From assembly GCF_022436485.1 (NCBI RefSeq), contig NZ_JAKUDO010000001.1, positions 1,922,001 to 1,986,000 of the forward strand: a DNA stretch of 64,000 bases, in the 5' to 3' direction. How positions within the stretch are numbered: the first letter of the stretch is position 1; the number at the start of each line of letters is the position of its first letter. Position numbers and translations under genes: made by a program. This DNA comes from Agrococcus sp. ARC_14. GTDB taxonomy: Bacteria; Actinomycetota; Actinomycetes; Actinomycetales; Microbacteriaceae. The notes below the pieces were generated by a model, which saw only the letters and a program-made list of their open reading frames with translations, was not told the origin of the DNA and made no database searches. Positions 1-64,000 of this stretch are shown in pieces.

Positions 1-276
1 GATGGTCCTGCCGGCGCGCTTGCGCAGCGCCATGACGAGCAGGACGACGGCGAGCAAAACCACGATGCCGCCCCACACGCGGTTGGAGAACTCGATGATG
101 CCGTGGATGCCCTGCTCTGGCACGGGCGTGAACGACTCGGGTGTGCAGTTGGGCCATTCCGAGCAGCCGAGCCCGGATCCCGTGAGTCGGACGGCGCCGC
201 CGGTGCCGACGATGACGATCTGCGCCACCAGGGACGTCCAGGCCGCGACACCCAGGCTGCGTGAGCGCGTGAGCAA
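1..276 (-). CDS. ctaA: Heme A synthase (CtaA/COX15), N-terminal 92 residues, cut by the window edge
   Basis: Heme A synthase oxidises heme O to heme A in the membrane for aa3-type cytochrome oxidase. The visible part starts with a hydrophobic helix, then the family signature TGSGLGCSEWPNC, a conserved IEFSNRVWGG segment and a second membrane helix. The start is TTG at 276, chosen because AGGAGAGG lies 6 bases upstream and no in-frame ATG fits. The paired cysteines of the extracellular loop (C of GCSEWP and C of PNC) are present. It is divergent from sufB, with 189 bp between the two starts. SURF1, also an oxidase assembly factor, lies about 13 kb away. The C-terminal two thirds are outside the window. 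Confidence 0.93.
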   Translation of the reverse strand, partial: MLTRSRSLGVAAWTSLVAQIVIVGTGGAVRLTGSGLGCSEWPNCTPESFTPVPEQGIHGIIEFSNRVWGGIVVLLAVVLLVMALRKRAGRTI

Positions 277-465
277 GATGCACCTCTCCTGCCGTTCGCG
301 ATAGGATCATGGGGAGCCCATCGGCTCCGAACCCCCGTGCCGCAAGAAGCGGCGAGGCATGTGCGAAGGCCCTTCATTATGGCCCGACCGCGGCGGTCCG
401 GGAGCCGCGCGGAATGCCACGGAGCACCGCCGGGTTGTAGATGTGAAGCGTAAGAAGGGGGAGCG

Positions 466-1884
466 ATGTCTGATGTCTTGATCGACCGGCCCGAGCTCGA
501 GAGTCTGGGGCAGTACGAATTCGGCTGGCATGACTCCGACGAGGCCGGAGCAATCGCGAAGCGCGGCCTGAGCGAGCAGGTGGTGCGTGAGATCTCCGCA
601 CTGAAGTCCGAGAGCGACTGGATGCTCGAGCGCCGCCTCAAGGGGCTGCAGCTGTTCGAGCGCAAGCCGATGCCGACGTGGGGTGCCGACATCTCCGGCA
701 TCGACTTCGACAACATCAAGTACTTCGTGCGCTCCACCGAGCGCCAGGCGCAGACCTGGGAAGACCTGCCTGAGGACATCCGAAACACCTACGACCGCCT
801 CGGCATCCCGGAGGCTGAGAAGAAGCGGCTCGTCTCCGGCGTCGCCGCGCAGTACGAGTCGGAGGTGGTGTTCCACTCGATCCAGAAGGATCTGGAGGAG
901 CAGGGCGTCATCTTCATGGACACCGACACGGCGCTCAAGGAGCACCCGGAGTTCTTCGAGGAGTACTTCGGCACCATCATCCCGTCCGGCGACAACAAGT
1001 TCGCTGCGCTGAACACTGCCGTGTGGTCCGGTGGCTCCTTCGTGTACGTGCCCAAGGGCGTCCACGTGGAGATCCCGCTGCAGGCCTACTTCCGCATCAA
1101 CACCGAGAACATGGGCCAGTTCGAGCGCACGCTCATCATCGCGGACGAGGGCTCGTACGTGCACTACATCGAGGGCTGCACCGCCCCGATCTACTCGTCT
1201 GACTCGCTGCACTCCGCGGTCGTCGAGATCGTCGTGAAGAAGAACGCCCGCGTGCGCTACACGACCATCCAGAACTGGTCGAACAACGTCTACAACCTCG
1301 TCACCAAGCGCGCCATCGCAGAAGAGGGCGCGACGATGGAGTGGATCGACGGCAACATCGGCTCCAAGGTCACCATGAAGTACCCGTCGATCTACCTGGT
1401 CGGCGAGCGCGCGAAGGGCGAGACGCTCTCGGTGGCCTTCGCCGGCCCCGGTCAGCACCAGGACGCCGGCGCGAAGATGATCCACATGGCGCCGTACACG
1501 ACGTCGTCGATCGTCTCGAAGTCGATCGCCCGAGGTGGTGGCCGCGCCGGCTACCGCGGCGAGGTGCGGGTGGATGCGAACGCGCACCACTCGGCCAACA
1601 GCGTCGTCTGCGACGCGCTGCTGGTCGACACGCAGTCGCGATCCGACACCTACCCCTCCATCGACATCCGTGTCGATGACGTGGTGCTCGGTCACGAGGC
1701 GACGGTGTCGAAGGTCAGCGCGGAGCAGCTGTTCTACCTGATGTCGCGCGGTCTCGAGGAGACCGAGGCCATGGCCATGATCGTGCGCGGGTTCATCGAG
1801 CCGATCGCCCGCGAGCTGCCGATGGAGTACGCGCTCGAGCTCAACAAGCTCATCGAGATGAGCATGGAAGGATCCGTCGGCTGA
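466..1884 (+). CDS. sufB: Fe-S cluster assembly scaffold SufB
   Basis: SufB is the scaffold subunit of the SufBC2D complex, on which Fe-S clusters are built in the cytosol. The 472-residue product matches the usual length and shows the beta-helix core and the conserved C-terminal block around C382 (CDALL), the cysteine equivalent to the cluster-assembly cysteine of E. coli SufB, followed by [18 protein letters not shown]. The start ATG is preceded by AGGGGGAG. Mycobacterial sufB often carries an intein; there is none here. It is the first gene of a tight operon with sufD, a Rieske protein, sufC and a sufT-like gene. The SufR repressor usually encoded just upstream is not present in the 189-bp gap to ctaA. 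Confidence 0.97.
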
Positions 1885-1885
1885 T

Positions 1886-3103
1886 ATGACTGCGACTGAC
1901 ACGCCCACCGCCCCCCACCTGGCGACGGCAGAGCGCTTCGTGCCCATCCAGACCCGCTCCGAGCGACCGACGTCGTTCGACCCGACCGACTTCGGCACCC
2001 CCACCGGCCGCGAGGTCAACTGGAAGCTGTCGGACAGGAAGCGCCTCGCGCCGCTGTTCGTCGACGAGGAGACCGAGACCGGATCGTCGCTCGGCATCGA
2101 CTACGGCGTGGACGAGCTCGTCGAGCGCGGACTGCTGGTCGAGTCGACCGGGGTCGACACAGCGCCGCGCGGAGAGATCTTCCGGCCGGAGGATGTCGTG
2201 AGCGCGATCGCCTGGAAGCGGAGCCCGAATGCTCTGCACATCCGCCTGCCGGAGGGCGCGGTGCAGGACGCGCCGGTCATCGCGCGGCTCGTCGGTCAGG
2301 GTGCCGATCGTCACGCGAACGGCCACATCGTGATCGAGGCGATGCCGGGCTCGGTGGGCACCATCGTGCTGCACCACTCCGGCTCGGCGCAGTACGCGCA
2401 GAACCTCGAGATCATCGTCCGCGACGGTGCGCGTCTCACGCTCGTCTCGGTGCAGGACTGGGATGACGACACCGTGCACGCCTCCGCGCACCAGGCGGTC
2501 GTCGGCGAGGGCGCCTACCTCAAGCACATGGTGGTCTCGTTCGGAGGCGGCGTCGTGCGTGTCAACCCCTCGGTGCGCCTCGCCGGCCACCGCGCGGAGG
2601 GCGAGCTCTTCGGGCTCTCCTTCGCAGACGCCGGCCAGCACATCGAGAGCCAGGTCTTCCTCTTCCACGAGGGAGTCGAGACTCGCGGCGACGTGCTCTA
2701 CAAGGGCGCCCTGCAGGGCACCGGCGCACGATCCGTCTGGATCGGCGACGTCCTGATCGGCGCCGACGCGACCGGCACCGACAGCTACGAGAAGAACCAG
2801 AACCTGGTGCTCACGGACGGCGCCCGTGCCGACAGCATCCCGAACCTCGAGATCAAGACCGGCGACATCGCCGGCGCAGGTCACGCATCCGCCACCGGAC
2901 GCTTCGACGACGAGCAGCTCTTCTACCTCGAGTCGCGAGGCATCGAGGAGGAGGAGGCCCGTCGTCTCGTGGTGATCGGCTTCCTGATGGAGATCGTGCA
3001 GAAGATCGGCGTCGCCGAGATCGAGGCGCGGCTCGAAGAGGCGATCGACGAGGAGCTGCGCCGCGGCGCAGGCATGGCACCGGCCACGAAGGCGGGGGCA
3101 TGA
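1886..3103 (+). CDS. sufD: Fe-S cluster assembly protein SufD
   Basis: SufD pairs with SufB and binds a second SufC in the SufBC2D scaffold; it is linked to iron acquisition for cluster building. The 405-residue protein has the SufBD C-terminal core with the signature GHASATGRFDDEQLFYLESRG and a C-terminal helix like that of SufB. The gene begins 1 base after the sufB stop, so translation is probably coupled. It overlaps the next gene by ATGA at 3100-3103. The N-terminal 80 residues are variable, as is usual. Assignment over a second SufB is based on gene order and on the absence of the SufB cysteine block. Confidence 0.95.
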   Translation: MTATDTPTAPHLATAERFVPIQTRSERPTSFDPTDFGTPTGREVNWKLSDRKRLAPLFVDEETETGSSLGIDYGVDELVERGLLVESTGVDTAPRGEIFRPEDVVSAIAWKRSPNALHIRLPEGAVQDAPVIARLVGQGADRHANGHIVIEAMPGSVGTIVLHHSGSAQYAQNLEIIVRDGARLTLVSVQDWDDDTVHASAHQAVVGEGAYLKHMVVSFGGGVVRVNPSVRLAGHRAEGELFGLSFADAGQHIESQVFLFHEGVETRGDVLYKGALQGTGARSVWIGDVLIGADATGTDSYEKNQNLVLTDGARADSIPNLEIKTGDIAGAGHASATGRFDDEQLFYLESRGIEEEEARRLVVIGFLMEIVQKIGVAEIEARLEEAIDEELRRGAGMAPATKAGA

Positions 3104-3423
3104 CCGCACAGCGTGCCTGCGGTGTGGACGACGTCGCTGTCAGCGCTGCCGTGAAGGTGGAGCTCGACGGGATCGCCGTCGCGATCGTGAAGGACTCCGC
3201 CGGCGACATCCACGCCATCGGCGACACCTGCACCCACGGCGAGATCTCCCTCGCGGAGGGCTTCGTCGAGGGTGATGCGATCGAGTGCTGGGCGCACGGC
3301 TCGCAGTTCTCACTCACGACCGGCACGCCGTTGAACCTGCCGGCCTACGAGCCGGTGCCCGTGTTCCCCGTGACCATCGACGGCGACGACGTGCTCGTCG
3401 ACGTGCAGAACCCACTGACCTAG
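3100..3423 (+). CDS. Rieske-type [2Fe-2S] ferredoxin (non-heme iron oxygenase ferredoxin subunit family)
   Basis: A small soluble electron-transfer protein of 107 residues. The Rieske cluster ligands are visible: C44-T-H46 and C63-W-A-H66, with the 16-residue spacing typical of the family. There is no oxygenase subunit nearby, so the usual family name (dioxygenase ferredoxin subunit) should not be read as its function. It lies between sufD and sufC in the SUF operon and overlaps the sufD stop by 4 bases. The inferred role is to supply electrons during cluster assembly or to act as an early acceptor; this is inference from position only. A 67-bp gap with a fresh SD separates it from sufC. Confidence 0.9.
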   Translation: MTAQRACGVDDVAVSAAVKVELDGIAVAIVKDSAGDIHAIGDTCTHGEISLAEGFVEGDAIECWAHGSQFSLTTGTPLNLPAYEPVPVFPVTIDGDDVLVDVQNPLT

Positions 3424-3490
3424 AGCGACAAGACGACCCAGAGCGAGCTGGCTCTGTGACGCGGCCGAGGCCGCGAAGGAAGGAAGCGCG

Positions 3491-4249
3491 ATGAGCGTCC
3501 TGGAAATCAAGGACCTGCAGGTCTCGATCGAGACCGAGCAGGGCAAGAAGGACATCCTCAAGGGTGTCGACCTGACCATCAACTCCGACGAGATCCACGC
3601 CGTCATGGGCCCGAACGGCTCCGGCAAGTCGACCCTCGCGTACACGATCGCCGGGCACCCCCGCTACATCGTCGACGGCGGCTCGATCACGCTCGACGGC
3701 GAGGACGTGCTGGCGATGAGCGTCGACCAGCGCGCCCGTGCTGGCCTGTTCCTCGCGATGCAGTACCCGGTGGAGATCCCCGGCGTGACCGTGTCGAACT
3801 TCCTCCGCACCGCCAAGACTGCGATCTCGGGCGAGGCCCCGCGCGTGCGCCAGTGGATCGGCGACGTGCGGGGTGCCATGGAGAAGCTGCGCATGGACTC
3901 CTCGTTCGGCGAGCGCAACGTCAACGAGGGCTTCTCCGGTGGCGAGAAGAAGCGCCACGAGATCCTCCAGCTCGAGCTGCTGCGCCCGCGCTTCGCCGTG
4001 CTCGACGAGACCGACTCCGGCCTCGACGTCGACGCGCTGCGCATCGTCTCCGAGGGCGTGAACCGCGTCAAGGCCGAGACCGGCCTCGGCGTGCTGCTCA
4101 TCACGCACTACACGCGCATCCTGCGCTACATCCAGCCCGACCACGTGCACGTGTTCGTCAACGGCCGCGTCGCAGAGCAGGGCGGCCGCGAGCTCGCCGA
4201 CCGGCTCGAGGAGGAGGGCTACGATCGCTACCTGAAGGCAGGTGTCTGA
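3491..4249 (+). CDS. sufC: Fe-S assembly ATPase SufC
   Basis: SufC is the cytosolic ABC-type ATPase of the SufBC2D complex; ATP hydrolysis drives conformational change of the SufB-SufD scaffold. The 252-residue protein has Walker A GPNGSGKST (40-48), the signature FSGGEKKR (148-155), Walker B FAVLDE (168-173) and the switch histidine H206. The SufC-specific ETDSGLDVDAL motif follows Walker B and separates it from transporter ATPases. The start ATG has AAGGAAGG upstream. Its stop overlaps the next gene's start (ATG at 4249). Confidence 0.97.
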   Translation: MSVLEIKDLQVSIETEQGKKDILKGVDLTINSDEIHAVMGPNGSGKSTLAYTIAGHPRYIVDGGSITLDGEDVLAMSVDQRARAGLFLAMQYPVEIPGVTVSNFLRTAKTAISGEAPRVRQWIGDVRGAMEKLRMDSSFGERNVNEGFSGGEKKRHEILQLELLRPRFAVLDETDSGLDVDALRIVSEGVNRVKAETGLGVLLITHYTRILRYIQPDHVHVFVNGRVAEQGGRELADRLEEEGYDRYLKAGV

Positions 4250-4581
4250 TGGCTCTGATCGAAGTCGAAGCAGCGAAGTTCGACCAAGTCACCGAAGCGC
4301 TCAAGGACGTCGTCGACCCTGAGCTCGATGTCAACATCGTCGACCTCGGGCTCGTCTACGACCTGGCGTGGGATGACGATCAGGACGCGCTCGTGATCTC
4401 CATGACGCTCACCTCCGCTGGCTGCCCGCTGACGGATGTGATCGAGACCGAGATCGCAGAGAACCTCGACGGCGTCGTGGAGCAGTTCCGCATCAACTGG
4501 GTGTGGATGCCGCCGTGGGGCCCGGACCGCATCACCGAGGACGGCCGCGACATGATGAGGGCGTTGGGCTTCACCATCTAG
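4249..4581 (+). CDS. sufT: SUF-linked metal-sulfur cluster assembly factor (SufT/MIP18-like, DUF59)
   Basis: A 110-residue DUF59 protein of the family that helps mature Fe-S proteins. The family hallmarks DPELDVNIVDLGLVYD (residues 24-39) and the conserved cysteine C59 in TSAGCPLTD are present, and the C-terminal VWMPPWGPD block is typical of actinobacterial SufT. The start ATG overlaps the sufC stop, so the two are probably coupled. In many actinobacteria sufS and sufU lie between sufC and this gene; here they do not. It is the last gene of the operon; pnuC starts 3 bases after its stop without a clear SD and may be co-transcribed. Confidence 0.9.
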   Translation: MALIEVEAAKFDQVTEALKDVVDPELDVNIVDLGLVYDLAWDDDQDALVISMTLTSAGCPLTDVIETEIAENLDGVVEQFRINWVWMPPWGPDRITEDGRDMMRALGFTI

Positions 4582-4584
4582 CTG

Positions 4585-5286
4585 ATGGATCCCCTCGACT
4601 GGCTCCACACCCTCTACACCGCGACGATCCCGGTCGGCGAGGGCCAGCAGCTGCTGGTCCGCGAGGTGGTCGGCAACCTGTTCGGCCTCGCCAGCGCGCT
4701 CGGAGGCATGCTGCGGCGCATCTGGGCGTGGCCCGTCGGCATCGTCGGCAATCTGCTGCTGCTCACCGTCTTCCTCGGTGCGCTCTTCGATCCCTCGCAC
4801 GAGCTGCCTGCGCTGCTGGGCCAAGCCGGGCGCCAGGTGATGTTCATCGCGGTCGCCGTCTTCGGCTGGGTGCGCTGGCGGCAGGCACGCGGTGCCGAGG
4901 GCAGGATCGTGCCGCGCTGGGCGAGCTGGCGGCAGCGCACCGGGCTGGTGGTCGTGCTGCTGGTCGGCACGGTCGCGCTCACGCCGCTGTTCGCCGCGCT
5001 CGGCTCGTACGAGCCGGTCTGGGCGGATGCGTGGACGTTCGTGGGGTCGCTGCTGGCGACCTACGGGATGGCGAAGGGCTGGACGGAGTTCTGGCTCGTC
5101 TGGATCGTCGTCGATCTCGTGGGCGTGCCGCTGCTGCTGAGCGCCGGCTACTGGGCGACGGCGATCATGTACGCCTTCTACGGCGTCTTCACGCTCATCG
5201 GCTTCATCGTCTGGGCGCGCGCCCGCAAGAAGCCCGCGATCGAGACGCTGCTGCCCGACCCGCGGATCGGGCCCGCGGAGCGCTGA
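4585..5286 (+). CDS. pnuC: PnuC-family nicotinamide riboside/mononucleotide transporter
   Basis: A 233-residue integral membrane protein with about seven hydrophobic segments. PnuC proteins are facilitators for NAD precursors such as nicotinamide riboside. Family features are WAWPVGIVGN near residue 48, GRQVMFIAVAVFGWVRW near residue 80, and a C-terminal tryptophan-rich WLVWIVVDLVGVPLL segment. It starts 3 bases after the sufT-like stop and may be read through from the suf operon. It ends in a hairpin shared with the convergent deaD gene. The exact substrate cannot be told from sequence. Confidence 0.88.
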   Translation: MDPLDWLHTLYTATIPVGEGQQLLVREVVGNLFGLASALGGMLRRIWAWPVGIVGNLLLLTVFLGALFDPSHELPALLGQAGRQVMFIAVAVFGWVRWRQARGAEGRIVPRWASWRQRTGLVVVLLVGTVALTPLFAALGSYEPVWADAWTFVGSLLATYGMAKGWTEFWLVWIVVDLVGVPLLLSAGYWATAIMYAFYGVFTLIGFIVWARARKKPAIETLLPDPRIGPAER

Positions 5287-5303
5287 GCCGCGCTCAGCGC
5301 TCC
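5277..5303. terminator. Perfect hairpin between convergent pnuC and deaD
   Basis: An 11-bp perfect stem (GGAGCGCTGAG with CTCAGCGCTCC) and a 5-base loop overlap the stop codons of both genes, which are only 7 bp apart. There is no U-tract. It probably serves as a bidirectional terminator or collision barrier. Confidence 0.6.
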
Positions 5304-7090
5304 GAGTCGCGGCGCGGCTTGCGTGCCGGCCGATCGTCCTGCTCGCGCCGGTCGCTGCGCCCGCTGCGCTCGCTCCTGGAGCGCTCCGCACGGCCCGTGT
5401 CGGCGCGGATGTCGATCGGCACGCCCATGATCCGGGTCCTCGAGAGCTTCTCCAGCTGCGATCGATCGAGCTGGGGGAGCTCGACCAGCGTGAAGTCGAA
5501 GTTGATCTGGATCCTGCCGAAGTCGTCGCGGCCGAGGCCACCCTCGTTCGCGAGCGCACCGACGATCTGCCGGGGCTCGACGCCGCGGCGGCTGCCGACG
5601 TTGAGTCGGTAGGTCGTCGCGTCGGAGGGGCCACGTCGGGAGCGGCGATCACCGGACTCGCTGCCGCCGGCCCGCGTCGGGCGCTCCGCGCGGTCGCCAC
5701 GGTCCGCACGCGACGTCTGCAGCGCACGATCGGCCTTCTCATCCAGCAGCAGGGGAGTCTCGCCCTGCGCGACGACCGCGAGCGCTGCCGCGACGTCGTC
5801 CTGCGGCACGTCGTGGTGCGCGACGTAGTGCGCGACGATCTCGCGGAAGCGCTCGATGCGCTCGGTCTGGGTGAGCGCGGCGGTGATCGCGTCGTCGAAC
5901 CGCGTCAGCCGCGTGGAGTTCACCTGATCGGCGCTCGGCATCGGCATGACGGCGACGGTGCCGCGCGTCGCCTTCTCGATCGAGGTGAGCATCCGGCGCT
6001 CCCGCGCCGTCACGAAGCTGATCGCGTCGCCCGTGCGGCCCGCTCGACCGGTGCGGCCGATGCGGTGCGTGTACGACTCCGTGTCGATCGGCAGGTCGTA
6101 GTTGATGACGTGGCTGATGCGCTCGACGTCGAGCCCGCGCGCCGCGACATCGGTCGCCACGAGCACGTCGAGCTCCCCGTTGCGCAGCTGCTCGATCGTC
6201 TTCTCGCGCTGCGGCTGTGCCACGTCGCCCGAGATCGCGGCGGCGGCATAGCCGCGAGCCCGCAGGCGTTCGGCGACCGTCTCGGTCTCGTTGCGGGTGC
6301 GCGTGAACACGATCGCGGCCTCGAACGGCTCGACCTCGAGCACTCGTGTGAGCGCCTCGAGCTTCTGCGGGTACGAGACCATCAGCGCGCGCTGAGTGAT
6401 GCTCGGCGAGCTCGACCCGCCCGTGCGCACCGTGATCTCTGCGGGCTCGCGGAGATGCTTCTGCGAGATCGCGCGGATCTGCCGCGGCATCGTCGCGGAG
6501 AAGAGCGCCACCTGCTTCTCGGCGGGCGTCGACTCCAGGATCTGGTCGACGTCCTCGGCGAAGCCCATGCGCAGCATCTCGTCGGCCTCGTCGAGCACGA
6601 CGTGCGTGAGGCCGGAGAGGTCGAGCGTGCCCTTGGCGAGGTGATCCATGATGCGGCCCGGCGTGCCGACGACGACGTGGACGCCGCGGCGGAGCGCCGA
6701 CAGCTGCACGCCATAGGCCTGGCCGCCGTAGATCGGCAGCACGCTCACGCCGCCGAGGTGCGCGGCATAGCGCTCGAAGGCCTCGCACACCTGCACGGCC
6801 AGCTCGCGCGTCGGGGTCAGGACCAGAGCCTGCGGGGAGCGTCGCGATACGTCGACGGCTGCGAGCACCGGGAGCGCGAACGCTGCGGTCTTGCCCGTGC
6901 CGGTCTGCGCGAGGCCGATGAGGTCACGCCCGGCCAGCAGCAGCGGGATGGTCTCGGCCTGGATCGCAGAGGGCGTCTCGTAGCCGACGTCGTCGAGCGC
7001 GCGCATGATGCCCGGCGGTAGGCCGAGGCTCGCGAAGGTCGTCCGCTCGGGATCAGAGTCGGAGCCATGGGTTTGCTGCGCGTCGGTCAT
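5294..7090 (-). CDS. deaD: DEAD-box ATP-dependent RNA helicase (DeaD/CsdA type)
   Basis: A cytosolic RNA helicase used in ribosome assembly and RNA turnover, often cold-induced. The 598-residue protein carries the Q motif, motif I AQTGTGKT, PTRELAVQ, the DEAD box (VLDEADEM), SAT, and HRIGRTGRAGRTG. After a low-complexity Arg/Asp-rich linker comes a DbpA-type RNA-binding domain (TYRLNVGSRRGVEP to the FDFTLVELP region, about residues 490-550), then an Arg-rich basic tail. The start ATG has no SD but has TACCGT 7 bases upstream, so the mRNA is probably leaderless. Confidence 0.95.
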   Translation of the reverse strand: MTDAQQTHGSDSDPERTTFASLGLPPGIMRALDDVGYETPSAIQAETIPLLLAGRDLIGLAQTGTGKTAAFALPVLAAVDVSRRSPQALVLTPTRELAVQVCEAFERYAAHLGGVSVLPIYGGQAYGVQLSALRRGVHVVVGTPGRIMDHLAKGTLDLSGLTHVVLDEADEMLRMGFAEDVDQILESTPAEKQVALFSATMPRQIRAISQKHLREPAEITVRTGGSSSPSITQRALMVSYPQKLEALTRVLEVEPFEAAIVFTRTRNETETVAERLRARGYAAAAISGDVAQPQREKTIEQLRNGELDVLVATDVAARGLDVERISHVINYDLPIDTESYTHRIGRTGRAGRTGDAISFVTARERRMLTSIEKATRGTVAVMPMPSADQVNSTRLTRFDDAITAALTQTERIERFREIVAHYVAHHDVPQDDVAAALAVVAQGETPLLLDEKADRALQTSRADRGDRAERPTRAGGSESGDRRSRRGPSDATTYRLNVGSRRGVEPRQIVGALANEGGLGRDDFGRIQINFDFTLVELPQLDRSQLEKLSRTRIMGVPIDIRADTGRAERSRSERSGRSDRREQDDRPARKPRRDSER

Positions 7091-7097
7091 GACTGCA

Positions 7098-7103
7098 ACG
7101 GTA
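7098..7103 (-). promoter_or_regulatory. Likely -10 box for leaderless deaD
   Basis: TACCGT lies 7 bases before the deaD ATG on the minus strand and there is no SD. It fits the leaderless-start pattern seen repeatedly in this window. Confidence 0.5.
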
Positions 7104-7168
7104 CGCGCTGTGACACCCGGCGTGGTGCGGCGGGCCGGGCGGAGCCGGAACCGCAGCCGGCGCCGCCG

Positions 7169-7789
7169 TCAGTCGGCGCTGCGGTCGAGCGCGCGCACGC
7201 CCTTCCAGGCGAGCGGCAGCGCGGCTGCGGCGATGGCCCACTTCACGATGCCGCCGACGATGAACGGCAGGAAGCCGGCAGCCACGGCACCGGCGAGGTC
7301 GACCGGCGTGCCGAGCGCGGCGAGCACCACCGCCATGTAGGGGATGCCGAAGGCGAAGGGGATGAGGCTGGCGAGGCCGAAGAGCGCGATCGCGAGCACG
7401 GGGCGACGGTCCCAGCGGCGCTCGGCGAGCCAGCCGACCACGGCGGCGGTCGCGATGAAGCCGATGATGAAGCCGAAGCTGGGCTTGCCGATGGCGGCGA
7501 TGCTGCCGGTGAAGCCCGCGAAGATGGGCACGCCGGCCAGCCCCAGCGCCATGTAGCTGGTGAGTGCCGCAACGCCGCGGCGGAAGCCGAGGGTCGCGCC
7601 CACGAGCATGACGCCGAGCGTCTGGCCCGTGATGGGCACGGGCCACATCGGGATCTCGACCTGGGCGAGCGCCGCGACGACCGTGATGCCGGCGACGACG
7701 AGGAGCAGATCCTTCACCAGAGTCCGCTGGCCGACGAGCACGTCGGCGAGCACAGTGCGGCGAGTGAGGGGCACAGCGGCAGCAGTCAT
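7169..7789 (-). CDS. bioY: Biotin transporter substrate-binding membrane protein BioY
   Basis: BioY is the S-component of an ECF-type biotin importer. The 206-residue protein has about six membrane helices and the family signatures VPITGQTLGVMLVGA and the conserved GFxxG/GKPSFGFIIGF region. No bioM/bioN partners are visible nearby, so it either uses a shared ECF module encoded elsewhere or works alone. The start ATG has TAGGCT 6 bases upstream and no SD. It is divergent from the PEP mutase-like gene, with 75 bp between the starts. Confidence 0.93.
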   Translation of the reverse strand: MTAAAVPLTRRTVLADVLVGQRTLVKDLLLVVAGITVVAALAQVEIPMWPVPITGQTLGVMLVGATLGFRRGVAALTSYMALGLAGVPIFAGFTGSIAAIGKPSFGFIIGFIATAAVVGWLAERRWDRRPVLAIALFGLASLIPFAFGIPYMAVVLAALGTPVDLAGAVAAGFLPFIVGGIVKWAIAAAALPLAWKGVRALDRSAD

Positions 7790-7795
7790 GCCGAC

Positions 7796-7801
7796 AGCCT
7801 A
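7796..7801 (-). promoter_or_regulatory. Likely -10 box for leaderless bioY
   Basis: TAGGCT sits 6 bases before the bioY ATG on the minus strand; no SD is present. Confidence 0.6.
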
Positions 7802-7852
7802 TGACCGCGCGATGCATGAGCGGAGCATCTAGCCGTCGACCTGCCCGCCACC

Positions 7853-7858
7853 TAGCCT
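7853..7858 (+). promoter_or_regulatory. Likely -10 box for the leaderless PEP mutase-like gene
   Basis: TAGCCT lies 6 bases before the ATG at 7865 and no SD can be placed. Confidence 0.55.
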
Positions 7859-7864
7859 GAGAGC

Positions 7865-8620
7865 ATGAGCGATCTCTCCACCAAGGCCACCGCACTCCTC
7901 CGCATGCACGACGACTTCGTCGTGCTCCCGACCGTCTGGGACGCGTGGTCGGCGCACGCCGTCGTCGAGGCCGGCTTCGGCGCGATCTCGATCGGCAGCC
8001 ACCCGCTCGCCGACTCCCGCGGTCAGCAGGACGGCGAGGGCATGACGCTCGACGACGCGCTCGATGGCGTCGCGCGCATCACGGCCGCCGTCGAGGTGCC
8101 GGTGAGCGCCGACCTCGAGTCGGGCTACGACACGCCGCCCGCCGAGCTCATCGAGCGGCTGCTCGCGGCCGGTGCCGTCGGTCTCAACATCGAGGACACC
8201 GTGCACAGCGAGGGCCGCATCCGCGAGCCGCAGGAGCACGCCGACTACATCGCCGGCATGCGCGCCGCAGCCGATGCCGCGGGCGTCGACGTCGTCATCA
8301 ATGCCCGCACGGACGCCTTCGCGCGCCCCGAGCTGCACGGTGCCGACCCGCTCGAGCAGGCGATCCTGCGGATGGAGCTCGCCGAGCAGGCGGGCGCGCG
8401 CTCGCTCTACCCCGTGAAGCCGTCTGGCCCGGAGGCGCTCGCCGCGATCCTCGAGCGCGTGACGCTGCCCGTGAACGTCACCGCCCACCCGATCAAGGGC
8501 TCCGTGGTCGGCGATCTCGCCGCCACCAAGGCCAGCGGTGCGCGCCGCGTCACCTATGGCCCGCTGCTGCAGAAGGCGCTCACCGAGACGATCGGTGAGC
8601 TGGTGCGGCCGTGGCGGTGA
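7865..8620 (+). CDS. Isocitrate lyase/PEP mutase superfamily enzyme
   Basis: A 251-residue TIM-barrel enzyme of the PEP mutase/isocitrate lyase superfamily, which cleaves or forms C-C or P-C bonds next to a carboxylate using Mg2+. Visible motifs are VSADLESGYD (metal-binding acid region near residue 80), GLNIEDTV, and VINARTDAF. The isocitrate-lyase KKCGH motif is absent, so true isocitrate lyase activity is unlikely; a methylisocitrate lyase-like or oxaloacetate hydrolase/decarboxylase-like role is possible but not decidable. It is a single gene with its own likely leaderless promoter and no pathway neighbours. Confidence 0.85.
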   Translation: MSDLSTKATALLRMHDDFVVLPTVWDAWSAHAVVEAGFGAISIGSHPLADSRGQQDGEGMTLDDALDGVARITAAVEVPVSADLESGYDTPPAELIERLLAAGAVGLNIEDTVHSEGRIREPQEHADYIAGMRAAADAAGVDVVINARTDAFARPELHGADPLEQAILRMELAEQAGARSLYPVKPSGPEALAAILERVTLPVNVTAHPIKGSVVGDLAATKASGARRVTYGPLLQKALTETIGELVRPWR

Positions 8621-8640
8621 CCCCCGCCGCAGCGCGCTGG

Positions 8641-8646
8641 TAGGCT
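8641..8646 (+). promoter_or_regulatory. Likely promoter of the ABC-F gene
   Basis: TAGGCT (-10) with GTGACC 18 bases upstream at 8617-8622 as a possible -35. It implies a leader of roughly 60 bases carrying the GAGAGAGG SD. Confidence 0.45.
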
Positions 8647-8713
8647 GGACGGCTGGCTCGCACAACGCGGGCCGAACCCCCCACCACCTGTGTCGAGAGA
8701 GGCTCCCGCGCGC

Positions 8714-10324
8714 ATGATCGCAGTGTCCGGCTTCGACCTCTCCATCGGTCCTCGCACCCTGATGAGCGATGTGTCGTTCCGCATCTCGGCGGGCGACAAG
8801 ATCGGCCTCGTCGGTCGCAACGGTGCGGGCAAGACCACCATGACCAAGGTGCTCGCGGGCATCAGCGACGACCGCGACGGCCACACCTTCGCCGGCTCGA
8901 TCGACCGCAGCGGCGAGATCGGCTACCTGCCGCAGGACCCGCGCTCCGGCGACCCGCAGCAGACGGCCCGCCGCCGCATCCTCGATGCGCGCGGCATCGG
9001 CGAGCTCGTCGAGGGCATGCGCGTCGCGACCGAGCAGATGGGCGAGGCCGGCGCGGTCGCCGACGCGGCCATGCGTCGCTACGGCAATCTCGAGGATCGC
9101 TTCCTGGCGCTCGGCGGCTACGCGGCAGAGGCTGAGGCCGCGGCCATCGCGTCCAACCTGCAGCTGCCCGACCGCATCCTCGACCAGCCGCTCGAGACGC
9201 TCTCGGGTGGCCAGCGCCGCCGCATCGAGCTCGCTCGCATCCTCTTCTCCGGTGCGGACACCATGCTGCTCGACGAGCCCACGAACCACCTCGACGCCGA
9301 CTCGGTCGTGTGGCTGCGCGAGTTCCTCAAGGGCTATCAGGGCGGCCTGCTCGTCATCAGCCACGACGTCCAGCTCGTCGAAGAGACGGTGAACCGGGTC
9401 TTCTACCTCGACGCCAACCGCCAGGTCATCGACATCTACAACATGTCGTGGAAGCTCTACCTGCGCCAGCGCGAGGCCGACGCAGAGCGCCGCAAGCGCG
9501 AGCGCGCGAACGTCGAGAAGCAGGCGAGCCAGCTCGAGCTGCAGGCGGCGAAGATGGGCGCGAAGGCCACGAAGGCCGTCGCCTCGAAGCAGATGGCGAA
9601 GCGCGCAGAGCGGATGCGGTCGGGGCTCGAGGACGAGCGCGCGGTCGACCGGGTGGCCAAGCTGCGCTTTCCGAAGCCCGCGCCGGTCGGAAAGACGCCG
9701 ATCATGGCCCGCGACCTCTCGAAGTCCTACGGCTCGCTCGAGATCTTCACGGCCGTCGACCTGGCCGTCGACCGCGGCTCGCGCGTCGTCATCCTCGGTC
9801 TCAACGGCGCGGGCAAGACGACGCTGCTGCGCATCCTCGCCGGCGTCTCCGAGAGCGACACGGGCGAGATCGATCGCGGCCACGGGCTGCGGGTCGGCTA
9901 CTACGCGCAGGAGCACGAGACGCTCGACATCGAGCGCTCGGTGCTGCAGAACATGGTCACGGCCTCACCCGACATCACCTCGACAGAGGCCCGCCGAGTG
10001 CTGGGCTCGTTCCTGTTCACGGGCGACGACGCCGACAAGCCCGCGCGCGTGCTCTCCGGCGGGGAGAAGACCAGGCTCTCGCTCGCGATGCTCGTGGTCT
10101 CGAGCGCCAACCTGCTGCTGCTCGACGAGCCGACGAACAACCTCGACCCGGCCAGCCGCGAGGAGATCCTCGGGGCGCTGGGCGCCTACGAGGGCGCGGT
10201 CATCCTCGTCAGCCACGATGAGGGCGCCGTCGAGGCGCTCGACCCCGAGCGCGTGCTGATCATGCCGGATGGCACCGAGGATCTCTGGAACCCCGACTAC
10301 CTCGACCTGATCGGCCTGGCCTAG
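8714..10324 (+). CDS. ABC-F family ATPase (Uup/EttA-like translation factor)
   Basis: A soluble protein with two ABC ATPase domains and no membrane segments, as in ABC-F factors that act on the ribosome. Domain 1 has GRNGAGKTT, LSGGQRRR and LLDEPTNHLD. A basic coiled-coil linker (about residues 240-310, rich in Arg/Lys/Gln) follows, then domain 2 with GLNGAGKTT, LSGGEKTR and LLDEPTNNLD. The start chosen is ATG 8714, behind GAGAGAGG at 8695-8702, rather than an upstream GTG at 8690. That gives 536 residues. The subtype (housekeeping or antibiotic-protective) cannot be decided from sequence alone. Confidence 0.92.
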   Translation: MIAVSGFDLSIGPRTLMSDVSFRISAGDKIGLVGRNGAGKTTMTKVLAGISDDRDGHTFAGSIDRSGEIGYLPQDPRSGDPQQTARRRILDARGIGELVEGMRVATEQMGEAGAVADAAMRRYGNLEDRFLALGGYAAEAEAAAIASNLQLPDRILDQPLETLSGGQRRRIELARILFSGADTMLLDEPTNHLDADSVVWLREFLKGYQGGLLVISHDVQLVEETVNRVFYLDANRQVIDIYNMSWKLYLRQREADAERRKRERANVEKQASQLELQAAKMGAKATKAVASKQMAKRAERMRSGLEDERAVDRVAKLRFPKPAPVGKTPIMARDLSKSYGSLEIFTAVDLAVDRGSRVVILGLNGAGKTTLLRILAGVSESDTGEIDRGHGLRVGYYAQEHETLDIERSVLQNMVTASPDITSTEARRVLGSFLFTGDDADKPARVLSGGEKTRLSLAMLVVSSANLLLLDEPTNNLDPASREEILGALGAYEGAVILVSHDEGAVEALDPERVLIMPDGTEDLWNPDYLDLIGLA

Positions 10325-10389
10325 CCTCAGAACCGCGTGCGCACCGAGCCGTGCGCCCGGCAGCGGCCAGCAGGGGAGGGAGGCCCACC

Positions 10390-11049
10390 ATGGATGAGCC
10401 CACCGGCTGGTTGGCGATCGTGCGCGACGGCTTCACCGGCATCGGCATCCTCGCCTTCGCGATCTCCGGCGCGCTGCTCGCCGTGCAGAAGCGCATGGAC
10501 TTCGTCGGCATGGCCGGCCTCGCCGTCGTGACGGCGACCGGCGGCGGCATGCTGCGGGACGTGCTCATCGGCGCCACCCCGGTCGCGGCGCTGGTGGACT
10601 GGTGGATGCTGCTGGTCGCGCTGACCGGTGCCCTGGTCGTCTGGGTGCTGCACCGTTGGATGGCGCGCCTCCACAAGCCCGTGCTGGTCTTCGACGCGAT
10701 CGGTCTCGGCATCTTCGTCGTGGAGGGCGCCAGGAAGGCCGTGGAGCTCGGTGTCGGGCCGGTGGGCGCTGCACTGGTCGGCATGCTGACAGGCATCGGT
10801 GGCGGCATCCTGCGCGATGCGCTCGCCAACGACATCCCCGCGGTCTTCCGGCGCGACTCGCGCCTGTATCTGCTGCCGGCCCTGCTGGGCTCGAGCGCCG
10901 CGGCCGCCGTGGTCGAGCTCGGCTACGGCCACTGGGCCGTGCTCGCGGGCATCGCCGCCGCGGTGGTCGCGCTGCGCATCGCCAGCGAGCTGCTGCACTG
11001 GCACGTGCCCGCGCTGAAGACCGAGGCGATCGACCTCATCCGCGACTGA
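10390..11049 (+). CDS. TRIC-type cation channel family membrane protein (UPF0126)
   Basis: A 219-residue membrane protein with seven predicted helices made of two repeated three-helix units, each with a glycine-rich motif: TATGGGMLRDVL near residue 52 and TGIGGGILRDAL near residue 138. This repeated GGG-x-LRD pattern is diagnostic of bacterial TRIC channels, homotrimeric K+ channels. The ATG has GGGAGGGAGG just upstream. A short G/C hairpin follows the stop. The neighbouring MerR regulator has its own promoter. Confidence 0.9.
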   Translation: MDEPTGWLAIVRDGFTGIGILAFAISGALLAVQKRMDFVGMAGLAVVTATGGGMLRDVLIGATPVAALVDWWMLLVALTGALVVWVLHRWMARLHKPVLVFDAIGLGIFVVEGARKAVELGVGPVGAALVGMLTGIGGGILRDALANDIPAVFRRDSRLYLLPALLGSSAAAAVVELGYGHWAVLAGIAAAVVALRIASELLHWHVPALKTEAIDLIRD

Positions 11050-11091
11050 CCACGGGGGCCAGCCCCCAGGGAGAACGTGGGCCTCCCGGTA

Positions 11092-11126
11092 TTGACAGTG
11101 TCGCTATCGACAGTGATGCTATCGAT
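11092..11126 (+). promoter_or_regulatory. merR-like promoter with overlapping 15-bp tandem direct repeat (putative operator)
   Basis: TTGACA at 11092-11097, a 17-base spacer, GATGCT at 11115-11120, then 6 bases to the ATG. Two head-to-tail 15-bp repeats (ACAGTGTCGCTATCG at 11095-11109 and ACAGTGATGCTATCG at 11110-11124, 13 of 15 identical) fill the space between the -35 box and the start. A regulator bound here would block transcription, so autoregulation is likely. Confidence 0.6.
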
Positions 11127-11756
11127 ATGAGGATCAGCGAGCTCAGCGAGCAGACCGGCGTCACCACGGCGTCGATCAAGTACTACGTGCGCGAGGGCCT
11201 GCTGCCGGCACCCGAGCGGGTCGGCTACAACCAGTCGGAGTACGGCACCGCCCACGTCGCGCGGCTGCGGCTCATCCGCAGCCTGCTCGACGTCGGGGGG
11301 CTCAGCGTCAGCGCCACCCGAGAGGTGCTGGCAGCAGTCGACGACGAGGCACTGCCGATCGCACGCCTGATGGGCACGGCGCAGCGCTCGATCCCGGTGC
11401 CCGAGGGCACCCCGTCGCGGACCGCCGTCGACGCGATCGGCCGGGTCGGCGACAGTCTCGGTTGGCACGTGCACCCAAGCAATCCGGGCATCCTCATCGC
11501 GGCCCGCGTGCTCGAGCACTACGAGGCGCTCGACCTGCACGAGCTCAGCGCATTGCTCGAGCCCTTCGCTGCCGCCGCCGATGCCGTGGCCCGCGCCGAG
11601 GTCGCGATCGCGGTCGCGGTCGCGGCAGGCGATCGCGACCGCATGGCCGCCATCGTCGCCGTCGGCACCGTGCTCGGCGATTCTTTGCTCGCCGGACTGC
11701 GCCGCATCGCGCAGGAGTCCGCTGCCCGCGAGGCCCGTCCCGACAGCACAGCCTGA
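11127..11756 (+). CDS. MerR family transcriptional regulator
   Basis: A 209-residue regulator with an N-terminal MerR-type winged helix (MRISELSEQTGVTTASIKYYVREGLLPAPERVGYN, broken here at RVGYN; residues 1-35) and a C-terminal all-alpha domain of unknown ligand. No metal-binding cysteines of MerR/ZntR type are seen, so a drug- or TipA-like sensor is more plausible than a metal sensor. The start has no SD but has a strong -35/-10 pair ending 6 bases upstream; the mRNA is probably leaderless. It lies 34 bp upstream of a membrane protein gene, its likely co-regulated target. Confidence 0.85.
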   Translation: MRISELSEQTGVTTASIKYYVREGLLPAPERVGYNQSEYGTAHVARLRLIRSLLDVGGLSVSATREVLAAVDDEALPIARLMGTAQRSIPVPEGTPSRTAVDAIGRVGDSLGWHVHPSNPGILIAARVLEHYEALDLHELSALLEPFAAAADAVARAEVAIAVAVAAGDRDRMAAIVAVGTVLGDSLLAGLRRIAQESAAREARPDSTA

Positions 11757-11790
11757 ACCCTCAGTCAGCATCCACGCACCAGGAGCCACC

Positions 11791-12783
11791 ATGCCCAGTC
11801 AGCTGCAGGCGATCGACCTGCACCCCGCACGCCTGCACCGTCCGCTGCTCGCGCTCACCGCGCTCATGAGCATCTCCGCCGTCGCCTGCGTCGTGCTGGC
11901 CATCATCGCGCCCGTCGAGATCCTGGGCACCAACGGTTGGCTCAAGCCACTCAAGTTCTCGATCTCGATCGCGATCTTCGCGGCCACGATCGCCCTCATC
12001 CTCGACACCATCTCGCAGGGCTCGCGCACCCCATCCCGCCGTCTCTGGTGGATGGGCACGGTGATCGCGGTGGCGCTGCTGATCGAGCAGGTCGTCATCG
12101 TCGCCGCCGTCCTGCGCGGCACCACGAGCCATTTCAACGTCGCTGACCCGTTCGTCGGAACGCTCTGGACGATCATGGGCGTCTCGATCGCGGCGGTCTG
12201 GGTGCTCACGCTGGTGCTCGGCATCGTCGTCTGGGCTCGGCGCGGGGGAGACCCTGCCAGGCGCGCGGCGCTCCGGATCGGCATCGTGGTCGGGCTCGCT
12301 GGCATGGCGGTCGCGTTCTTCATGACCTCCCCGAGCTCGGAGCAGCTGCGCGACTTCCAGGGCATCGCAGGCGCCCACGCGGTGGGGATCGCCGATGGCG
12401 GCCCCGGGATCCCGCTGCTCGGCTGGTCGACCGTCGGCGGCGATCTGCGGGCGCCGCACTTCATCGGCATGCACGCGCTGCAAGGCATGCCGCTGCTGGT
12501 CTGGGGCATGGAACGGCTCGCCGCCCGCGTGCCTGCGCTGCGCCGCAGCTCGGTGCGCACCGGCTTCGCCTGGATCGCCGGCGCGCTCTGGGCCGGTGTC
12601 ACGGCCATCACGACCTGGCAGGCGCTGCTGGGGGAGTCGGTCCTCGATCCCAGCCTGCCGATCGTGCTCGCGACCAGCGCGCTCTTCGCGGCGGGATGCA
12701 TCGCGGTGACCGCCGTGCTGCGCGGGACGGGGCGCGAGACGGCAGCGGCCGTCGGACTCGGCGACGGCAACCGAGGTCGCTGA
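11791..12783 (+). CDS. Polytopic membrane protein of unknown function
   Basis: A 330-residue protein with about eight hydrophobic helices and a short soluble N-terminus. The segment GWLKPLKFSISIAIFA at the end of helix 1 resembles a motif in uncharacterised bacterial membrane proteins. No transporter or enzyme signature is recognised. A second conserved-looking block is the histidine-containing PHFIGMHALQGMPLL near residue 230. The ATG is preceded by AGGAG. It lies downstream of the MerR gene on the same strand and may be controlled by it; the substrate is unknown. Confidence 0.7.
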   Translation: MPSQLQAIDLHPARLHRPLLALTALMSISAVACVVLAIIAPVEILGTNGWLKPLKFSISIAIFAATIALILDTISQGSRTPSRRLWWMGTVIAVALLIEQVVIVAAVLRGTTSHFNVADPFVGTLWTIMGVSIAAVWVLTLVLGIVVWARRGGDPARRAALRIGIVVGLAGMAVAFFMTSPSSEQLRDFQGIAGAHAVGIADGGPGIPLLGWSTVGGDLRAPHFIGMHALQGMPLLVWGMERLAARVPALRRSSVRTGFAWIAGALWAGVTAITTWQALLGESVLDPSLPIVLATSALFAAGCIAVTAVLRGTGRETAAAVGLGDGNRGR

Positions 12784-12798
12784 GCCCGCGTCGCGGGC
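12784..12798. terminator. Short GC hairpin between convergent genes
   Basis: GCCCGC and GCGGGC separated by 3 bases directly follow the membrane protein stop and precede the convergent VOC gene. There is no U-tract. Confidence 0.4.
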
Positions 12799-12807
12799 GA
12801 AGCGGCC

Positions 12808-13182
12808 TCAGTCCCGCTGCTCGATCAGGGTGAGCTGCGTGCCGTCGGGGTCGATCAGGAACCCCGCGCGCAGCCCCCACTCCTGCATCCGAACAGGATG
12901 CAGCCGGGGCATGCCGACCGTCGCCTCCTGCACACCTGCGCGACGCGCCGCGCCATAGAGCTCGTCGACGTCCTGGACCCGAAGGCAGCACATGAAGCTG
13001 CTCGAGGGCGGATCGAGCTGCGGGAACGAGAAGAACTCGAGCTGCAGGTCTCCGCGCGTGAGGATCATCCAACCCTGATCGCGGAACTCGCGCACGAATC
13101 CGAACGCTCCGTAGAACGCCTCGGTCGCGTCGAGGTCGCGCGACGGAAGGTTTGGTACGGCACGGTCACGGGAGATGTGCAT
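12808..13182 (-). CDS. VOC family protein (bleomycin resistance/glyoxalase fold)
   Basis: A 124-residue protein with two beta-alpha-beta-beta-beta modules of the vicinal oxygen chelate fold. The N-terminus AVPNLPSRDLDATEAFYGAFGF and the C-terminal LRAGFLIDPDGTQLTLIE are typical of bleomycin-binding-like proteins. Metal-ligand residues of true glyoxalase I are not evident, so binding or sequestration is more likely than catalysis. No antibiotic gene lies nearby. CACAAT 6 bases before the ATG could be a weak -10. Confidence 0.85.
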   Translation of the reverse strand: MHISRDRAVPNLPSRDLDATEAFYGAFGFVREFRDQGWMILTRGDLQLEFFSFPQLDPPSSSFMCCLRVQDVDELYGAARRAGVQEATVGMPRLHPVRMQEWGLRAGFLIDPDGTQLTLIEQRD

Positions 13183-13220
13183 TCATCGATTGTGCCGCCT
13201 GGCAGATCATCGATGCTCGA

Positions 13221-14018
13221 TCACGAGCGGTCGAGGATGTCGTCCTCGACATCGGCATCGGTGCGGCGCCCTCGCTTCGGCCGCTCCACCGGCGATTCGC
13301 TGCGCAGCTCGTCGCGCATGCCCCACGCCACGGCGGCGAAGCCACCCAGCGCGAACACGAACCACTGCAGCGTGTAGGACAGGTGCGGCCCCTCGTCGAG
13401 CACCGGGCGGGTCGCCACCGAGACATCGGCCGGCACTCCGCCCGCCTCGCTGACGAGCAGCCCGTACGCGCCGGTGTAGCTCGGCAGCCCGAGCTGCTCG
13501 GAGAGCGAGGGCAGGTCGACCGAGGCGATCTGCCCCTCCGGTGCACCGCGCCCGGCGATCGAGCCCTCGTTCGGCCGGAGCCGCGCGACCACGGTCGTCG
13601 GGCCTGCGGGCGTCGCCGGGTCGCTCACTGGCTGCTCGGCGCCCGAGGCCTGGTCGATCCAGCCGCGATCGACGATCATCACCGTGCCGTCGGTGGTGCG
13701 GAAGGGCGCGATCACGTCGAAGCCGACCTGCCCGCCCTGCCAGCGGCCGCGCAGCAGCAGCTGCTGGTCGAGCAGGTACTCGCCCTCGAGCAGCACGGGC
13801 GTCCACTGCTGGTCAGGATCGAAGGTGTCGAGCTCCGGCAGCACCTCGGCGACCGCGGCGGGCTCCCGGTCGTAGTTCGACTCCAGCCGGTCGATCGCGG
13901 TGAGCGCCTCTTCGCGCCGGTTCCACTGCCACGAGCCGAGCAGGCAGCAGACGACGGCGAAGACGACCGCAAGGCCGATGTAGCCGAGCCAGCGTGGCTC
14001 GCGAAGCAGGCGCAGCAT
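13221..14018 (-). CDS. SURF1 family cytochrome oxidase assembly protein
   Basis: SURF1 proteins assist heme a insertion into cytochrome c oxidase at the membrane. The 265-residue product has the family topology: an N-terminal helix (about residues 9-27, ending in LGSWQWNRRE), a large extracytoplasmic domain with VDRGWID, and a C-terminal helix (YTLQWFVFALGG). The start is ATG 14018, overlapping the upstream gene's stop by ATGA; an upstream in-frame extension to 14087 would run into that gene. It ends about 38 bp from the VOC gene. Confidence 0.9.
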   Translation of the reverse strand: MLRLLREPRWLGYIGLAVVFAVVCCLLGSWQWNRREEALTAIDRLESNYDREPAAVAEVLPELDTFDPDQQWTPVLLEGEYLLDQQLLLRGRWQGGQVGFDVIAPFRTTDGTVMIVDRGWIDQASGAEQPVSDPATPAGPTTVVARLRPNEGSIAGRGAPEGQIASVDLPSLSEQLGLPSYTGAYGLLVSEAGGVPADVSVATRPVLDEGPHLSYTLQWFVFALGGFAAVAWGMRDELRSESPVERPKRGRRTDADVEDDILDRS

Positions 14019-14257
14019 CAGGCGACGCGCTCGACGGTCTCGCCGAAGGGGGTCACGACGACCGGGAAGCCGCGCGAGCGCAGCCACTCCGCGAGCGGAT
14101 CGCGGTGCTCGCTGCAGGCAGCCCAGGTCTTGACGCGGTCGGTCGAGTGGATGCGGGGGTTGCGCCAGTGGACGGCGTGCGCGGCCGCTGCGCTGCAGCC
14201 GGCGGACGAGCAGCGCGCCGCACCCTCATCGCCGTCGAGCATCGAGAGCAGGCTCAC
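14018..14257 (-). CDS. Small conserved actinobacterial protein with CxxxGC motif
   Basis: A 79-residue protein with cysteines in a CSSAGCSAAA motif and a later AACSEH, plus the block HWRNPRIHSTDRVKTW. Similar proteins are sometimes labelled acetone carboxylase in databases, a name I consider unsupported. The four Cys/His pattern suggests a small metal-binding fold; this is inference. The start is GTG 14257, overlapping the DUF3099 stop (GTGA), and its own stop overlaps the SURF1 start, so three genes are coupled. Confidence 0.75.
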   Translation of the reverse strand: MSLLSMLDGDEGAARCSSAGCSAAAAHAVHWRNPRIHSTDRVKTWAACSEHRDPLAEWLRSRGFPVVVTPFGETVERVA

Positions 14258-14547
14258 CGCTGCTCCTCCGGCTCTGGCGTCGCCGAAGCGCCCGGCGGCA
14301 GCGCGTTCGGCACCTCCATGGCCGCAGGCTCGTGGTGCTGCGAGACATTCGCGATCACGACCGCGAAGTAGGGGATGAAGACGGCGAAGAAGGCGGGGAT
14401 GAGCTTCCACCAGTCCGGCACCACGAAGAAGATGAGCAGGCTCGCCACGCGCACGAGCATGAGATAGAAGTACATGCGGAAGCGTCGCTGGCGCTCTTCG
14501 TCCGGCGACATCGGGAGGTCGGTGATCGACCCAGAGGGCTCTCGCAT
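14254..14547 (-). CDS. DUF3099 family membrane protein
   Basis: A 97-residue protein with two closely spaced membrane helices (about residues 28-44 and 48-67), with the tryptophan pair PDWWKLIP between them, and a hydrophilic C-terminal tail. This matches DUF3099, a family restricted to actinobacteria with no assigned function. It heads a coupled cluster with the small Cys protein and SURF1, which hints at a link to the respiratory chain. TAGACT lies 10 bases before the ATG and may be its -10 box. Confidence 0.85.
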   Translation of the reverse strand: MREPSGSITDLPMSPDEERQRRFRMYFYLMLVRVASLLIFFVVPDWWKLIPAFFAVFIPYFAVVIANVSQHHEPAAMEVPNALPPGASATPEPEEQR

Positions 14548-14614
14548 GGCGCCCGCCAGTCTACGCCCGCGCGCAGTGCGCCGACGCGGTGACTCCTCGA
14601 TCTTCGGGGCGACG

Positions 14615-14620
14615 TAGGCT
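14615..14620 (+). promoter_or_regulatory. Likely -10 box for leaderless fabG
   Basis: TAGGCT lies 7 bases before the ATG at 14628; no SD is present. Confidence 0.6.
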
Positions 14621-14627
14621 TGCCGAC

Positions 14628-15335
14628 ATGACCTCTCGCACCGTGCTCGTCACCGGCGGCAACCGCGGCATCGGCCGCGCGATCGCCCAGTCCTTCCTCG
14701 ACGCCGGGCACCGCGTCGCGATCACCTCGCGCGACGGCTCGGGGCCGGATGGCGCGCTCGCCGTCGCCGCCGACGTCACCGACAGCGCATCCATCGACGC
14801 CGCGTTCACGACCGTCGAGGCCGAGCTCGGCCCCGTCGAAGTGGTCGTCGCGAACGCAGGCATCACCCGCGACACGCTGCTGATGCGCATGAGCGAGCAG
14901 GACTTCTCCGACGTCATCGACACCAACCTCACCGGAGCCTTCCGCGTCGTGCAGCGCGCATCGAAGGGCATGCTGCGGGCGAAGTGGGGCCGCGTGGTGC
15001 TGATCTCGAGCGTCGTGGGCCTCTACGGCGGCCCCGGCCAGGTCAACTACTCGGCCTCGAAGGCCGGCCTCGTGGGCATCGCCCGCTCGATCACCCGCGA
15101 GCTCGGCGCCCGCGGCATCACGGCCAACGTCGTCGCACCGGGCTTCATCGAGACCGACATGACGGCAGAGCTCGACGACGCCAGGCAGGCCGAGTACAAG
15201 AAGGCCATCCCCGCAGGCCGCTACGCCACCCCTGAGGAGGTGGCGAACGTCGTGCGCTGGATCGCGAGCGACGAGGCCGCCTACATCTCCGGCGCCGTCA
15301 TCCCCGTCGACGGCGGACTGGGGATGGGCCACTAG
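14628..15335 (+). CDS. fabG: Beta-ketoacyl-ACP reductase (FabG-type SDR)
   Basis: An NADPH-dependent short-chain reductase for the second step of each fatty acid elongation cycle. The 235-residue protein has the cofactor motif TGGNRGIG (9-16), NAG (76-78), catalytic S128, Y141 and K145 (YSASK), and the C-terminal SGAVIPVDGGLGMGH tail typical of FabG/MabA. In mycobacteria fabG1 is followed by inhA; here an SRPBCC gene follows instead, so inhA is not part of this unit. The start was set at ATG 14628, where the NAD(P)-binding strand begins and a -10 box lies 7 bases upstream. Confidence 0.9.
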   Translation: MTSRTVLVTGGNRGIGRAIAQSFLDAGHRVAITSRDGSGPDGALAVAADVTDSASIDAAFTTVEAELGPVEVVVANAGITRDTLLMRMSEQDFSDVIDTNLTGAFRVVQRASKGMLRAKWGRVVLISSVVGLYGGPGQVNYSASKAGLVGIARSITRELGARGITANVVAPGFIETDMTAELDDARQAEYKKAIPAGRYATPEEVANVVRWIASDEAAYISGAVIPVDGGLGMGH

Positions 15336-15355
15336 GCAGGCACGGAGGCCCTGGC

Positions 15356-15748
15356 ATGGAGACGCGGCATCTCAGCACGGTCATCCGACGCGACTGGCGC
15401 GAGGTCGCCGCGTTCGCCGGGGATCCGCAGCACCTGCAGGAGTGGGCGGCGGGCCTCGCGAGCGGCGAGCTGCGCAGCGAGGGCGACGAGCTGGTGATGG
15501 ATTCGCCCATGGGTGCGGTGCGCGTGCGGTTCGCACCGGCCAACGATCTCGGCGTGCTCGACCACGATGTGTCGCTGCCCGATGGCACGGTCGTGCACAA
15601 CCCGCTGCGCGTGCTGGCCCATCCGCATGGCGCAGAGGTGGTCTTCACGCTGCGACGACGCGGGGGTGTCACGGCGGATGCGTTCGAGGCCGACGCGCAG
15701 GCGGTGGCCGCCGACCTCGAGCGGCTGCGGTCGCTGCTGGAGGCCTGA
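15356..15748 (+). CDS. SRPBCC/polyketide cyclase-like small protein
   Basis: A 130-residue protein with the beta-rich layout of the START/SRPBCC fold: an N-terminal strand (RHLSTVIRRDWREVAAFAGDP), a VRFAPANDLGVLDHDV central strand pair and a long C-terminal helix. Such proteins bind hydrophobic ligands in a cavity. It starts 20 bp after fabG and is probably co-transcribed. No catalytic residues can be named, so the function is unassigned. Confidence 0.75.
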   Translation: METRHLSTVIRRDWREVAAFAGDPQHLQEWAAGLASGELRSEGDELVMDSPMGAVRVRFAPANDLGVLDHDVSLPDGTVVHNPLRVLAHPHGAEVVFTLRRRGGVTADAFEADAQAVAADLERLRSLLEA

Positions 15749-15751
15749 GCC

Positions 15752-16474
15752 TCAGACCCGACGCTGGTACACGCCGGTCTCGAGCTCGGTGACCCAGTGC
15801 TGCAGGAACGGGATGCGCAGCGCCCTCGCCACCTCGATCTCCGCCTCCACGTCGTAGTCGACCCGCAGCAGCTCGATGCGCGCGCCGGCGTCGGTGCCTT
15901 CGAGCCAGAGGTAGGCGGCCGATGGGTCGCCGGCGAGGTCGTTGCCCGCGCTGCCGGTGTTGGCGAGCCGCCTGCCCCGGCGCTCGTCGACGAACTGCTG
16001 GTGCAGGTCGGCGTAGATCACCAGCCCTGCCGCGCCGACGTCGCCCAGCGCATCCGTCGGCATGAACATCGCATCGAAGGCGGCGTCGTCCATCCCCGCC
16101 CGCACGCGATGATGCACCGAGTCGGCCGAGGCGTGGAACAGCCGAACGCGCTCGCCGCCGACGACCGAGTCGTGGTGGAAGGGCAGCGTGCCGAGCCAGG
16201 CGAGCGCGTCTGCGCCCAGCTCGTCGCGATACCACTCCGGCGCCGTCCACGATGCCGTGCCGGGGATCGCGACCACCTCATCCCAGTTGCCGCGCACCAC
16301 CACGTCGCAGGCCTCGCGAGCGAGCTCGACGACGGCGCGACCACGCGGGCCCTTGCCCACCAGGTCGCCGCCGCACCAGATCTCGCTCGCGCCGCGGCGC
16401 CGGGCATCGGCGAGCACGGCTTCGAAGGCGGAGAGGTTGCCGTGCATGTCGGCGACGACGGCGATGCTGCTCAC
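15752..16474 (-). CDS. Metallophosphoesterase (YfcE/ApaH-like)
   Basis: A 240-residue calcineurin-like phosphoesterase. Metal-binding motifs are VVADMHGNLSAFEAVL (DxH, residues 7-9), GGDLVGKGP (GD, near 35), RGNWD (GNxD/E, near 62) and a later NTGSAGN. The third motif has Trp-Asp in place of the usual His-Asp. The start overlaps the serB stop by 4 bases, so it is the second gene of a serB operon. The substrate is unknown. Confidence 0.85.
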   Translation of the reverse strand: MSSIAVVADMHGNLSAFEAVLADARRRGASEIWCGGDLVGKGPRGRAVVELAREACDVVVRGNWDEVVAIPGTASWTAPEWYRDELGADALAWLGTLPFHHDSVVGGERVRLFHASADSVHHRVRAGMDDAAFDAMFMPTDALGDVGAAGLVIYADLHQQFVDERRGRRLANTGSAGNDLAGDPSAAYLWLEGTDAGARIELLRVDYDVEAEIEVARALRIPFLQHWVTELETGVYQRRV

Positions 16475-17127
16475 GACGCGAGCGCCTCCGGCAGCAGCGG
16501 GATGATGGCGCGGAAGTCGGGCTCATCGACGATGTCGGTCGCCTGCTCGCGCACCGCGGGCTTCGCGCAGAACGCGACCGAGACGCCGGCGGCAGCCATC
16601 ATCAGCAGGTCGTTGGCACCGTCGCCGACGGCGACGATGCGCTCGCGCGGCACGCCGAGGTTCAGCCGCAGCGACTCGAGCGTGTCGCGCTTGGCCGCGC
16701 CGTCGACCACCGGACCGACCGAGCGCCCCGTGAGGCGCCCATCCGCGACCTCCAGCCGGTTGGCGCGGGCGTGGTCGATGCCCAACGAGGCCGCGAGCGG
16801 GTCGAGCACCTCGTGGAAGCCGCCGGAGACGGCAGCGATCACGCCGCCGCGCGCATGCACCTCGGCGATGAGCTCCTGCACCCCGTCGGTGACGGTGATC
16901 TGCGCGCGCGCCTCGTCGATGACCGAGACCGGCAGGCCCTCGAGGATCAGCAGGCGCTCGGCGAGCGATGCCGAGAAGTCGAGCTCGCCGCGCATGGCGC
17001 GCTCCGTGACGTCGGCGACGTGACGCTCGGCATCGGGCCCGACCGCGCGCGCGAGCAGCTCGATGACCTCGTCGCGGATGAGCGTCGAGTCGACGTCGGT
17101 GACGACCAGCAGCGCAGCGCCCGTCAC
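16471..17127 (-). CDS. serB: Phosphoserine phosphatase SerB
   Basis: It dephosphorylates O-phosphoserine in the last step of serine synthesis. The 218-residue HAD enzyme has DVDST (11-15), the SGGF substrate loop near residue 100, a conserved lysine in GAAKRDTL, and VGDGANDLLM for Mg2+ binding. It lacks the N-terminal ACT domains found in mycobacterial SerB2, so feedback regulation by serine through ACT is not expected. It overlaps the glgC stop by 4 bases upstream and the phosphoesterase start downstream. Confidence 0.92.
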   Translation of the reverse strand: MTGAALLVVTDVDSTLIRDEVIELLARAVGPDAERHVADVTERAMRGELDFSASLAERLLILEGLPVSVIDEARAQITVTDGVQELIAEVHARGGVIAAVSGGFHEVLDPLAASLGIDHARANRLEVADGRLTGRSVGPVVDGAAKRDTLESLRLNLGVPRERIVAVGDGANDLLMMAAAGVSVAFCAKPAVREQATDIVDEPDFRAIIPLLPEALAS

Positions 17128-18362
17128 TGCTGGATCTTCGTGCCCTTTGGCACGGTGACGATGCCGGATGCGGAGATCGCGAAGCCGCGCGAGCGGTCGA
17201 GGTCGTGGTCGACGCCCACCTGCACGCCTGCCCCGATCTCGACGTCCTTGTCGATGATCGCGCGGCGCACGACGGCGCCGGCGCCCACGTGCACGAAGTC
17301 GAACAGGATCGCGTCAGAGACGGTCGCCCCGGCATCGATGGTGCACCAGGGTGCCACGACGCTGCGCACGATAGAGGCCCCCTGCACCACCGAGCCCGCA
17401 CCCACGATCGCCTCGTTGACGTCGGCAGCGCGACCCCAGGCATCCCGGGTGAACTTCGCGGGCGGCGCGTTCACGATCTGCGTGTAGATCGGCCACTCGC
17501 GGTTGTACAGGTTGAAGATCGGCAGCGCGGAGATGAGATCCATGTGGGCGTCGAAGAACGACTCGATCGTGCCGACGTCGCGCCAGTAGTACTTGTCGCG
17601 CTCGGTGGCTCCCGGCACGGTGTTGTGCTTGAGGTCGTACATGGCGGCCTCGCCGCGACCGACGAACCAGGGGATGATGTCGCCGCCCATGTCGTGGCCG
17701 GAGCCCTCGAGATCGGTGTCGGCCGTGACGGCCTCGACGAGCGCGTCGGCGTCGAAGACGTAGTTGCCCATCGAGGCGAGCACCTCGCCGGGGCCGACGA
17801 CGAGGTCGGATGCGTCGGCGGGCTTCTCGTGGAAGGCGCGGATGAAGCCGGGCTTCTCGTCGTCCTCCTCGATGACGCCGAACTGGTTGGCGAGCTCGAG
17901 GGGCTGCCGGATGCCCGCGACCGTCGCGCGGGCACCGGAGTCGATGTGCGCCTGGATCATGTCGCGGAAGTCCATGCGATAGACGTGATCTGCGCCGACC
18001 ACGACCACGATGTCGGGCTTCTCGTCGACGATCAGGTTGAGCGACTGGAAGATCGCGTCACCGGATCCTGCGAACCAGTGCTTGCCGGTGCGCTGCTGCG
18101 CGGGCACAGAGGTGACGTAGGAGTTCAGCATGTTCGACATGCGCCACACCTGTGAGATGTGCCGGTCGAGCGAGTGCGACTTGTACTGCGTCAGCACGAC
18201 GAGCTGCCGCAGATCGGAGTTGATGAGGTTCGAGATCGCGAAGTCGATCAATCGATACGCGCCCCCGAAGGGCACTGCTGGCTTGGCTCGATCGGCGGTC
18301 AGCGGCATGAGCCGCTTGCCCTCGCCGCCGGCGAGCACGATGCCGAAGACCTTCTTGTCCAT
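17124..18362 (-). CDS. glgC: Glucose-1-phosphate adenylyltransferase
   Basis: It makes ADP-glucose from ATP and glucose-1-phosphate, committing sugar to glycogen. The 412-residue protein has the N-terminal nucleotide motif GIVLAGGEGKRLMPLT, the substrate-binding FAGSGDAIFQ, KPGFIRAFHEKP, and the C-terminal left-handed beta-helix repeats that carry allosteric sites. It is divergent from the glycogen synthase gene over 82 bp. No SD is present; TAGGGT lies 6 bases upstream of the ATG. Confidence 0.96.
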   Translation of the reverse strand: MDKKVFGIVLAGGEGKRLMPLTADRAKPAVPFGGAYRLIDFAISNLINSDLRQLVVLTQYKSHSLDRHISQVWRMSNMLNSYVTSVPAQQRTGKHWFAGSGDAIFQSLNLIVDEKPDIVVVVGADHVYRMDFRDMIQAHIDSGARATVAGIRQPLELANQFGVIEEDDEKPGFIRAFHEKPADASDLVVGPGEVLASMGNYVFDADALVEAVTADTDLEGSGHDMGGDIIPWFVGRGEAAMYDLKHNTVPGATERDKYYWRDVGTIESFFDAHMDLISALPIFNLYNREWPIYTQIVNAPPAKFTRDAWGRAADVNEAIVGAGSVVQGASIVRSVVAPWCTIDAGATVSDAILFDFVHVGAGAVVRRAIIDKDVEIGAGVQVGVDHDLDRSRGFAISASGIVTVPKGTKIQQ

Positions 18363-18368
18363 GGCCTC

Positions 18369-18374
18369 ACCCTA
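18369..18374 (-). promoter_or_regulatory. Likely -10 box for leaderless glgC
   Basis: TAGGGT lies 6 bases before the glgC ATG on the minus strand, with no SD. Confidence 0.5.
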
Positions 18375-18432
18375 TGGGGGAGCGGCACGACCTGGCCAGG
18401 AGCGCGACACCGTTCTCGGCATCCCGCTGGCG

Positions 18433-18438
18433 TACTGT
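18433..18438 (+). promoter_or_regulatory. Likely -10 box for leaderless glgM/glgA
   Basis: TACTGT lies 6 bases before the ATG at 18445, with no SD. The two glg promoters share 82 bp, so joint regulation is possible. Confidence 0.5.
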
Positions 18439-18444
18439 GAGGCC

Positions 18445-19650
18445 ATGCGCGTCGACCTGCTCACGAAGGAGTACCCGCCCGCGGTCTACGGCGGTGCCGG
18501 CGTCCACGTCACCGAGCTCGTGCGGGCGCTGCGGCGCTCGATCGAAGTGCAGGTGCGCTGCTTCGGGCTGCCGCGCGACGAGGCCGACACGACCGCCTAC
18601 GAGGTGCCGCCATCCCTCGCCCGTGCCAACGGGGCGCTGCAGACGCTCTCGGTCGACCTGCAGATCGCCGACGCGGTCGAGGGCGCCGACATCGTGCACT
18701 CCCACACCTGGTACGCCAACGAGGCCGGCAGGCTCACGCAGGAGCTGCACGGCGTGCCCCATGTCGTCACCGCGCACTCGCTCGAGCCGCTCCGGCCATG
18801 GAAGGCCGAGCAGCTCGGCGGCGGCTACCGCATCTCGAGCGACATCGAGCGCCGCGCCTACGAGGCCGCCGACCGCGTGATCGCGGTCTCTAACGGCATG
18901 CGCGCCGACATCCTGCGCTCCTACCCATCGCTCGACCCCGAGCGAGTCGTCACGATCTACAACGGCATCGACCTGGATTCCTGGTCGCCGAACCCCGACG
19001 CCGATCGGGCGCGTGCGCTCGGGCTGGACCCCACGCATCCGTCGGTCGTCTTCGTCGGTCGCATCACCCGCCAGAAAGGCCTGCCGCACCTGCTGCGCGC
19101 CGCGCGGGCGCTGCCGGAGGACGTGCAGCTGATCCTGTGCGCGGGTGCGCCGGACACGCCGGAGATCATGACGGAGGTCACGGCGCTCGTCGAGGAGCTG
19201 CAGCAGACCCGCGAGGGCGTCGTCTGGATCGACCGCGTGCTGCCGCGCGAGGATCTGCGTGCGCTGCTCACGCACGCCACCACCTTCGTCTGCCCCAGCG
19301 TCTACGAGCCGCTCGGCATCGTGAACCTCGAGGCCATGGCCTGCGGCGCGCCCGTCGTCGGCAGCGGCACCGGCGGCATCCCGGAGGTCATCGATGACGG
19401 CGTGACCGGATTCGTGGTGCCGATCGACCAGGTGCAGGACGGCACGGGGACGCCCACCGATCCCGAGCGCTACGAGGCCGACCTGGCCGATGCGCTGACA
19501 CGCATGGTGGCCGATCCCGAGGCGGCGAAGCGGATGGGCGAGGCCGGCAGGGAGCGCGCCAGGGCTCGGTTCGACTGGGGGCAGATCGCTCAGCAGACGA
19601 GCGAGGTCTACGCGACCGTGATCGCTGAGCGGGCAGCTGCCGCGCAGTAG
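18445..19650 (+). CDS. glgM: GT4-type glycogen synthase / maltose-1-phosphate synthase
   Basis: A 401-residue glycosyltransferase with the actinobacterial N-terminus LLTKEYPPAVYGGAGVHVTEL and the GT4 E-x7-E element in CPSVYEPLGIVNLEAMACG. It resembles the mycobacterial Rv1212c type, known to make alpha-maltose-1-phosphate from ADP-glucose and glucose-1-phosphate (GlgM) as well as being annotated glgA. It is shorter than the GT5 glycogen synthases of E. coli. Divergent glgC supplies its ADP-glucose. No branching enzyme or GlgE lies in the window. The start was set at the conserved MRVDLLTKEYPP. Confidence 0.85.
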   Translation: MRVDLLTKEYPPAVYGGAGVHVTELVRALRRSIEVQVRCFGLPRDEADTTAYEVPPSLARANGALQTLSVDLQIADAVEGADIVHSHTWYANEAGRLTQELHGVPHVVTAHSLEPLRPWKAEQLGGGYRISSDIERRAYEAADRVIAVSNGMRADILRSYPSLDPERVVTIYNGIDLDSWSPNPDADRARALGLDPTHPSVVFVGRITRQKGLPHLLRAARALPEDVQLILCAGAPDTPEIMTEVTALVEELQQTREGVVWIDRVLPREDLRALLTHATTFVCPSVYEPLGIVNLEAMACGAPVVGSGTGGIPEVIDDGVTGFVVPIDQVQDGTGTPTDPERYEADLADALTRMVADPEAAKRMGEAGRERARARFDWGQIAQQTSEVYATVIAERAAAAQ

Positions 19651-19695
19651 CCCTCGGCATCCGCGTGCCACGTCGGAGCAGCACGCTGCGATCGA

Positions 19696-19701
19696 TAGGC
19701 T
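19696..19701 (+). promoter_or_regulatory. Likely -10 box for the leaderless ABC ATPase gene
   Basis: TAGGCT lies 7 bases before the ATG at 19709; no SD is seen. Confidence 0.55.
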
Positions 19702-19708
19702 CGAACCC

Positions 19709-20494
19709 ATGGCCAGCGTCCTCGAGCTCACTGACGTCTCGTTCGTCAGGAACGGCAATCGCATCCTCGACTCGATCTCGTGGACGGTCGACGAGACCGA
19801 CCGCTGGGTGATCCTGGGGCCGAACGGCGCCGGCAAGTCGACGATCCTGCAGCTCGCCGCGGCGACCACGCACCCCACCTCCGGCACCGTCGAGGTGCTG
19901 GGGGAGCGGGTCGGGAAGGTCGACGTCTTCGAGCTGCGCACGCGCATCGGCCTCGCCGCGACCGGCCTGGCACGACGCATCCCCGCGCACGAGCGCGTCG
20001 GCGACGTCGTGCTCACCGCCGCCTATGCCGTCACCGGCCGCTGGCGCGAGCGCTATGAGTCCGCCGACCTCGAGCGGGCGGCAGAGGTGATGGATGCCTG
20101 GGACCTCACGCAGCTCTCCACGCGCAGCTTCGGCACGCTCTCCGACGGCGAGCGCAAGCGCGTGCAGATCGCCCGCGCCGTGATGACCGACCCCGAGCTC
20201 ATGCTGCTCGACGAGCCCGCCGGCAGCCTCGACCTCGGCGCGCGAGAGTCACTGCTCGAGTCGCTCGCCGACTACGCGTCGAGCGAGCTCGCTCCCGCCA
20301 TCGTCATGGTGACCCACCACGTCGAGGAGATCCCGCCGGGCTTCACGCACGCGATGCTGCTCTCCGAGGGCAGGATCCAGGCCGCGGGGCCACTCGCAGA
20401 GGTGCTCACCGACGCGCACCTGACGGCGACCTTCGACGTGCCGCTGCATGTGGAGCAGGAGGCGGGCCGCTGGAGCGCCCGCGCTCGACGCTGA
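19709..20494 (+). CDS. Stand-alone ABC transporter ATP-binding protein
   Basis: A 261-residue ABC ATPase with Walker A GPNGAGKS (near 37), a degenerate signature LSDGERKR in place of LSGGQ, Walker B LMLLDEPAG and the switch histidine in MVTHHVEE. No permease gene is adjacent. Similar orphan ATPases exist in other actinobacteria and bacilli (YlmA-like); the substrate is unknown. The L31 gene follows 120 bp later under its own promoter. Confidence 0.85.
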   Translation: MASVLELTDVSFVRNGNRILDSISWTVDETDRWVILGPNGAGKSTILQLAAATTHPTSGTVEVLGERVGKVDVFELRTRIGLAATGLARRIPAHERVGDVVLTAAYAVTGRWRERYESADLERAAEVMDAWDLTQLSTRSFGTLSDGERKRVQIARAVMTDPELMLLDEPAGSLDLGARESLLESLADYASSELAPAIVMVTHHVEEIPPGFTHAMLLSEGRIQAAGPLAEVLTDAHLTATFDVPLHVEQEAGRWSARARR

Positions 20495-20535
20495 CCGCAC
20501 CCTGCACAGGCTCGCAGAGCACCCAGACCACCTGA

Positions 20536-20541
20536 TACACT
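20536..20541 (+). promoter_or_regulatory. Likely -10 box for rpmE2
   Basis: TACACT within CTGATACACTCG about 75 bases before the rpmE2 ATG. A CTGCTC...GAGCAG inverted repeat follows in the leader. The -35 is weak. No obvious Zur-type operator is visible. Confidence 0.4.
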
Positions 20542-20614
20542 CGTCTGTCGGCCCGCACTGCTCGACCAGAGCAGCGGCCGTAGACTTCCGCGCCCGAGCG
20601 ACCAAGGACTTGCT

Positions 20615-20863
20615 ATGAAGACCGAGACCCACCCCGACTACCAGTCGATCGTGTTCCGCGACCTCGCCTCGGGCGAGACGTTCCTCACGCGTTCGACGCT
20701 GACGAGCGAGAAGACGATCGAGCTGGACGGCGAGACCTACCCGGTCATCGACGTCGAGATCTCGGCCGCCTCGCACCCGTTCTACACGGGCAAGCAGCGC
20801 ATCATGGACTCGGCCGGCCGCGTCGAGAAGTTCAAGAACCGCTACAAGGGCTTCGGCGGCTGA
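20615..20863 (+). CDS. rpmE2: 50S ribosomal protein L31, type B
   Basis: An 82-residue ribosomal protein. It starts [16 protein letters not shown] and ends [11 protein letters not shown], as in type B L31. The zinc-binding CxxC motifs of type A L31 are absent (no cysteine at all), marking it as the zinc-independent form. In some bacteria this form replaces the zinc-binding one under zinc limitation, but in many actinobacteria it is constitutive; no Zur site is seen here. The ATG is preceded by a moderate SD (AAGGAC). Confidence 0.95.
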
Positions 20864-20881
20864 TCCAGCCCCACCCGTTCA

Positions 20882-20939
20882 CAGAGAGGCGGGTTGTTGC
20901 AGCGGTGGCATGCCACGACTGCAACAACCCGCCTCTCTG
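20882..20939. terminator. 58-bp near-perfect palindrome between rpmE2 and the exonuclease gene
   Basis: Two 21-base arms (20882-20902 and 20919-20939) are perfectly complementary, and the central 16 bases contain GTGGCATGCCAC, which continues the stem after a 2-bp mismatch. 27 of 29 positions pair. It lies between convergent genes, 18 bp after the rpmE2 stop, and has no U-tract. It is probably a bidirectional terminator; a small mobile palindrome is the alternative. Confidence 0.7.
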
Positions 20940-20976
20940 CGTCTGCGCTTCGGCACGCTGTGGGCGCTGCGGAGGT

Positions 20977-21741
20977 CTATGAGCGCAGGGGCCAGCCGCG
21001 CCCGGCGTCGAACGACGGGTCGGTGCGGCGGCGGTAGGCCTCGAAGTCTGCGGCCTGCTCGTCTGCCCACGTGGCCGTGAGCTCGTGCAACGAGATCGGG
21101 TCGATGCGCAGCTCGGCGAACTTCGCGGCCATCGCCTGCGCCACCTTGCCCGCGGCGATCGCATCTGCGCTCGCGTCGTGCGCGTCGAGCAGCTCGACGC
21201 CATAGACCTCGGTCGCGACCGTGAGCGTGCGCTTGCCGCGACGGAACTTGTCGAGCCGCCGGTCGAGGATCATCGGGTCGATCACCGGCTTCACCACGAG
21301 CGCCTCGTGGCCGTGCCTGCGGCACTCGGCATCGAGCAGCGACACGTCGTAGGCGGCGTTGAACGCGCAGACCGCGAGCCCCTTCGCGAGGTGGCCGGCG
21401 AGCACGTCGCGGATCTCGACGACGGAGGCCGCTGCATCCGCCCCCTCCGCCTGCGCGCGCGCGTTCGTGATGCCGTGGATGGCGATCGAGCCCTCGGGGA
21501 TCTCGATGCCGGGGTTCACGATCCAGGAGCGCTCCTCGATGACGCGACCGGAGGCATCCAGCACACCGATGTAGGCGGTGACGATGCGCGCCTCTGCCGG
21601 GTCGACGCCCGTGGTCTCGAGGTCGAACACGACCAGCCGATCGATCCAGCGATCGGGTGCCTCGGGGCTCACGGCCAGGATCGGGCGATGCAGCGGCTGC
21701 TGGATCTGCGGCTGCTGGGTCTGCGTCTCGGTCTCGGCCAT
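20977..21741 (-). CDS. DEDDh 3'-5' exonuclease (DNA polymerase III epsilon-like)
   Basis: A 254-residue protein with the DnaQ-like exonuclease fold: Exo I FDLETTGVD (D40, E42), Exo II AFNAAYDVSLLD near residue 130, and Exo III HDASADAIAAGKVA near residue 190. The N-terminal 20 residues are glutamine/threonine-rich and probably disordered. No polymerase domain or DinG-like helicase follows. It could be a proofreading subunit or a stand-alone repair nuclease. TAGCGT lies 6 bases before the ATG and there is no SD. Confidence 0.87.
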   Translation of the reverse strand: MAETETQTQQPQIQQPLHRPILAVSPEAPDRWIDRLVVFDLETTGVDPAEARIVTAYIGVLDASGRVIEERSWIVNPGIEIPEGSIAIHGITNARAQAEGADAAASVVEIRDVLAGHLAKGLAVCAFNAAYDVSLLDAECRRHGHEALVVKPVIDPMILDRRLDKFRRGKRTLTVATEVYGVELLDAHDASADAIAAGKVAQAMAAKFAELRIDPISLHELTATWADEQAADFEAYRRRTDPSFDAGRGWPLRS

Positions 21742-21747
21742 GCCGCC

Positions 21748-21753
21748 ACGCTA
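21748..21753 (-). promoter_or_regulatory. Likely -10 box for the leaderless exonuclease gene
   Basis: TAGCGT lies 6 bases before the ATG at 21741 on the minus strand. Confidence 0.45.
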
Positions 21754-21777
21754 GCCGGGGCCACCCACGGCCGCCGG

Positions 21778-21783
21778 TAGGCT
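21778..21783 (+). promoter_or_regulatory. Likely -10 box for the leaderless hydrolase gene
   Basis: TAGGCT lies 6 bases before the GTG at 21790; no SD is present. Confidence 0.6.
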
Positions 21784-21789
21784 CGGCGA

Positions 21790-22734
21790 GTGCCAGTGGA
21801 TGACCGCCCCGTGAGCTCGCCGTACAGCGTGCTGCTCGATGCCCTGCCGCAGCGCGAGCGCGAGCTGGTCGTCGACGGCGTCCGCACCGCGGTGTTCGAG
21901 TACGGGCCGGCGGACGCGCCGCCCATCGTCTTCGTGCACGGCTTCCGCGGCGACCACCACGGCCTCGAGCCGGTGGCCGCGCACCTGCCGGGCTTCCGGG
22001 TGATCGCACCCGACCTGCCCGGGTTCGGGTCGTCGGATGCGCTGCCGCACGCCACGATCGAGGCCTACGCGGCGTGGTTGCGCGCGTTCGTCGCCGCGGC
22101 AGCACCGGGCGCGGCAGTGCTCGGCCACTCCTTCGGCTCGATCGTCGTCGCGCATGCCGCAGCGCACGGCGCGGACGGCAGCGCGCCAGAGCCTGACGGC
22201 CTCGGCGCCTCCCGCATCGTGCTGGTGAATCCGATCGCGACGCCCGCGCTCGCCGGGGCGAACCGCTTCGGCTCGCTGCTCGCCCTTGGCTACTACCGCA
22301 CCGCCGCGGCACTGCCGGAGCGCGCGGGTCTCGCCGTGCTGGGCGCACCGCCGATCGTGCGCGGCATGAGCGTGTTCATGGCGAAGACGCGCGACCCGCA
22401 GGTGCTGCGATGGATCCACGACCAGCACGACCGCTACTTCTCGCGCTACGCATCGCGGCAGGCAGTGCTCGAGGCGTTCGACGCCTCGATCCGCCACACC
22501 GTCGGCGAGGTCGCCGCACGCGTCGCGCAGCCGGTGCAGCTCATCGCCGCGGACCGCGACGACATCACGCCGCTCGCGCACCAGCACCGGCTGCGCACGC
22601 TGTTCCCCGACGCCCGGCTGTCGGTCCTCACCGGCGTCGGGCACCTGGTGCACTACGAGCAGCCGCGCGAGGCCGCGCGCATCATCCGGCGCTTCCTCGC
22701 GGAGCCGGCCGCCACCGCGAACGCCGAGCAGTAG
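21790..22734 (+). CDS. Alpha/beta hydrolase
   Basis: A 314-residue alpha/beta hydrolase with the oxyanion segment VFVHGFRGDHHG, the nucleophile elbow LGHSFGS (Ser near residue 118) and the late histidine GVGHLVHYE. The Asp of the triad is likely in IAADRDD. The substrate is unknown. The start is GTG 21790, supported by a -10 box 6 bases upstream. Its stop is one base before the glycosyltransferase start, so the two form an operon, perhaps for envelope lipid or glycan work; that link is inference. Confidence 0.85.
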   Translation: MPVDDRPVSSPYSVLLDALPQRERELVVDGVRTAVFEYGPADAPPIVFVHGFRGDHHGLEPVAAHLPGFRVIAPDLPGFGSSDALPHATIEAYAAWLRAFVAAAAPGAAVLGHSFGSIVVAHAAAHGADGSAPEPDGLGASRIVLVNPIATPALAGANRFGSLLALGYYRTAAALPERAGLAVLGAPPIVRGMSVFMAKTRDPQVLRWIHDQHDRYFSRYASRQAVLEAFDASIRHTVGEVAARVAQPVQLIAADRDDITPLAHQHRLRTLFPDARLSVLTGVGHLVHYEQPREAARIIRRFLAEPAATANAEQ

Positions 22735-22735
22735 C

Positions 22736-23824
22736 GTGCGCGTCCTCTTCGACTGCCGCTACGTGCGCTTCCCGCGCCACGACGGCATCTCGCGGTTCTC
22801 GGCAGAGCTCGTCGCCGGCCTCGCGCGCGACCACGAGGTGACGCTGCTCGTGAGCGACGAGCGCCAGCTCGCCATGCTGCCGGCGCTGCCGCACGTGCTC
22901 GGGCCATCTCCCACCGGCGTGCTCGAGCCGCTCACCGCCTGGCGACTGCGCAGGGTGCCGGCAGACGTGGCCTACTCGCCGATGCAGACGATCGGATCGG
23001 CTCGCCGCGCCTGGCCGCTCGTGACGACCGTGCACGACCTCATCTACTACCGCCACCCGACGCCGCCGCGCGATCTTCCCGCGGCCGTGCGCGCGCTCTG
23101 GCGGCTCTACCACCTCTCGTTCGCGCCGCAGCGGCTGCTGCTGGGCGCCGTCGACGGCGTCGTCACGATCTCCGAGACCACGCGCGGCCTCATGACGCAG
23201 CACCGCCTGACGCGCAAGCCCGTCGCGATCGTGCCGAACGCGGCTGCCTCAGAGACCGCCGGGCCGTTCGGCGAGCCCGTCACCCACACCTCGCCGCCCA
23301 CCAAGCGGCTCGTCTACATGGGCTCGTTCATGCCCTACAAGGATGTCGAGACGCTCATCCGTGCCGCCGCCCTGCTGCCCGGGCACGAGCTGCACCTGTG
23401 CAGCCGCATCGACCCCGCCAGCCGCAGCCGCCTCGCCGCGCTGGCGACAGGCGCATCCCTCGTCTTCCATGACGGCGTCTCCGACGAGGAGTACGCCGAG
23501 CTGCTGCGCAGCGCGACCGCCCTCGTGCACGCCTCGCACGAAGAGGGCTTCGGCATTCCGCTGCTCGAGGCGATGAGCCTCGGCGTGCCGGTGGTGGTGG
23601 CAGACACGGCGATCTTCCGCGAGGTCGGGGGCGATGCGGCGGTGTACTTCCCGGTGGGAGATGCGGATGCGCTGGCGCACGCCGTGCGCGCGCTCGAGGG
23701 GGAATGGGAGACCCGCTCGCGCGCCTCGCTGCAGCAGTCGGCCCGCTTCAGCTGGCGCGACTCGGCCGAGCGCCTCGGCGCCTTCCTGGCGGAGATCGTC
23801 GCGACGGCGCAGCGGGCTTCGTGA
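22736..23824 (+). CDS. Group 1 (GT4) glycosyltransferase
   Basis: A 362-residue GT-B fold glycosyltransferase. The N-terminal domain begins MRVLFDCRYVRFPRHDGISRF and the C-terminal donor domain carries HEEGFGIPLLEAMSLGVPVV, the E-x7-E motif of family GT4 that holds the nucleotide sugar. It resembles mannosyl- or hexosyl-transferases for envelope glycans, but donor and acceptor cannot be told. It is coupled to the upstream hydrolase gene with a 1-bp gap. Confidence 0.85.
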   Translation: MRVLFDCRYVRFPRHDGISRFSAELVAGLARDHEVTLLVSDERQLAMLPALPHVLGPSPTGVLEPLTAWRLRRVPADVAYSPMQTIGSARRAWPLVTTVHDLIYYRHPTPPRDLPAAVRALWRLYHLSFAPQRLLLGAVDGVVTISETTRGLMTQHRLTRKPVAIVPNAAASETAGPFGEPVTHTSPPTKRLVYMGSFMPYKDVETLIRAAALLPGHELHLCSRIDPASRSRLAALATGASLVFHDGVSDEEYAELLRSATALVHASHEEGFGIPLLEAMSLGVPVVVADTAIFREVGGDAAVYFPVGDADALAHAVRALEGEWETRSRASLQQSARFSWRDSAERLGAFLAEIVATAQRAS

Positions 23825-23855
23825 CGCGTGCGCCTCCGGCGCGCGCTCCTCAGCC

Positions 23856-23906
23856 TTGATGCCTCCGGGCTCAACGCGCTGCGCGCATTGAGCCCTCCGG
23901 CATCAA
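23856..23906. terminator. Interrupted hairpin between glycosyltransferase and sirtuin genes
   Basis: Two 19-base arms (23856-23874 and 23888-23906) pair at 16 of 19 positions, with a 3-bp internal mismatch and a 13-base loop. The right arm contains the sirtuin stop codon. TTTT follows the stem on the minus strand side only weakly, so termination is likely for the + strand gene. Confidence 0.55.
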
Positions 23907-24715
23907 AACGGTGCGACGAGCGCGTCCGCGATCGTCGTCAGCGTCTCGCTCGTGCCGCCCTCGACGCGCACGGCGGCCCTGCCATCCCACTTCGTCTCGC
24001 CGCGGTTCACGATCACGATCGGCACGCTCGCGCGGCGCGCCACCTCGAGCAGCCGCGTGCCGGAGTTCACGATCAGCGAGGATCCCGCGACCAGCACCAC
24101 CTCGCCGGCCGCGATCACGTCGCGGGCCGCGGCGAACACCGCCGGCGGCACGATCTCGCCGAAGAACACCACGTCGGGCTTCAGCATCCCGCCGCACACG
24201 GGGCACGGCGGCACCAGGAAGTCCTGCGAGGCATCGATCTCGACATCGCCGTCGGGCTGCAGCCGCACCTGCTCCGGCACCACGATCCACGGGTTCAGCA
24301 GCTCGATCTCGGCGGCGATCCGCTCGCGGTCGTACGTGCGGCCGCAGTCGAGGCACGAGACCGTGTGCATGCGGCCGTGCACGTGCACGACCTCGTGCGA
24401 CCCGGCGCGCTCGTGCAGGTCGTCGACGTTCTGCGTCGCGATCCCGGTCACGAGCCCCGCCTCCTCGAGCCGTGCGAGCGCACGGTGCCCGTCGTTCGGA
24501 TGCACCGAGGTGAAGCGCCGCCACCCCAGATGGCTGCCCGCCCAGTAGCGGCGTCTGGCATCGGCGCTCGAGCGGAAGGTGTCGAACACCATCGGCGTGC
24601 GGCGCGGCGCACCCTCGCCGCGGTAGTCAGGGATGCCGGAGTCGGTCGAGATGCCGGCGCCGGTCAGCACCGCGATCCGGCGGCCCCTGAGGAGGTCGAT
24701 CGCTGTGTCGAGCAC
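23903..24715 (-). CDS. NAD-dependent protein deacetylase (sirtuin)
   Basis: A 270-residue sirtuin that removes acyl groups from lysines using NAD+. Motifs: GAGISTDSGIPDYRG (19-33), TQNVDDLHERAG, catalytic H113 in VHVHG, and the zinc cysteines C121/C124 and C171/C174, followed by KPDVVFFGE. The class III SIRT5-type Tyr/Arg pair for succinyl groups is not evident. The start is GTG 24715 with TAGGCT 7 bases upstream and no SD. Confidence 0.93.
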   Translation of the reverse strand: MLDTAIDLLRGRRIAVLTGAGISTDSGIPDYRGEGAPRRTPMVFDTFRSSADARRRYWAGSHLGWRRFTSVHPNDGHRALARLEEAGLVTGIATQNVDDLHERAGSHEVVHVHGRMHTVSCLDCGRTYDRERIAAEIELLNPWIVVPEQVRLQPDGDVEIDASQDFLVPPCPVCGGMLKPDVVFFGEIVPPAVFAAARDVIAAGEVVLVAGSSLIVNSGTRLLEVARRASVPIVIVNRGETKWDGRAAVRVEGGTSETLTTIADALVAPF

Positions 24716-24722
24716 GCTCTCA

Positions 24723-24728
24723 AGCCTA
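24723..24728 (-). promoter_or_regulatory. Likely -10 box for the leaderless sirtuin gene
   Basis: TAGGCT lies 7 bases before the GTG at 24715 on the minus strand. Confidence 0.55.
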
Positions 24729-24773
24729 GTGCGCCGCTACGCTCGAGACGCCGGGGGAGCGAGGGGAGCGGTT

Positions 24774-25592
24774 GTGCAGATCATCCGCATCGACACGCTC
24801 GACGATGCTCGGCTCGATGACTACGTCGCGCTCACCGATGTGGCGCTGCGCCGCCGCACGGAGCCCGAGCGCGGCCTCTACATCGCCGAGTCCCAGACGG
24901 TGCTCGAGCGCGCGCTTCGTGCCGGCCATCGGCCGCGCTCGGTGCTCGTCGCGCCGCGCTGGCTGCCGCAGGTGGAGCAGATCCTGGGCGAGTCCGCCGC
25001 TGCAGCGGACACCCCGATCTTCGTCGGCGAAGAGCCCGTGCTCGAGCAGCTCACCGGCTTCCACCTGCACAGGGGCGCGCTCGCCGCGATGCAGCGGCCC
25101 GAGCTGCCGGATGCCTCGGCCCTGCTCGCGCACGCACGTCGCGTCGTCGTGCTCGACGGGCTCGTCGACCACACGAACGTCGGCGCCGCCTTCCGCTCGG
25201 TCGCGGGCATCGGTGCCGATGCGGTGCTCGTCACCCAGACCTGCGCGGATCCGCTCTATCGTCGCAGCGTGCGCGTCTCGATGGGCACGGTGCTGCAGGT
25301 GCCGTGGACCCGGATCGAATCGCTCGAGGCGGCGGTGCCGGTGTTCCGCGAGGCGGGCTTCGAGACCGTGGCGATGGCGCTGCACGAGGATGCGGTGACG
25401 CTCGACGAGTACGCCGCGGCGCCCGCAGAGCGCGTCGCGCTCGTCTTCGGCTCCGAGGGGCCGGGCCTCACCGCCCGCGCCATCGCTGCCGCCGACCGCG
25501 TCGTCAGGATCCCCATGCACCACGGCGTCGACTCGCTGAACGTCGCCGCCTCTGCCGCCGTCGCGATGTGGGCGCTGCGAGGAGCCGCATGA
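24774..25592 (+). CDS. SpoU/TrmH family RNA 2'-O-methyltransferase
   Basis: A 272-residue SPOUT methyltransferase acting on tRNA or rRNA with S-adenosylmethionine. Motif 1 (DHTNVGAAFRSVAGIG), motif 2 (FGSEGPGLT) and motif 3 (IPMHHGVDSLNVAASAAVAMW) of the trefoil knot are all present, and a substrate-binding N-terminal domain (about residues 1-100) precedes the fold. The target nucleotide is unknown. The start is GTG 24774 behind GAGGGGAG. The stop overlaps the next gene by ATGA. Confidence 0.9.
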   Translation: MQIIRIDTLDDARLDDYVALTDVALRRRTEPERGLYIAESQTVLERALRAGHRPRSVLVAPRWLPQVEQILGESAAAADTPIFVGEEPVLEQLTGFHLHRGALAAMQRPELPDASALLAHARRVVVLDGLVDHTNVGAAFRSVAGIGADAVLVTQTCADPLYRRSVRVSMGTVLQVPWTRIESLEAAVPVFREAGFETVAMALHEDAVTLDEYAAAPAERVALVFGSEGPGLTARAIAAADRVVRIPMHHGVDSLNVAASAAVAMWALRGAA

Positions 25593-26851
25593 CCGTCACC
25601 CCCTCCAGCCAGCGCGCCAGCAGGCCGCATCCGCTCGTCACCCTGCTGCGGGCGACCGTCGTGCTGGCGCTCATCGCGGCGGTGGTCGCCGGCGCAGCCG
25701 TGCTGTTCGCGCCGACGCCCTCCGTCGCGGCGAGTCGGCTCGAGCCGGCGCTGCCCGCGCTGCCCGCGGCAGCGGTCGAGTGGCCCGAGGAGGCGCGCGC
25801 CGCGGGCTACGGGGTCGTCGGGCTCGACGGGCAGGCGGATGCGTGGGAGGCCTGGGGGAGCGAGGGCGCGCACCCGATGGCGAGCGTCACGAAGCTCGCC
25901 ACCGTGCTCATCGTGCTCGCCGAGCATCCCATCGAGGGCGATGCTCGGGGAGCGCTCATCACGCTCGACGGCGATGACGTGACCGCCCTCGGCTACGCGA
26001 TCAGCCAGAACGCACCCGTCGCGCCCGTCTTCGACGGCATGCAGGTCTACCAGCGCGACCTCATCGAGTGGGCGCTGGTCGACTCTGCCGGCAACGCGGC
26101 CTGGTCGCTCGCGAACTGGGCATTCGGCAGCATGGAGGGCTTCGATGCGGCGTCCGCCGCCTGGACGGCGGAGCACGGCTTCGACCAGACCGTGCTGCGC
26201 GATCCGGTCGGGCTCGACGCCGGCAGCGTCTCGAGCGCTGCCGACCTCACCCGCATCGCGCTGCAGGCGGTCGAGCACCCGGTGGTGCTCTCGACGATCC
26301 AGCTCGAGTCGGTGCAGATCCCCGGCATCGGCTACGCGCCCAACACCAACCGCATCCTCGGTCAGCACGACATCGACGGCGGCAAGACCGGCACGCTGCG
26401 GGTGTGGGGCCGCAACCTCTTCGTCACCGCGGTGCGCGAGATCGACGGCGTGGAGCGCCGCATCGTCGGCGTCGTCATGGGCACGATCGCCGCGGACGAG
26501 ACCGACGCGGCCATGATCGGGCTGATCGAGAGCGTCTGGCCGAACTTCGCGACGCGCACGATCGTGCCGGCGGGCACCGCCGTCGCCGAGTACACGGCGC
26601 CCTGGGGAGAGACGGTGCGGGCGGTCACCGACGCCGACCTCGACGCGCACGTCTTCGGGGACGGCGCGCCGTCGTTGGAGTCCACCGCCCGCAGCGTGTC
26701 CGCCGGCACCCCGGTCGTCGACGTCGGCGAGGCGGGGCTCTCCACAGGCGGCGACCCCGTCACGGTGCGGATGACCGGCAGTCTCGCCGCACCCGACCCG
26801 TGGTGGCGCCTCACGCATCCGGCCACCGCCATCGGCTGGTACTTCGAGTAG
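25589..26851 (+). CDS. D-alanyl-D-alanine carboxypeptidase (S11 PBP)
   Basis: A penicillin-binding peptidase that trims peptidoglycan stem peptides outside the membrane. The 420-residue protein has an N-terminal membrane anchor/signal helix (about residues 17-45) and the three PBP motifs SVTK (99-102), SAGN (166-169) and KTG (266-268). The C-terminal region, about residues 330-420, may be a small beta domain as in PBP5. The ATG at 25589 overlaps the methyltransferase stop. Confidence 0.9.
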   Translation: MTVTPSSQRASRPHPLVTLLRATVVLALIAAVVAGAAVLFAPTPSVAASRLEPALPALPAAAVEWPEEARAAGYGVVGLDGQADAWEAWGSEGAHPMASVTKLATVLIVLAEHPIEGDARGALITLDGDDVTALGYAISQNAPVAPVFDGMQVYQRDLIEWALVDSAGNAAWSLANWAFGSMEGFDAASAAWTAEHGFDQTVLRDPVGLDAGSVSSAADLTRIALQAVEHPVVLSTIQLESVQIPGIGYAPNTNRILGQHDIDGGKTGTLRVWGRNLFVTAVREIDGVERRIVGVVMGTIAADETDAAMIGLIESVWPNFATRTIVPAGTAVAEYTAPWGETVRAVTDADLDAHVFGDGAPSLESTARSVSAGTPVVDVGEAGLSTGGDPVTVRMTGSLAAPDPWWRLTHPATAIGWYFE

Positions 26852-26852
26852 C

Positions 26853-27647
26853 TCAGCCCTCGAGGTCGTGGTGGTGCGTCGGCAGCACCGGGCCGGCCTC
26901 TGGCCGCTTCGGCGAGATCGTGTCGCCGGAGGACTGCCCGCGCAGCCGTCGCACGACCCAGGGGGCGAGGTGCTCGCGCGCCCAGTGCAGATCCTGCATG
27001 CGCAGCTGCTGCCAGGTGCGCGCGGGCAGCGGCTCGGGCTCCTCGGCGGTGAGGTCGTGGTGCACGCCGAGCGCGTCGAGCACGAGCATCGCGATGGCGT
27101 GGTGGCCGTAGTGCGAGAAGTGCAGGCGATCCGGCGCCCACATCTGCGGCTGCTGCAGGTGCCTGGCCGACCACATGTCGGCCATGATCGCGCCGTGCTT
27201 CGCCGCGACGCCGAAGAGGTTGGAGTTGTAGATGCCGACCTTGCCTCGGATCGAGCGCAGCACCGGCGTCATGGCGACGTCGGGGCCGTTGAAGAGCACC
27301 ACGTCAGCACCGCCGGCTCGCAGCCTGCCGACGATCACATCGAGCCGTGCGGCGAGCGCGTCGGGGTCACCACCCGGGCGGATGAGGTCGTTGCCGCCCG
27401 CCGAGATCGTGACGAGGTCGGGCTCGAGGGCGAGCGCGGGCTCGAGCTGCTCGGCCTCGATCTGGCCCAGCAGCCGGCCGCGGATCGCGAGGTTCGCATA
27501 CTGGAAGTCGGGGCGCGAGGCGGCGAGCTCCTCGGCGACGCGGTCGGCCCAGCCGCGCACGCCGTTGGGCAGGTCGGGCTCCTCGTCGCCGATGCCCTCG
27601 GTGAAGCTGTCGCCGAGGGCGACGTAGCGCGTGTAGGGATGCTCCAT
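26853..27647 (-). CDS. SGNH/GDSL-type hydrolase
   Basis: A 264-residue esterase/lipase-like protein with block I VALGDSFTEGIGDE (Ser14), block II RGRLLGQ, block III SAGGNDLI and block V DRLHFSHYGHHAIA. No signal peptide is seen, so it is probably cytosolic. The start is uncertain: ATG 27647 begins just before the conserved strand, while ATG 27662 is closer to a GGAGG that is too near to serve it well. It is divergent from dinB over about 60 bp. Confidence 0.85.
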   Translation of the reverse strand: MEHPYTRYVALGDSFTEGIGDEEPDLPNGVRGWADRVAEELAASRPDFQYANLAIRGRLLGQIEAEQLEPALALEPDLVTISAGGNDLIRPGGDPDALAARLDVIVGRLRAGGADVVLFNGPDVAMTPVLRSIRGKVGIYNSNLFGVAAKHGAIMADMWSARHLQQPQMWAPDRLHFSHYGHHAIAMLVLDALGVHHDLTAEEPEPLPARTWQQLRMQDLHWAREHLAPWVVRRLRGQSSGDTISPKRPEAGPVLPTHHHDLEG

Positions 27648-27718
27648 GCCCGGGTGCTGCATGCCTCCATCCTGCACTGCCCCGGCTGGATGTCGGCGGC
27701 GCGTGGGACGATGGATCC

Positions 27719-28963
27719 GTGAGCAAGCAGGACGGCTCGAACCGCTTGGTCTCGGGCCCGGAGGTCGACGACACGACCGCCTCGATCCTGCACGTCGACC
27801 TCGATGCCTTCTTCGCATCCGCCTCCCTGCTGGCGCGGCCGGATCTGGCCGGCAAGCCGGTCGTGATCGGCCATGACTCCTCCCGATCGGTCGTCACCGC
27901 CGCCACCTACGAGGCGCGCAAGTACGGCGTGCATTCGGCGATGCCGATGGCTCGGGCGATGCGGCTGTGCCCCAACGCGATCATCCTGGATCCCGACTTC
28001 CCGCTCTACTCCCGCTTGTCGAAGCAGGTGATGGGCCTCCTCGACGACACCTCGCCGGATGTCGAGCGGCTCGGCATCGACGAGGCCTTCGTCGGCATCG
28101 CTGGCCTGCGGAGGCTCGCGGGCGGCGCGAACCGCATCGGGCCGGAGCTGCGCGCGCGCATCACGGCTGAGACAGGCCTGGTCGCGTCGATCGGTGCCGC
28201 GAGCACGAAGTACGTCGCGAAGCTCGCCTCCTCGCGGGCCAAGCCCGATGGGCTCCTCGTGGTCCCCGACGATCAGGTGATCCCGTTCCTGCATCCGCAG
28301 CCGGTCTCGGCGCTGTGGGGCGTCGGGCCCGCCCAGCAGGAGCGGCTCGCGCGCTACGGCCTGCACACGATCGGCGATGTCGCCAACACCGCGCCGGATC
28401 GCCTGCGCTCCTGGTTCGGGGATGCGACCGGCCGGCATCTCGCCGACCTCTCGTGGGGGCGCGATCCGCGCGCGGTCGAGGAGCGCGAGCACGAGAAGTC
28501 CTTCGGGCACAACCACACCTTCTTCCGCGACGTCACCGACCCCGTCGAGCAGCAGGGCGAGATCCTGCGGCTCGCGACCGGCGTCGGCAGGCGGCTGCGG
28601 GATGCCGGGGTGCAGGCGCGCACGGTCACCATCACCGTGCGCTTCCATGACTTCAGGACGATCACGCGCTCACGCACGCTGCCGGAGGCGACCGACGTCA
28701 CACGCGTCATCGTCGAGACGGCTTGGGCACTGCTCGAGCAGCTCGGGCAGCTGCCGCCCGTGCGGCTGCTGGGGGTGCGTGCGAGCTCGGTGCAGGGTGC
28801 CGCCGACCACGGGCTGCTGTGGGACGACACCGCGACGTGGGGGAGCGCAGAACGCGCGATGGATGCCGTGCACGACCGCTTCGGCGCCGCCACCGTGGTG
28901 CCGGCGAGCATGCTGCGGCGCGAGCGCAAGCGCGAGGACACCGGTCCCAGCGGCGGTGATTGA
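27719..28963 (+). CDS. dinB: DNA polymerase IV (Y-family)
   Basis: An error-prone translesion polymerase. The 414-residue protein has the catalytic acid motifs LHVDLDAFFAS and ERLGIDEAFVG, the Y-family lysine/arginine finger region (VVTAATYEARKYGVHSAMPMARA), helix-hairpin-helix residues (GVGPAQQERLARYGLHTIGDVA) and the little-finger domain. The second motif is usually SIDEAF; here Ser is replaced by Gly (GIDEAF), seen in some actinobacterial DinB paralogues. No C-terminal beta-clamp motif is obvious. No LexA box was found near the GTG start. Confidence 0.92.
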   Translation: MSKQDGSNRLVSGPEVDDTTASILHVDLDAFFASASLLARPDLAGKPVVIGHDSSRSVVTAATYEARKYGVHSAMPMARAMRLCPNAIILDPDFPLYSRLSKQVMGLLDDTSPDVERLGIDEAFVGIAGLRRLAGGANRIGPELRARITAETGLVASIGAASTKYVAKLASSRAKPDGLLVVPDDQVIPFLHPQPVSALWGVGPAQQERLARYGLHTIGDVANTAPDRLRSWFGDATGRHLADLSWGRDPRAVEEREHEKSFGHNHTFFRDVTDPVEQQGEILRLATGVGRRLRDAGVQARTVTITVRFHDFRTITRSRTLPEATDVTRVIVETAWALLEQLGQLPPVRLLGVRASSVQGAADHGLLWDDTATWGSAERAMDAVHDRFGAATVVPASMLRRERKREDTGPSGGD

Positions 28964-28977
28964 GCGGCGCGCGCGGG

Positions 28978-29220
28978 TCAGCGCCCGCGGCCGAGCCAGC
29001 GCTCGAGCGGGATCGAGCCATCCTGGTTCGGCGTCAGGATCCAGACGACCGCGTAGGCGGCCCAGCCGATGCCGGGGAGCGCGAACAGCAGCAGCATGAG
29101 CACTCGCACGAGCCAGACGTTGGCGTTGAGCTTGCCTGCGATGCCGCCGCAGATGCCTGCGAACAGGCGGTCGGGGCCGCGGCGGAAGCCGCTCGAGCGG
29201 ATGGAGCTGAAGAACGACAT
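28978..29220 (-). CDS. PspC domain membrane protein
   Basis: An 80-residue protein with a PspC domain: RLFAGICGGIAGKLNANVWLVRVLMLLLFALPGIGWAAYAVVWILTP in pieces, residues about 18-64, containing one long hydrophobic stretch (40-62). Stand-alone PspC proteins are thought to respond to envelope stress; no other Psp gene is near. TAGATT lies 6 bases before the ATG with no SD, so it is probably leaderless. Confidence 0.88.
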   Translation of the reverse strand: MSFFSSIRSSGFRRGPDRLFAGICGGIAGKLNANVWLVRVLMLLLFALPGIGWAAYAVVWILTPNQDGSIPLERWLGRGR

Positions 29221-29226
29221 GTCGGC

Positions 29227-29232
29227 AATCTA
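29227..29232 (-). promoter_or_regulatory. Likely -10 box for the leaderless PspC gene
   Basis: TAGATT lies 6 bases before the ATG at 29220 on the minus strand. Confidence 0.5.
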
Positions 29233-29277
29233 CCGCCGTTCGCACGGCACCACCTGGGGGATGTCCGGAAACGGGAA

Positions 29278-29305
29278 GAGGCCCGGAGCGAATGCTCCGG
29301 GCCTC
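29278..29305 (-). terminator. Rho-independent-like terminator after tRNA-Leu
   Basis: A perfect 12-bp GC-rich stem with a 4-base loop lies 6 bp beyond the 3' end of the tRNA; the following minus-strand sequence is TTCCCGTTTCC. Confidence 0.7.
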
Positions 29306-29311
29306 TCACTG

Positions 29312-29397
29312 TGCGCGAGGGGGGACTTGAACCCCCACGCCCTAATACGGGCACTAGCACCTCAAGCTAGCGCGTCTGCCATTTCCGCCACCCGCGC
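29312..29397 (-). tRNA. tRNA-Leu (anticodon GAG)
   Basis: An 86-base tRNA with a 7-bp acceptor stem (GCGCGGG with CTCGCGC, one G-U pair), discriminator A, anticodon stem CTAGC/GCTAG around loop TTGAGGT, a long class II variable arm (CCCGTATTAGGG) and T arm GGGGGTTCAAGTCCCCC. The anticodon GAG reads CUC, the commonest leucine codon at this GC content. CCA is not encoded. A terminator follows directly. Confidence 0.95.
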
Positions 29398-29472
29398 AAG
29401 GTGTCGAATCCACGAGGTGGACCAAGAGAAGACTTTAGCATGCGCGCGACAGTGCGACGCACCATCTGCCGG

Positions 29473-29973
29473 TCAGGCGACCGGTGCGTCGACCTGCATG
29501 ACCAGCAGCGAGCTGCTGGCGGTGGCGACGACGCGACCCGCCGCATCCGTCACCTCACCCTCCGCGAAGACGACGCGGCGGCCCGGCTTGACGACCCGGC
29601 CGGTGCAGGTGAGCTCGTCGCCCGCTCGGACAGGGCGGAGGTAGTTGACCTTGAGCTCGATCGAGGTGTACCCGGTACCGGCGGGCAGCGTCGTCTGCGC
29701 TGCGCAGCCGAGCGCGGAGTCGAGCAGCGTGCAGACGAGGCCGCCGTGGATCGCGCCGATCGGATTCGCGTGCGACTCATCGGGCGTGCACCGGAACACC
29801 GCGCTGCCCACCTCGACCTCGCTGAGCGTGAACCCCATGCGGTCGGCGATCGGCGGCCCCGGCAGCCGGCCGTCGAGCATCGCGCGCAGGTAGTCGATGC
29901 CCGCCATGGTCGGCATGGCGGCGAGCCCGATCGAGGGGTCCTGCCAGGTGATGACGCTCGAGCGCTCAGACAT
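29473..29973 (-). CDS. PaaI-type hotdog-fold thioesterase
   Basis: A 166-residue hotdog-fold protein. The diagnostic HANPIGAIHGGLVCTLLDSALGCA (residues about 68-91) forms the active-site helix, and VNYLRPVRAGDELTCTGRVVKPGRRVVFAEGEV gives the later strands. Related enzymes hydrolyse acyl-CoA thioesters, some of phenylacetate type; no paa genes are nearby. The start is ATG 29973, behind a strong AGGAGG; a 45-base upstream extension lacks an SD. Confidence 0.87.
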   Translation of the reverse strand: MSERSSVITWQDPSIGLAAMPTMAGIDYLRAMLDGRLPGPPIADRMGFTLSEVEVGSAVFRCTPDESHANPIGAIHGGLVCTLLDSALGCAAQTTLPAGTGYTSIELKVNYLRPVRAGDELTCTGRVVKPGRRVVFAEGEVTDAAGRVVATASSSLLVMQVDAPVA

Positions 29974-30065
29974 GCGGCTCCTCCTGTGGGTGACGGCGTG
30001 TGCGCCCACGCTACCCATGGCCGCAGACCCAGCGCGGTCGACCCGGCTCGGTTCCGGGAAGCGAC

Positions 30066-30071
30066 TAGCCT
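30066..30071 (+). promoter_or_regulatory. Likely -10 box for the leaderless M20 peptidase gene
   Basis: TAGCCT lies 6 bases before the GTG at 30078; no SD is present. Confidence 0.55.
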
Positions 30072-30077
30072 TGCCTG

Positions 30078-31385
30078 GTGACCGACCGATCGACCCCCAC
30101 GAGCCTGACTCGCACCGCTGAGATCGCCCGCGACCTCATCCGCATCGACACCCAGAACTGGGGTGGCGGCCGTTCGAGCGGTGAGGCGGATGCGGCGGCC
30201 TACGTCGCCGCGGTGCTGGCCGCCATGGGGGTCGAGAGCCAGACCATCGAGTCGGAGCCCGGTCGCGCGAGCGTCATCGCCCGTGTCGAGGGGGAGGACC
30301 CCTCGCTGCCGCTGCTGGTCGTGCACGGCCACCTCGACGTCGTGCCCGCCGACGCATCCGAGTGGAGCGTCGACCCGTTCGCCGGCGAGATCCGGGACGG
30401 GCTGCTGTGGGGCCGCGGCGCGGTCGACATGAAGCAGATGGACGCGATGATCCTGGTCGCGCTCGAGCGCATCCTGGCGAGCGGCAGGAAGCCTCGCCGC
30501 GGCCTCGTGATCGCCTTCTTCGCCGACGAGGAGGCCGGCGGCATCTATGGCTCGCAGTTCCTCGTGCGCAACCATCCGGAGCTCTTCGCCGGCGCCACCG
30601 AGGCGATCAGCGAGGTGGGCGGCTACTCGATCGACATCGACGGTCAGCGCGCCTACCTGCTGCAGACCGCAGAGAAGGCGCTGCAGTGGATCCTGCTGCG
30701 CGCACGTGGCACCGCGGCGCACGGCTCGCAGCACATGCGCGACAACGCCGTCACGAAGCTCGCGCACGCCGTCGCTGCGGTGGGCGCACACGAGTTCCCG
30801 GTCGAGCTGACCGACACGACGCGCGGCCTCATCGCAGGCATCGCCGAGATCCTCGGCGTCGAGGTCGACGACCCGGATGCGGTGGCGGAGCGCACCGGCA
30901 CGGTCGCGCGCTTCCTGCGCTCGAGCCTCCGCCACACCGCGAACCCGACGATGCTCGATGCCGGCTACAAGCACAACGTGATCCCCTCGGTCGCAGAGGC
31001 TCGCATCGACGTGCGGCCGCTGCCCGGCCGTGAGCGTGAGGCGATCGACGCGATCCGCGCGCTCGTCGGCGACGAGATCGAGGTCGAGCTGGTGCACGGC
31101 GACGTCGGCCTCGAGCAGCCCTTCGATGGCGAGCTCGTCACGGCGATGACCGCCGCGCTCGGCCGGCACGACCCGGGAGCGCCCGTGCTGCCCTACATGC
31201 TCTCCGGCGGCACCGACAACAAGGCGCTCTCGGAGCTCGGCATCGCCGGCTACGGCTTCGCCCCGCTCAAGCTCACGCCCGATCTCGACTTCGCGGCGAT
31301 GTTCCACGGCGTCGACGAGCGCGTGCCGCTCGACGCCCTCGAGTTCGGCACCGACGTGCTCGAAGACCTGCTGCTGACCTACTGA
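30078..31385 (+). CDS. M20 family metallopeptidase
   Basis: A 435-residue M20/M25/M40 zinc peptidase. Metal ligands: H and D in VVHGHLDVVP, D in LWGRGAVDMKQ, EE in FFADEEAGG, E/D in AISEVGG, and H in the C-terminal MFHGVDERV. A dimerisation domain interrupts the catalytic domain (about residues 190-300). Family members hydrolyse dipeptides or N-acyl amino acids; the substrate is not evident. It has its own likely promoter and precedes uppP by 15 bp, so the two may be co-transcribed. Confidence 0.9.
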   Translation: MTDRSTPTSLTRTAEIARDLIRIDTQNWGGGRSSGEADAAAYVAAVLAAMGVESQTIESEPGRASVIARVEGEDPSLPLLVVHGHLDVVPADASEWSVDPFAGEIRDGLLWGRGAVDMKQMDAMILVALERILASGRKPRRGLVIAFFADEEAGGIYGSQFLVRNHPELFAGATEAISEVGGYSIDIDGQRAYLLQTAEKALQWILLRARGTAAHGSQHMRDNAVTKLAHAVAAVGAHEFPVELTDTTRGLIAGIAEILGVEVDDPDAVAERTGTVARFLRSSLRHTANPTMLDAGYKHNVIPSVAEARIDVRPLPGREREAIDAIRALVGDEIEVELVHGDVGLEQPFDGELVTAMTAALGRHDPGAPVLPYMLSGGTDNKALSELGIAGYGFAPLKLTPDLDFAAMFHGVDERVPLDALEFGTDVLEDLLLTY

Positions 31386-31400
31386 GGACCCCGCACCACC

Positions 31401-32234
31401 ATGGACTGGCTGATCGCGATCATCCTCGGAGCGCTCCAGGGCGCCACCGAGTTCCTGCCCATCTCCTCGAGCGCGCACCTGCGCATCGCCGGGCTGTTCC
31501 TGCCCGGCGCCGAGGATCCCGGCGCCACCTTCACGGCGATCACCCAGATCGGCACCGAGCTCGCGGTGGTGATCTTCTTCTGGAAGGACATCACCCGCAT
31601 CATCGGGAAGTGGTTCCAGCAGTTCTCCGGCAAGGTCGCCAAGGACGACCCCGATGTGAAGATGGGCTGGCTCGTCATCATCGGCACCATCCCGATCGTG
31701 CTCGCCGGTGTGCTCTTCCAGGACCTCATCCGCGACCAGCTGCGCAGCCTCTGGATCACCGCGACCGTGCTCATCGTCTTCGGCGTGATCCTCGGCCTCG
31801 CCGACATGCTCGGCCGTCGGGTGCACACGCTCGAGACCACCACCTACCGCCACGGCCTGCTCATCGGCCTCGCGCAGGTGCTCTCGCTGATCCCGGGCGT
31901 CTCTCGCTCCGGTGCGACCGTGACGATGGGTCGCGCGCTGGGCTACGAGCGGCCGGCAGCCGCCAAGTACGCCTTCTTCCTGGCCGTGCCTGCCGTCTTC
32001 GGCGCAGGCATCTACGAGACGATCCAGGCTGTCGGCGAGCCCTCGGCGATCGGGCTCGGGTGGGGGCCGACGATCGTGGCAACGCTCGTCGCCTTCGTGG
32101 TCGGGCTCGCCGTCATCCGGTGGCTGATGGACTGGATCTCTCGCCGAAGCTTCCTGCCATTCGTCGTCTACCGCATCGTGCTCGGCGCCGTGCTGCTCAT
32201 CGCGCTCAGCGCTGGCTGGATCGAGGCACTCTGA
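31401..32234 (+). CDS. uppP: Undecaprenyl-diphosphatase UppP (BacA)
   Basis: A membrane enzyme that recycles undecaprenyl pyrophosphate to the lipid carrier for cell wall synthesis; overproduction gives bacitracin resistance. The 277-residue protein has about eight helices, with the signature GATEFLPISSSAHLRI near the N-terminus and PGVSRSGATVTMGRALGYER near residue 165, which hold the active-site Glu, Ser and Arg. In actinobacteria uppP commonly precedes mshC, as it does here with 28 bp between. Confidence 0.96.
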   Translation: MDWLIAIILGALQGATEFLPISSSAHLRIAGLFLPGAEDPGATFTAITQIGTELAVVIFFWKDITRIIGKWFQQFSGKVAKDDPDVKMGWLVIIGTIPIVLAGVLFQDLIRDQLRSLWITATVLIVFGVILGLADMLGRRVHTLETTTYRHGLLIGLAQVLSLIPGVSRSGATVTMGRALGYERPAAAKYAFFLAVPAVFGAGIYETIQAVGEPSAIGLGWGPTIVATLVAFVVGLAVIRWLMDWISRRSFLPFVVYRIVLGAVLLIALSAGWIEAL

Positions 32235-32262
32235 TGGCGAGCGCTGTGCTGGGGACGCCGCT

Positions 32263-33522
32263 GTGAGGGCATGGCAGCGCGCCGAGGTCCCGACGCTCTC
32301 GTCCCTCGGCGAGGGCACCGGCGAGCGGCCGAGCGTGCACGACGTGCGCACCGACCGCCGCGTGGTGCTGCCGGCCGGGCCCACGGCATCCATGTACACC
32401 TGCGGCATCACCCCGTACGACGCGACGCACCTCGGGCACGCCTTCACCTACCTCGCGTTCGACACGCTCACGCGGGTCTGGCTCGACGCGGGCATCGAGG
32501 TGCACACGGCGATGAACTCGACCGACGTCGACGACCCGCTGCTCGAGCGCGCGGCGCGCGACGGCGTCGACTGGCGCGAGCTCGCCGAGCGGCAGCAGCA
32601 GCTGTTCCGCGGCGACATGGAGGCGCTGCGCATCCTGCCGCCGGATGCCTGGGTCGCCGTCACCGAGCGCATCGAGCCCATCGCGCAGGCCGTGCAGCGG
32701 CTGCTCGACTCCGGCGACGCCTACCTGCTCGAGGCGCCGGATGCCGCGGGGTCGGATGTGCTGTTCGACACCACCCGCGCACGCCAGTTCTCGGTCGGCG
32801 AGGGCAGTCGCACGGATGCGGCGCGGATGCTGGAGCTGACGCGCGAGTTCGGGGGAGAGCCGGACCGCCCCGGCAAGCGCTCGCCGCTCGACCCGGTGCT
32901 GTGGCGCGCTGAGCGCCCCGGAGAGCCGGCGTGGGAGTCACCGGTCGGTCGTGGCCGGCCAGGGTGGCATGTCGAGTGCACCGTCATCGCCATGGATGAG
33001 CTGGGAGTGCCGTTCACGGTCGCCGCAGGAGGCCGCGACCTGCGGTTCCCGCACCAGGAGATGCAGGGCCACCACGCGATCGCGCTGGGCGCGCCGCTGT
33101 TCAGCCTCGCGCGGCTCAACGCGGGCCTGGTCGCCTTCGACGGCGAGAAGATGTCGAAGTCGCTCGGCAACCTCGTGCTGGTCTCGAAGCTGCTCGCCGA
33201 GGGCGCGAGGCCCGCGGCGATCCGGCTCGCGCTGCTCGATCATCACTGGCGCGACGACTGGGAGTGGTTCCCGGGCGATCTGGAGGCCGCGGAGCAGCGC
33301 CTCGACCGCTGGCTCGCGTGGGCGCAGCTGCCCGACGACGACCCCTCGCTGGCCGAGTCGCTCGTGCCGTGGCTGCGCGTGACGCTGCACGACGACCTCA
33401 ACACGCCGGCGGCGCTGCAGGCGGTGGATGCGTTCGCCCTGCGCGCGCCCGCCGACGAGGGCAGCCTCGCGGCGATCGACGCGCTGCTGGGCATCGACCT
33501 GCGCACCGTGCCGCGGCGCTGA
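32263..33522 (+). CDS. mshC: Mycothiol ligase MshC
   Basis: MshC joins cysteine to glucosaminyl-inositol in mycothiol synthesis. The 419-residue protein is a shortened cysteinyl-tRNA synthetase paralogue: zinc ligand C47 in TCGITPYD, the HIGH-like HLGHA (56-60), and KMSKSLGN near residue 297. It lacks the anticodon-binding C-terminal domain of CysRS, and the GITPYDATHLGHAFTYL context marks MshC. The start is GTG 32263. This gene shows the organism uses mycothiol as its low-molecular thiol. Confidence 0.94.
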   Translation: MRAWQRAEVPTLSSLGEGTGERPSVHDVRTDRRVVLPAGPTASMYTCGITPYDATHLGHAFTYLAFDTLTRVWLDAGIEVHTAMNSTDVDDPLLERAARDGVDWRELAERQQQLFRGDMEALRILPPDAWVAVTERIEPIAQAVQRLLDSGDAYLLEAPDAAGSDVLFDTTRARQFSVGEGSRTDAARMLELTREFGGEPDRPGKRSPLDPVLWRAERPGEPAWESPVGRGRPGWHVECTVIAMDELGVPFTVAAGGRDLRFPHQEMQGHHAIALGAPLFSLARLNAGLVAFDGEKMSKSLGNLVLVSKLLAEGARPAAIRLALLDHHWRDDWEWFPGDLEAAEQRLDRWLAWAQLPDDDPSLAESLVPWLRVTLHDDLNTPAALQAVDAFALRAPADEGSLAAIDALLGIDLRTVPRR

Positions 33523-33525
33523 GCC

Positions 33526-34563
33526 TCAGACGGGCGGGGCGTCCTCGTCGGGCGCGTCGTCGTCGGTGCGAGCGCTGCCCGGCTCGTCCTCGGCAGGAGG
33601 CTCTCCGGCGGTTCCGTCGGCTGGGCCATCCGCGCGCGGCCGATCCGTGCTCGTCGGCGCCGACGCGCTGCCCGCCTGTCGCTGCGTGCCGCCCTCGTTG
33701 CGCAGGAACCGCTCGAACTCGTGGGCGATCGCCTCGCCAGAGGCCTCTGGGCTCTCGACGGCGTCGCGCTGCTCCTCGAGCTTGCCGATGTAGGCGCGCA
33801 TGTCGTCGTCGCGCTCGGTGATCTCGTCGATCCCGCGCTCCCACTCGCCCGCCTGCTCCGGCAGGTCGCCGAGCGGGATCGTGACATCGAGCATCTCCGA
33901 GAGCCGGTCGAGCAGGGCGACGATCGCCTTGGGAGCCGGGGCGTTGTGCACGTAGTGCGGCACCGAGGCCCACAGCGATGCGGTGTGGATGCCCGCCTCC
34001 TGGGCGAGCAGACCGAGCACGGTCATGATGCCGGTCGGGCCCTCGTACTCGCTCTGCAGCACGCCCAGGCGCGACTGCAGCGCACGGCTGTCGCTCGTGG
34101 TCGAGGTCGAGATGGGCCTGGTGTGCGGCACGTCGGCGAGCATCGCGCCGACGAAGACGATCGCATCGACCTCGCAGCCACGCGCGATCTCGAGGAACTC
34201 AGCCGCGAAGGCCGTCCAGTTGCGGCTCGGCTCCGCGCCGACGAGCGCGAAGATCTCGCCGTCGTTGCCGGTCGAGACGTCAAGGCCGGCGTCGGCGGCG
34301 AGGGATGTCTTGCTGGAGAGCCGCGTCGGTGCGTAGGCGATCGTGGAGGGCCACTGCAGCGCCCGCACACCCTCCTCCAGGGTCGAGATGACCGGGCGGT
34401 GCATCGCGAAGTCGACGAACTCGTCGGGCTCGATCTCGTCGAACGCCTCGAGCTCACAGGCCTCGATCAGCCGCTTCACCGCTCCGCTCGCAGCGTCGCC
34501 TGCATCCGTCCAGCCTTCGAAGGCGACGACCATGATGCGGCCTTCGATGGGTCCTCGTGCCAC
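33526..34563 (-). CDS. PAC2 family protein (proteasome assembly chaperone-like)
   Basis: A 345-residue protein of the PAC2 family. The core (about residues 1-250) has VAFEGWTDAGDAASGAV and the VHNAPAPKAIVALLDRL segment; a C-terminal tail rich in Asp/Glu/Pro is disordered. PAC2 proteins resemble eukaryotic proteasome assembly chaperones and sit near proteasome genes in actinobacteria, but no proteasome genes are present here. The start is GTG 34563, because GAGGAGG lies 8 bases upstream; the longer GTG 34593 has no SD. Confidence 0.87.
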   Translation of the reverse strand: MARGPIEGRIMVVAFEGWTDAGDAASGAVKRLIEACELEAFDEIEPDEFVDFAMHRPVISTLEEGVRALQWPSTIAYAPTRLSSKTSLAADAGLDVSTGNDGEIFALVGAEPSRNWTAFAAEFLEIARGCEVDAIVFVGAMLADVPHTRPISTSTTSDSRALQSRLGVLQSEYEGPTGIMTVLGLLAQEAGIHTASLWASVPHYVHNAPAPKAIVALLDRLSEMLDVTIPLGDLPEQAGEWERGIDEITERDDDMRAYIGKLEEQRDAVESPEASGEAIAHEFERFLRNEGGTQRQAGSASAPTSTDRPRADGPADGTAGEPPAEDEPGSARTDDDAPDEDAPPV

Positions 34564-34642
34564 GCGTGGCACCTCCTCACGTCGAACGTCCACCTTACGC
34601 CGCCGCCCCGACCGTCGGGCCGCCCGTCCCGCCAGCCCTCGC

Positions 34643-34648
34643 TAGGCT
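34643..34648 (+). promoter_or_regulatory. Likely -10 box for the leaderless HAD-trmI operon
   Basis: TAGGCT lies 6 bases before the GTG at 34655; no SD is seen. Confidence 0.6.
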
Positions 34649-34654
34649 TGCTCA

Positions 34655-35365
34655 GTGACTTCGCCTGCTCTCGACGCCGTGCTGTTCGACATGGACGGCA
34701 CCCTCATCGACACCGAACCGCAGTGGATGGCCGCCGAGGCCAGGCTGGCCGCCGACCACGGCATCCCGTGGGGCGCCGACGAGGCAGAGGCGCTCGTCGG
34801 CGTCGACCTCTGGGACGGCGCGCGCAGCTTCATCGCCAAGGGCGTCCCGATGGACGAGGACGCGATCGTGGCGCGGCTGGTGGGCGAGGTGCTGCGCAGC
34901 ATCGGCGACGTGCTGCCCATGCGCCCCGGCGCCCTGGAGCTGCTCCGCGAGCTGCTCGATGCCGGCGTGCCGATCGCGCTCGTCACCATGTCGACGCGCG
35001 AGATCGTCGACCGCGTCGAGGCGGCGCTCACCGCGCAGCTCGGCCGCCCGCCGTTCGTCGCCACGGTCGCGGGCGACGAGTGCGAGCAGGGCAAGCCGCA
35101 TCCGGAGCCGTACCTGCGGGGCCTGGCCCTGCTGGGCGTCGAGGCGGCGCGCTCGGTCGCGATCGAGGACTCCATCACCGGTGCGCGCAGCGCGCTGGCG
35201 GCGGGCATGACGACGATCGGGGTGCCGCACGCGGTGGACGTGTCGCAGGTGCCCGGCATCACCCACTGGCCGACGCTGTCGGGCCGCACCGCCGCCGATC
35301 TGGCCGCCGCGATCCCGCAGGTCCTCAGCGCCCAGGCCGCCAGCACGCAGGAGCACACCGCATGA
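34655..35365 (+). CDS. HAD family phosphatase
   Basis: A 236-residue HAD hydrolase of the beta-phosphoglucomutase-like subgroup. Motif I FDMDGTLIDTE (residues 11-21) holds the nucleophilic Asp and the cap follows; motif II is VTMST, motif III includes GKPHPEPYLRG, and motif IV is AIEDSITG. The substrate is unknown. Its stop overlaps the trmI start (ATGATG), and this HAD-trmI pair is conserved in actinobacteria. Confidence 0.9.
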   Translation: MTSPALDAVLFDMDGTLIDTEPQWMAAEARLAADHGIPWGADEAEALVGVDLWDGARSFIAKGVPMDEDAIVARLVGEVLRSIGDVLPMRPGALELLRELLDAGVPIALVTMSTREIVDRVEAALTAQLGRPPFVATVAGDECEQGKPHPEPYLRGLALLGVEAARSVAIEDSITGARSALAAGMTTIGVPHAVDVSQVPGITHWPTLSGRTAADLAAAIPQVLSAQAASTQEHTA

Positions 35366-36390
35366 TGGGCAGGACGGGTCCGTTCCAGTGGGGCGACATC
35401 GTGCAGATCACCGGGCCGAAGCAGAAGCTCTACACGATCGTCCTCACCGAGGGGAAGCAGTTCGGCACGCAGCGCGGCGCGATCCCGCACGCCGACTTCA
35501 TCGGCCTGCTCGACGGCTCGCTCGTCACCGTGGGAGAGTCGGAGTACCTGGCGATCCGGCCGCTCCTGCACGACTACGTGATGTCGATGCCGCGGGGCGC
35601 CGCGATCATCTACCCGAAGGATGCAGCCCACATCATCGGCTTCGCCGACATCCACCCCGACCTCACCGTGGTGGAGGCGGGCGTCGGCTCCGGCGCGCTC
35701 TCGCTCTGGCTGCTGCGTGCCCTGCACGGCACCGGCAGGCTCGTCTCCTTCGAGCGCCGCGAGGAGTTCCGCGACGTCGCGGAGGCGAACGTCGCCGGCT
35801 TCTTCGGCGAGCGGCCCGCCAACTGGGAGACCGTGCTGGGCGACCTCGCGGAAGAGCTCGGGGAGCACGTGCCCGACGGCGAGGCCGACAGGGTGCTGCT
35901 CGACATGCTGGCGCCCTGGGAGTGCGTCGATGCCACCGCGGACGCGCTCCGACCCGGTGGCCTCGTGCTCTGCTACGTCGCGACGGTCACGCAGCTCTCG
36001 CGCACGGTCGAGGCCATCCGCGCAGACGGCCGCTTCACCGCGCCGAAGTCGACGGAGACCCTCGTGCGCGGCTGGCACGTCGAGGGCCTGGCCGTGCGCC
36101 CCGACCATCGCATGGTGGCGCACACCGGCTTCCTCCTGACTGCCAGGCGCATCGCGGACGGCGTCGAGCTGCCCTCGTTCCGGCGCCGCGCGGCGAAGGC
36201 CGAGTTCGCCGCAGCCGACGTCGAGGCGTGGACGCCCGGGGCGCTGGGAGACCGGGTGCCGAGCGAGAAGCGCGCCCGGCGCGCCCGTCGCGACGCACAG
36301 CGACAGGCGGGCGCGATCGCCAGTGGCGGACAACCTGCCAGCGCTGCCGCTGACACGACGCCGCCCGACGCGGCCGAATCGGCTCGCTGA
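35362..36390 (+). CDS. trmI: tRNA (adenine-N1)-methyltransferase TrmI
   Basis: TrmI methylates A58 (and A57 in some species) in the T loop of tRNA using S-adenosylmethionine. The 342-residue protein has the N-terminal beta domain (GPFQWGDIVQITGPKQKLYT) and the Rossmann motifs VVEAGVGSGALSLWLLRAL and FERREEF, followed by LLDMLAPWE. The C-terminal 55 residues are Arg/Ala-rich and probably disordered. ATG 35362 has GCAGGAG 8 bases upstream and overlaps the HAD stop. In most actinobacteria the arc-dop-pup-prcBA-pafA genes follow; here FKBP follows instead. Confidence 0.94.
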   Translation: MMGRTGPFQWGDIVQITGPKQKLYTIVLTEGKQFGTQRGAIPHADFIGLLDGSLVTVGESEYLAIRPLLHDYVMSMPRGAAIIYPKDAAHIIGFADIHPDLTVVEAGVGSGALSLWLLRALHGTGRLVSFERREEFRDVAEANVAGFFGERPANWETVLGDLAEELGEHVPDGEADRVLLDMLAPWECVDATADALRPGGLVLCYVATVTQLSRTVEAIRADGRFTAPKSTETLVRGWHVEGLAVRPDHRMVAHTGFLLTARRIADGVELPSFRRRAAKAEFAAADVEAWTPGALGDRVPSEKRARRARRDAQRQAGAIASGGQPASAAADTTPPDAAESAR

Positions 36391-36429
36391 CCCCGACGCC
36401 GCCCTGCGCGGCTGAGACGGCCGCGCAGG

Positions 36430-36435
36430 TAGACT
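36430..36435 (+). promoter_or_regulatory. Likely -10 box for the FKBP-pafBC unit
   Basis: TAGACT lies about 31 bases before the GTG at 36467, leaving room for a short leader with the GAAAGG SD. Confidence 0.45.
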
Positions 36436-36466
36436 GACCCGGTCCCCGACCCCGAAAGGCATCGCT

Positions 36467-37447
36467 GTGCGCACACGCCCCCTCTCGATCGCCGCGCTGC
36501 TCATCGCCGCAGCCGGCCTCACCGCATGCGGAGCACCCGCAGGCAGCCTCGACGGCTGCACGCCGACGCTGCCCACCGGCGCGGCCGCCGGCCAGGTGAC
36601 CGTCGAGCAGGGCGACGCCGCCCCGTCGGTCGAGTTCCAGATCCCGCTCGTCTCCGAGGGCGACCAGGTCGCGCACCAGGGCGGCGAGGGCGAGCGCGTG
36701 AGCCAGGGCCAGGTGGTCGATGCCGACTACGTCGTCTACTCCGGCAAGACCGGCGACCTCATCACCAGCTCCTACCCGACGCCCGGCTCCGAGGCACCCG
36801 CGGCTGAGCCGCTGCGCCTCGCCGCCGGCGGTGAGACCGCGCTCAGCCAGGCCGTCGCCTGCGCAGCCCCCGGCTCGAGCGTCGTGCTCACCACCACCGT
36901 GGAGGCGCTCTTCGGCCCATCCGCCACGTCGCCCGAGATGGACATCACGCCCGCCGACACCGCGGTCGTCGTGCTCGAGGTCTCCGACGTGCACCCCGGC
37001 CGCGCCGAGGGCAACGCTCGCCCCGGCCAGCAGGGCATGCCCGCCGTCACGCTCGCGACCGACGGCACGCCGGGCGTGACGTTCCCCGGCAGCCCCGCGC
37101 CCGAGGAGCTCACGGTCATGCAGAGCATCGAGGGCACCGGCGAGCCGGTCGCAGAGGGCGACAACGTGCTGGTGCACTACACCGGCATCGTCTGGGAGAC
37201 CCAGGAGGTGTTCGACTCCTCCTGGGAGCGCGGCGCTCCGACGCCCATGACGATCGACGACGCCAGCCTGATCCCCGGCTTCGTCGACGCGGTCGTCGGT
37301 CAGCCCATCGGCAGCCAGGTGGTGGTCTCCATCCCGCAGGAGCTCGGCTACAACGACCCCGCCACCCGCCCAGAGTCGATCGGGGAGGGCGAGCACCTCC
37401 TCTTCGTGATCGACATCCTCGACCGGCTCGAGCCCGCCGCAGGCTGA
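36467..37447 (+). CDS. FKBP-type peptidyl-prolyl isomerase lipoprotein
   Basis: An exported lipoprotein isomerase. The N-terminal signal ends in a lipobox LTAC (C21), predicting a lipid anchor on the outer face of the membrane. A C-terminal FKBP domain (about residues 215-322) has the canonical VLVHYTGIVWETQEVFDSSWERG and IGSQVVVSIPQELGYND. The N-terminal half (30-190) looks like a degenerate FKBP repeat. It is 77 bp after trmI, with pafB immediately after, overlapping by 1 base. The gene normally follows pafA, and the missing pupylation genes would lie just upstream. Confidence 0.9.
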   Translation: MRTRPLSIAALLIAAAGLTACGAPAGSLDGCTPTLPTGAAAGQVTVEQGDAAPSVEFQIPLVSEGDQVAHQGGEGERVSQGQVVDADYVVYSGKTGDLITSSYPTPGSEAPAAEPLRLAAGGETALSQAVACAAPGSSVVLTTTVEALFGPSATSPEMDITPADTAVVVLEVSDVHPGRAEGNARPGQQGMPAVTLATDGTPGVTFPGSPAPEELTVMQSIEGTGEPVAEGDNVLVHYTGIVWETQEVFDSSWERGAPTPMTIDDASLIPGFVDAVVGQPIGSQVVVSIPQELGYNDPATRPESIGEGEHLLFVIDILDRLEPAAG

Positions 37448-38493
37448 TGAGCAGGGTCGAGGCCGAGGAGCGCCAGTTCTCGCTGCTGCTCGCGCTTGTG
37501 GACACGAGCGTCGGCTTCACGAAGCAGGAGCTCTTCGCTCGAGTCGCCGGCTACCAGGGGCAGCCGACCGGCGATGCCCTCGAGCGGATGTTCGAGCGCG
37601 ACAAGGATGCGCTGCGGGAGCACGGCATCGTGATCGACGTCGTGCAGCCCCCGGGCGACGAGAGCAATCAGGAGGCGCGCTACCGCGTGCTGGACGGCGT
37701 GCTCGGCGACCCCGCAGAGCTGCAGTTCGACGCCGAGGAGCGTGACCTGCTCGACCTCGCGCTGCGCGTCTGGCACGAGGGCGGGCTGACGGAGGAGTCG
37801 CAGCGCGCGGCGCTCAAGCTGCGCGCCGACCCCGAGTTCCGCGGCGGCCTGCCCCTCGAGCGCACGCCGGGCCGCACCACCGACCCGGCCGCCGGCACCG
37901 AACCCGCGACCGCATCCATCGTGCAGCCGCGCCAGCGTTCGCGCGAGAGTGCGTTCCAGGCCCTCAAGCGTGCCGCCGATCGCCGCAGAGAGGTGGTCTT
38001 CGACTACCTCAAGCCCGGCGAGCGCACGCCGCGCAGCCGCTCCGTGCAGCCATGGGCCACCGTGCTGTTCCGCAGCCGCTGGATGCTCGTCGGCCACGAC
38101 CTCGGAGCCGAGGACGCCCGCACCTTCCTCATGCAGCGCATCACCTCACCCGTGAAGGATCGCGCACCGCGTCAGCCCTTCGAGGTGCCGGCCGACGCTG
38201 CGGCCGCGGCGCTCGCCAAGCTCGAGGAGATCTGGGCGTCCGCCTCGGTCGGCGTGCACGCGGTGCCCGGCAGCGACGCCGACATCCGGCTGCGGCATCG
38301 GCGCGACACCACCGAGGAGGACGGCCTGCTGGTGATCCACCACGCCGACCGCCACCTGATCGCGGACGAGCTCTCGGGCTTCGGCGCCGACATCGCCGTC
38401 GCCTGGCCCGCCCAGCAGCGCGAGCTCGTGCGCCAGCGCCTCGAGCGCATCCGCGACGCGCACGCCGACGACACCGAGGGGAGTGCCACGTGA
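37447..38493 (+). CDS. pafB: WYL-domain transcriptional regulator PafB
   Basis: PafB acts with PafC as a heterodimeric transcription activator of the LexA-independent DNA damage response in mycobacteria. The 348-residue protein has an N-terminal winged helix (about residues 1-70, EERQFSLLLALVDTSVGFTKQELFARV), a middle WCX-like region, and a WYL domain near residues 170-250 (VFDYLKPGE and SRWMLVGHDLGAEDARTFLMQRI). Start ATG overlaps the FKBP stop by 1 base and its stop overlaps pafC by GTGA. The Paf (proteasome accessory) genes are kept even though PafA is not here. Confidence 0.92.
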   Translation: MSRVEAEERQFSLLLALVDTSVGFTKQELFARVAGYQGQPTGDALERMFERDKDALREHGIVIDVVQPPGDESNQEARYRVLDGVLGDPAELQFDAEERDLLDLALRVWHEGGLTEESQRAALKLRADPEFRGGLPLERTPGRTTDPAAGTEPATASIVQPRQRSRESAFQALKRAADRRREVVFDYLKPGERTPRSRSVQPWATVLFRSRWMLVGHDLGAEDARTFLMQRITSPVKDRAPRQPFEVPADAAAAALAKLEEIWASASVGVHAVPGSDADIRLRHRRDTTEEDGLLVIHHADRHLIADELSGFGADIAVAWPAQQRELVRQRLERIRDAHADDTEGSAT

Positions 38494-39443
38494 GCGCCAG
38501 CCGCGTCGAGCGGGGCATCGGCCTGCTGCTCTCCCTCATCCAGTACGTCACCGCATCCGGCTCCGTCACGGTGCAGGAGGCCGCCGCTCACTTCGGCGTG
38601 CCCGAGGAGCGCATCCGCGAGGCCGTCTCGCGCGTGTTCATGGCCGGTGTGCCCGACGGCGCCGGCGACTTCATCCGCTTCGACATCGACTTCGACGCCT
38701 TCGAGCAGCAGGACGTCATCGCCGTGACGATGCGCCCGGCCTTCGAGGACGAGACGGTGCGCCTCTCGCCCCGCGAGGCGAGCGCGCTCATCGCGGGCCT
38801 CACGCTCGTCGCCGGCTACACGGACGCGGGCCCGGAGCGCGTCGCGGCGCTGCGCGAGAAGCTGCGCAGGGCGGCATCGCAGGGGGCTGACACGGTCGCC
38901 GTCGACGCGCTCGACGTGCCGCGCACGGCCCAGATCATCCGCGATGCGATCCGTGACCGCTGCGTGCTCGCGCTCGACTACCGCAAGCCCGACGAAGGCT
39001 CCCAGCGTCGGCGGGTGGCGCCGGTGAAGCTCGACCTGCACGAGGGCCAGGTCTTCGTCGAGGCCGCCGACCTCGACAAGCGCGGCATGCGCACCTTCCG
39101 CCTCGACCGCATCGAGGCGATCGAGCCGACGCAGGATGCCTGGCCGGATGCGCTCCCGGCGCACGAGCGCACGGTCGCCGGCACCGCGCAGGTCGTCGCG
39201 ACCCGCGCGGCAGCAGCGATGCTGGCCGACTACGCCACCTCCGACCCCGTGTCGGTGGACGGCGAGCGGGTGCGGCTCGACATCGAGGTGTGGAGCGAGG
39301 CCAGCGTGCTGCGCGCGGTCGCGGCCTGCGGTGGCGACGCCGAGATCGTGGCGCCCGCGAGCCTGCGCCGCGCGATGCACCGCTTCGCGATCGAGGCGCT
39401 CGGCGATGCCGAGCACGATGGTGAGCCCTCCCGCGAGGCGTGA
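38490..39443 (+). CDS. pafC: WYL-domain transcriptional regulator PafC
   Basis: Partner of PafB. The 317-residue protein begins with an HTH (IGLLLSLIQYVTASGSVTVQEAAAHFGVPEERI) and carries a WYL domain (about residues 145-210: LALDYRKPDEGSQRRRVAP, FVEAADLDKRGMRTFRLDRI). WYL domains are thought to sense single-stranded nucleic acid produced by damage. The start is GTG 38490, overlapping the pafB stop; no SD is needed if translation is coupled. Confidence 0.92.
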   Translation: MSASRVERGIGLLLSLIQYVTASGSVTVQEAAAHFGVPEERIREAVSRVFMAGVPDGAGDFIRFDIDFDAFEQQDVIAVTMRPAFEDETVRLSPREASALIAGLTLVAGYTDAGPERVAALREKLRRAASQGADTVAVDALDVPRTAQIIRDAIRDRCVLALDYRKPDEGSQRRRVAPVKLDLHEGQVFVEAADLDKRGMRTFRLDRIEAIEPTQDAWPDALPAHERTVAGTAQVVATRAAAAMLADYATSDPVSVDGERVRLDIEVWSEASVLRAVAACGGDAEIVAPASLRRAMHRFAIEALGDAEHDGEPSREA

Positions 39444-39468
39444 CGACCTCGCCCGGTCGCGGGCGCGG

Positions 39469-39474
39469 TAGGCT
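39469..39474 (+). promoter_or_regulatory. Likely -10 box for the tat operon
   Basis: TAGGCT lies about 32 bases before the tatA ATG and leaves a short leader with an SD-like GGGCGAAGGGCG. Confidence 0.45.
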
Positions 39475-39506
39475 AGGTCACGACCGACACAGGGCGAAGG
39501 GCGATC

Positions 39507-39719
39507 ATGGGTGGATTCTTTGGCAATGCGGCATCGCATTGGTGGATCATCCTCATCATCGTCGTGCTCATCTTCGGCGCCACGAAGCTGCCCGCACTTG
39601 CCCGGAGCCTGGGGCAGTCGGTCAACATCCTGAAGAAGGAAGTCAAGGGCGACGGCTCCGGTGACGAGGCGACCGCCAAGGGCACCGACGACCCGGCTTC
39701 CAGCACCGACCGGAAGTAG
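39507..39719 (+). CDS. tatA: Twin-arginine translocase subunit TatA
   Basis: TatA forms the protein-conducting oligomer of the Tat export pathway for folded proteins. The 70-residue protein has a single N-terminal helix (about residues 11-23), the FG motif at the hinge (IFGATKLPALARSLG), an amphipathic helix and a charged tail. TatC follows 3 bp later, and no tatB was found, so this is the minimal TatAC arrangement used by many actinobacteria. Confidence 0.94.
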   Translation: MGGFFGNAASHWWIILIIVVLIFGATKLPALARSLGQSVNILKKEVKGDGSGDEATAKGTDDPASSTDRK

Positions 39720-39722
39720 TCG

Positions 39723-40502
39723 ATGGCCCGCAAGGGGCGCACGGCTGACACGCATGGCCGGATGAAGCTCGCCGCGCACCTGCGCGAGTTCAAGCGCCGC
39801 TTCTACATCTCTGGCGCGGCGATCGTCCTGGCTGCGATCGGCGGCTTCTTCCTCGCCGCGCCGCTGCTGCGGCTGCTGAGCGCGCCGCTCGACGAGCTGC
39901 AGGCCTCCGGGCTCGACGTCGAGCTCAACATCACGAACGTCACGCAGGCCTTCGACGTGCAGATGCGCATCGGCTTCCTGCTCGGGCTCATCATCTCGAG
40001 CCCGATCTGGATCTGGCAGCTGCTCGCCTTCATCGTGCCGGCGCTGCGCACCATCGAGCGTCGCTACGTGTTCGGCTTCATCGCCGCCGCCGTGCCGCTG
40101 TTCATCGCCGGCTGCGCGACCGGCTGGTTCGTGCTGCCGCGCATCATCCGTCTCTTCGTCGGCTTCACGCCCGACGGCTTCACCGCATTCCTGGGCGCGA
40201 CCGACTACTGGGACTTCTCCCTCAAGCTCGTCTTCGCAGCCGGCGTCGCATACACGCTGCCCGTCGTGGTGGTGTTCCTGAACCTCGCGAGCGTCGTGAC
40301 CGGCAGGGCGATCCTCGGCGCGTGGCGCTGGGCTGTGCTGACGGCCACACTCTTCGGTGCCTTCGTCACGCCAGCCGGCGACGTCTGGAGCATGTTCATC
40401 ATCTCGGTGCCGATGGTGGTGCTCTACTTCGCTGCCGCCGGCATCGCACTGCTCGTCGATCGCCGCCGCGCGAAGCGAGAGTCTGCCAAGGTTGACGCAT
40501 GA
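39723..40502 (+). CDS. tatC: Twin-arginine translocase subunit TatC
   Basis: TatC is the receptor that recognises the twin-arginine signal. The 259-residue protein has six membrane helices and the conserved cytosolic N-terminus LAAHLREFKRRF, the periplasmic ITNVTQAFDVQMRIGFLLGL loop with its conserved Glu/Gln region, and the later FELGVVF-like region seen here as FAAGVAYTLPVVVVFL. It is coupled to tatA. The helicase gene starts 13 bp after its stop. Confidence 0.93.
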   Translation: MARKGRTADTHGRMKLAAHLREFKRRFYISGAAIVLAAIGGFFLAAPLLRLLSAPLDELQASGLDVELNITNVTQAFDVQMRIGFLLGLIISSPIWIWQLLAFIVPALRTIERRYVFGFIAAAVPLFIAGCATGWFVLPRIIRLFVGFTPDGFTAFLGATDYWDFSLKLVFAAGVAYTLPVVVVFLNLASVVTGRAILGAWRWAVLTATLFGAFVTPAGDVWSMFIISVPMVVLYFAAAGIALLVDRRRAKRESAKVDA

Positions 40503-40515
40503 CGATGGTCCGCAG

Positions 40516-42939
40516 ATGAGCATCGCCACCGAAGCCTTCGCCGCCGCGCAGCCGTTCGGCCTCGACCCGTTCCAGCGGGAGGCCTGCGAGGCCATCGAGG
40601 ACGGCTCGAGCCTGCTCGTCGCGGCGCCGACGGGCGCGGGCAAGACCGTCGTCGCCGAGTTCGCCATCCACCTCACGATGGAGGCCCCCACCGGCCGCGT
40701 CTTCTACACGACGCCCATGAAGGCCCTCTCGAACCAGAAGCACCGCGAGCTCACCGAGGTCTACGGCAGCGCATCCGTCGGTCTCCTCACCGGCGACACC
40801 TCCATCAACGGCGATGCCCGCATCGTCGTGATGACCACCGAGGTGCTGCGCAACATGCTCTACGAGGGCCGTGACCTCTCACAGCTCGAGTACGTGGTGA
40901 TGGATGAGGTGCACTACCTCGCAGACCGGTTCCGCGGGGCGGTGTGGGAGGAGGTCATCATCCACCTGCCGCGGCACGTGCGGATGGTCTCGCTCTCTGC
41001 CACGGTCTCGAACGCCGAGGAGTTCGGCGCCTGGCTCGATGCGGTGCGCGGCGACACGCGCGTGATCGTCTCGGAGCACCGCCCGGTGCCGCTCGACGCG
41101 CACGTGCACATCAAGGGCCGGCTGGTCGAGCTCTTCGACTCGAAGGCGGGGGAGGCCACGCACCGCCCCAGCAAGGAGCTGCAGGAGCTCGCGCGCGGCA
41201 CCGACATCGAGGCATCCGCCGCCCGCGGTCACCGCGATCGGGGCGGCCACAACCGTCACCGCTCCCGCAGCGCCCCCAACAAGGGCCGCTCGCGCGACTT
41301 CCAGCCCTGGCGCTCCGGCGGCCCCTCGCGGGTCGACCGCGTCGAGCTCATCGCGCAGCTCGACCAGCGCGAGATGCTGCCGGCGATCGACTTCATCTTC
41401 TCGAGGGCCGGATGCGACGCGGCGGTGCGGCAGGTCGTCGACGGCGGGGTGCGGCTCACCACGCCGGAGGACCGTGCCGAGATCCGCTCGATCGTCGACG
41501 AGCGCACGCGGCTGCTCGACGACGCCGACCTCGGGGTGCTGGGCTACTTCGACTGGATCGACGCCCTTGAGCGCGGCGTCGCCGCCCACCACGCCGGGCT
41601 GCTGCCGGTCTTCAAGGAGGTCGTCGAGGAGCTCTTCCGCGCCCGGCTGCTGAAGGTCGTCTTCGCCACCGAGACGCTCGCGCTCGGCATCAACATGCCC
41701 GCGCGCACCGTCGTGCTCGAGCAGCTCGAGAAGTTCAACGGCGAGGCGCGGGTGCGCATCACGCCGGGGGAGTACACGCAGCTCACCGGCCGCGCGGGCC
41801 GTCGCGGCATCGACACCGAGGGCCACGCGGTCGTCATCTGGAACGGCAAGCTGCAGCCGGTGGAGGTCGCCTCGCTCGCCTCCCGGCGCACCTACCCGCT
41901 GCACTCGAGCTTCAAGCCGACCTACAACATGGCGGTGAACCTCATCGACCGGCTGGGCGTGCCCGGCACCCGCGAGGTGCTCGAGACCTCGTTCGCACAG
42001 TTCCAGGCCGATCGCTCGGTCGTGCAGCTCGCTCGCCGCGTCGTCGACCAGCGCGAGAGCCTCGCGGCCTACCAGGAGTCGATGTCGTGCCATCTGGGCG
42101 ACTTCACGCAGTACGCGCAGCTGCGTCGCGAGCTGAGCGACCTGGAGCGCGACGCGCAGCGGCAGCAGCTCAGCCACAGTGAGCACGACCGCATCCAGAA
42201 GCAGCTGAAGTCCCTGCGCGGCCGGATGAAGCAGCACCCCTGCCACGCCTGCCCCGAGCGCGACTCGCACGCCCGCTGGGGCGAGCGCTACTGGCGCCTG
42301 CACCGCGACGTCGAGAAGGCCGAGCGGCAGATCTCACGCCGCACGGGCGAGATCGCGGAGCGCTTCGATCGCATCACCGAGATCCTGCGCAGGCTCGACT
42401 ACGTCGAGGATGCCGAGGGCGGCGCGCGCATCTCGCCTGCCGGTGAGGTGCTGCGCCGCATCTACGGCGAGCGCGACCTGCTGGTCGCGGAGAGCATCCG
42501 CCAGGGGCTGTGGAACGGGCTCGACGCGCCGGCGCTCGCCGCGCTTGCGTGCGCGCTCGTGTTCGAGGGCAGGCGCGACGACGGCATGCTGCCCGAGCGG
42601 ATGCTGCCGAAGGGCGCGTTCCTGGATGCCCTGGCAGCGACGCAGACGCTGTGGGCTCAGCTCGACGACCTCGAGCAGGAGCACCGCCTGCCCGGCTCCG
42701 AGCCGCTGCAGACCGGCCTCACGCTCGCGATGCACCGCTGGGCGCGCGGCTACCCGCTCGACGGCGTGCTGCGCGACACCGACCTGGCGGCTGGCGACTT
42801 CGTGCGCTGGACGAAGCAGACGATCGACGTGCTCGAGCAGATCGAGCACGTGGCGCCCAAGCGACTCTCCCGCACGGCTCGCGACGCGGTGGAGCGCATC
42901 CGTCGCGGTGTCGTGGAAGCATCGGGGTCCGCGCAGTGA
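40516..42939 (+). CDS. helY: Ski2/Mtr4-like DEAD/DEAH box RNA helicase (HelY type)
   Basis: An 807-residue superfamily 2 helicase. Motifs: APTGAGKTVVAEFAIH (I), MDEVHYLADRFRG (II), LSATVSNAEEFGAWL (III), and GRAGRRGIDTEGH (VI). A stretch of Arg/Gly/His (about residues 235-275) sits between the two RecA domains, and a C-terminal arm with CHACPERDSHARW (two Cys) follows. The gene is conserved after tatC in actinobacteria. Function is presumed RNA processing or turnover. Confidence 0.9.
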   Translation: MSIATEAFAAAQPFGLDPFQREACEAIEDGSSLLVAAPTGAGKTVVAEFAIHLTMEAPTGRVFYTTPMKALSNQKHRELTEVYGSASVGLLTGDTSINGDARIVVMTTEVLRNMLYEGRDLSQLEYVVMDEVHYLADRFRGAVWEEVIIHLPRHVRMVSLSATVSNAEEFGAWLDAVRGDTRVIVSEHRPVPLDAHVHIKGRLVELFDSKAGEATHRPSKELQELARGTDIEASAARGHRDRGGHNRHRSRSAPNKGRSRDFQPWRSGGPSRVDRVELIAQLDQREMLPAIDFIFSRAGCDAAVRQVVDGGVRLTTPEDRAEIRSIVDERTRLLDDADLGVLGYFDWIDALERGVAAHHAGLLPVFKEVVEELFRARLLKVVFATETLALGINMPARTVVLEQLEKFNGEARVRITPGEYTQLTGRAGRRGIDTEGHAVVIWNGKLQPVEVASLASRRTYPLHSSFKPTYNMAVNLIDRLGVPGTREVLETSFAQFQADRSVVQLARRVVDQRESLAAYQESMSCHLGDFTQYAQLRRELSDLERDAQRQQLSHSEHDRIQKQLKSLRGRMKQHPCHACPERDSHARWGERYWRLHRDVEKAERQISRRTGEIAERFDRITEILRRLDYVEDAEGGARISPAGEVLRRIYGERDLLVAESIRQGLWNGLDAPALAALACALVFEGRRDDGMLPERMLPKGAFLDALAATQTLWAQLDDLEQEHRLPGSEPLQTGLTLAMHRWARGYPLDGVLRDTDLAAGDFVRWTKQTIDVLEQIEHVAPKRLSRTARDAVERIRRGVVEASGSAQ

Positions 42940-44534
42940 GCGTCCGCAGCAACCCGCTCAGCGGAGCGGGCGTCCGGCCGCGTGCGACGCGCACGCGGGC
43001 GGGGCAGCCGCTGCCCACCGCCTTCGCGTGGGCGGCCGCGATCGCGGGCGGCGCGATCATGCCGTTCGCGTTCCAGCCATTCGACTGGTGGCCGCTCATC
43101 GTGCCCGCTGTCGCGCTCTCGCTGCTCTCGCTGCGCGGGCGGCGGCTCGGCACCGCATTCGGGCTCGGCTTCGTCACCGGCTTCCTCTTCTTCCTGCTCC
43201 ACATCCAGTGGATCACCGTCTACCTCGGCCCCGTGCCGCTCGTCGCGCTCACCGCGTGGATGGCCGTCTGGTGGGGGCTCGGCGGCATGCTGCTGGCGCT
43301 CGCCTGGCGCTGGGGGGAGGCACGGCTGCCGGGAGCCGTCGGCTCCTTCCTCGCCGTGCCGCTGCTGCTCGCCGGGCTCTGGACGCTGCGCGAGTCGCTC
43401 GCATCGACGGTGCCGTGGGGCGGCTTCGCCTGGGGCAGGCTCGCGCACTCGCAAGCATCCAGCCCGCTCGCAGACACCACCAGCTGGGTCGGCCTCACGG
43501 GGCTGACCTTCCTGCTCGCCGCAGCCGCCGCGCTCGTGGTGCAGCTGGTGCTGCACCACCGCACCATGCTGCGCCGCCGGCTCACGATCGGAGCGGTCGC
43601 GCTCATCGTGCTCGTCGCGATCCCGGCGTTCCCGGTCGCGCAGACCGGGAGCCTGCGCGTGGGCGCCGTGCAGGGCGACAGCGAGGCTGGCCTGCTCGCG
43701 CCCTACACGCCGGGGGAGATCCTGCAGCAGCACGTCGACGCGACGCGCGAGCTCTCGGGCGAGGAGCTCGACCTGCTCGTGTGGCCCGAGAACGCCGCAG
43801 AGTTCTACGCCGACGAGACTGCCGCCACGATGGCGGCACTCGACCGCGTGGCGACCGAGTTCGACGCGCCGCTCATCGTCGGCACCGTCACCCGCGAGGG
43901 CGACGACACCTACAACTCGCTGCTGCAGATCGAGCCGGGCGAGGGCGCCGTCGCCGAGTATCGCAAGCGGCACCCCGTGCCCTTCGCCGAGTACCTGCCG
44001 CAGCGCGAGTTCTTCGCACCCATCCTCGACGCGCTCGGCTTCCTCGAGCTCATCCCGCGCGACTTCTCCATCGACCCGACGAGCGACAACGCCTTCGACG
44101 TGGCCGGCACGATCGCCGGTGTCGCGATCTGCTTCGACATCATCGATGACTACCAGGCGCGTGAGATGGTGCTCGAGCACGGTGCCGAGATCATCCTGGC
44201 GCCCACGAACAACGCCGACTTCGGCGAGGGCTCGGCCGAGAACGTGCAGCAGCTCGCCATCGCGCAGCTGCGCGCGGTCGAGGCGGGCCGTGCGGTCGTC
44301 AACATCTCCACGGTGGGCACGAGCGCCATGATCTCGCCCGACGGCACCATGCTCGACCGCCTGCCGCAGTACGCTCCTGGAGCGATGCTCGAAGCGCTGC
44401 CGCTGTCGACGACCGTCACACCCGGCATCCGTCTGGGAGCATGGATCGATTGGGCGCTGTGCATCGGCAGTGCTCTCGCGCTGGCCGGCCTCGGAGCCGC
44501 CACCGCACTGCAGCGGAGGAGAGCGGATGCCTGA
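42936..44534 (+). CDS. lnt: Apolipoprotein N-acyltransferase Lnt
   Basis: Lnt adds the third acyl chain to the N-terminal cysteine of lipoproteins at the outer face of the membrane. The 532-residue protein has about eight membrane helices and a nitrilase-fold catalytic domain (about 230-490). The catalytic Glu, Lys and Cys are in WPENAAEFY, YRKRHPVPF and GVAICFDI. The start is GTG 42936, overlapping the helicase stop. The stop overlaps the next gene by 8 bases. In mycobacteria Lnt is fused to or next to Ppm1. Confidence 0.93.
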   Translation: MSVRSNPLSGAGVRPRATRTRAGQPLPTAFAWAAAIAGGAIMPFAFQPFDWWPLIVPAVALSLLSLRGRRLGTAFGLGFVTGFLFFLLHIQWITVYLGPVPLVALTAWMAVWWGLGGMLLALAWRWGEARLPGAVGSFLAVPLLLAGLWTLRESLASTVPWGGFAWGRLAHSQASSPLADTTSWVGLTGLTFLLAAAAALVVQLVLHHRTMLRRRLTIGAVALIVLVAIPAFPVAQTGSLRVGAVQGDSEAGLLAPYTPGEILQQHVDATRELSGEELDLLVWPENAAEFYADETAATMAALDRVATEFDAPLIVGTVTREGDDTYNSLLQIEPGEGAVAEYRKRHPVPFAEYLPQREFFAPILDALGFLELIPRDFSIDPTSDNAFDVAGTIAGVAICFDIIDDYQAREMVLEHGAEIILAPTNNADFGEGSAENVQQLAIAQLRAVEAGRAVVNISTVGTSAMISPDGTMLDRLPQYAPGAMLEALPLSTTVTPGIRLGAWIDWALCIGSALALAGLGAATALQRRRADA

Positions 44535-45255
44535 CGTCATGATCGTCGTGCCGACCTACAACGAGATCGAGGGTCTTGAGCGCACGGTCGGGCGGCTGCG
44601 GCAGTCGGTGCCGCACGCCGAGCTCGTGATCATCGACGACGGCAGCCCCGATGGCACCGGGGAGCTCGCGGATCGGCTCGCGAAGGCCGATGCCGGCACG
44701 CTCGTCATCCACCGCAGCGAGCGCGGCTACCGCTCAGCGGTCATCGAGGGCATGCGCTTCGCGATCTCGCGGGGAGCGACGCGGGTGGTCGTCACCGATG
44801 CAGACGGCTCCTACGACGCCGACGGCCTGCCAGAGCTGCTGGCCGTCTCGCAGTCGGGGGTCGACCTGGTGATCGGCTCTCGCTTCGTCGAGGGCAGCGA
44901 CGTGCGCAACATGGGCGCGCGCAGGCGCTGGGCGGCGCAGATCGGCAACGCCTACGCCCGAGCGGTGCTCTCGACCGGTGTGAAGGACCTCACGAGCAGC
45001 CTGCGCGTCTACCGCACGCGCATCCTCGAATCCGTCGAGCTCGACGCCATCCAGGTCGACGCCTATGCCTTCCAGATCGCCATGGCCGTGCGCGTCGCCC
45101 AGGCGGGCGGCACGATCGCCGAGGTGCCGATCGGCTTCATCGAGCGTGCTGTCGGCAGCTCGAAGATGCGGGTGCTGGAGGAGCTCGGCACGCTCGGTGC
45201 CGTCACGAAGTGGGCGCTCTCAGGCGTGCGCGCGCTGCCGAAGCCCCCGCGCTGA
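44527..45255 (+). CDS. ppm1: Polyprenol monophosphomannose synthase (Ppm1/DPM1-like)
   Basis: It transfers mannose from GDP-mannose to polyprenyl phosphate, giving the donor for periplasmic mannosylation of lipoglycans and proteins. The 242-residue GT2 enzyme has VPTYNEIEGLERTV, IDDGSPDGTGELAD and the DADGSYDADGLPELL metal-binding segment, and no C-terminal membrane helices. Start ATG 44527 lies inside the lnt stop region. M. tuberculosis has these two activities fused in one protein (Ppm1); here they are two coupled genes. Confidence 0.9.
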   Translation: MPDVMIVVPTYNEIEGLERTVGRLRQSVPHAELVIIDDGSPDGTGELADRLAKADAGTLVIHRSERGYRSAVIEGMRFAISRGATRVVVTDADGSYDADGLPELLAVSQSGVDLVIGSRFVEGSDVRNMGARRRWAAQIGNAYARAVLSTGVKDLTSSLRVYRTRILESVELDAIQVDAYAFQIAMAVRVAQAGGTIAEVPIGFIERAVGSSKMRVLEELGTLGAVTKWALSGVRALPKPPR

Positions 45256-45261
45256 CCCGGA

Positions 45262-46005
45262 TCAGGCGATCAGCGGCAGCGCCAGATCGCAGCGGTCGGT
45301 GACGATGCCGTCGACGCCCATCGCGAGCAGCTCGCTCATCTCGGCAGGATCGTTGATCGTCCACACGTGCACCTCGACGCCGGCACGTTGGAAGGCCGCG
45401 ACGCTGCGCTCGCTGATGATCTCGATCCCCTTCGCCCGTCGCGGCACCTGCAGCGCGACGACGGGCGCCAGGATCCGCGCGAGCTGACCGCGCAGCCCGA
45501 GCCGCTGCGCCGCGAGCGCCCGCAGCACGATCGCCTGCGAGGCGCTCGTGGCGACCTCAGGCAGGAGCCGCTCGGCCTGTCGCCGCCGGCGCTCCGAGAA
45601 CGAGGTCAGCAGCACGCGGTCGACGGCCTTGGCCTCGACCACCGCGCGCACCGTCGGCACCACCGACGCATCCGACTTCAGGTCGATGTTCCACTTCGCG
45701 TCGGGGAGCGCCAGCAGCGCCTCCCTGAGCCCGGGCACGCGCTCGCCCTGCCCCAGGTCGATCTCGGCGAGATCCTTCCAGAGCGTCTGCTCGATGACGA
45801 CGTCGCGGCCCGCGACCCGGTCGAGCCCGGGGTCGTGCGCGAGCACGGCGACGCCGTCGGCCGTCGCGTGGGCGTCCGTCTCGAGGAACGTCGCCCCCAC
45901 GTCGACCGCGGCGATGAACGCCATCATCGTGTTCTCGGGCGCACCGATCGAGAGCCCGCGATGCGCGAGCACCCGAGGTGCGGCCGGGGTGAGGAAGGAG
46001 CTCAC
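45262..46005 (-). CDS. glpQ: Glycerophosphodiester phosphodiesterase
   Basis: A 247-residue cytosolic GDPD enzyme that releases glycerol-3-phosphate from phospholipid head groups. The catalytic HRG in VLAHRGLSIGAPENTMMAF and the metal-binding ETDAHATADGVAVLAHD are visible; the Lys and Glu of the barrel appear in WNIDLKSD. No signal peptide is present. It is the third gene of an nfeD-SPFH-glpQ operon, coupled by a 4-base overlap with the SPFH stop. Confidence 0.9.
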   Translation of the reverse strand: MSSFLTPAAPRVLAHRGLSIGAPENTMMAFIAAVDVGATFLETDAHATADGVAVLAHDPGLDRVAGRDVVIEQTLWKDLAEIDLGQGERVPGLREALLALPDAKWNIDLKSDASVVPTVRAVVEAKAVDRVLLTSFSERRRRQAERLLPEVATSASQAIVLRALAAQRLGLRGQLARILAPVVALQVPRRAKGIEIISERSVAAFQRAGVEVHVWTINDPAEMSELLAMGVDGIVTDRCDLALPLIA

Positions 46006-47282
46006 GCCTGCGGGGGCCGGCCTTCGTCGGACTGATTCGGCTCGACCGGGGGAATGTCGACCTGGTTGGGGTCGATCGTGACCCGCGGTGCGTCGGCCCT
46101 GACCTCGCGCACGGTCTCGAGCGCTTCGTCGTAGGCGGCGCTGGGAGTCTCATCGGCCAACGATGTCGACGAGGAGACCGTGTCGGTGCGCCCCGCGTCC
46201 TTCGGGTCGATGCCGCTGGCCTGCAGGGTCTCGGCGATCGTGGGAACCTCGACGTCGGAGACCGAGTCGGCCTGGAAGGTCTCGTCGAGGATCGACGGCT
46301 CGGCCTTGTCGGTACCGTGCTTGCCAGCGGGCTTCTGGAAGGGCACCTCTGCCTTGCCCTCGAAGAAGCCCTTGCCGACCTGCTGCAGGGCGTCGGTGAG
46401 CTCCGACGGGATGATCCAGAGCTTGTTGGAGTCGCCCTCGGCGAGCTTCGGCAGCGTCTGCAGGTACTGGTAGGCCAGCAGCTTGTTGTCGGCGTCACCC
46501 GCGTGGATGGCGGCGAACACGCGCTCGATGGCCTCCGACTCACCCTTGGAGAGCAGCACCTGAGCCTCGGCGTCACCCTTTGCGCGGAGCACCTGGGCCT
46601 TCGCCTGACCCTCTGCTCGGAGGATCTCGGACTGGCGCAGACCCTCGGCCTCGAGGATCTGCGACTGCTTCGAGCCCTCCGCCGTCAGGATCGCGGCGCG
46701 GCGGTCACGCTCTGCGCGCATCTGCTTCTCCATCGAGTCCTGGATGGAGTGGGGCGGGTCGATCGCCTTCAGCTCGACGCGGCCGACGCGCAGGCCCCAC
46801 TTGCCGGTCGCCTGGTCGAGCACGTTGCGCAGCTGCCCGTTGATCGTGTCGCGGCTGGTGAGCGCCTCTTCGAGGTTCATGCCGCCGACCACGTTGCGGA
46901 GCGTCGTGGTGGTGAGCTGCTCGACGGCCGAGAGGTAGTCGGCGATCTCGTAGGTCGCGGCGCGTGCGTCGGTGACCTGGAAGTAGACGACCGTGTCGAT
47001 CGAGACCACCAGGTTGTCCTCGGTGATGACCGGCTGCGGCGGGAAGGATCGCACCTGCTCGCGCATGTCGACGTGGTACGCGACCCGATCGATGAACGGC
47101 ACGAGGAAGTTGAGTCCGGGCTGCAGCACCTTGTGGAATCGCCCGAGTCGCTCGGCTACACCGGTGAATCCCTGCTTGATGATCCGGATCGACCTGAAGA
47201 GCGTGACGAGCACGAACAGGATGACCAGGATCACGACGATGAGCAGGAAGGCTCCGAGGATGAATCCTCCGTCGATCGGCAT
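46002..47282 (-). CDS. SPFH/stomatin-family membrane protein (QmcA-like)
   Basis: A 426-residue protein with an N-terminal membrane helix (about residues 9-28), an SPFH/Band 7 domain (about 30-220) and long coiled-coil sections containing repeats of the type QILEAEGLRQSEILRAEGQAKAQV. The C-terminal 140 residues are acidic and disordered. SPFH proteins scaffold membrane microdomains and often work with NfeD proteins. Here nfeD is just upstream, so the two are a functional pair. Confidence 0.9.
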   Translation of the reverse strand: MPIDGGFILGAFLLIVVILVILFVLVTLFRSIRIIKQGFTGVAERLGRFHKVLQPGLNFLVPFIDRVAYHVDMREQVRSFPPQPVITEDNLVVSIDTVVYFQVTDARAATYEIADYLSAVEQLTTTTLRNVVGGMNLEEALTSRDTINGQLRNVLDQATGKWGLRVGRVELKAIDPPHSIQDSMEKQMRAERDRRAAILTAEGSKQSQILEAEGLRQSEILRAEGQAKAQVLRAKGDAEAQVLLSKGESEAIERVFAAIHAGDADNKLLAYQYLQTLPKLAEGDSNKLWIIPSELTDALQQVGKGFFEGKAEVPFQKPAGKHGTDKAEPSILDETFQADSVSDVEVPTIAETLQASGIDPKDAGRTDTVSSSTSLADETPSAAYDEALETVREVRADAPRVTIDPNQVDIPPVEPNQSDEGRPPQA

Positions 47283-47297
47283 AAGGGGCTCCTTGAG

Positions 47298-47756
47298 TTA
47301 TCGCTGAGCGGGGACGACGATGGCCGTCGCCCCTTCGATGGCGGTGACGACGATGCGCTCGCCGACGTCGGGATCACGGGGCTGGACCGCGGGGGAGAGG
47401 CGTGCCGTCCAGACATCGCCGTTGGAGAGCGTGACCTCGCCGGCGCCGCGCTGGAACGAGCGGGTCACCTCTCCGGCCATGCCCAGCAGCGCCTCGATGC
47501 CCTGCTTGTTGACCTCGCCGGACGAATGCAGCCGATGCAGCAGCTTCGGCCGTACGAGGAACAGCAGCAGCAGCGCTGCCGCCGCGGCGATCAGGATCTG
47601 CGCCCACCAGGGCAGGCCGGTGATGCTGGAGACGAGGCCGACGACCGAGGCGAGCCCGATCATCAGGAACGTGAACTCGAGCGTCACCATCTCGATGATG
47701 AAGCACACGAGCGCTACGACGAGCCACGCGATCCAGGCATATTGGACGAGATCCAC
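47298..47756 (-). CDS. NfeD-like membrane protein with OB-fold
   Basis: A 152-residue protein with two or three closely spaced membrane helices (about residues 8-30 and 35-72) and a C-terminal OB-fold domain (about 90-148: GMAGEVTRSFQRGAGEVTLSNGDVWTARL). It is the short NfeD1b-like type that partners SPFH proteins. Start GTG 47756 has TATGCT 6 bases upstream and no SD. Confidence 0.88.
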   Translation of the reverse strand: MDLVQYAWIAWLVVALVCFIIEMVTLEFTFLMIGLASVVGLVSSITGLPWWAQILIAAAAALLLLFLVRPKLLHRLHSSGEVNKQGIEALLGMAGEVTRSFQRGAGEVTLSNGDVWTARLSPAVQPRDPDVGERIVVTAIEGATAIVVPAQR

Positions 47757-47762
47757 GGACCC

Positions 47763-47768
47763 AGCATA
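47763..47768 (-). promoter_or_regulatory. Likely -10 box for the leaderless nfeD operon
   Basis: TATGCT lies 6 bases before the GTG at 47756 on the minus strand. Confidence 0.55.
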
Positions 47769-47868
47769 TGGAGCGGATGCTGTGGCCGGGCCGTGACGCG
47801 CCACATCCGGCTCGCACCTGGCGCGCATCGCACGCGCAGTAGTGTCGTCGGGAACGAAGGAGCCCCCT

Positions 47869-48693
47869 GTGTCGAACCCAGCGTCGAACCCTGAGCCGAA
47901 CCCCCTGACGAACGCCGCACCATCCCTCGAGCCCGGATCCCTGACCGGCCGCACCGCCCTCGTCACCGGCTCGAGCCGCGGCATCGGCGCCGCGACCGTC
48001 GCCCTGCTGGCCGGTGCGGGCGCGAACGTCGTCGTCAACTACCGCGCGAAGGCGCCGCGTGCCGAGAAGGTCGTCGCTGCGGCGCAGCAGCAGGGCGTCG
48101 AGGCGATCGCCGTGCAGGCCGATCTCACCGACGCCGCGAGCGTCGCGACGATGTTCGACGCCGCGAAGGGGCGCTTCGGTGGGCTCGACATCCTCGTGAT
48201 GAACGCCTCCGGCGGCATGGAGAGCGGCATGGGCGAGGACTACGCCATGCGCCTCAACCGCGACGCGCAGGTGGCGCTGCTCGATGCCGCCCTGCCGGTG
48301 CTGAACGACGGTGCACGCGTCGTGTTCGTCACGAGCCACCAGGCGCACTTCATCCGCACGACCCCGACGATGCCCGAGTATGAGGCCGTCGCCCGCTCGA
48401 AGCGCGCGGGCGAGGACGCCCTGCGCGAGCGCATCCCGGCGCTCGCCGAGCGCGGCTTCGAGCTGGTGGTCGTCTCCGGCGACATGATCGAGGGCACCAT
48501 CACGGCGACGCTGCTCGAGCGTGCCAACCCCGGGGCGATCGCGAGTCGCCGCGAGGATGCCGGCAAGCTCTACAACGTCGAGGAGTTCGCACAGGAGGTC
48601 GCCCTCGCGGCCGTCGAACCGGTCGGCGACGACAACACGCGGCTGGTTGGCGACGTCGCCGGCTTCGGCGCCGCGGAAGGGCTGAAGGCCTGA
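47869..48693 (+). CDS. Short-chain dehydrogenase/reductase family protein
   Basis: A 274-residue SDR. After a low-complexity leader rich in Asn, Pro and Ser (about residues 1-24) comes the cofactor motif TGSSRGIG and NASGG. The expected catalytic tetrad is changed: the region around YEAVARSKRAGE has Tyr and Lys in a Y-x5-S-K arrangement rather than YxxxK, so catalysis may be altered or lost. The start is GTG 47869 behind GAAGGAG; a longer GTG 47842 is in frame but lacks an SD. The stop overlaps the S9 peptidase start. Confidence 0.8.
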   Translation: MSNPASNPEPNPLTNAAPSLEPGSLTGRTALVTGSSRGIGAATVALLAGAGANVVVNYRAKAPRAEKVVAAAQQQGVEAIAVQADLTDAASVATMFDAAKGRFGGLDILVMNASGGMESGMGEDYAMRLNRDAQVALLDAALPVLNDGARVVFVTSHQAHFIRTTPTMPEYEAVARSKRAGEDALRERIPALAERGFELVVVSGDMIEGTITATLLERANPGAIASRREDAGKLYNVEEFAQEVALAAVEPVGDDNTRLVGDVAGFGAAEGLKA

Positions 48694-50699
48694 TGCGCGC
48701 GGAGCACATCGAGCAGCTCGTCACGCTGTCGCGCCCCGCGGTGCACCCGAGCGACGCATGGGCGATCGTCGCCGCGACGCGGCCGAACCTGCGGGCAAAC
48801 CGCAATGTCGGCCAGCTCTGGAAGGTCTCGCTGCAGGACGGCAGCAGGCGCCGCCTGACGGGCGGCACCTCCGACCGGGCGCCGCAGCTCACGCCCGATG
48901 GCGAGACCGTGCTGTTCGTGCGGCCCGATGCGGCAGACAAGCCGCAGGTCTGGGCGATGCGCGTCGACGGCGGCGAGCCCGTGCAGGCCACCGCGCAGGC
49001 GGGCGGCGTCCTGGAGTTCGCGGTGTCGCCGACCGGCGACCGCATCGCGTTCACCTCGATCGTGGCCGAGCCCGGTCGCTACGGCTCGGTGGAGGGCGTC
49101 GCTGCTGCACAGGAGTCGCCCCGCCTCATCACCCGCAACCGCAACCTCGCCAACGGCCTCGGCAGCCTGATCGGCAGGCACTCCCACCTGTTCTCGGCCG
49201 AGCTGCCCGATCTCGACGCCGAGCCGCGCTACGCGCGTGCCGCGCATCCGCACGACGACGAGACCACGAAGGACGACGCGCTCCACGCCCCGGAGGCCAT
49301 CCGCCTCAGTCACGGCGACTTCGACCACGCGGCGCCCGCCTTCTCGAGCGACGGCCAGCGCGTGCTGTGCACGACCGCGCGCCACGACACCCGCGATGAC
49401 GACCTGCTGACGGCGATCGTCGAGTTCGATGCGACGGTCGCCGAGGGCGAGCCGCACACCATCCTGTCCTCGCGCGCCGCGCTCAGCGTCAGCGAGGTGC
49501 AGCCGACGCCCGACGGCGGCTTCGTGCTGCTCGCCGCCCAGCTGGGGGAGTCGGGCCGCGACTTCGTCGCCCGCAACGAGCAGCTGTTCGTGCTCGAGCA
49601 GCCAGGTGCGCACCCCGAGGAGGTCACCGATGCGGCGTCGGTCGACCTGGGCGAGGTCGGCAGCCACGCAACGATCGTCGAGGACGGCGTGCTGGTGCAG
49701 GAGCGCCGGCGCGGCCGTGTGCGCCTCGTGCACGTCTCCGGGGGCGGCGCGAAGGAGCTCATCGGCGGCGACCTCGAGGTGATCGGTCACGGCGTGGGCG
49801 ATGGCGTGACGGTCGCGACCGTGCGCACGCCGACCTCGATGGGCGAGGTGGCGGTGCTCGACGATCGTGGCCTCACCGTGCTCACCGACTTCGGTGCGCA
49901 GCTCGCCGAGGCGGGCGTCGTCGAGCCCACGGAGCACGAGTTCACGGGCCGCGACGGCGCGACGGTGCACGGCTGGGTCTGGGTGCCGGAGGGCGAGGGG
50001 CCGCACCCGGTGCTGCTCAACATCCACGGCGGCCCCTTCGCGCAGTACGGCGTCGGTGTCTTCGACGAGGCGCAGGTCGCGGTCGACGCGGGCTACGCGG
50101 TCGTGCAGTGCAACCCGCGCGGCTCGGCGGGCTACGGCCGCGAGCATGGCGTGGCCATCAAGCAGGCGATGGGCACCGTCGACCTGCACGACGTGCTCGA
50201 CTTCCTCGATGCCAGCCTCGACGCGCATCCGCAGCTCGACCGCGCGCGGCTCGGCATCATGGGCGGCTCCTACGGCGGCTATCTCACGGCCTGGACGATC
50301 GCGAACGACCACCGCTTCACCGCGGCCGTGGTCGAGCGCGGCTTCCTCGACCCCGACTCCTTCATCGGCACGAGCGACATCGGCTGGTTCTTCTCCGAGG
50401 AGTACACGGGCAACGATGCGGATGCGGTGCGAGCGCAGTCGCCGATGGCGCACGTCGGCAAGGTGCAGACCCCGACGCTCGTCGTGCACTCCGAGCAGGA
50501 CTGGCGCTGCCCGCCGGAGCAGGCGCAGCGCTACTGGTCGGCGCTCAAGCGCAACGGTGTGGAGACCGCGCTGCTGCTCTTCCCGGGCGAGGACCACGAG
50601 CTGACCCGCGCCGGTCAGCCGCGCCACCGGGTCGAGCGCTTCGAGCACATCCTCGCGTGGTGGGCGAAGCACCTGCCGACGCGGCAGAACCACCGCTAG
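48693..50699 (+). CDS. S9 family prolyl oligopeptidase-like peptidase
   Basis: A 668-residue serine peptidase with an N-terminal beta-propeller (about residues 1-400, repeated PDGxTVLF-type blades) and a C-terminal alpha/beta-hydrolase domain. The catalytic Ser is in GGSYGGYLTAW, Asp near SEQDWRCP and His in FPGEDHELTR. The propeller restricts substrates to short peptides. No signal peptide is present, so it is cytosolic. It is coupled to the SDR upstream. Confidence 0.9.
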   Translation: MRAEHIEQLVTLSRPAVHPSDAWAIVAATRPNLRANRNVGQLWKVSLQDGSRRRLTGGTSDRAPQLTPDGETVLFVRPDAADKPQVWAMRVDGGEPVQATAQAGGVLEFAVSPTGDRIAFTSIVAEPGRYGSVEGVAAAQESPRLITRNRNLANGLGSLIGRHSHLFSAELPDLDAEPRYARAAHPHDDETTKDDALHAPEAIRLSHGDFDHAAPAFSSDGQRVLCTTARHDTRDDDLLTAIVEFDATVAEGEPHTILSSRAALSVSEVQPTPDGGFVLLAAQLGESGRDFVARNEQLFVLEQPGAHPEEVTDAASVDLGEVGSHATIVEDGVLVQERRRGRVRLVHVSGGGAKELIGGDLEVIGHGVGDGVTVATVRTPTSMGEVAVLDDRGLTVLTDFGAQLAEAGVVEPTEHEFTGRDGATVHGWVWVPEGEGPHPVLLNIHGGPFAQYGVGVFDEAQVAVDAGYAVVQCNPRGSAGYGREHGVAIKQAMGTVDLHDVLDFLDASLDAHPQLDRARLGIMGGSYGGYLTAWTIANDHRFTAAVVERGFLDPDSFIGTSDIGWFFSEEYTGNDADAVRAQSPMAHVGKVQTPTLVVHSEQDWRCPPEQAQRYWSALKRNGVETALLLFPGEDHELTRAGQPRHRVERFEHILAWWAKHLPTRQNHR

Positions 50700-50707
50700 T
50701 CGGCGCG

Positions 50708-50741
50708 GATGGTGACCTGGGCTCCTGCCTAGGTCATCATC
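50708..50741. terminator. 15-bp hairpin between S9 peptidase and App1-like genes
   Basis: A 15-bp stem (two G-U pairs) around a 4-base loop begins 9 bp after the S9 stop and contains the App1-like gene's stop codon. It is a likely bidirectional terminator for these convergent genes. Confidence 0.55.
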
Positions 50742-51784
50742 CCGCTGATCTCGTCGACGGCTCGCACCACCGCATCCCGCCCCGCACGGTCGATCAGGCC
50801 GAGCTCGTGCACGATGCGGGCGGCCTCGTCGTAGGAGGAGTGGAAGCGGATGCCGGCCTGCTCGAGGCTCGCGCGCTTCGCGCCGGTCACCGGCACCACC
50901 TCGTGGATGAGCACGGCGACGACGAAGTCGGGCCCCCGCCGCAGCATCTCGGCGCCGACCTGCGCGTCGGCCTGGCCGCTGTCGCCGAGGAAGAGGAAGC
51001 GGCACTCCGGGAAGAGCGAGCGCTCGCGATCGAAGTTCTGCAGCTTGCGCGCCTTGATCGACTGCTTCGTGAAGAGGTTGAGCACCGAGCCGCCCAGCAC
51101 CGCATGCGGAGGCAGGCCGAGGCCGGCGAGGCCGTTGCGCGTGTACTGCTCGATGAGCCCCTTCGGCCCCTCGGGGCGGGCGGTCACGAAGGTGAGATCG
51201 CCCGGGCGCGATGGCTCGGCCGCATGCCCCTGGTCGAGCGCGTTCAGCAGCTCGACGACGCCGGGGTACACGGTGCCGTGCGGGTAGCGGCGCTCGTGCA
51301 GCATCGCCTTGAGCGTGTCGTCGATGTCGCACAGGATGCGCAGGTCGTCGGAGGCGGCGGATGCGGCCTCGGCCGCGATGTGCGCGAGCACGGCATCGCG
51401 GTCGGCCGGGGAGAGCCGCTCGTAGACGACGTGCTCGAGGTCGTGCTGGTCGCCGCTGGCGTTCAGCAGGTACTTCATGTCGCGGAACGGCTCGCCCGTG
51501 AGCGAGAGCAGCATCGCTCGCAGCCCGGCGGAGACGCTCGGGCTAGCGGGCAGCCGGCGCAGCGCGTGCATGACCTTCGCACGCATCGCGGGGCTGAGCT
51601 CCTCGGCGCGCTCGATGCACAGCAGCCGCACGAGGTCACGGCGCTCGTCGCGGCGGAAGAGGCCGCTCACGGCGTTGCCGGCGATCGCAGCGACCGTCTG
51701 CGACAGGTCGAGCCGACCGAGCACGGATTCGAGCTGGCCGGCGGGCGTCGCCCTGAGTCGTTCGAGTGCCGCTGCTGCCTTCAC
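50729..51784 (-). CDS. App1-like phosphatidate phosphatase domain protein (DUF2183)
   Basis: A 351-residue protein with a C-terminal App1-like HAD domain. The catalytic DxDxT motif is D153-I-D155-D156-T157, and a later FLGDSGQADAQVG near residue 265 matches the HAD acid motif. In yeast App1 this domain dephosphorylates phosphatidic acid. The N-terminal 140 residues are helical and unknown. The start is GTG 51784, overlapping the lipid kinase stop (GTGA), so the two are translated together. That pairing with a lipid kinase suggests balanced diacylglycerol/phosphatidate turnover; this is inference. Confidence 0.8.
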   Translation of the reverse strand: MKAAAALERLRATPAGQLESVLGRLDLSQTVAAIAGNAVSGLFRRDERRDLVRLLCIERAEELSPAMRAKVMHALRRLPASPSVSAGLRAMLLSLTGEPFRDMKYLLNASGDQHDLEHVVYERLSPADRDAVLAHIAAEAASAASDDLRILCDIDDTLKAMLHERRYPHGTVYPGVVELLNALDQGHAAEPSRPGDLTFVTARPEGPKGLIEQYTRNGLAGLGLPPHAVLGGSVLNLFTKQSIKARKLQNFDRERSLFPECRFLFLGDSGQADAQVGAEMLRRGPDFVVAVLIHEVVPVTGAKRASLEQAGIRFHSSYDEAARIVHELGLIDRAGRDAVVRAVDEISGMMT

Positions 51785-52698
51785 GTGCTCGATCCTGGCA
51801 CCCGCACCCTGAGCGCTCCCCGGTCGATGCGGGCATCCAGCCGCGCGACCCGACCCACCGCATCGCCGTCGATCTGCACTGGCAGCAGGTCGTCGACCCG
51901 ACCGAGGGTGACGCGCCTCGCGGTGCGGTGCCGCAGGATGCCCTCCGCGCGTGCGATGCCTGCACCCGCGGCGGCGATGCGGCCCCAGTGCGCCAGGCGG
52001 CGGGGGCTGACGGAGGCGATGTGCAGCAGTCCGTCGTCGAGCCGTGTGTCGGGCAGCACCCGGAGGCCGGCGGGGATGCGGGCGGCGTTGTGCACGAGCA
52101 CGCTCCACGCCTGCGTCGACTCGACCTGCCCGCCGTCGAAGCGGCCGCGCACGGCGAAGCTCGGGCTCGTCAGGCGGCGCGCGCCGATGGCGATGTAGGC
52201 GGCCCAGCCGAGTCGGCGCTTGTCGCGCAGCGACGCCGCCTCGACGGCGAGCGCGTCGTTGCCGACTCCTGTGACCACGAGGAACACCCGCTCGGCCTCG
52301 TGCTCGCCATCGCCACGCGTCAGCGTGACGCGGCCGAGGTCGACGGATGCGTCCAGGCCGCCGACGGCGGCGCGGGCGGCAGCCGCGTGGTCGCGCAGCG
52401 GCAGGTCGAGATTCCTGGCGAACAGGTTGGCCGTGCCGGCGGGCACGATGCCCAGCGGGACAGGGGAGTGGGCGAGCACCGCCGAGATCTCCCGCACGGT
52501 GCCGTCGCCGCCGATGGCGACCACCGCATCCGCGCCCGCCGTGAGCGCAGCGTGTGCCTGCGGGCCGCCGGGCTCGGCGATCGTCGTGGGGATGACGCGC
52601 GCGTCGGCGCCCGCGGCGGCAGCCTCGCGCAGCACGGCGTCGACGGCACGCTCGAAGCCGCGCGCAGTGGGGTTGCCGATGACGGCGAGGGATGGCAC
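51781..52698 (-). CDS. Diacylglycerol kinase-family lipid kinase
   Basis: A 305-residue cytosolic lipid kinase of the YegS/DgkB family. The nucleotide loop GGDGT is at 63-67, followed by GIVPAGTANLFARNLDLP, and the C-terminal beta-sandwich contains DGLLHIASVSP and PVQIDGD. These enzymes phosphorylate diacylglycerol or related lipids. The next gene (App1-like phosphatase) overlaps by 4 bases. Confidence 0.87.
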   Translation of the reverse strand: MPSLAVIGNPTARGFERAVDAVLREAAAAGADARVIPTTIAEPGGPQAHAALTAGADAVVAIGGDGTVREISAVLAHSPVPLGIVPAGTANLFARNLDLPLRDHAAAARAAVGGLDASVDLGRVTLTRGDGEHEAERVFLVVTGVGNDALAVEAASLRDKRRLGWAAYIAIGARRLTSPSFAVRGRFDGGQVESTQAWSVLVHNAARIPAGLRVLPDTRLDDGLLHIASVSPRRLAHWGRIAAAGAGIARAEGILRHRTARRVTLGRVDDLLPVQIDGDAVGRVARLDARIDRGALRVRVPGSST

Positions 52699-52764
52699 GG
52701 CGTCAGGCTATCCGCGCACTGCGGTGGCGCTGCTGAGCCCCGGCGCCCCAAGGCACACGAAGCG

Positions 52765-53883
52765 TCAGGGCATCGCGGGGCGCAGCGACAGGAACGCGGC
52801 GAGCCGCGCGATCTCGTCGTGCACGGCGTCGCGCAGCCGCGGGCTGGGCTCGGTGTCCCAGTGGATGCGGTGCACGAGCAGGGCGCCCGACTCGCGATCG
52901 GACTTCGCGTCGACCTTGCCGACGAGCAGGTCGCCGTCGAGGATCGGCAGCGCGAAGGCGCCCCACCGCCGCTTCGCCGCCGGCGTGTACTGCTCGAGCG
53001 CGTACTCGAAGCCCCACAGCTGCGTCATCCGCTTGCGGTCCGCGATCAGCCGGTCGAGCGGTGAGAGCAGCGCGACGCGGCCCGCGAAGCCCTCTGCGGT
53101 CGCGTCGGGTGCGAGCCGCCACTCGCCGCGCAGCATCGTGCCGTCGCTCGCCTCCACGCGCACCGATTCGCCCTCGTCGCCGAGGTGGGTCGGGCGGGTG
53201 ATGCCGTTCGAGCGAAGCCAGCGCTGGCGCCAGGTGCTCCAGGCGTCGTCGATGCGCGCCGGCTCCACCGGTGGCAGCACGCGCGCTGCGAGATCCCACA
53301 CCCGTGCGGTGCCGTGCCGCTCGGCGACCACCACCTCTCCGCGGATCTGCAGCAGCTCGAGCATCATCGCCACGTTGCGATCGGTGTTCCAGCCGCTCGA
53401 GGCGTAGGGCACGTCGGCGGCATCGTCGATCTCGGCCTGGGGGAGCGGTCCCTCCTCGCGCAGCTGCATGAGCACACGCGCGTGGAAGCCGCCGTTGGCG
53501 TCGAGCCACTCGCGCGCGCTGCTGTGGATCGACTCGGGGTCGCGCCCGATCGCGATCGTCCACGGCAGGTCGGTCATCGCCCGCAGCCCGATCGCGAATG
53601 CCTCCATCGGGTGCCGGTGCGGGCCGAGGTGCTCGAAGAGCGTCTGCTCGGTCTCGACGGCGCGACGCACGTCGTCGAAGGCGAGCGAAGGGATGCGCGT
53701 GTGCGCGATCTGCTCGGCCGACGGCGCGACGATCTCGGTGGGGTTGAGCGGCAGCAGCGTGAGCTGCTCGACCACCTCCGGCAGGTCATCCGCCTCGCGC
53801 TCGAGGCTCGACGCATCCAGCCACTGCGCGCGCACGGCGATGCGCCGTGCCTCCTCGATCGAGATCGTCCGAACCGCCGCCAT
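52765..53883 (-). CDS. YcaQ-like winged-helix protein (AlkX/HTH_42 family)
   Basis: A 372-residue protein of the YcaQ/AlkX family. E. coli YcaQ and Streptomyces AlkZ-type members are DNA glycosylases that unhook interstrand crosslinks, relying on a QxQ or QxD motif in a winged-helix context. I did not find a clear QxQ; the motif region reads QWLDASS and PPLDRLIADRKRMTQLWGFEYALEQYTPAAKRRWG, which is the conserved C-terminal block. It is therefore a family member with uncertain catalysis. It is transcribed away from a 20-bp repeat array. Confidence 0.75.
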   Translation of the reverse strand: MAAVRTISIEEARRIAVRAQWLDASSLEREADDLPEVVEQLTLLPLNPTEIVAPSAEQIAHTRIPSLAFDDVRRAVETEQTLFEHLGPHRHPMEAFAIGLRAMTDLPWTIAIGRDPESIHSSAREWLDANGGFHARVLMQLREEGPLPQAEIDDAADVPYASSGWNTDRNVAMMLELLQIRGEVVVAERHGTARVWDLAARVLPPVEPARIDDAWSTWRQRWLRSNGITRPTHLGDEGESVRVEASDGTMLRGEWRLAPDATAEGFAGRVALLSPLDRLIADRKRMTQLWGFEYALEQYTPAAKRRWGAFALPILDGDLLVGKVDAKSDRESGALLVHRIHWDTEPSPRLRDAVHDEIARLAAFLSLRPAMP

Positions 53884-53920
53884 GCCCCGACCCTAGCGAC
53901 GGCCACCCCGCCCCCGCCGA

Positions 53921-54168
53921 CGCCTCCCAGCATCGAGTGGCGCCTCCCAGCGTCGAGTGGCGCCTCCCAGCATCGAGTGGCGCCTCCCAGCATCGAGTGG
54001 CGCCTCCCAGCATCGAGTGGCGCCTCCCAGCATCGAGTGGCGCCTCCCAGCATCGAGTGGCGCCTCCCAGCATCGAGTGGCGCTTCCCAGCATCGAGTGG
54101 CGCCTCCTGGCACCCACTGGCTTTCCGGAAATCGAGTGGCGCCTCCTGGCACCCACTGGCTTTCCGGA
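53921..54168 (+). repeat. 20-bp tandem repeat array plus 39-bp repeats (left arm)
   Basis: Nine copies of a 20-bp unit, CGCCTCCCAGCATCGAGTGG, run head to tail from 53921 to 54100; units 2 and 9 have one substitution each. A related 39-bp unit then occurs at 54101-54139 and again, partly, at 54140-54168. The array is intergenic. It also opens a long frame on both strands that I do not consider coding. Confidence 0.95.
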
Positions 54169-54194
54169 CCGGCCCAGCACCTCAATCGAGCAGC

Positions 54195-54294
54195 AGGCGC
54201 CAATCGACCGCAGGAGGCGCCACTCGATCGCAGCAGGCGCCAATGGATCGGGGGAGTCGCCAATCGATGCGTGGGGGCGCCACTCGATCGCGCA
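54195..54294 (-). repeat. Degenerate 20-bp repeat array in inverted orientation (right arm)
   Basis: Five 20-bp units start at 54195, 54215, 54235, 54255 and 54275. The clearest, AGGCGCCACTCGATCGCAGC, shares its first 14 bases with the reverse complement of the left-arm unit. Both arms thus have the same period and core in opposite orientation, converging on about 54180. Confidence 0.85.
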
Positions 54295-54325
54295 GCGCGG
54301 CGGTGGATGCGACAGGATCGAGCGC

Positions 54326-54925
54326 ATGGTGAACGAGCTCCGCATCTTGCCGGCGAACCAGGCGCAGCCCGACGACCTCGACGCGCTCTTCGGCGGGCGC
54401 GGCGGCGGGCATCGCTGCAGGTGCCAGCGCTACCGGCTCGACCGCGGCGAGACCTTCGCGGGCACGCCCATCGAGGACCGCGCCATGCGCCTGGTCGACC
54501 AGACCGCCGCGGGCGACCCCGTCGCATCCGTCACGAGCGGGCTCGTGGCCTACCTCGACGATGTGCCGGTCGGCTGGGTCGCGGTCGCGCCGCGCAGCGA
54601 CCATCAGGGGCTCGTGCGCGAGTTCACCGTGCCCTGGAAGGGCCGCGAGGAGGATCGAGCGGATGCGTCGGTGTGGGCGATCACCTGCCTGTTCGTTCGC
54701 GCCGGGCACAGGAAGCAGGGCATCAGTCGCGCGCTCGCCGTCGCCGCTGTCGACTTCGCGGTCGAGCACGGTGCTCGCGCGGTGGAGGCCTACCCGATCA
54801 CGACGGCGTCAGTGATCGACGAGGAGCTGCACGTCGGCACCGTGCCGACCTTCGAGGCTGCCGGGCTGACCGAGGTGTCGCATCCCACGAAGCGCAGGAA
54901 GGTGCTGCGGCTCGACGTCGAGTGA
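54326..54925 (+). CDS. GNAT family N-acetyltransferase
   Basis: A 199-residue GNAT protein. The acetyl-CoA loop is in FVRAGHRKQGISRALA (RxxGxG/A type, near residue 130). The N-terminal RCRCQRYRLDRGET block (about residues 31-44) is typical of a subgroup whose substrates are unknown. The ATG has AGGA upstream. It lies just downstream of the repeat array, so any effect of the array on transcription would reach this gene. Confidence 0.8.
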   Translation: MVNELRILPANQAQPDDLDALFGGRGGGHRCRCQRYRLDRGETFAGTPIEDRAMRLVDQTAAGDPVASVTSGLVAYLDDVPVGWVAVAPRSDHQGLVREFTVPWKGREEDRADASVWAITCLFVRAGHRKQGISRALAVAAVDFAVEHGARAVEAYPITTASVIDEELHVGTVPTFEAAGLTEVSHPTKRRKVLRLDVE

Positions 54926-54954
54926 GGGCACCTGAGCAGTGCCAGGATTGGGGC

Positions 54955-56013
54955 ATGTCAGATACGCCCCGCCACCTCGAGACGATCGCCGTGACCGCTG
55001 GCCGGCCACCGCACGAATCCGGTGCGCCGTTCAATGAGCCCGTCACCTTCGCCAGCGCGTTCGTCGCTGGCGGCGAGCTGGAGTACGCGCGCTACGGCAA
55101 CCCGTCGTGGACGGCGCTCGAGGAGGCGCTGGGCGCGCTCGAGGGCGGCGAGTGCATCTCGTTCGCGAGCGGCATGGCGGCGGTGAGCGCGATCCTCGAG
55201 CAGGTGCCGCACGGCGGAGCGGTGGTGGTGGCGCGGCACACCTATCAGCATGCGCTGCTCATGCTCGACGAGGGCGCGACGAGTGGCCGCTTCGAGGTGC
55301 GCCGAGTCGACATCGCCGACGCTCCCGCGGTCGAGGCCACTCTGACCGGCGCCGCGATCCTCTGGCTCGAGTCGCCCACGAACCCAGCGCTCGAGGTCGC
55401 CGACATCCCACGGCTGACGACGGCCGCGCGTGCGGCGGGGGTGCGCAGCGTGGTCGACAACACCTTCGCATCGCCGCTGCTGCAGCGCCCGCTCGAGCTC
55501 GGCGCCGACCTGGTCGTGCACTCGGCCACGAAGCTCATCGCCGGCCACAGCGACGTCGTCCTCGGCGCCGTCGTGACCGCCGACGCCGAGCTCGCCGAGC
55601 GCATCCGCCACCACCGCGGGCTGCACGGCGCGATCCCAGGGCCGATGGAGGCGTTCTTGACGCTGCGGGGTCTGCGCACGCTGCCGGTGCGATTGGAGCG
55701 TGCCGCATCGAACGCGCGCGAGCTGACCAGGCGGCTGGCGGATGTCCCTGGAGTCGTCGAGGTGCGCTATCCCCGCTTCGGCACGGTGCTGGCGATCGTG
55801 CTCGCGGATGCGGTCGCCGCCGATCGGGTGGTCGAGCGGGTACGTCTCTGGGTCGCGGCGACGAGCCTCGGCGGCGTGGAGTCGACATTGGAGCGCAGGC
55901 GTCGCTGGCCGACCGAGGCGCCGACCATCCCCGAGGGGCTCATCCGACTGTCGGTCGGCATCGAGCACATCGACGACCTGGCCGCGGATCTGCTGCAGGC
56001 ACTGGGGGAGTAG
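54955..56013 (+). CDS. PLP-dependent trans-sulfuration enzyme (MetB/MetC family)
   Basis: A 352-residue PLP enzyme of the Cys/Met metabolism family (cystathionine gamma-synthase, beta- or gamma-lyase, methionine gamma-lyase). The PLP lysine is K193 in HSATKLIAGH; FASGMAAVSAI, WLESPTNPALEV and TSLGGVESTLERR are the other family blocks. The usual N-terminal extension is short. Which reaction it performs cannot be decided. It is shorter than the usual 380-400 residues. The ATG is 29 bp after the GNAT stop. Confidence 0.87.
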   Translation: MSDTPRHLETIAVTAGRPPHESGAPFNEPVTFASAFVAGGELEYARYGNPSWTALEEALGALEGGECISFASGMAAVSAILEQVPHGGAVVVARHTYQHALLMLDEGATSGRFEVRRVDIADAPAVEATLTGAAILWLESPTNPALEVADIPRLTTAARAAGVRSVVDNTFASPLLQRPLELGADLVVHSATKLIAGHSDVVLGAVVTADAELAERIRHHRGLHGAIPGPMEAFLTLRGLRTLPVRLERAASNARELTRRLADVPGVVEVRYPRFGTVLAIVLADAVAADRVVERVRLWVAATSLGGVESTLERRRRWPTEAPTIPEGLIRLSVGIEHIDDLAADLLQALGE

Positions 56014-56064
56014 CGCCGACACACCCCTGGTGGGCCGCGCCCGTGTCTGCCATCGTCGGGCGGC

Positions 56065-56622
56065 ATGAGCACCGGAACACGAACGCTGGCGATCACGCAG
56101 AACATCATGCTCGACGGCGCCATCGAGATGCTGGGCGACTGGTTCGACCCGAGCGACGACGATCCCGAGCTGAGGGATGCGATGCAGGAGCAGACCGCGC
56201 GCGAGGATGCACTGCTGCTGGGCCGTCAGACCTTCGAGGACTTCCGCGGGTACTGGCCGATGCAGACCGACGACAGCACAGGGGTCACCGAGCAGCTCAA
56301 TCGTGTCGAGAAGTACGTCGTCTCGTCGACCATGACCGATCCGGAGTGGCAGCACTCGACGGTGCTGACGGGGGATTGGCTGGCGCAGGTGCGGGCGCTG
56401 AGGCAGCAGCCGGGGGAGGACATCGTCGTCACCGGCAGCATCACGCTGTGCCACGCGCTCATCGACGCGGGCGTCGTGGATGAGGTGCGATTGTTCGTCT
56501 ACCCGGTGGTGCAGGGCCGCGGTCGGCGGCTGTTCCCGGACGGCTTCGAGGCAGATGGGCTGCGCCTGCTCGAGGTGCGCGGCTTCAGCAACGGCGTCGC
56601 ACTGCTGCAGTACGCGCTCTGA
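56065..56622 (+). CDS. RibD C-terminal/dihydrofolate reductase-like protein
   Basis: A 185-residue protein with the DHFR/RibD reductase fold: TLAITQNIMLDGAIEMLGDWFDP, ALLLGRQTFEDFRGYWP, KYVVSSTM and FVYPVVQGRGRRLFPDG. Such proteins bind NADPH; many have no known substrate and they are not drug-target DHFRs. The pattern DDxxLRDAMQEQTAREDA is well preserved. It is the last core gene before the accessory island. Confidence 0.87.
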   Translation: MSTGTRTLAITQNIMLDGAIEMLGDWFDPSDDDPELRDAMQEQTAREDALLLGRQTFEDFRGYWPMQTDDSTGVTEQLNRVEKYVVSSTMTDPEWQHSTVLTGDWLAQVRALRQQPGEDIVVTGSITLCHALIDAGVVDEVRLFVYPVVQGRGRRLFPDGFEADGLRLLEVRGFSNGVALLQYAL

Positions 56623-56661
56623 GGCGACTCTCAGACGGGCTCGCAGCGATTCTCGCCAAAG

Positions 56662-56680
56662 TGGTATCACAGTGATACCA
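56662..56680. promoter_or_regulatory. Perfect 19-bp palindromic operator of the toxin-antitoxin module
   Basis: TGGTATCAC-A-GTGATACCA, 7 bases before the antitoxin ATG. The right half provides TACCAT (56676-56681), a -10-like box exactly 6 bases before the ATG. Binding of the RHH antitoxin here would block RNA polymerase, as usual for autoregulated TA operons. Confidence 0.75.
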
Positions 56681-56687
56681 TCCTCGC

Positions 56688-56891
56688 ATGGCGATGACCT
56701 TGCGACTCTCTGACGCAGACGACGACGCCCTCGAAGCGCTCGCTGCGGCGACAAGGGTGAGCAAGCACGAAGCCGCACTGCGCGCGATCCGCGACGCAGC
56801 CGCGCGCGAGGGTCACAGCACAGCGGTCGCCGAGCTGTCGGCATCCGCACGTGAACGCTACGCCGATCTGCTGGATCGCCTCGGTCGATGA
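56688..56891 (+). CDS. Ribbon-helix-helix antitoxin of a Fic/Doc module
   Basis: A 67-residue protein with an N-terminal RHH/CopG-type DNA-binding fold (MTLRLSDADDDALEALAAATRVSKHEAALRAI) and a short C-terminal helix likely to clamp the toxin. It binds the palindrome just upstream. Its stop overlaps the toxin start by 4 bases (ATGA), the standard order for type II TA pairs. Doc toxins are often paired with Phd; here the partner is RHH. Confidence 0.85.
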   Translation: MAMTLRLSDADDDALEALAAATRVSKHEAALRAIRDAAAREGHSTAVAELSASARERYADLLDRLGR

Positions 56892-57253
56892 CCGAGCATC
56901 TGTCGCTCGACGACCTGCTGCAGCTCATCAGTGACTTGAGAGTCGGCCCCGTGCGAGACGTCGGCGCGCTGGACGCGGCTGCGTACCGACCGAGCGCGAC
57001 GATCTATGGCGTCGAGGCCTACGAGTCGCTGGATGCGAAAGCCGCGGCACTCATGGAGTCCATCGTCCGTGGGCATCCGTTGGTCGACGGCAACAAGCGA
57101 CTCGGGTGGCTCGCCGTCGTCGTGCTCTACGGCTTGAACGGCGTCGAACTCGACGCTGAGGATGACGTGGCGTTCGACCTCGTCGTGGGCCTCGCAGCCG
57201 GAGAGATCACGATCGATGCGCTCACAGCTGCACTGCGCGAAGTCCGCCGATAA
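56888..57253 (+). CDS. Doc-type Fic-domain toxin (death-on-curing family)
   Basis: A 121-residue Fic-fold protein. The motif HPLVDGNKRLG (63-73) is Doc-like: the Lys of GNKR replaces the Gly of canonical Fic (HxFx(D/E)GNGR). Known Doc proteins phosphorylate EF-Tu and so stop translation. The usual Phe is replaced by Leu (HPL), which may matter little. It is coupled to the antitoxin. Its stop codon lies inside a 28-bp palindrome. Confidence 0.85.
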   Translation: MTEHLSLDDLLQLISDLRVGPVRDVGALDAAAYRPSATIYGVEAYESLDAKAAALMESIVRGHPLVDGNKRLGWLAVVVLYGLNGVELDAEDDVAFDLVVGLAAGEITIDALTAALREVRR

Positions 57254-57270
57254 TGCACATTATGTCCGGA
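57243..57270. repeat. 28-bp interrupted palindrome at the toxin stop codon
   Basis: TCCG-nnn-ATAATG-CA-CATTAT-nnn-CGGA, two-fold symmetric apart from three mismatched pairs per arm, spanning the toxin stop TAA; GTCCGGAC follows inside its right side. It could be a terminator, operator or recombination core for the recombinase module just downstream. Confidence 0.7.
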
Positions 57271-57403
57271 CAAAAGAGGGATAGAGCGCATACGACCCTC
57301 CCCTTGAGCGGCAAGGCAAACTGCCGATGCAGTCGTCCACCCGGGTCTGACCGGGGCTTTTCCTGGCTGTCCAGCGCGGCCGGTGCGATAGGCGAGGTGC
57401 GGA

Positions 57404-57424
57404 ATGGTGCATCTTTTGCACCAT
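57404..57424. repeat. Inverted repeat ATGGTGCA-N5-TGCACCAT upstream of the recombinase
   Basis: Perfect 8-bp arms and a 5-base spacer. The same TGGTGCA/TGCACCA half-sites recur in the palindrome at 57472-57488, giving four half-sites in 85 bp. Confidence 0.75.
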
Positions 57425-57471
57425 CCCGAAACCCGTTCTGACCGGCAATTTTAGCCTGCTTGTTGCATTTT

Positions 57472-57488
57472 CTGCACCAATGGTGCAG
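57472..57488. repeat. 17-bp palindrome CTGCACCA-A-TGGTGCAG upstream of the recombinase
   Basis: Perfect 8-bp arms around one base, ending 11 bp before the GGAGG SD of the recombinase. A binding site for the XRE protein of the module is the simplest reading. The rest of the 57254-57509 gap holds a 21-bp imperfect direct repeat (57341-57361 and 57432-57452, 16 of 21 identical) and no coding signal. Confidence 0.7.
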
Positions 57489-57509
57489 ATTCTGTAACGG
57501 AGGTACGCC

Positions 57510-58622
57510 ATGGAGTCGACCGGCCGCATTCGGCTGTTTCGCTCTTCGCGTGCGTCCATCGACGCCGAGTCGCTGTGCACCGCGATGCTCGACGGATGGG
57601 CACACTCGCAGCTCGCTCAAGGGTTCCAGCAACGCACCATCGCCCGGCGCGCTCGGACAGTGCAGCGATTGATCGACTGGTCGGGCAAGTACCCGTGGCA
57701 ATGGACGCAGCTCGAGGCCGACGACTTCTTCGCCGAGCTGCGCGGCATCCACCACCTCGCGCCGTCGACGGTGCGAGCGTTCCAGACCGACATTGGCTTG
57801 CTTCTCGCCTATGCGGCTGATCCGACATACCCGTGGTCGGCGCATTGCACCGAATTGTTGGGAGAGACGTTCGTCCCGATCGCACCGCGCCGTATGGTCC
57901 ATCGGCAGGAAGGTCCCGAGAACCCGAGCAAGCGCCCCTTCGCCCTCGCTGAGCTTCAGTCGTTCTTCGACTTCGCCGACGACGAGGTGGAACGGATCCT
58001 GCGGTCTGGTAAGCGTGGCGGGCTGGCTGCGTACCGGGACGCGGTGGCGTTCAAAGTGATGTACGGATGGGGGCTGCGCCGCAGAGAGCTCTGCCACCTG
58101 AAGGTCGTCGACTTCTCACGAAATGTCCGCGCCCCTCGCTTCGGCGCGTGGGGGCTGCTCCGAGTCCGATACGGCAAGGCAATGCGCGGATCACCGTCGA
58201 AACAGCGCACCGTGCTCACCGTGTTCGATTGGGCCGCGGAGACAGTCGCGGACTGGGCGCAGCATGGACTCCCCCGCTGCGGAGACACCTCCGGCTGGCT
58301 CTTCCCCACCGAGCGCGACGCGGTCCTCGACGGCCAGTCGCTGCTGCGCCGCTTCCGCCGCTACGTCGATGCACTCGAGCTGCCCGAGGGCCTTGACCTG
58401 CATTCGTTGCGTCGCGCCTACGCAACCCATCTGCAGCTCGAGTGGGGCTTCGACACCTCATTTGCCAAGGAACAACTCGGCCACGAACACGCATCCACGA
58501 CCGCGATCTACACAATCGCGTCCCCCGACTACCGAGCACGCGAACTCGATCGCGTGCTCGGCGCGACCCTCGACCGCGCGACTGCCGTGCACCGTCGCAC
58601 TCAAGGAGGACTCCCATCATGA
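57510..58622 (+). CDS. Tyrosine recombinase with intact catalytic residues (first gene of the trio)
   Basis: A 370-residue tyrosine recombinase/integrase. The N-terminal SAM-like core-binding domain covers about 30-130. Catalytic residues are all visible: R190 (YGWGLRRREL), K223 (YGKAMRG), H298 and R301 (HSLRRAYATH), H325 (LGHEH) and nucleophile Y334 (AIYTIASPDYR). No N-terminal arm-binding domain is evident. ATG 57510 has GGAGG 6 bases upstream. The stop overlaps the XRE gene (ATGA), so the three genes are coupled. Its target site is unknown. Confidence 0.92.
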   Translation: MESTGRIRLFRSSRASIDAESLCTAMLDGWAHSQLAQGFQQRTIARRARTVQRLIDWSGKYPWQWTQLEADDFFAELRGIHHLAPSTVRAFQTDIGLLLAYAADPTYPWSAHCTELLGETFVPIAPRRMVHRQEGPENPSKRPFALAELQSFFDFADDEVERILRSGKRGGLAAYRDAVAFKVMYGWGLRRRELCHLKVVDFSRNVRAPRFGAWGLLRVRYGKAMRGSPSKQRTVLTVFDWAAETVADWAQHGLPRCGDTSGWLFPTERDAVLDGQSLLRRFRRYVDALELPEGLDLHSLRRAYATHLQLEWGFDTSFAKEQLGHEHASTTAIYTIASPDYRARELDRVLGATLDRATAVHRRTQGGLPS

Positions 58623-58957
58623 AGATTCAAGTGAGATACCAATGGCAGCTGCCGGTACTCATGGCGAAAGCCGGCTACCGGAAGACGACCGACCTTATAG
58701 AACCGCTCGCTGACCGCGGCATCGTCCTGTCCCGAACCCAGGTGTACCGGCTCACCCGAGACCCGGAACGAATCTCGCTGCAGTTGCTCGCAGCTCTCTG
58801 CGACATCTTCGACGTCGGCGTCGACGAACTGATCACGGTCGAGTCTCAGCGCCTGCGAGCAGTTCGGAAACGCCGCGTCAATGAGGAATCCCCTCCATTG
58901 CTGGAGTCCTACCGGCCGGTACGTGCGCGCATCGTCGCCGACCCCGATGACGCGTAG
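58619..58957 (+). CDS. Small XRE-type helix-turn-helix protein (second gene of the trio)
   Basis: A 112-residue protein. An HTH of the Cro/C1-like type covers about residues 10-75: LMAKAGYRKTTDLIEPLADRG, then LSRTQVYRLTRDPERISLQLLAALCDIFDVGVDELI. The C-terminal third is basic (RLRAVRKRRVNEES). It may repress the module through the upstream palindromes, or act as an accessory for recombination. The start ATG overlaps the recombinase stop; the stop overlaps the third gene by 11 bases. Confidence 0.8.
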   Translation: MKIQVRYQWQLPVLMAKAGYRKTTDLIEPLADRGIVLSRTQVYRLTRDPERISLQLLAALCDIFDVGVDELITVESQRLRAVRKRRVNEESPPLLESYRPVRARIVADPDDA

Positions 58958-60431
58958 GCGCGCCGGCCGACCTCGCGTCGGCGGCACCTTCCGCTGCCCC
59001 CGGTGCGGAGAAAGCGCTAAGCGCCATCGAGTGACGTGGCCAGAAGGTCCGATCTGCGGGTCTTGCTACGTCCGCGCGGTCGAAACCTTCGGCACTTGCG
59101 CCAGCTGCGCACATGACGGCATGGTGCCCGGCCTTGACGAGAACGGCGACCCCATCTGCCGCGTCTGTGCACGCATCGAGACCGATCTCGACTGTGTGAA
59201 ATGCGGTTTGGAGGCCGAGTTGATTCGAAACAAGAGATGCGCACGCTGCGTGCTCCGCGAGGACCTCAATGCAGTCCTCTCCCCCACCGATCCACCCGAC
59301 CTTCGCCTCAAGCGTCTCGTCAACGTCCTGTGCGCCGTTGACCGGCCTGCGAGCATCACTGTATGGATGCGCGGTCCGGCCGCAAAGGATCTACTGACAC
59401 GCATCGGTCACCGAGAGCTCGAACTCGACCACAGCGCATTCGACGCTCTCCCGCGCGCAAACTCCGTGGAGCACCTTCGTAGCCTCCTCGTCGCCCACGG
59501 CGTTCTCCCTGACCGCGGCAACGTCGACCTCGCCCGCTTCGATCTGTGGGTCGACCAACGCTTGCGCGACCTCGCGCCGCGTCCCCGCATCGTTGCGGCG
59601 CTCGAGCCGTTCGCCCGTTGGCACCACGCCCGCCGTCTGCACGATGACGCTGATCGCATCCGCAATCTCAACTACGCCACCCGCGCTGCGAAGCAGGAGA
59701 TCACCGAGGCCGGTAAATTGCTCGCTTGGCTCGACGAGACGCGTGACGTCGCGTTCACCGATGCGGAGCAACGCCACATTGACGAGTACCTCAGCGAGGG
59801 GCCCTCGACGCGGAAGAGTGCCCGCAACTTCATCAACTGGAACCACAAGATCGGCGCCACCGCGCTCGGCTCCGGGCGCAAGCGCGAGGCGGTGACGACC
59901 CCACTGGCGACCGACTCCGAACGCCTCCAGCAGCTTGCGCACCTGCTCGCCGAGACCGACGCTCCGCTCGTGGCTCGCGTCGTCGGCTTGCTCATGCTCC
60001 TCTTCGGCACGCCTATCGGCCGCCTCGTCCAGTTGCGACGTGATGCGGTCACCGAGACACCTGAGGGGATGCGCATCGACCTCGGCGGCACGCAGCCAGC
60101 GCTCGTGCCCGGCGCCATTTCCGAGGTCGTCTTCGAGATGGTCACCAGCGTGGCGCAATCGCGAACCGCCACCGTCGATGCCGGCTGGCTCTTCCCAGGC
60201 CGCCGGTCCGGACAGCACATCCACCCAGACAGCGTCCGCGGCCAACTACGCAGGCTCGGCGTGACTGTGCTCGCTGGGCGCAATGCCGCTCTCGCCGATC
60301 TGACCCAAGAGCTTCATCCGGCAGTCCTTGCCGACATCCTCGGTTACGGTGCCCCAACTCTCACGCGCCACGCGATCCGAAGCGGTCTGGCTTTCGCAAG
60401 CTACGCCGCGCAGCCACGGACTCCGCGGTAG
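58947..60431 (+). CDS. Zinc-ribbon protein with degenerate tyrosine recombinase fold (third gene of the trio)
   Basis: A 494-residue protein. The N-terminal 101 residues carry six CxxC knuckles (17/20, 37/40, 51/54, 71/74, 83/86, 98/101), enough for three zinc ribbons. The C-terminal part resembles a tyrosine recombinase: R359 in TPIGRLVQLRRDAV is the box I Arg, and GRNAALADLTQELHPAVLADILGY aligns with the box II region. The catalytic Lys is not evident, HxxR is replaced by AGRN, and where the nucleophile Tyr is expected there is His (TRHAIRSG, H475). Catalysis is unlikely; a structural or targeting role is inferred. Confidence 0.75.
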   Translation: MTRRRAGRPRVGGTFRCPRCGESAKRHRVTWPEGPICGSCYVRAVETFGTCASCAHDGMVPGLDENGDPICRVCARIETDLDCVKCGLEAELIRNKRCARCVLREDLNAVLSPTDPPDLRLKRLVNVLCAVDRPASITVWMRGPAAKDLLTRIGHRELELDHSAFDALPRANSVEHLRSLLVAHGVLPDRGNVDLARFDLWVDQRLRDLAPRPRIVAALEPFARWHHARRLHDDADRIRNLNYATRAAKQEITEAGKLLAWLDETRDVAFTDAEQRHIDEYLSEGPSTRKSARNFINWNHKIGATALGSGRKREAVTTPLATDSERLQQLAHLLAETDAPLVARVVGLLMLLFGTPIGRLVQLRRDAVTETPEGMRIDLGGTQPALVPGAISEVVFEMVTSVAQSRTATVDAGWLFPGRRSGQHIHPDSVRGQLRRLGVTVLAGRNAALADLTQELHPAVLADILGYGAPTLTRHAIRSGLAFASYAAQPRTPR

Positions 60432-60440
60432 GTGAGGGTG

Positions 60441-60709
60441 TCACTCCAGACCGAGTTCTTTGCCAACCCGCGCCAGATGTGCACCGCCGTCGCGCTGCGG
60501 CGTCGTCTTTCCCGCTTCCCAGAAGCTCCGACGGAGTAGCGCAGTGATGTCGGCCGTGGTGGTGCGCTGGAAGAAGCGGATCAAAGCGCGGGAACCAAAG
60601 CCGAGCGTGTCCTCCAACATGTTGGTCCATCGCTCAGGGTCAGTGCGCCCTCTGCCCATCGCTGCACGATCGTCGAGTCGACGGGGACGCCATACCCGTT
60701 GTCGCTCAC
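60441..60709 (-). pseudogene. Frameshifted small gene downstream of the resolvase
   Basis: The resolvase stop overlaps a GTG at 60709 that opens a frame reading DSTIVQRWAEGALT and stops after about 42 codons. A second frame from about 60660 to the stop at 60441 reads DPERWTNMLEDTLGFGSRALIRFFQRTTTADI in part, continuing to GKELGLE. Joining the frames at the repeated CTGA gives one sensible product of about 85-90 residues, consistent with a 4-base deletion. No homologue is recognised. It stops 9 bp from the trio's last gene. Confidence 0.5.
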
Positions 60710-61281
60710 TGCGCCGCCCTCGCTGCGCGTTCCAGCGCCCGATACACGGTTGAGCGTGCGACGCCGAACAACTCGGCGAGCTCGCCCGTCGTGTGTGAGC
60801 CCGCGCGTTGGAGGCTGACGAGGTGTGCCTCCTGCGTCGGTGAGAGCTTCGGCTTCTTCCCCCGCAACCGTCCCTTGGCGCGGGCGACCGCCATGCCCTC
60901 GCGCGTACGAGCGCGGATGAGATCAGCCTCGAACTCGGCGACCATCCCGAGCACGTTGAACAGGAGTCGGCCGACGGGGTCAGTCGGGTCGTAGAGGCTG
61001 CCGCCGAGGCTGAGGCTGACGCTCTTGGTTGTGAGCTCGTCGGCGATGTCGCGCGCATCCGGCAGCGATCGCGCGAGGCGGTCGAGCTTTGACACGACCA
61101 AGGTGTCGCCTTCGCGACATGCGGCGAGAGCTTCGCGAAGTCCAGGTCGGGCGCGGTTAGTTCCCGTCAGCCCGTGGTCCACGTGGATGTTCCGCTCGTC
61201 GACGCCGAGACCGATGAGTGCGTCACGCTGAGCCGTGAGGTCCTGCGCATTGGTTGAGACGCGCGCGTACCCGATGAGCAT
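60706..61281 (-). CDS. Serine recombinase (resolvase/invertase family)
   Basis: A 191-residue serine recombinase. The nucleophile S9 is in YARVSTNAQDLTAQRDAL, the active-site arginines are in VSKLDRLARS, and the E helix is followed by a C-terminal HTH (TTGELAELFGVARSTVYRAL, about residues 163-182). It is resolvase/Gin-like, not a large serine integrase. TACAGT lies 6 bases before the ATG with no SD. An inverted repeat lies upstream. No intact transposase accompanies it. Confidence 0.93.
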   Translation of the reverse strand: MLIGYARVSTNAQDLTAQRDALIGLGVDERNIHVDHGLTGTNRARPGLREALAACREGDTLVVSKLDRLARSLPDARDIADELTTKSVSLSLGGSLYDPTDPVGRLLFNVLGMVAEFEADLIRARTREGMAVARAKGRLRGKKPKLSPTQEAHLVSLQRAGSHTTGELAELFGVARSTVYRALERAARAAQ

Positions 61282-61287
61282 CCTGCG

Positions 61288-61293
61288 ACTGTA
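61288..61293 (-). promoter_or_regulatory. Likely -10 box for the leaderless resolvase gene
   Basis: TACAGT lies 6 bases before the ATG at 61281 on the minus strand. Confidence 0.45.
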
Positions 61294-61305
61294 GCGTTTG
61301 ACGCC

Positions 61306-61411
61306 CCCTCACCGGGCACTTCAGCGGGCGGGGCTTACGGGAATCACGGAGGTCAGCATCTACGCGCAGAAAGATCGACGCGCGAACTCTCCCTGGGTGT
61401 CCCGGTGAGGG
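61306..61411. repeat. Inverted repeat flanking the resolvase-unknown gene intergenic region
   Basis: CCCTCACCGGGCAC at 61306-61319 and GTGTCCCGGTGAGGG at 61397-61411 are inverted copies (11 identical bases plus CAC after a 1-base bulge), 77 bp apart. They could be res-type binding sites or ends of a small element. The rest of the 180-bp gap shows no gene. Confidence 0.55.
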
Positions 61412-61461
61412 ATCGCCTATCGGGCAGAAGGTGTCTGCTCGCCTCCTACCGATGAGCCTGG

Positions 61462-62160
61462 ATGACAGACTCAAGTGTGCTCGACGAATCTGGCCCGTGG
61501 CGTCAGTCGCTCTGGACCATGGCGGCGGCGCTGGAACGACGCATCAGCCTTCGCTCTTGGAGACCACGGACCGGCTACCTGGTCGAACGCGACATCGTCC
61601 TTGGAGCGTTCAGCATCCGGAAGCTCATCGAGTCCGAGAAGTGCTCGACGCTGTTGCCACACGAACGACTCTCCGCCGAAGTCCATCCACTCACGGGTCC
61701 GAGCCTCAATCCTTTGGATCGGTGGACTTTCTGGGAGTACTACTCCATGGAGCGGGGCCAGAAGCGCTCACTCACTGTTCGTGAGTTCTGCAACGTCGTC
61801 GTGCATTCATTCGTTCTCGACTTCGCCCCGGACAGCGAGCACGGCCCGGCCACCCTCTGGGTCGTCTCCGATCGCGAGAGGGACAAGCATCTCTACTCGA
61901 TAGCTCTCCGCGAGCTCGTGACCCTCTTCAGGCGGGTTGCGAGCGAGGATGTTGTCCGCATGCGCATCGTGCGTGAGCAAGGGCGACCTCCGAGCTCGTA
62001 CCGCCTGTCGCAACATGACCTCGTCGACGCAGGGTTGGCTGCGTACATCGAAGGAGCCCCGGGCGACTTCGACTGGGATGGGGACGAGCGTCGACTCGAG
62101 CTTGCGTTCCCCGCGATGCGCCGAAACAGTCCACCTCGGGGCTCTGCAAACCAGCGCTAG
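61462..62160 (+). CDS. Uncharacterised accessory protein
   Basis: A 232-residue soluble protein I cannot assign. It has no signal peptide or membrane segments. Notable stretches are VLGAFSIRKLIESEKCST (about residues 47-64), LNPLDRWTFWEYYSMERGQKRSLTVREFCNVVVHSF (about 83-118) and an acidic DWDGDERRLELAF end. The IRKLIESEKCS helix resembles helices in HEPN-like proteins, a weak hint only. The ATG at 61462 lacks a good SD. Its last codons abut an IS5 end, so the native C-terminus may have been altered. Confidence 0.6.
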   Translation: MTDSSVLDESGPWRQSLWTMAAALERRISLRSWRPRTGYLVERDIVLGAFSIRKLIESEKCSTLLPHERLSAEVHPLTGPSLNPLDRWTFWEYYSMERGQKRSLTVREFCNVVVHSFVLDFAPDSEHGPATLWVVSDRERDKHLYSIALRELVTLFRRVASEDVVRMRIVREQGRPPSSYRLSQHDLVDAGLAAYIEGAPGDFDWDGDERRLELAFPAMRRNSPPRGSANQR

Positions 62161-62424
62161 GGCGTGTCTGACAATGCCTTGGTCCAGATCGTGATGGCGT
62201 GGAGTACGGCGGCGGCGCGGTATGTGATGGCGAGTTTGTCGTAGCGGGTGGCGAGTCCGCGCCATTGCTTCAGCAGCGAGAAGCCGCGCTCGATGACGTT
62301 GCGGCCGCGGTAGTCGTCGGCGTCGAACGCGGGCGGCCGACCGCCGCGTGAGCCACGCCGCTTGCGGTGGCCGACCTGGTCCGCCGGCTCCGGGATCACC
62401 GCGGTGATGCCACGCCGTCGCAGC
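62157..62424 (-). pseudogene. IS5 family transposase, C-terminal fragment
   Basis: About 88 codons of the transposase C-terminus with the conserved YREK-like region (VIERGFSLLKQWRGLATRYDKLA). It ends at a stop overlapping the IS end and has no start of its own because the upstream part is lost to the IS21-type insertion. Confidence 0.8.
62160..62424 (-). mobile_element. IS5 family element, right end with truncated transposase
   Basis: The IS end GGGCGTGTCTGACAATGCC starts at 62160, after CTAG, a plausible target for the IS427/IS1031 group. The minus-strand frame reads the IS5-type transposase C-terminus, ITAVIPEPADQVG, then RNVIERGFSLLKQWRGLATRYDK and HAITIWTKALSDTP, containing the Glu of the DDE triad. 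It is cut at 62424 by an IS21-type end, and the N-terminal part of the transposase is missing. Confidence 0.85.
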
Positions 62425-62812
62425 TGTCAACGGTCAGTAGGAATTGCCCATTGGCGGCCAGCAGAACTGCCCGCTGGTGGCCATGAGAACTGCCCGTACG
62501 CGGCCAGGAGTTCTGCCCACCGGGTTGTGGTGGCCTTGGCCGCGTCGGGCTCGGCATCAGGTCATCGGTGTCACCCCGTGCCGGCGAGCGCTTGCGCGAG
62601 GCGGATGGAGTCGCCGCTGGTCTGCGCGCGTGGTGGAGGAGCCGGTCGACGGTCGCGGTGGCGAGGGTCTTGGGCATGAGCTCGTCGAAGCCGGCGGGGT
62701 GGAGGTTCGAGGAGATCGCGATGGAGCGTTTCTCGTAGGCGGCGTCGACGAGCCGGTAGAGGCCCTCCGCGGCGACGTCGCCGACGCCCAGGAGCCCGAT
62801 GTCGTCGACCTA
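62425..62812 (-). mobile_element. IS21 family element remnant (terminal repeats and istB fragment)
   Basis: TGTCAA at 62425-62430 looks like the IS21 terminal end. Four copies of a 23-bp subterminal repeat with core GAACTGCCC and GCGGCCA follow at 62441, 62464, 62487 and 62510 (the last partial), the multiple end repeats typical of IS21. The minus strand then encodes part of IstB. istA and most of istB are gone; the fragment ends near 62812. Confidence 0.8.
62571..62812 (-). pseudogene. istB-like helper ATPase, frameshifted C-terminal fragment
   Basis: The frame reads VDDIGLLGVGDVAAEGLYRLVDAAYEKRSIAISSNLHPAGFDELMPKTLATATVDRLLHHA in pieces, clear IstB C-terminus, then shifts: the expected QTSGDSIRLAQALAGTG is in another frame and ends at 62571. 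A small deletion in the CACGCGCAGACC region explains this. The ATPase Walker A part is missing. Confidence 0.8.
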
Positions 62813-63025
62813 TCCAGACATCCACATAGATCGACGTATGCCGAGGCCGTGACGATGCCGAGGATCCCGTTCCTGATCGGGCCAGTTCGCTGCGATGGCA
62901 GCGGTTGGACCAGCCTCCGCGAGCCCCGAACTCGGCATAGTCGCGGCGTGGGGAGGAGCCTCGTCGTGGGGGCACCGTGCTGGGCTTCCCCTCGTATCGT
63001 GGAGACATCGCTTTGAGGAGTTGCG
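62813..63025. other. Non-coding stretch between IS remnants
   Basis: 213 bp with no convincing reading frame. It probably contains the left end of the IS3-type element, as an SD (GAGGAG) and start of orfA follow at its right end. I could not place an inverted repeat with confidence. Confidence 0.5.
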
Positions 63026-63277
63026 ATGAACGGGAAGTATCAGAAGTTCGATGAGGACTTCAAGCAAGGCGCAGTGCGGGTGGTGACCGAGACCGGGAAG
63101 CCGATCGCGCAGGTGGCCAGGGATCTGGGTGTCAACGAGGGCACGCTGGGCAACTGGGTCGCGAAGTCATCTGTCGCGCTGAACCCCGGTACGTGGGGCG
63201 ATCCACCGCTGCCGCAGACCTCGCAGGCTTCGCCGCGCTGCGTGCGAGCATCGACTCGGCGAGGCTCAGGCGACTGA
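63026..63277 (+). pseudogene. IS3 family transposase OrfA, truncated
   Basis: The N-terminus MNGKYQKFDEDFKQGAVRVV and the HTH TGKPIAQVARDLGVNEGTLGNWVAK (about residues 1-47) are clear IS3 OrfA. After residue 47 the sequence (SSVALNPGTWGDPPLPQ and onward) is unrelated, so the element is broken there and no OrfB follows. ATG 63026 has GAGGAG 5 bases upstream. The unrelated tail is part of a different, possibly decayed sequence. Confidence 0.8.
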
Positions 63278-63358
63278 CGTGGGCGCTCGGGTGCTGATCA
63301 CCGCGATCGGCGCGGTTCCCGTGACCTTCCTCGTCACCGTCGCGGTCGCCATCTCTCC
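63171..63358 (+). other. Possible decayed remnant with hydrophobic tail
   Basis: One frame reads LAGFAALRASIDSARLRRLTWALG and stops; a second frame continues as VLITAIGAVPVTFLVTVAVAISP and stops at 63362. Joined by a 1-base deletion these would give a helical segment followed by a membrane helix, as in a small membrane protein's C-terminus. The evidence is weak. Confidence 0.25.
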
Positions 63359-64000
63359 CTAGGTTGCGATCCGCGCGGCAGCCGAGCCCGGCCGCGCGGC
63401 CTCCGACAGCAGCCGATGCAGCCGGTCCTCGAGCCCAGGCACCCGCAGATCGCGCACGAAGCCGTCATCGCGGGGGATGTCGCGGGTCACCGCGATCTCG
63501 CCGGCGATGCGCCCGGGCGCGCCCAGCACGAGCACGCGATCGGCGACCCTGATCGCCTCGCGGATGTCGTGCGTGATGAGCAGGATGCTCCACCGGTGCT
63601 CCGCCCAGATGCCCAGCAGCCAGCGCTGCAGCTCGTCGCGGGTGATCGCGTCGAGCGCTCCGAACGGCTCGTCGAGCAGCAGCACCGGCCGCCCCTGCAC
63701 GACGGTGCGCAAGAAGGAGACGCGCTGACGCATCCCTCCGGAGAGCTGCCGGGGATAGAGGCGCTCGGTCCCTTCCAGCCCGAAGGGCGCCAGCAGCTCG
63801 GATGCCTTCGCTCGAGCCTCGCCTCGCGAGAGCCCTGCGACCTCGAGACCGATCCCGGCATTGTCGAGGATGCGTCGCCACGGCAGGAGCACGTCGCGCT
63901 GCGGCATGAAGGCGAAGGGCCGAGAGCGGCCGTCGATCTGGGCGCCGTCGTAGCGGATCTCGCCCGCGTCGGCCTGCTGCGCGCCGGTCAGCAGCGACAG
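63359..64000 (-). CDS. ABC transporter ATPase of the nitrate/sulfonate/taurine (SsuB/TauB) type, partial
   Basis: The C-terminal 213 residues of an importer ATPase; the N-terminus with Walker A is outside the window. Visible: the Q-loop region AFMPQRDVLLPWRRILDN, signature LSGGMRQR, Walker B VLLLDEPFGALD and switch histidine LLITHDIREAI. The LPWRxxLDN and GMRQR features are typical of the SsuB/TauB/ThiZ-like subgroup that imports nitrate, sulfonates or thiamine precursors. The stop TAG overlaps a convergent stop in CTAG at 63359-63362. Confidence 0.9.
   Translation of the reverse strand: MSLLTGAQQADAGEIRYDGAQIDGRSRPFAFMPQRDVLLPWRRILDNAGIGLEVAGLSRGEARAKASELLAPFGLEGTERLYPRQLSGGMRQRVSFLRTVVQGRPVLLLDEPFGALDAITRDELQRWLLGIWAEHRWSILLITHDIREAIRVADRVLVLGAPGRIAGEIAVTRDIPRDDGFVRDLRVPGLEDRLHRLLSEAARPGSAAARIAT

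Follow-up and report, generated by a model that had tools for sequence, protein, structure and literature searches.

A three-gene recombinase module at the edge of dif in Agrococcus sp. ARC_14 and a possible dif-anchored array of mobile units

XerD-XRE-XerC trios on Antarctic Arthrobacter plasmids were described in 2018 as 'XER modules', putative novel integrative elements that carry cargo and of which two 7.5-kb copies, 99% identical, occur in different plasmids (PMC6305408, available text). The window analysed here, a stretch of 64 000 nucleotides, contains a three-gene core that can be likened to these modules by description, with a tyrosine recombinase, an XRE regulator and a second recombinase-like gene, plus cargo, and because of this resemblance the trio is not new in itself. 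However, XER modules sit between umuC and umuD, whereas the window copy lies at dif, and the available text of that paper gives no ends, att sites, dif or arrays. One distant trio (L172, 29.7% IntB identity) was found between a DUF4113 gene and umuD.

SE (IntA-Tfp-IntB-Srap), GInt and Tn554-related elements also encode two or more recombinase-fold proteins and have a 6-bp overlap, and SE and GInt further share with our trio one recombinase without a catalytic motif and the formation of circles (PMC10214605, PMC9345347, PMC5385486 and PMC3414803, available text). On the same sources, the group differs in having two RHRY recombinases, with four core genes in SE and GInt, against three genes and one RKHRHY protein here, and the SE authors report no dif-like motif in attB. 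IMEX insert at the chromosome dimer resolution site and carry a modified dif-like site at their distal end, as observed here, but use host Xer enzymes, whereas our locus has its own recombinase and a break outside the right arm of dif (PMC9765430, available text). RIT elements comprise three adjacent tyrosine recombinases, ritA-ritB-ritC, whereas our middle gene encodes a 112-aa HTH protein. In Tn554-related elements short and long recombinase genes are adjacent and TnpC, where present, is last, an order and sizes unlike those here (comparison with L165 and L167). The IntB profile had no match on NC_008537 and NC_009426, plasmids with listed Tn554-like elements, and on a third such plasmid, pREL1 (NC_007491), it matched weakly (6.6e-11) next to an HTH gene and an interrupted intA-like frame, which is a decayed trio and not evidence of Tn554 kinship. 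The IntA profile matched all three plasmids weakly (9e-5 to 1.3e-14). Gene order, gene sizes and the missing IntB match on NC_008537 and NC_009426 thus rule out RIT and Tn554 membership, as an earlier note on this DNA had anticipated.

The same note had spoken of an unrecognised mobile element. The trio already had a name, as set out above, while own-recombinase elements at the dif edge and dif-anchored arrays were not found in the literature searched on dif, cassettes, pdif and actinobacterial integrative elements (titles, abstract openings and the best matches listed, with most subscription journals outside), so that dif-edge targeting and a dif-anchored, integron-like array are without precedent in that literature. 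The dif site and the array did not figure in the earlier note. The features of the window are collected in Table 1.

Table 1. Features of the dif region, the trio and the window part of unit 1 (window coordinates).
Feature	Position	Strand	Remarks
Chromosomal dif, CG CCGATAA-TGCACA-TTATGT C	57245-57266	+	about 245 bases upstream of intA; target, core intact
6-bp variable overlap GGACAA	57268-57273	+	left junction; position deduced from relatives
Unit 1 of dif array, window part	57274-64000	+	continues past window end
Unit left end / intA leader	57274-57509	+	alignment breaks near dif; AAGAGGG start
Three 19-bp near-palindromic repeats	57405-57423, 57461-57479, 57481-57499 (span 57405-57499)	+	intA leader; candidate operator or recombinase arm sites
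intA	57510-58622	+	370 aa; active-type tyrosine recombinase; open frame
Small XRE/HTH gene	58619-58957	+	112 aa; open frame
intB	58947-60431	+	494 aa from ATG at 58947; open frame; zinc-ribbon, predicted degenerate tyrosine-recombinase fold
Serine resolvase/invertase gene	60706-61281	-	inside unit 1
Gene without assigned function	61462-62160	+	inside unit 1; no Pfam match, NCBIfam match at chance level only
IS5-type transposase gene fragments and fragments of HTH_Tnp_1-domain transposase gene	62157-63277		inside unit 1

The frame coordinates bear out the earlier description of three overlapping genes, the overlaps being 4 bases (intA/HTH) and 11 bases (HTH/intB); a longer intB frame starts at 58881. 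Among 80 related loci, intA was present in 77 and the HTH gene in 79, both upstream of intB and in the same order, which is more than chance. IntA matched Pfam Phage_integrase (4.8e-20), and its residues R190, K223, H298, R301, H325 and Y334 were invariant in all 32 aligned relatives. Its AlphaFold model is poor near the nucleophile (residues 326-342 below 50) and was set aside. The HTH protein matched HTH_26 (4.5e-10), in agreement with the small XRE-type protein proposed before. IntB had no Pfam, NCBIfam or PHROG match at E<=0.1. Six CxxC pairs can be read from its sequence, and conservation, counted for pairs 2 to 6 in 53 IntB relatives, was complete for the last two pairs, 52/53 for pair 4 and 38-39/53 for pairs 2 and 3, where 14 relatives were N-terminally shorter and showed gaps. 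Arg445 is kept in 53/53 relatives. In alignments judged by eye, the box-II His is replaced by Gln or Leu in 49/53, the LGH His by Tyr in 51/53, and the nucleophile position is His475 in 53/53, so that the full R-K-H-R-H-Y set is confined to the first gene, as had been claimed. Tyr486, conserved in 51/53, could be an unusual nucleophile, which would count against a non-catalytic IntB. The AlphaFold2 model of IntB (pLDDT 84) matched phage integrase, Xer, integron integrase and Cre structures in Foldseek (best E 9.9e-6; TM-q 0.23-0.38 among the 50 matches listed), and it is from these matches that we predict a recombinase fold, one that by the alignment lacks key residues, as the earlier reading had it; a comparison of the IntA and IntB profiles was not significant (probability 2.3%).

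Bacteria separate joined chromosomes at dif. The dif upstream of intA was the sole match to CCGATAAN6TTATGT, at <=1 mismatch, in the whole genome of this Agrococcus (G000), and its 22 bases are identical to the Frankia alni dif of PMC3025954. A similar pattern had exactly one match in 22 of 24 Agrococcus genomes, two in one and none in one; its reversed control matched once in the 24 genomes. Alignments of Agrococcus genomes across dif ended at dif +20 to +35 in 21 of the 25 listed, the remaining four reaching +57, +164, +207 and +239. The AAGAGGG start of the left end is common to G000 and G014. The overlap was placed from the 6 bp in which near-identical copies differ from one another and in which left, right and empty sites differ as well.

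The association with dif extends to relatives. Excluding 13 loci cut short upstream and three without intA left 64 of the 80 loci testable, and 46 of these had a dif-like site (<=2 mismatches) 261-311 bp before intA, against 0 of 1280 random stretches from the same loci. A genome-wide site check was possible for 41 of 42 dif-associated loci: 26 lie at the sole exact dif site of the genome, 10 occupy one exact site among two or three, and five are at an imperfect site. Among the 18 testable loci without a full dif-like site, one had the site reversed (L142), two had the right arm only, one had three mismatches, six follow the apparent right end of another element (by eye) and eight are unexplained. 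Six distant plasmid trios (26-34% IntB identity) comprised one with a dif-like site near intA (-232), one with a site at -629 and four with none near intA, and five distant-relative loci in G003, G005, G024 and G048, some on short contigs, had no dif-like site at <=2 mismatches. Because distant trios mostly lack the site, dif targeting is a trait of a subfamily.

Repeated copies and empty sites were used to locate the ends. YJN-5 carries two copies that are 99.9% identical over 4744 bp in unrelated flanks, and the 6-bp centre of the dif-like site differs between them. In Paenarthrobacter ureafaciens AT, plasmid pA carries a tandem pair, and there is also a 4712-bp circular record, in which no dif-like site was found at <=2 mismatches and whose junction is shorter by 2 bp than that of the tandem; this record could be an assembly product. 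Empty plasmid sites (L147-L150) could be set against occupied ones (L017, L018 and L152). On the chromosome, the empty site of G022 reads dif.GATTCG.TTGGTTGC and its occupied counterpart in G014 reads dif.GATCGA.(units)...TATCC.AGTCCG.TTGGTTGC; the flanks are 90% identical on one side and 91% on the other. Together, the plasmid tandem, the circular record, the repeated copies and the empty sites define the element ends, and from these alignments the element is seen to insert just outside the right arm of dif, with a 6-bp variable overlap and the dif core intact. An own recombinase, a fixed att site, a circular form (one deposited record only) and an empty site, as looked for in integrative elements, were thus all found. 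Across relatives, fixed ends in varying locations favour the mobility suggested by the earlier note, and no evidence of its alternative, programmed rearrangement, was seen among the copies and arrays compared.

In Agrococcus, dif heads a head-to-tail array in which each unit ends in a conserved 34-bp dif-like site. This right-end site had 26 matches in 9 of 24 Agrococcus genomes, of which 24 were on the dif contig, on the same strand and 0.8-45.9 kb 3' of dif; the reversed control pattern had none. The other 15 genomes had no such site at <=3 mismatches, though the 3' sides of dif differ there too. Units measure 0.8-18 kb. Unit 1 is closed by a right-end site at 68876-68909 in window coordinates, 4.9 kb beyond the window end; within the window, a motif search and a search for an inverted match to the left end gave no convincing right end for the trio element. 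The resolvase gene inside unit 1, either cargo or an older insertion, has an 82% identical DNA counterpart also behind the G018 trio. Whole units are 97.4% (G000/G002) and 99.7% (G014/G023) identical between species, with matches that stop <=5 bp from the unit boundaries, apart from 26 bp in a case in which the right-end site before the unit is common too, whereas the flanks are only 74-81% identical. A further match, to G010, is 98.1-98.3% identical, the first ~75 bp of the G010 copy differing. The near-whole units shared are metal resistance units; genes of trio-free units resemble mercury, cadmium and arsenic resistance genes and a CBASS-type pair. That two units have changed places between G014 and G023 at first seemed probable, but the idea was abandoned because the match covers just 62 bp of the following unit. 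In six of the nine array genomes (G001, G002, G008, G010, G019 and G023) the search for IntB gave no match at E<=0.001, and movement there therefore needs a lost or outside trio. A repeated-word search of the 80 loci for arrays in other genera gave only two low-complexity matches, so the right-end array applies to Agrococcus alone. Target, ends, overlap length, tandem and circular record, empty sites, array and sharing of units between species are all read from sequence comparison.

Like an integron, the locus has a one-sided array of exchangeable units in one orientation, a conserved closing site and an apparent fixed entry point (here in Agrococcus only). Unlike in an integron, the entry point is dif itself, the units reach the sizes given above, IntA is not IntI-type (35.8 bits against an integron-integrase cut-off of 265), two extra proteins are present, and the recombinase genes lie in a unit and not on a fixed platform. 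SCC elements resemble the array in serial accretion at one attachment site and in having some units without a recombinase, and differ in their serine recombinases and gene-end target.

The trio is probably the recombination module of a family of actinobacterial integrative elements whose attachment site is the outer edge of dif, either the chromosomal site or a dif-like one on a plasmid, and IntA presumably moves the units. IntA, with the sole complete active site, would bind both the right arm of dif (TTATGTCA and its variants) and the element's own right end, a mimic of that arm (GATATCCCCGATATCC in Agrococcus), cut at the 6-bp overlap just outside the right arm and insert a circular unit at that point. 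The other two proteins, IntB and the HTH protein, would act as non-catalytic DNA-binding or architectural partners, the latter perhaps also as a regulator at the leader palindromes. With the dif core left intact, chromosome dimers could still be resolved by XerCD, and a further unit could enter between dif and the last one, thus producing a head-to-tail pile-up with the newest unit beside dif and each unit closed by the conserved right-end site. Recombinase-free units, such as the metal resistance-like ones and the CBASS-type pair, would be moved in trans. We lean slightly towards the broader proposal of a dif-anchored actinobacterial cassette system, in which exchangeable units generally enter at the dimer resolution site as their platform and, closed by a dif-imitating site, are moved, independently of integrons and Xer enzymes, by a complex of one active recombinase, an HTH protein and a dead recombinase.

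It is unlikely that the arrays are rows of independent insertions beside a permissive place close to the terminus, which homologous recombination between common ends then spread as in SCC- or island-like accretion, with no active cassette system. Left ends common to units of different content (62 bp at 98%; 243 bp at 90.5%), IS genes within some units and the six array genomes without an IntB match would suit such a history, but homologous recombination makes no precise 6-bp junctions at dif and would not restrict the detected right-end sites to a single orientation 3' of dif. Even less probable is that the units are IMEX-type elements inserted at dif by host XerC/XerD, like the gonococcal island and LME-1, with the right-end sites as altered dif copies and the trio as passenger or regulator. 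Since Xer enzymes recombine within the 6-bp centre of dif, the right junction should then carry the chromosomal right arm TTATGTC; neither this nor the shorter TTATGT was found in any of the 25 right ends listed, of which 22 read TATCC. The G014/G022 junctions likewise depart from the IMEX pattern of recombination in the dif centre with a chromosomal dif arm at each end, homology is mostly lost beyond the right arm of dif, and the family encodes its own intact recombinase. The same six genomes without an IntB match would agree with host enzymes, and the right-end sites resemble degenerate dif (GATA...TATC arms), as do the modified dif copies in LME-1 and GGI (PMC9765430, available text); the junctions do not fit an IMEX or Xer-only origin. 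That the dif-like sequence is the element's own left end and not its target deserves almost no credence, despite its near-constant distance to intA, since dif occurs in 23 of 24 Agrococcus genomes with the trio at only 2 of 22 dif regions examined, and the circular record without a dif-like sequence and the 99.9% identical copies with different 6-bp centres rule it out.

Circular chromosomes with Xer resolution carry dif, and an element at the dif edge that leaves the core unbroken therefore finds a safe target across a broad range of actinobacteria. Insertion at the dif edge by the trio would help to explain why the 3' sides of dif differ between Agrococcus species, would give metal-resistance and defence genes a route outside integrons and conjugative islands, and would make it possible to test what a catalytically dead recombinase does alongside an active partner.

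The three genes borne by the Agrococcus sp. ARC_14 window, intA (tyrosine recombinase), hth (small XRE-type HTH) and intB (zinc ribbon and degenerate recombinase fold), overlap by 4 and 11 bases as the earlier note had described, and their coordinates bore this out. IntA was assigned to the Phage_integrase family (Pfam, 4.8e-20), a profile search placed XerD as its closest solved relative (2e-19), and its R-K-H-R-H-Y residues were unchanged in 32 of 32 aligned relatives. IntB gave no family match at E<=0.1 in three family libraries, and when the IntA and IntB profiles were compared no significant similarity emerged. The predicted IntB structure (pLDDT 84, pTM 0.62) had 26 Foldseek matches at E<=0.001 and resembled phage integrase, XerA, integron integrase, Cre and XerH (E 9.9e-6 to 1e-3). 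Six CxxC pairs are present in IntB; when pairs 2 to 6 were counted in 53 relatives, pairs 5 and 6 were invariant, pair 4 was retained in 52, and 38-39 relatives kept pairs 2 and 3, where the shorter relatives have gaps. Alignments read by eye placed His475 at the nucleophile position in 53/53 sequences and showed the box-II His to be absent; Arg445 was retained in all 53 and Tyr486 in 51, and the latter might conceivably serve as an unusual nucleophile.

Features around dif in the Agrococcus sp. ARC_14 genome (window coordinates)
Feature	Position	Remarks
Short tandem repeats (~20 bases)	about 53850-54250	judged from peptide motifs that recur where overlapping ORFs are translated
Ribbon-helix-helix gene and Fic/Doc-type toxin gene	56688-57253	ribbon-helix-helix match weak; ends exactly in dif
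doc-like gene	56888-57253	stop codon inside dif (TAA of CCGATAA)
dif	57245-57266	
Unit 1	~57274 to 68909	5' bound approximate; runs past window end
intA	57510-58622	overlaps hth by 4 bases
hth	58619-58957	overlaps intB by 11 bases
intB	58947-60431	
Right-end sites CTCACGACCTNNGTTGATATCCCCGRTATCC.AGTNNN	68876, 71051, 84336, 86749	0-2 mismatches

IntB relatives numbered 75 among 7999 scored candidates, and IntB matches were found in 11 of 60 related genomes (own genome counted). Of 72,556 plasmid records, 236 had a match, most of them from Streptomyces, Rhodococcus and Arthrobacter. A pattern search of a species-genome collection yielded 99 relatives, the best 80 of which were taken as a locus set. 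All but one of these loci (79/80) bear actinobacterial names, the remaining one being a metagenome bin labelled Acidobacteria, and upstream of intB we found intA in 77 and an HTH gene in 79. Three loci (L109, L110 and L112, in assemblies named as Mycolicibacterium llatzerense, Mycobacterium sp. MBM and a Pseudonocardiales MAG) lie on one 7256-bp contig, 100% identical, with the trio at one end; this is either a shared small replicon or contamination.

Over 22 bases the site preceding the trio is identical to the dif of F. alni, given as CACGCCGATAATGCACATTATGTCAAGT in PMC3025954. The pattern CCGATAAN6TTATGT has a single match in the ARC_14 genome with up to one mismatch allowed, and across 24 Agrococcus genomes a similar pattern gave exactly one match in 22, two in one and none in one; the reversed control pattern gave a single match in the 24 taken together. 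Of 80 loci, 64 were testable for a site near intA, and a dif-like site (<=2 mismatches) was found 261-311 bases before intA in 46 of these and in 0 of 1280 control stretches. Among the other 18, one (L142) has the site reversed, two (L086, L097) have the right arm only, one (L096) has three mismatches, and in six (L077, L084, L115, L120, L126, L127) the preceding sequence resembles, by eye, the right end of another element; eight fit no such category. Whole genomes were searched for 42 site-bearing loci, 41 being searchable, and the trio lay at the sole exact site in 26, at one of two or three exact sites in 10 and at an imperfect site in 5. The 26 are best read as chromosomal dif; other loci lie at plasmid-borne dif-like sites or at second sites.

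The left junction consists of the right arm of dif, TTATGTCA or a variant, six variable bases and then the element, and the right junction of the conserved right end, six bases and then flank. A joined empty site, TTATG(T/A)CA.A(G/C)TA(A/G)A.GTTGC, was present on three plasmids (L148-L150) with the same right-flank gene and no element there; a further empty plasmid site (L147) reads CTTGT. Left, right and empty sites do not share these six bases; for SE and GInt, PMC10214605 and PMC5385486 report 6-bp spacers or staggered cuts. With insertion at the edge of dif, the three bases at the outer end of the 28-base site fall in the overlap and therefore vary, leaving the dif core untouched. The XerC- and XerD-binding arms of dif are named as in E. 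coli. Genome G022 supplied a chromosomal empty site for the array of G014, which is spread over two contigs; the two flanks share 90% and 91% identity, and each junction falls within the 6-bp interval. Plasmid pA of P. ureafaciens AT carries two copies in tandem, and a separate 4712-bp circular record of that strain is the same element without the dif-like site. YJN-5 carries a pair of copies that share 99.9% identity over 4744 bp and sit in unrelated flanks; similar pairs occur inside Arthrobacter MA-N2 as well as across strains or species of Mycolicibacterium and of Gordonia/Rhodococcus.

Alignments across dif between Agrococcus genomes ended at dif +20 to +35 in 21 of the 25 listed, the other four extending to +57, +164, +207 and +239. 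A search of the 24 whole genomes with a 22-base part of the right-end site (<=3 mismatches) gave 26 matches in nine genomes and, with the pattern reversed, zero. Twenty-four of these lie on the dif contig and strand, 0.8-45.9 kb 3' of dif; the other two come from fragmented genomes and are on contigs separate from that of dif. ARC_14 has an additional weaker site at 45.9 kb. Unit 1 extends past the window end because the first right-end site ends at 68909; it contains the trio, a serine resolvase and transposase fragments, together with ABC-transporter genes and a monooxygenase-like gene named by eye. Agrococcus is the only genus in which such arrays were demonstrated; a crude search for repeats in loci outside the genus found none.

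Several units are common to different species. A 2175-2178-bp unit with a mercuric-reductase-like gene is common to G000 (ARC_14), G002 and G010 (97.4-98.3%); its first ~75 bp differ in G010, and left ends are therefore exchangeable. A 5541/5542-bp unit with arsenic-resistance-like genes, 99.7% identical between G014 and G023, is first after dif in the former and fifth in the latter. A cadmium/cation-efflux unit in G000, G010, G014, G019 and G023 is 90-99.8% identical, partly with extra or missing stretches. The 5' flanks of dif are 74-81% identical in pairs sharing the first two of these units, and 71-82% across all seven pairs measured. Pfam domains in the units include Pyr_redox, SBF, LMWPc, Cad and Cation_efflux, and the unit next to dif in G023 (L055, dif +604 to +2463) encodes an SMODS/AGS_C nucleotidyltransferase and a SLATT_4 membrane protein, a CBASS-type signature. 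In G019 (L044, dif +3817 to +4315) the end of a reading frame resembles, by eye, the IntB zinc-ribbon region and is perhaps a trio remnant just before a right-end site.

Right-end sites occur in nine genomes, six of which (G001, G002, G008, G010, G019, G023) gave no IntB match at E<=0.001, so that it is by inference that IntA moves units in trans; G023 has an HTH remnant beside dif. Six plasmids with distant trios (26-34% IntB identity) retain the gene order; a dif-like site close to intA is absent from four, and in one the only such site is at -629. Five distant loci in G003, G005, G024 and G048 have none at <=2 mismatches. ArsR, transporter or P-type ATPase and lspA genes lie 3' of the distant trios of L172 (Brevibacterium plasmid pAP13) and L173 (Cryobacterium plasmid pA28BH2).

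The three-gene core was named 'XER modules', putative new integrative elements between umuC and umuD, in PMC6305408; the distant trio of L172 has a similar location, flanked by a DUF4113 gene and umuD. Actinobacterial Tn554-like pairs are described in PMC3414803, Table 2 of which includes FB24 plasmid 1, carrying a 400 + 803 aa pair; the trio is on FB24 plasmid 2, absent from that table, and pREL1, also listed in the paper, carries a decayed trio. On plasmid pNL1 (L167, Novosphingobium), near 6145 on the minus strand, dif-like TTGATAATATATATTATGT (2 mismatches to the pattern) lies ~94 bp before the first recombinase gene of a Tn554-like pair, and elements of this class may also use dif-like targets. 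SE, GInt and IMEX, as described in print, each differ from the trio family. Among the matches listed in literature on dif, cassettes, pdif and actinobacterial integrative elements, there were neither elements with their own recombinase at the dif edge nor dif-anchored arrays. We file the trio system as a variant of the integrative elements with tyrosine recombinases, one that works in the manner of an integron or SCC array.
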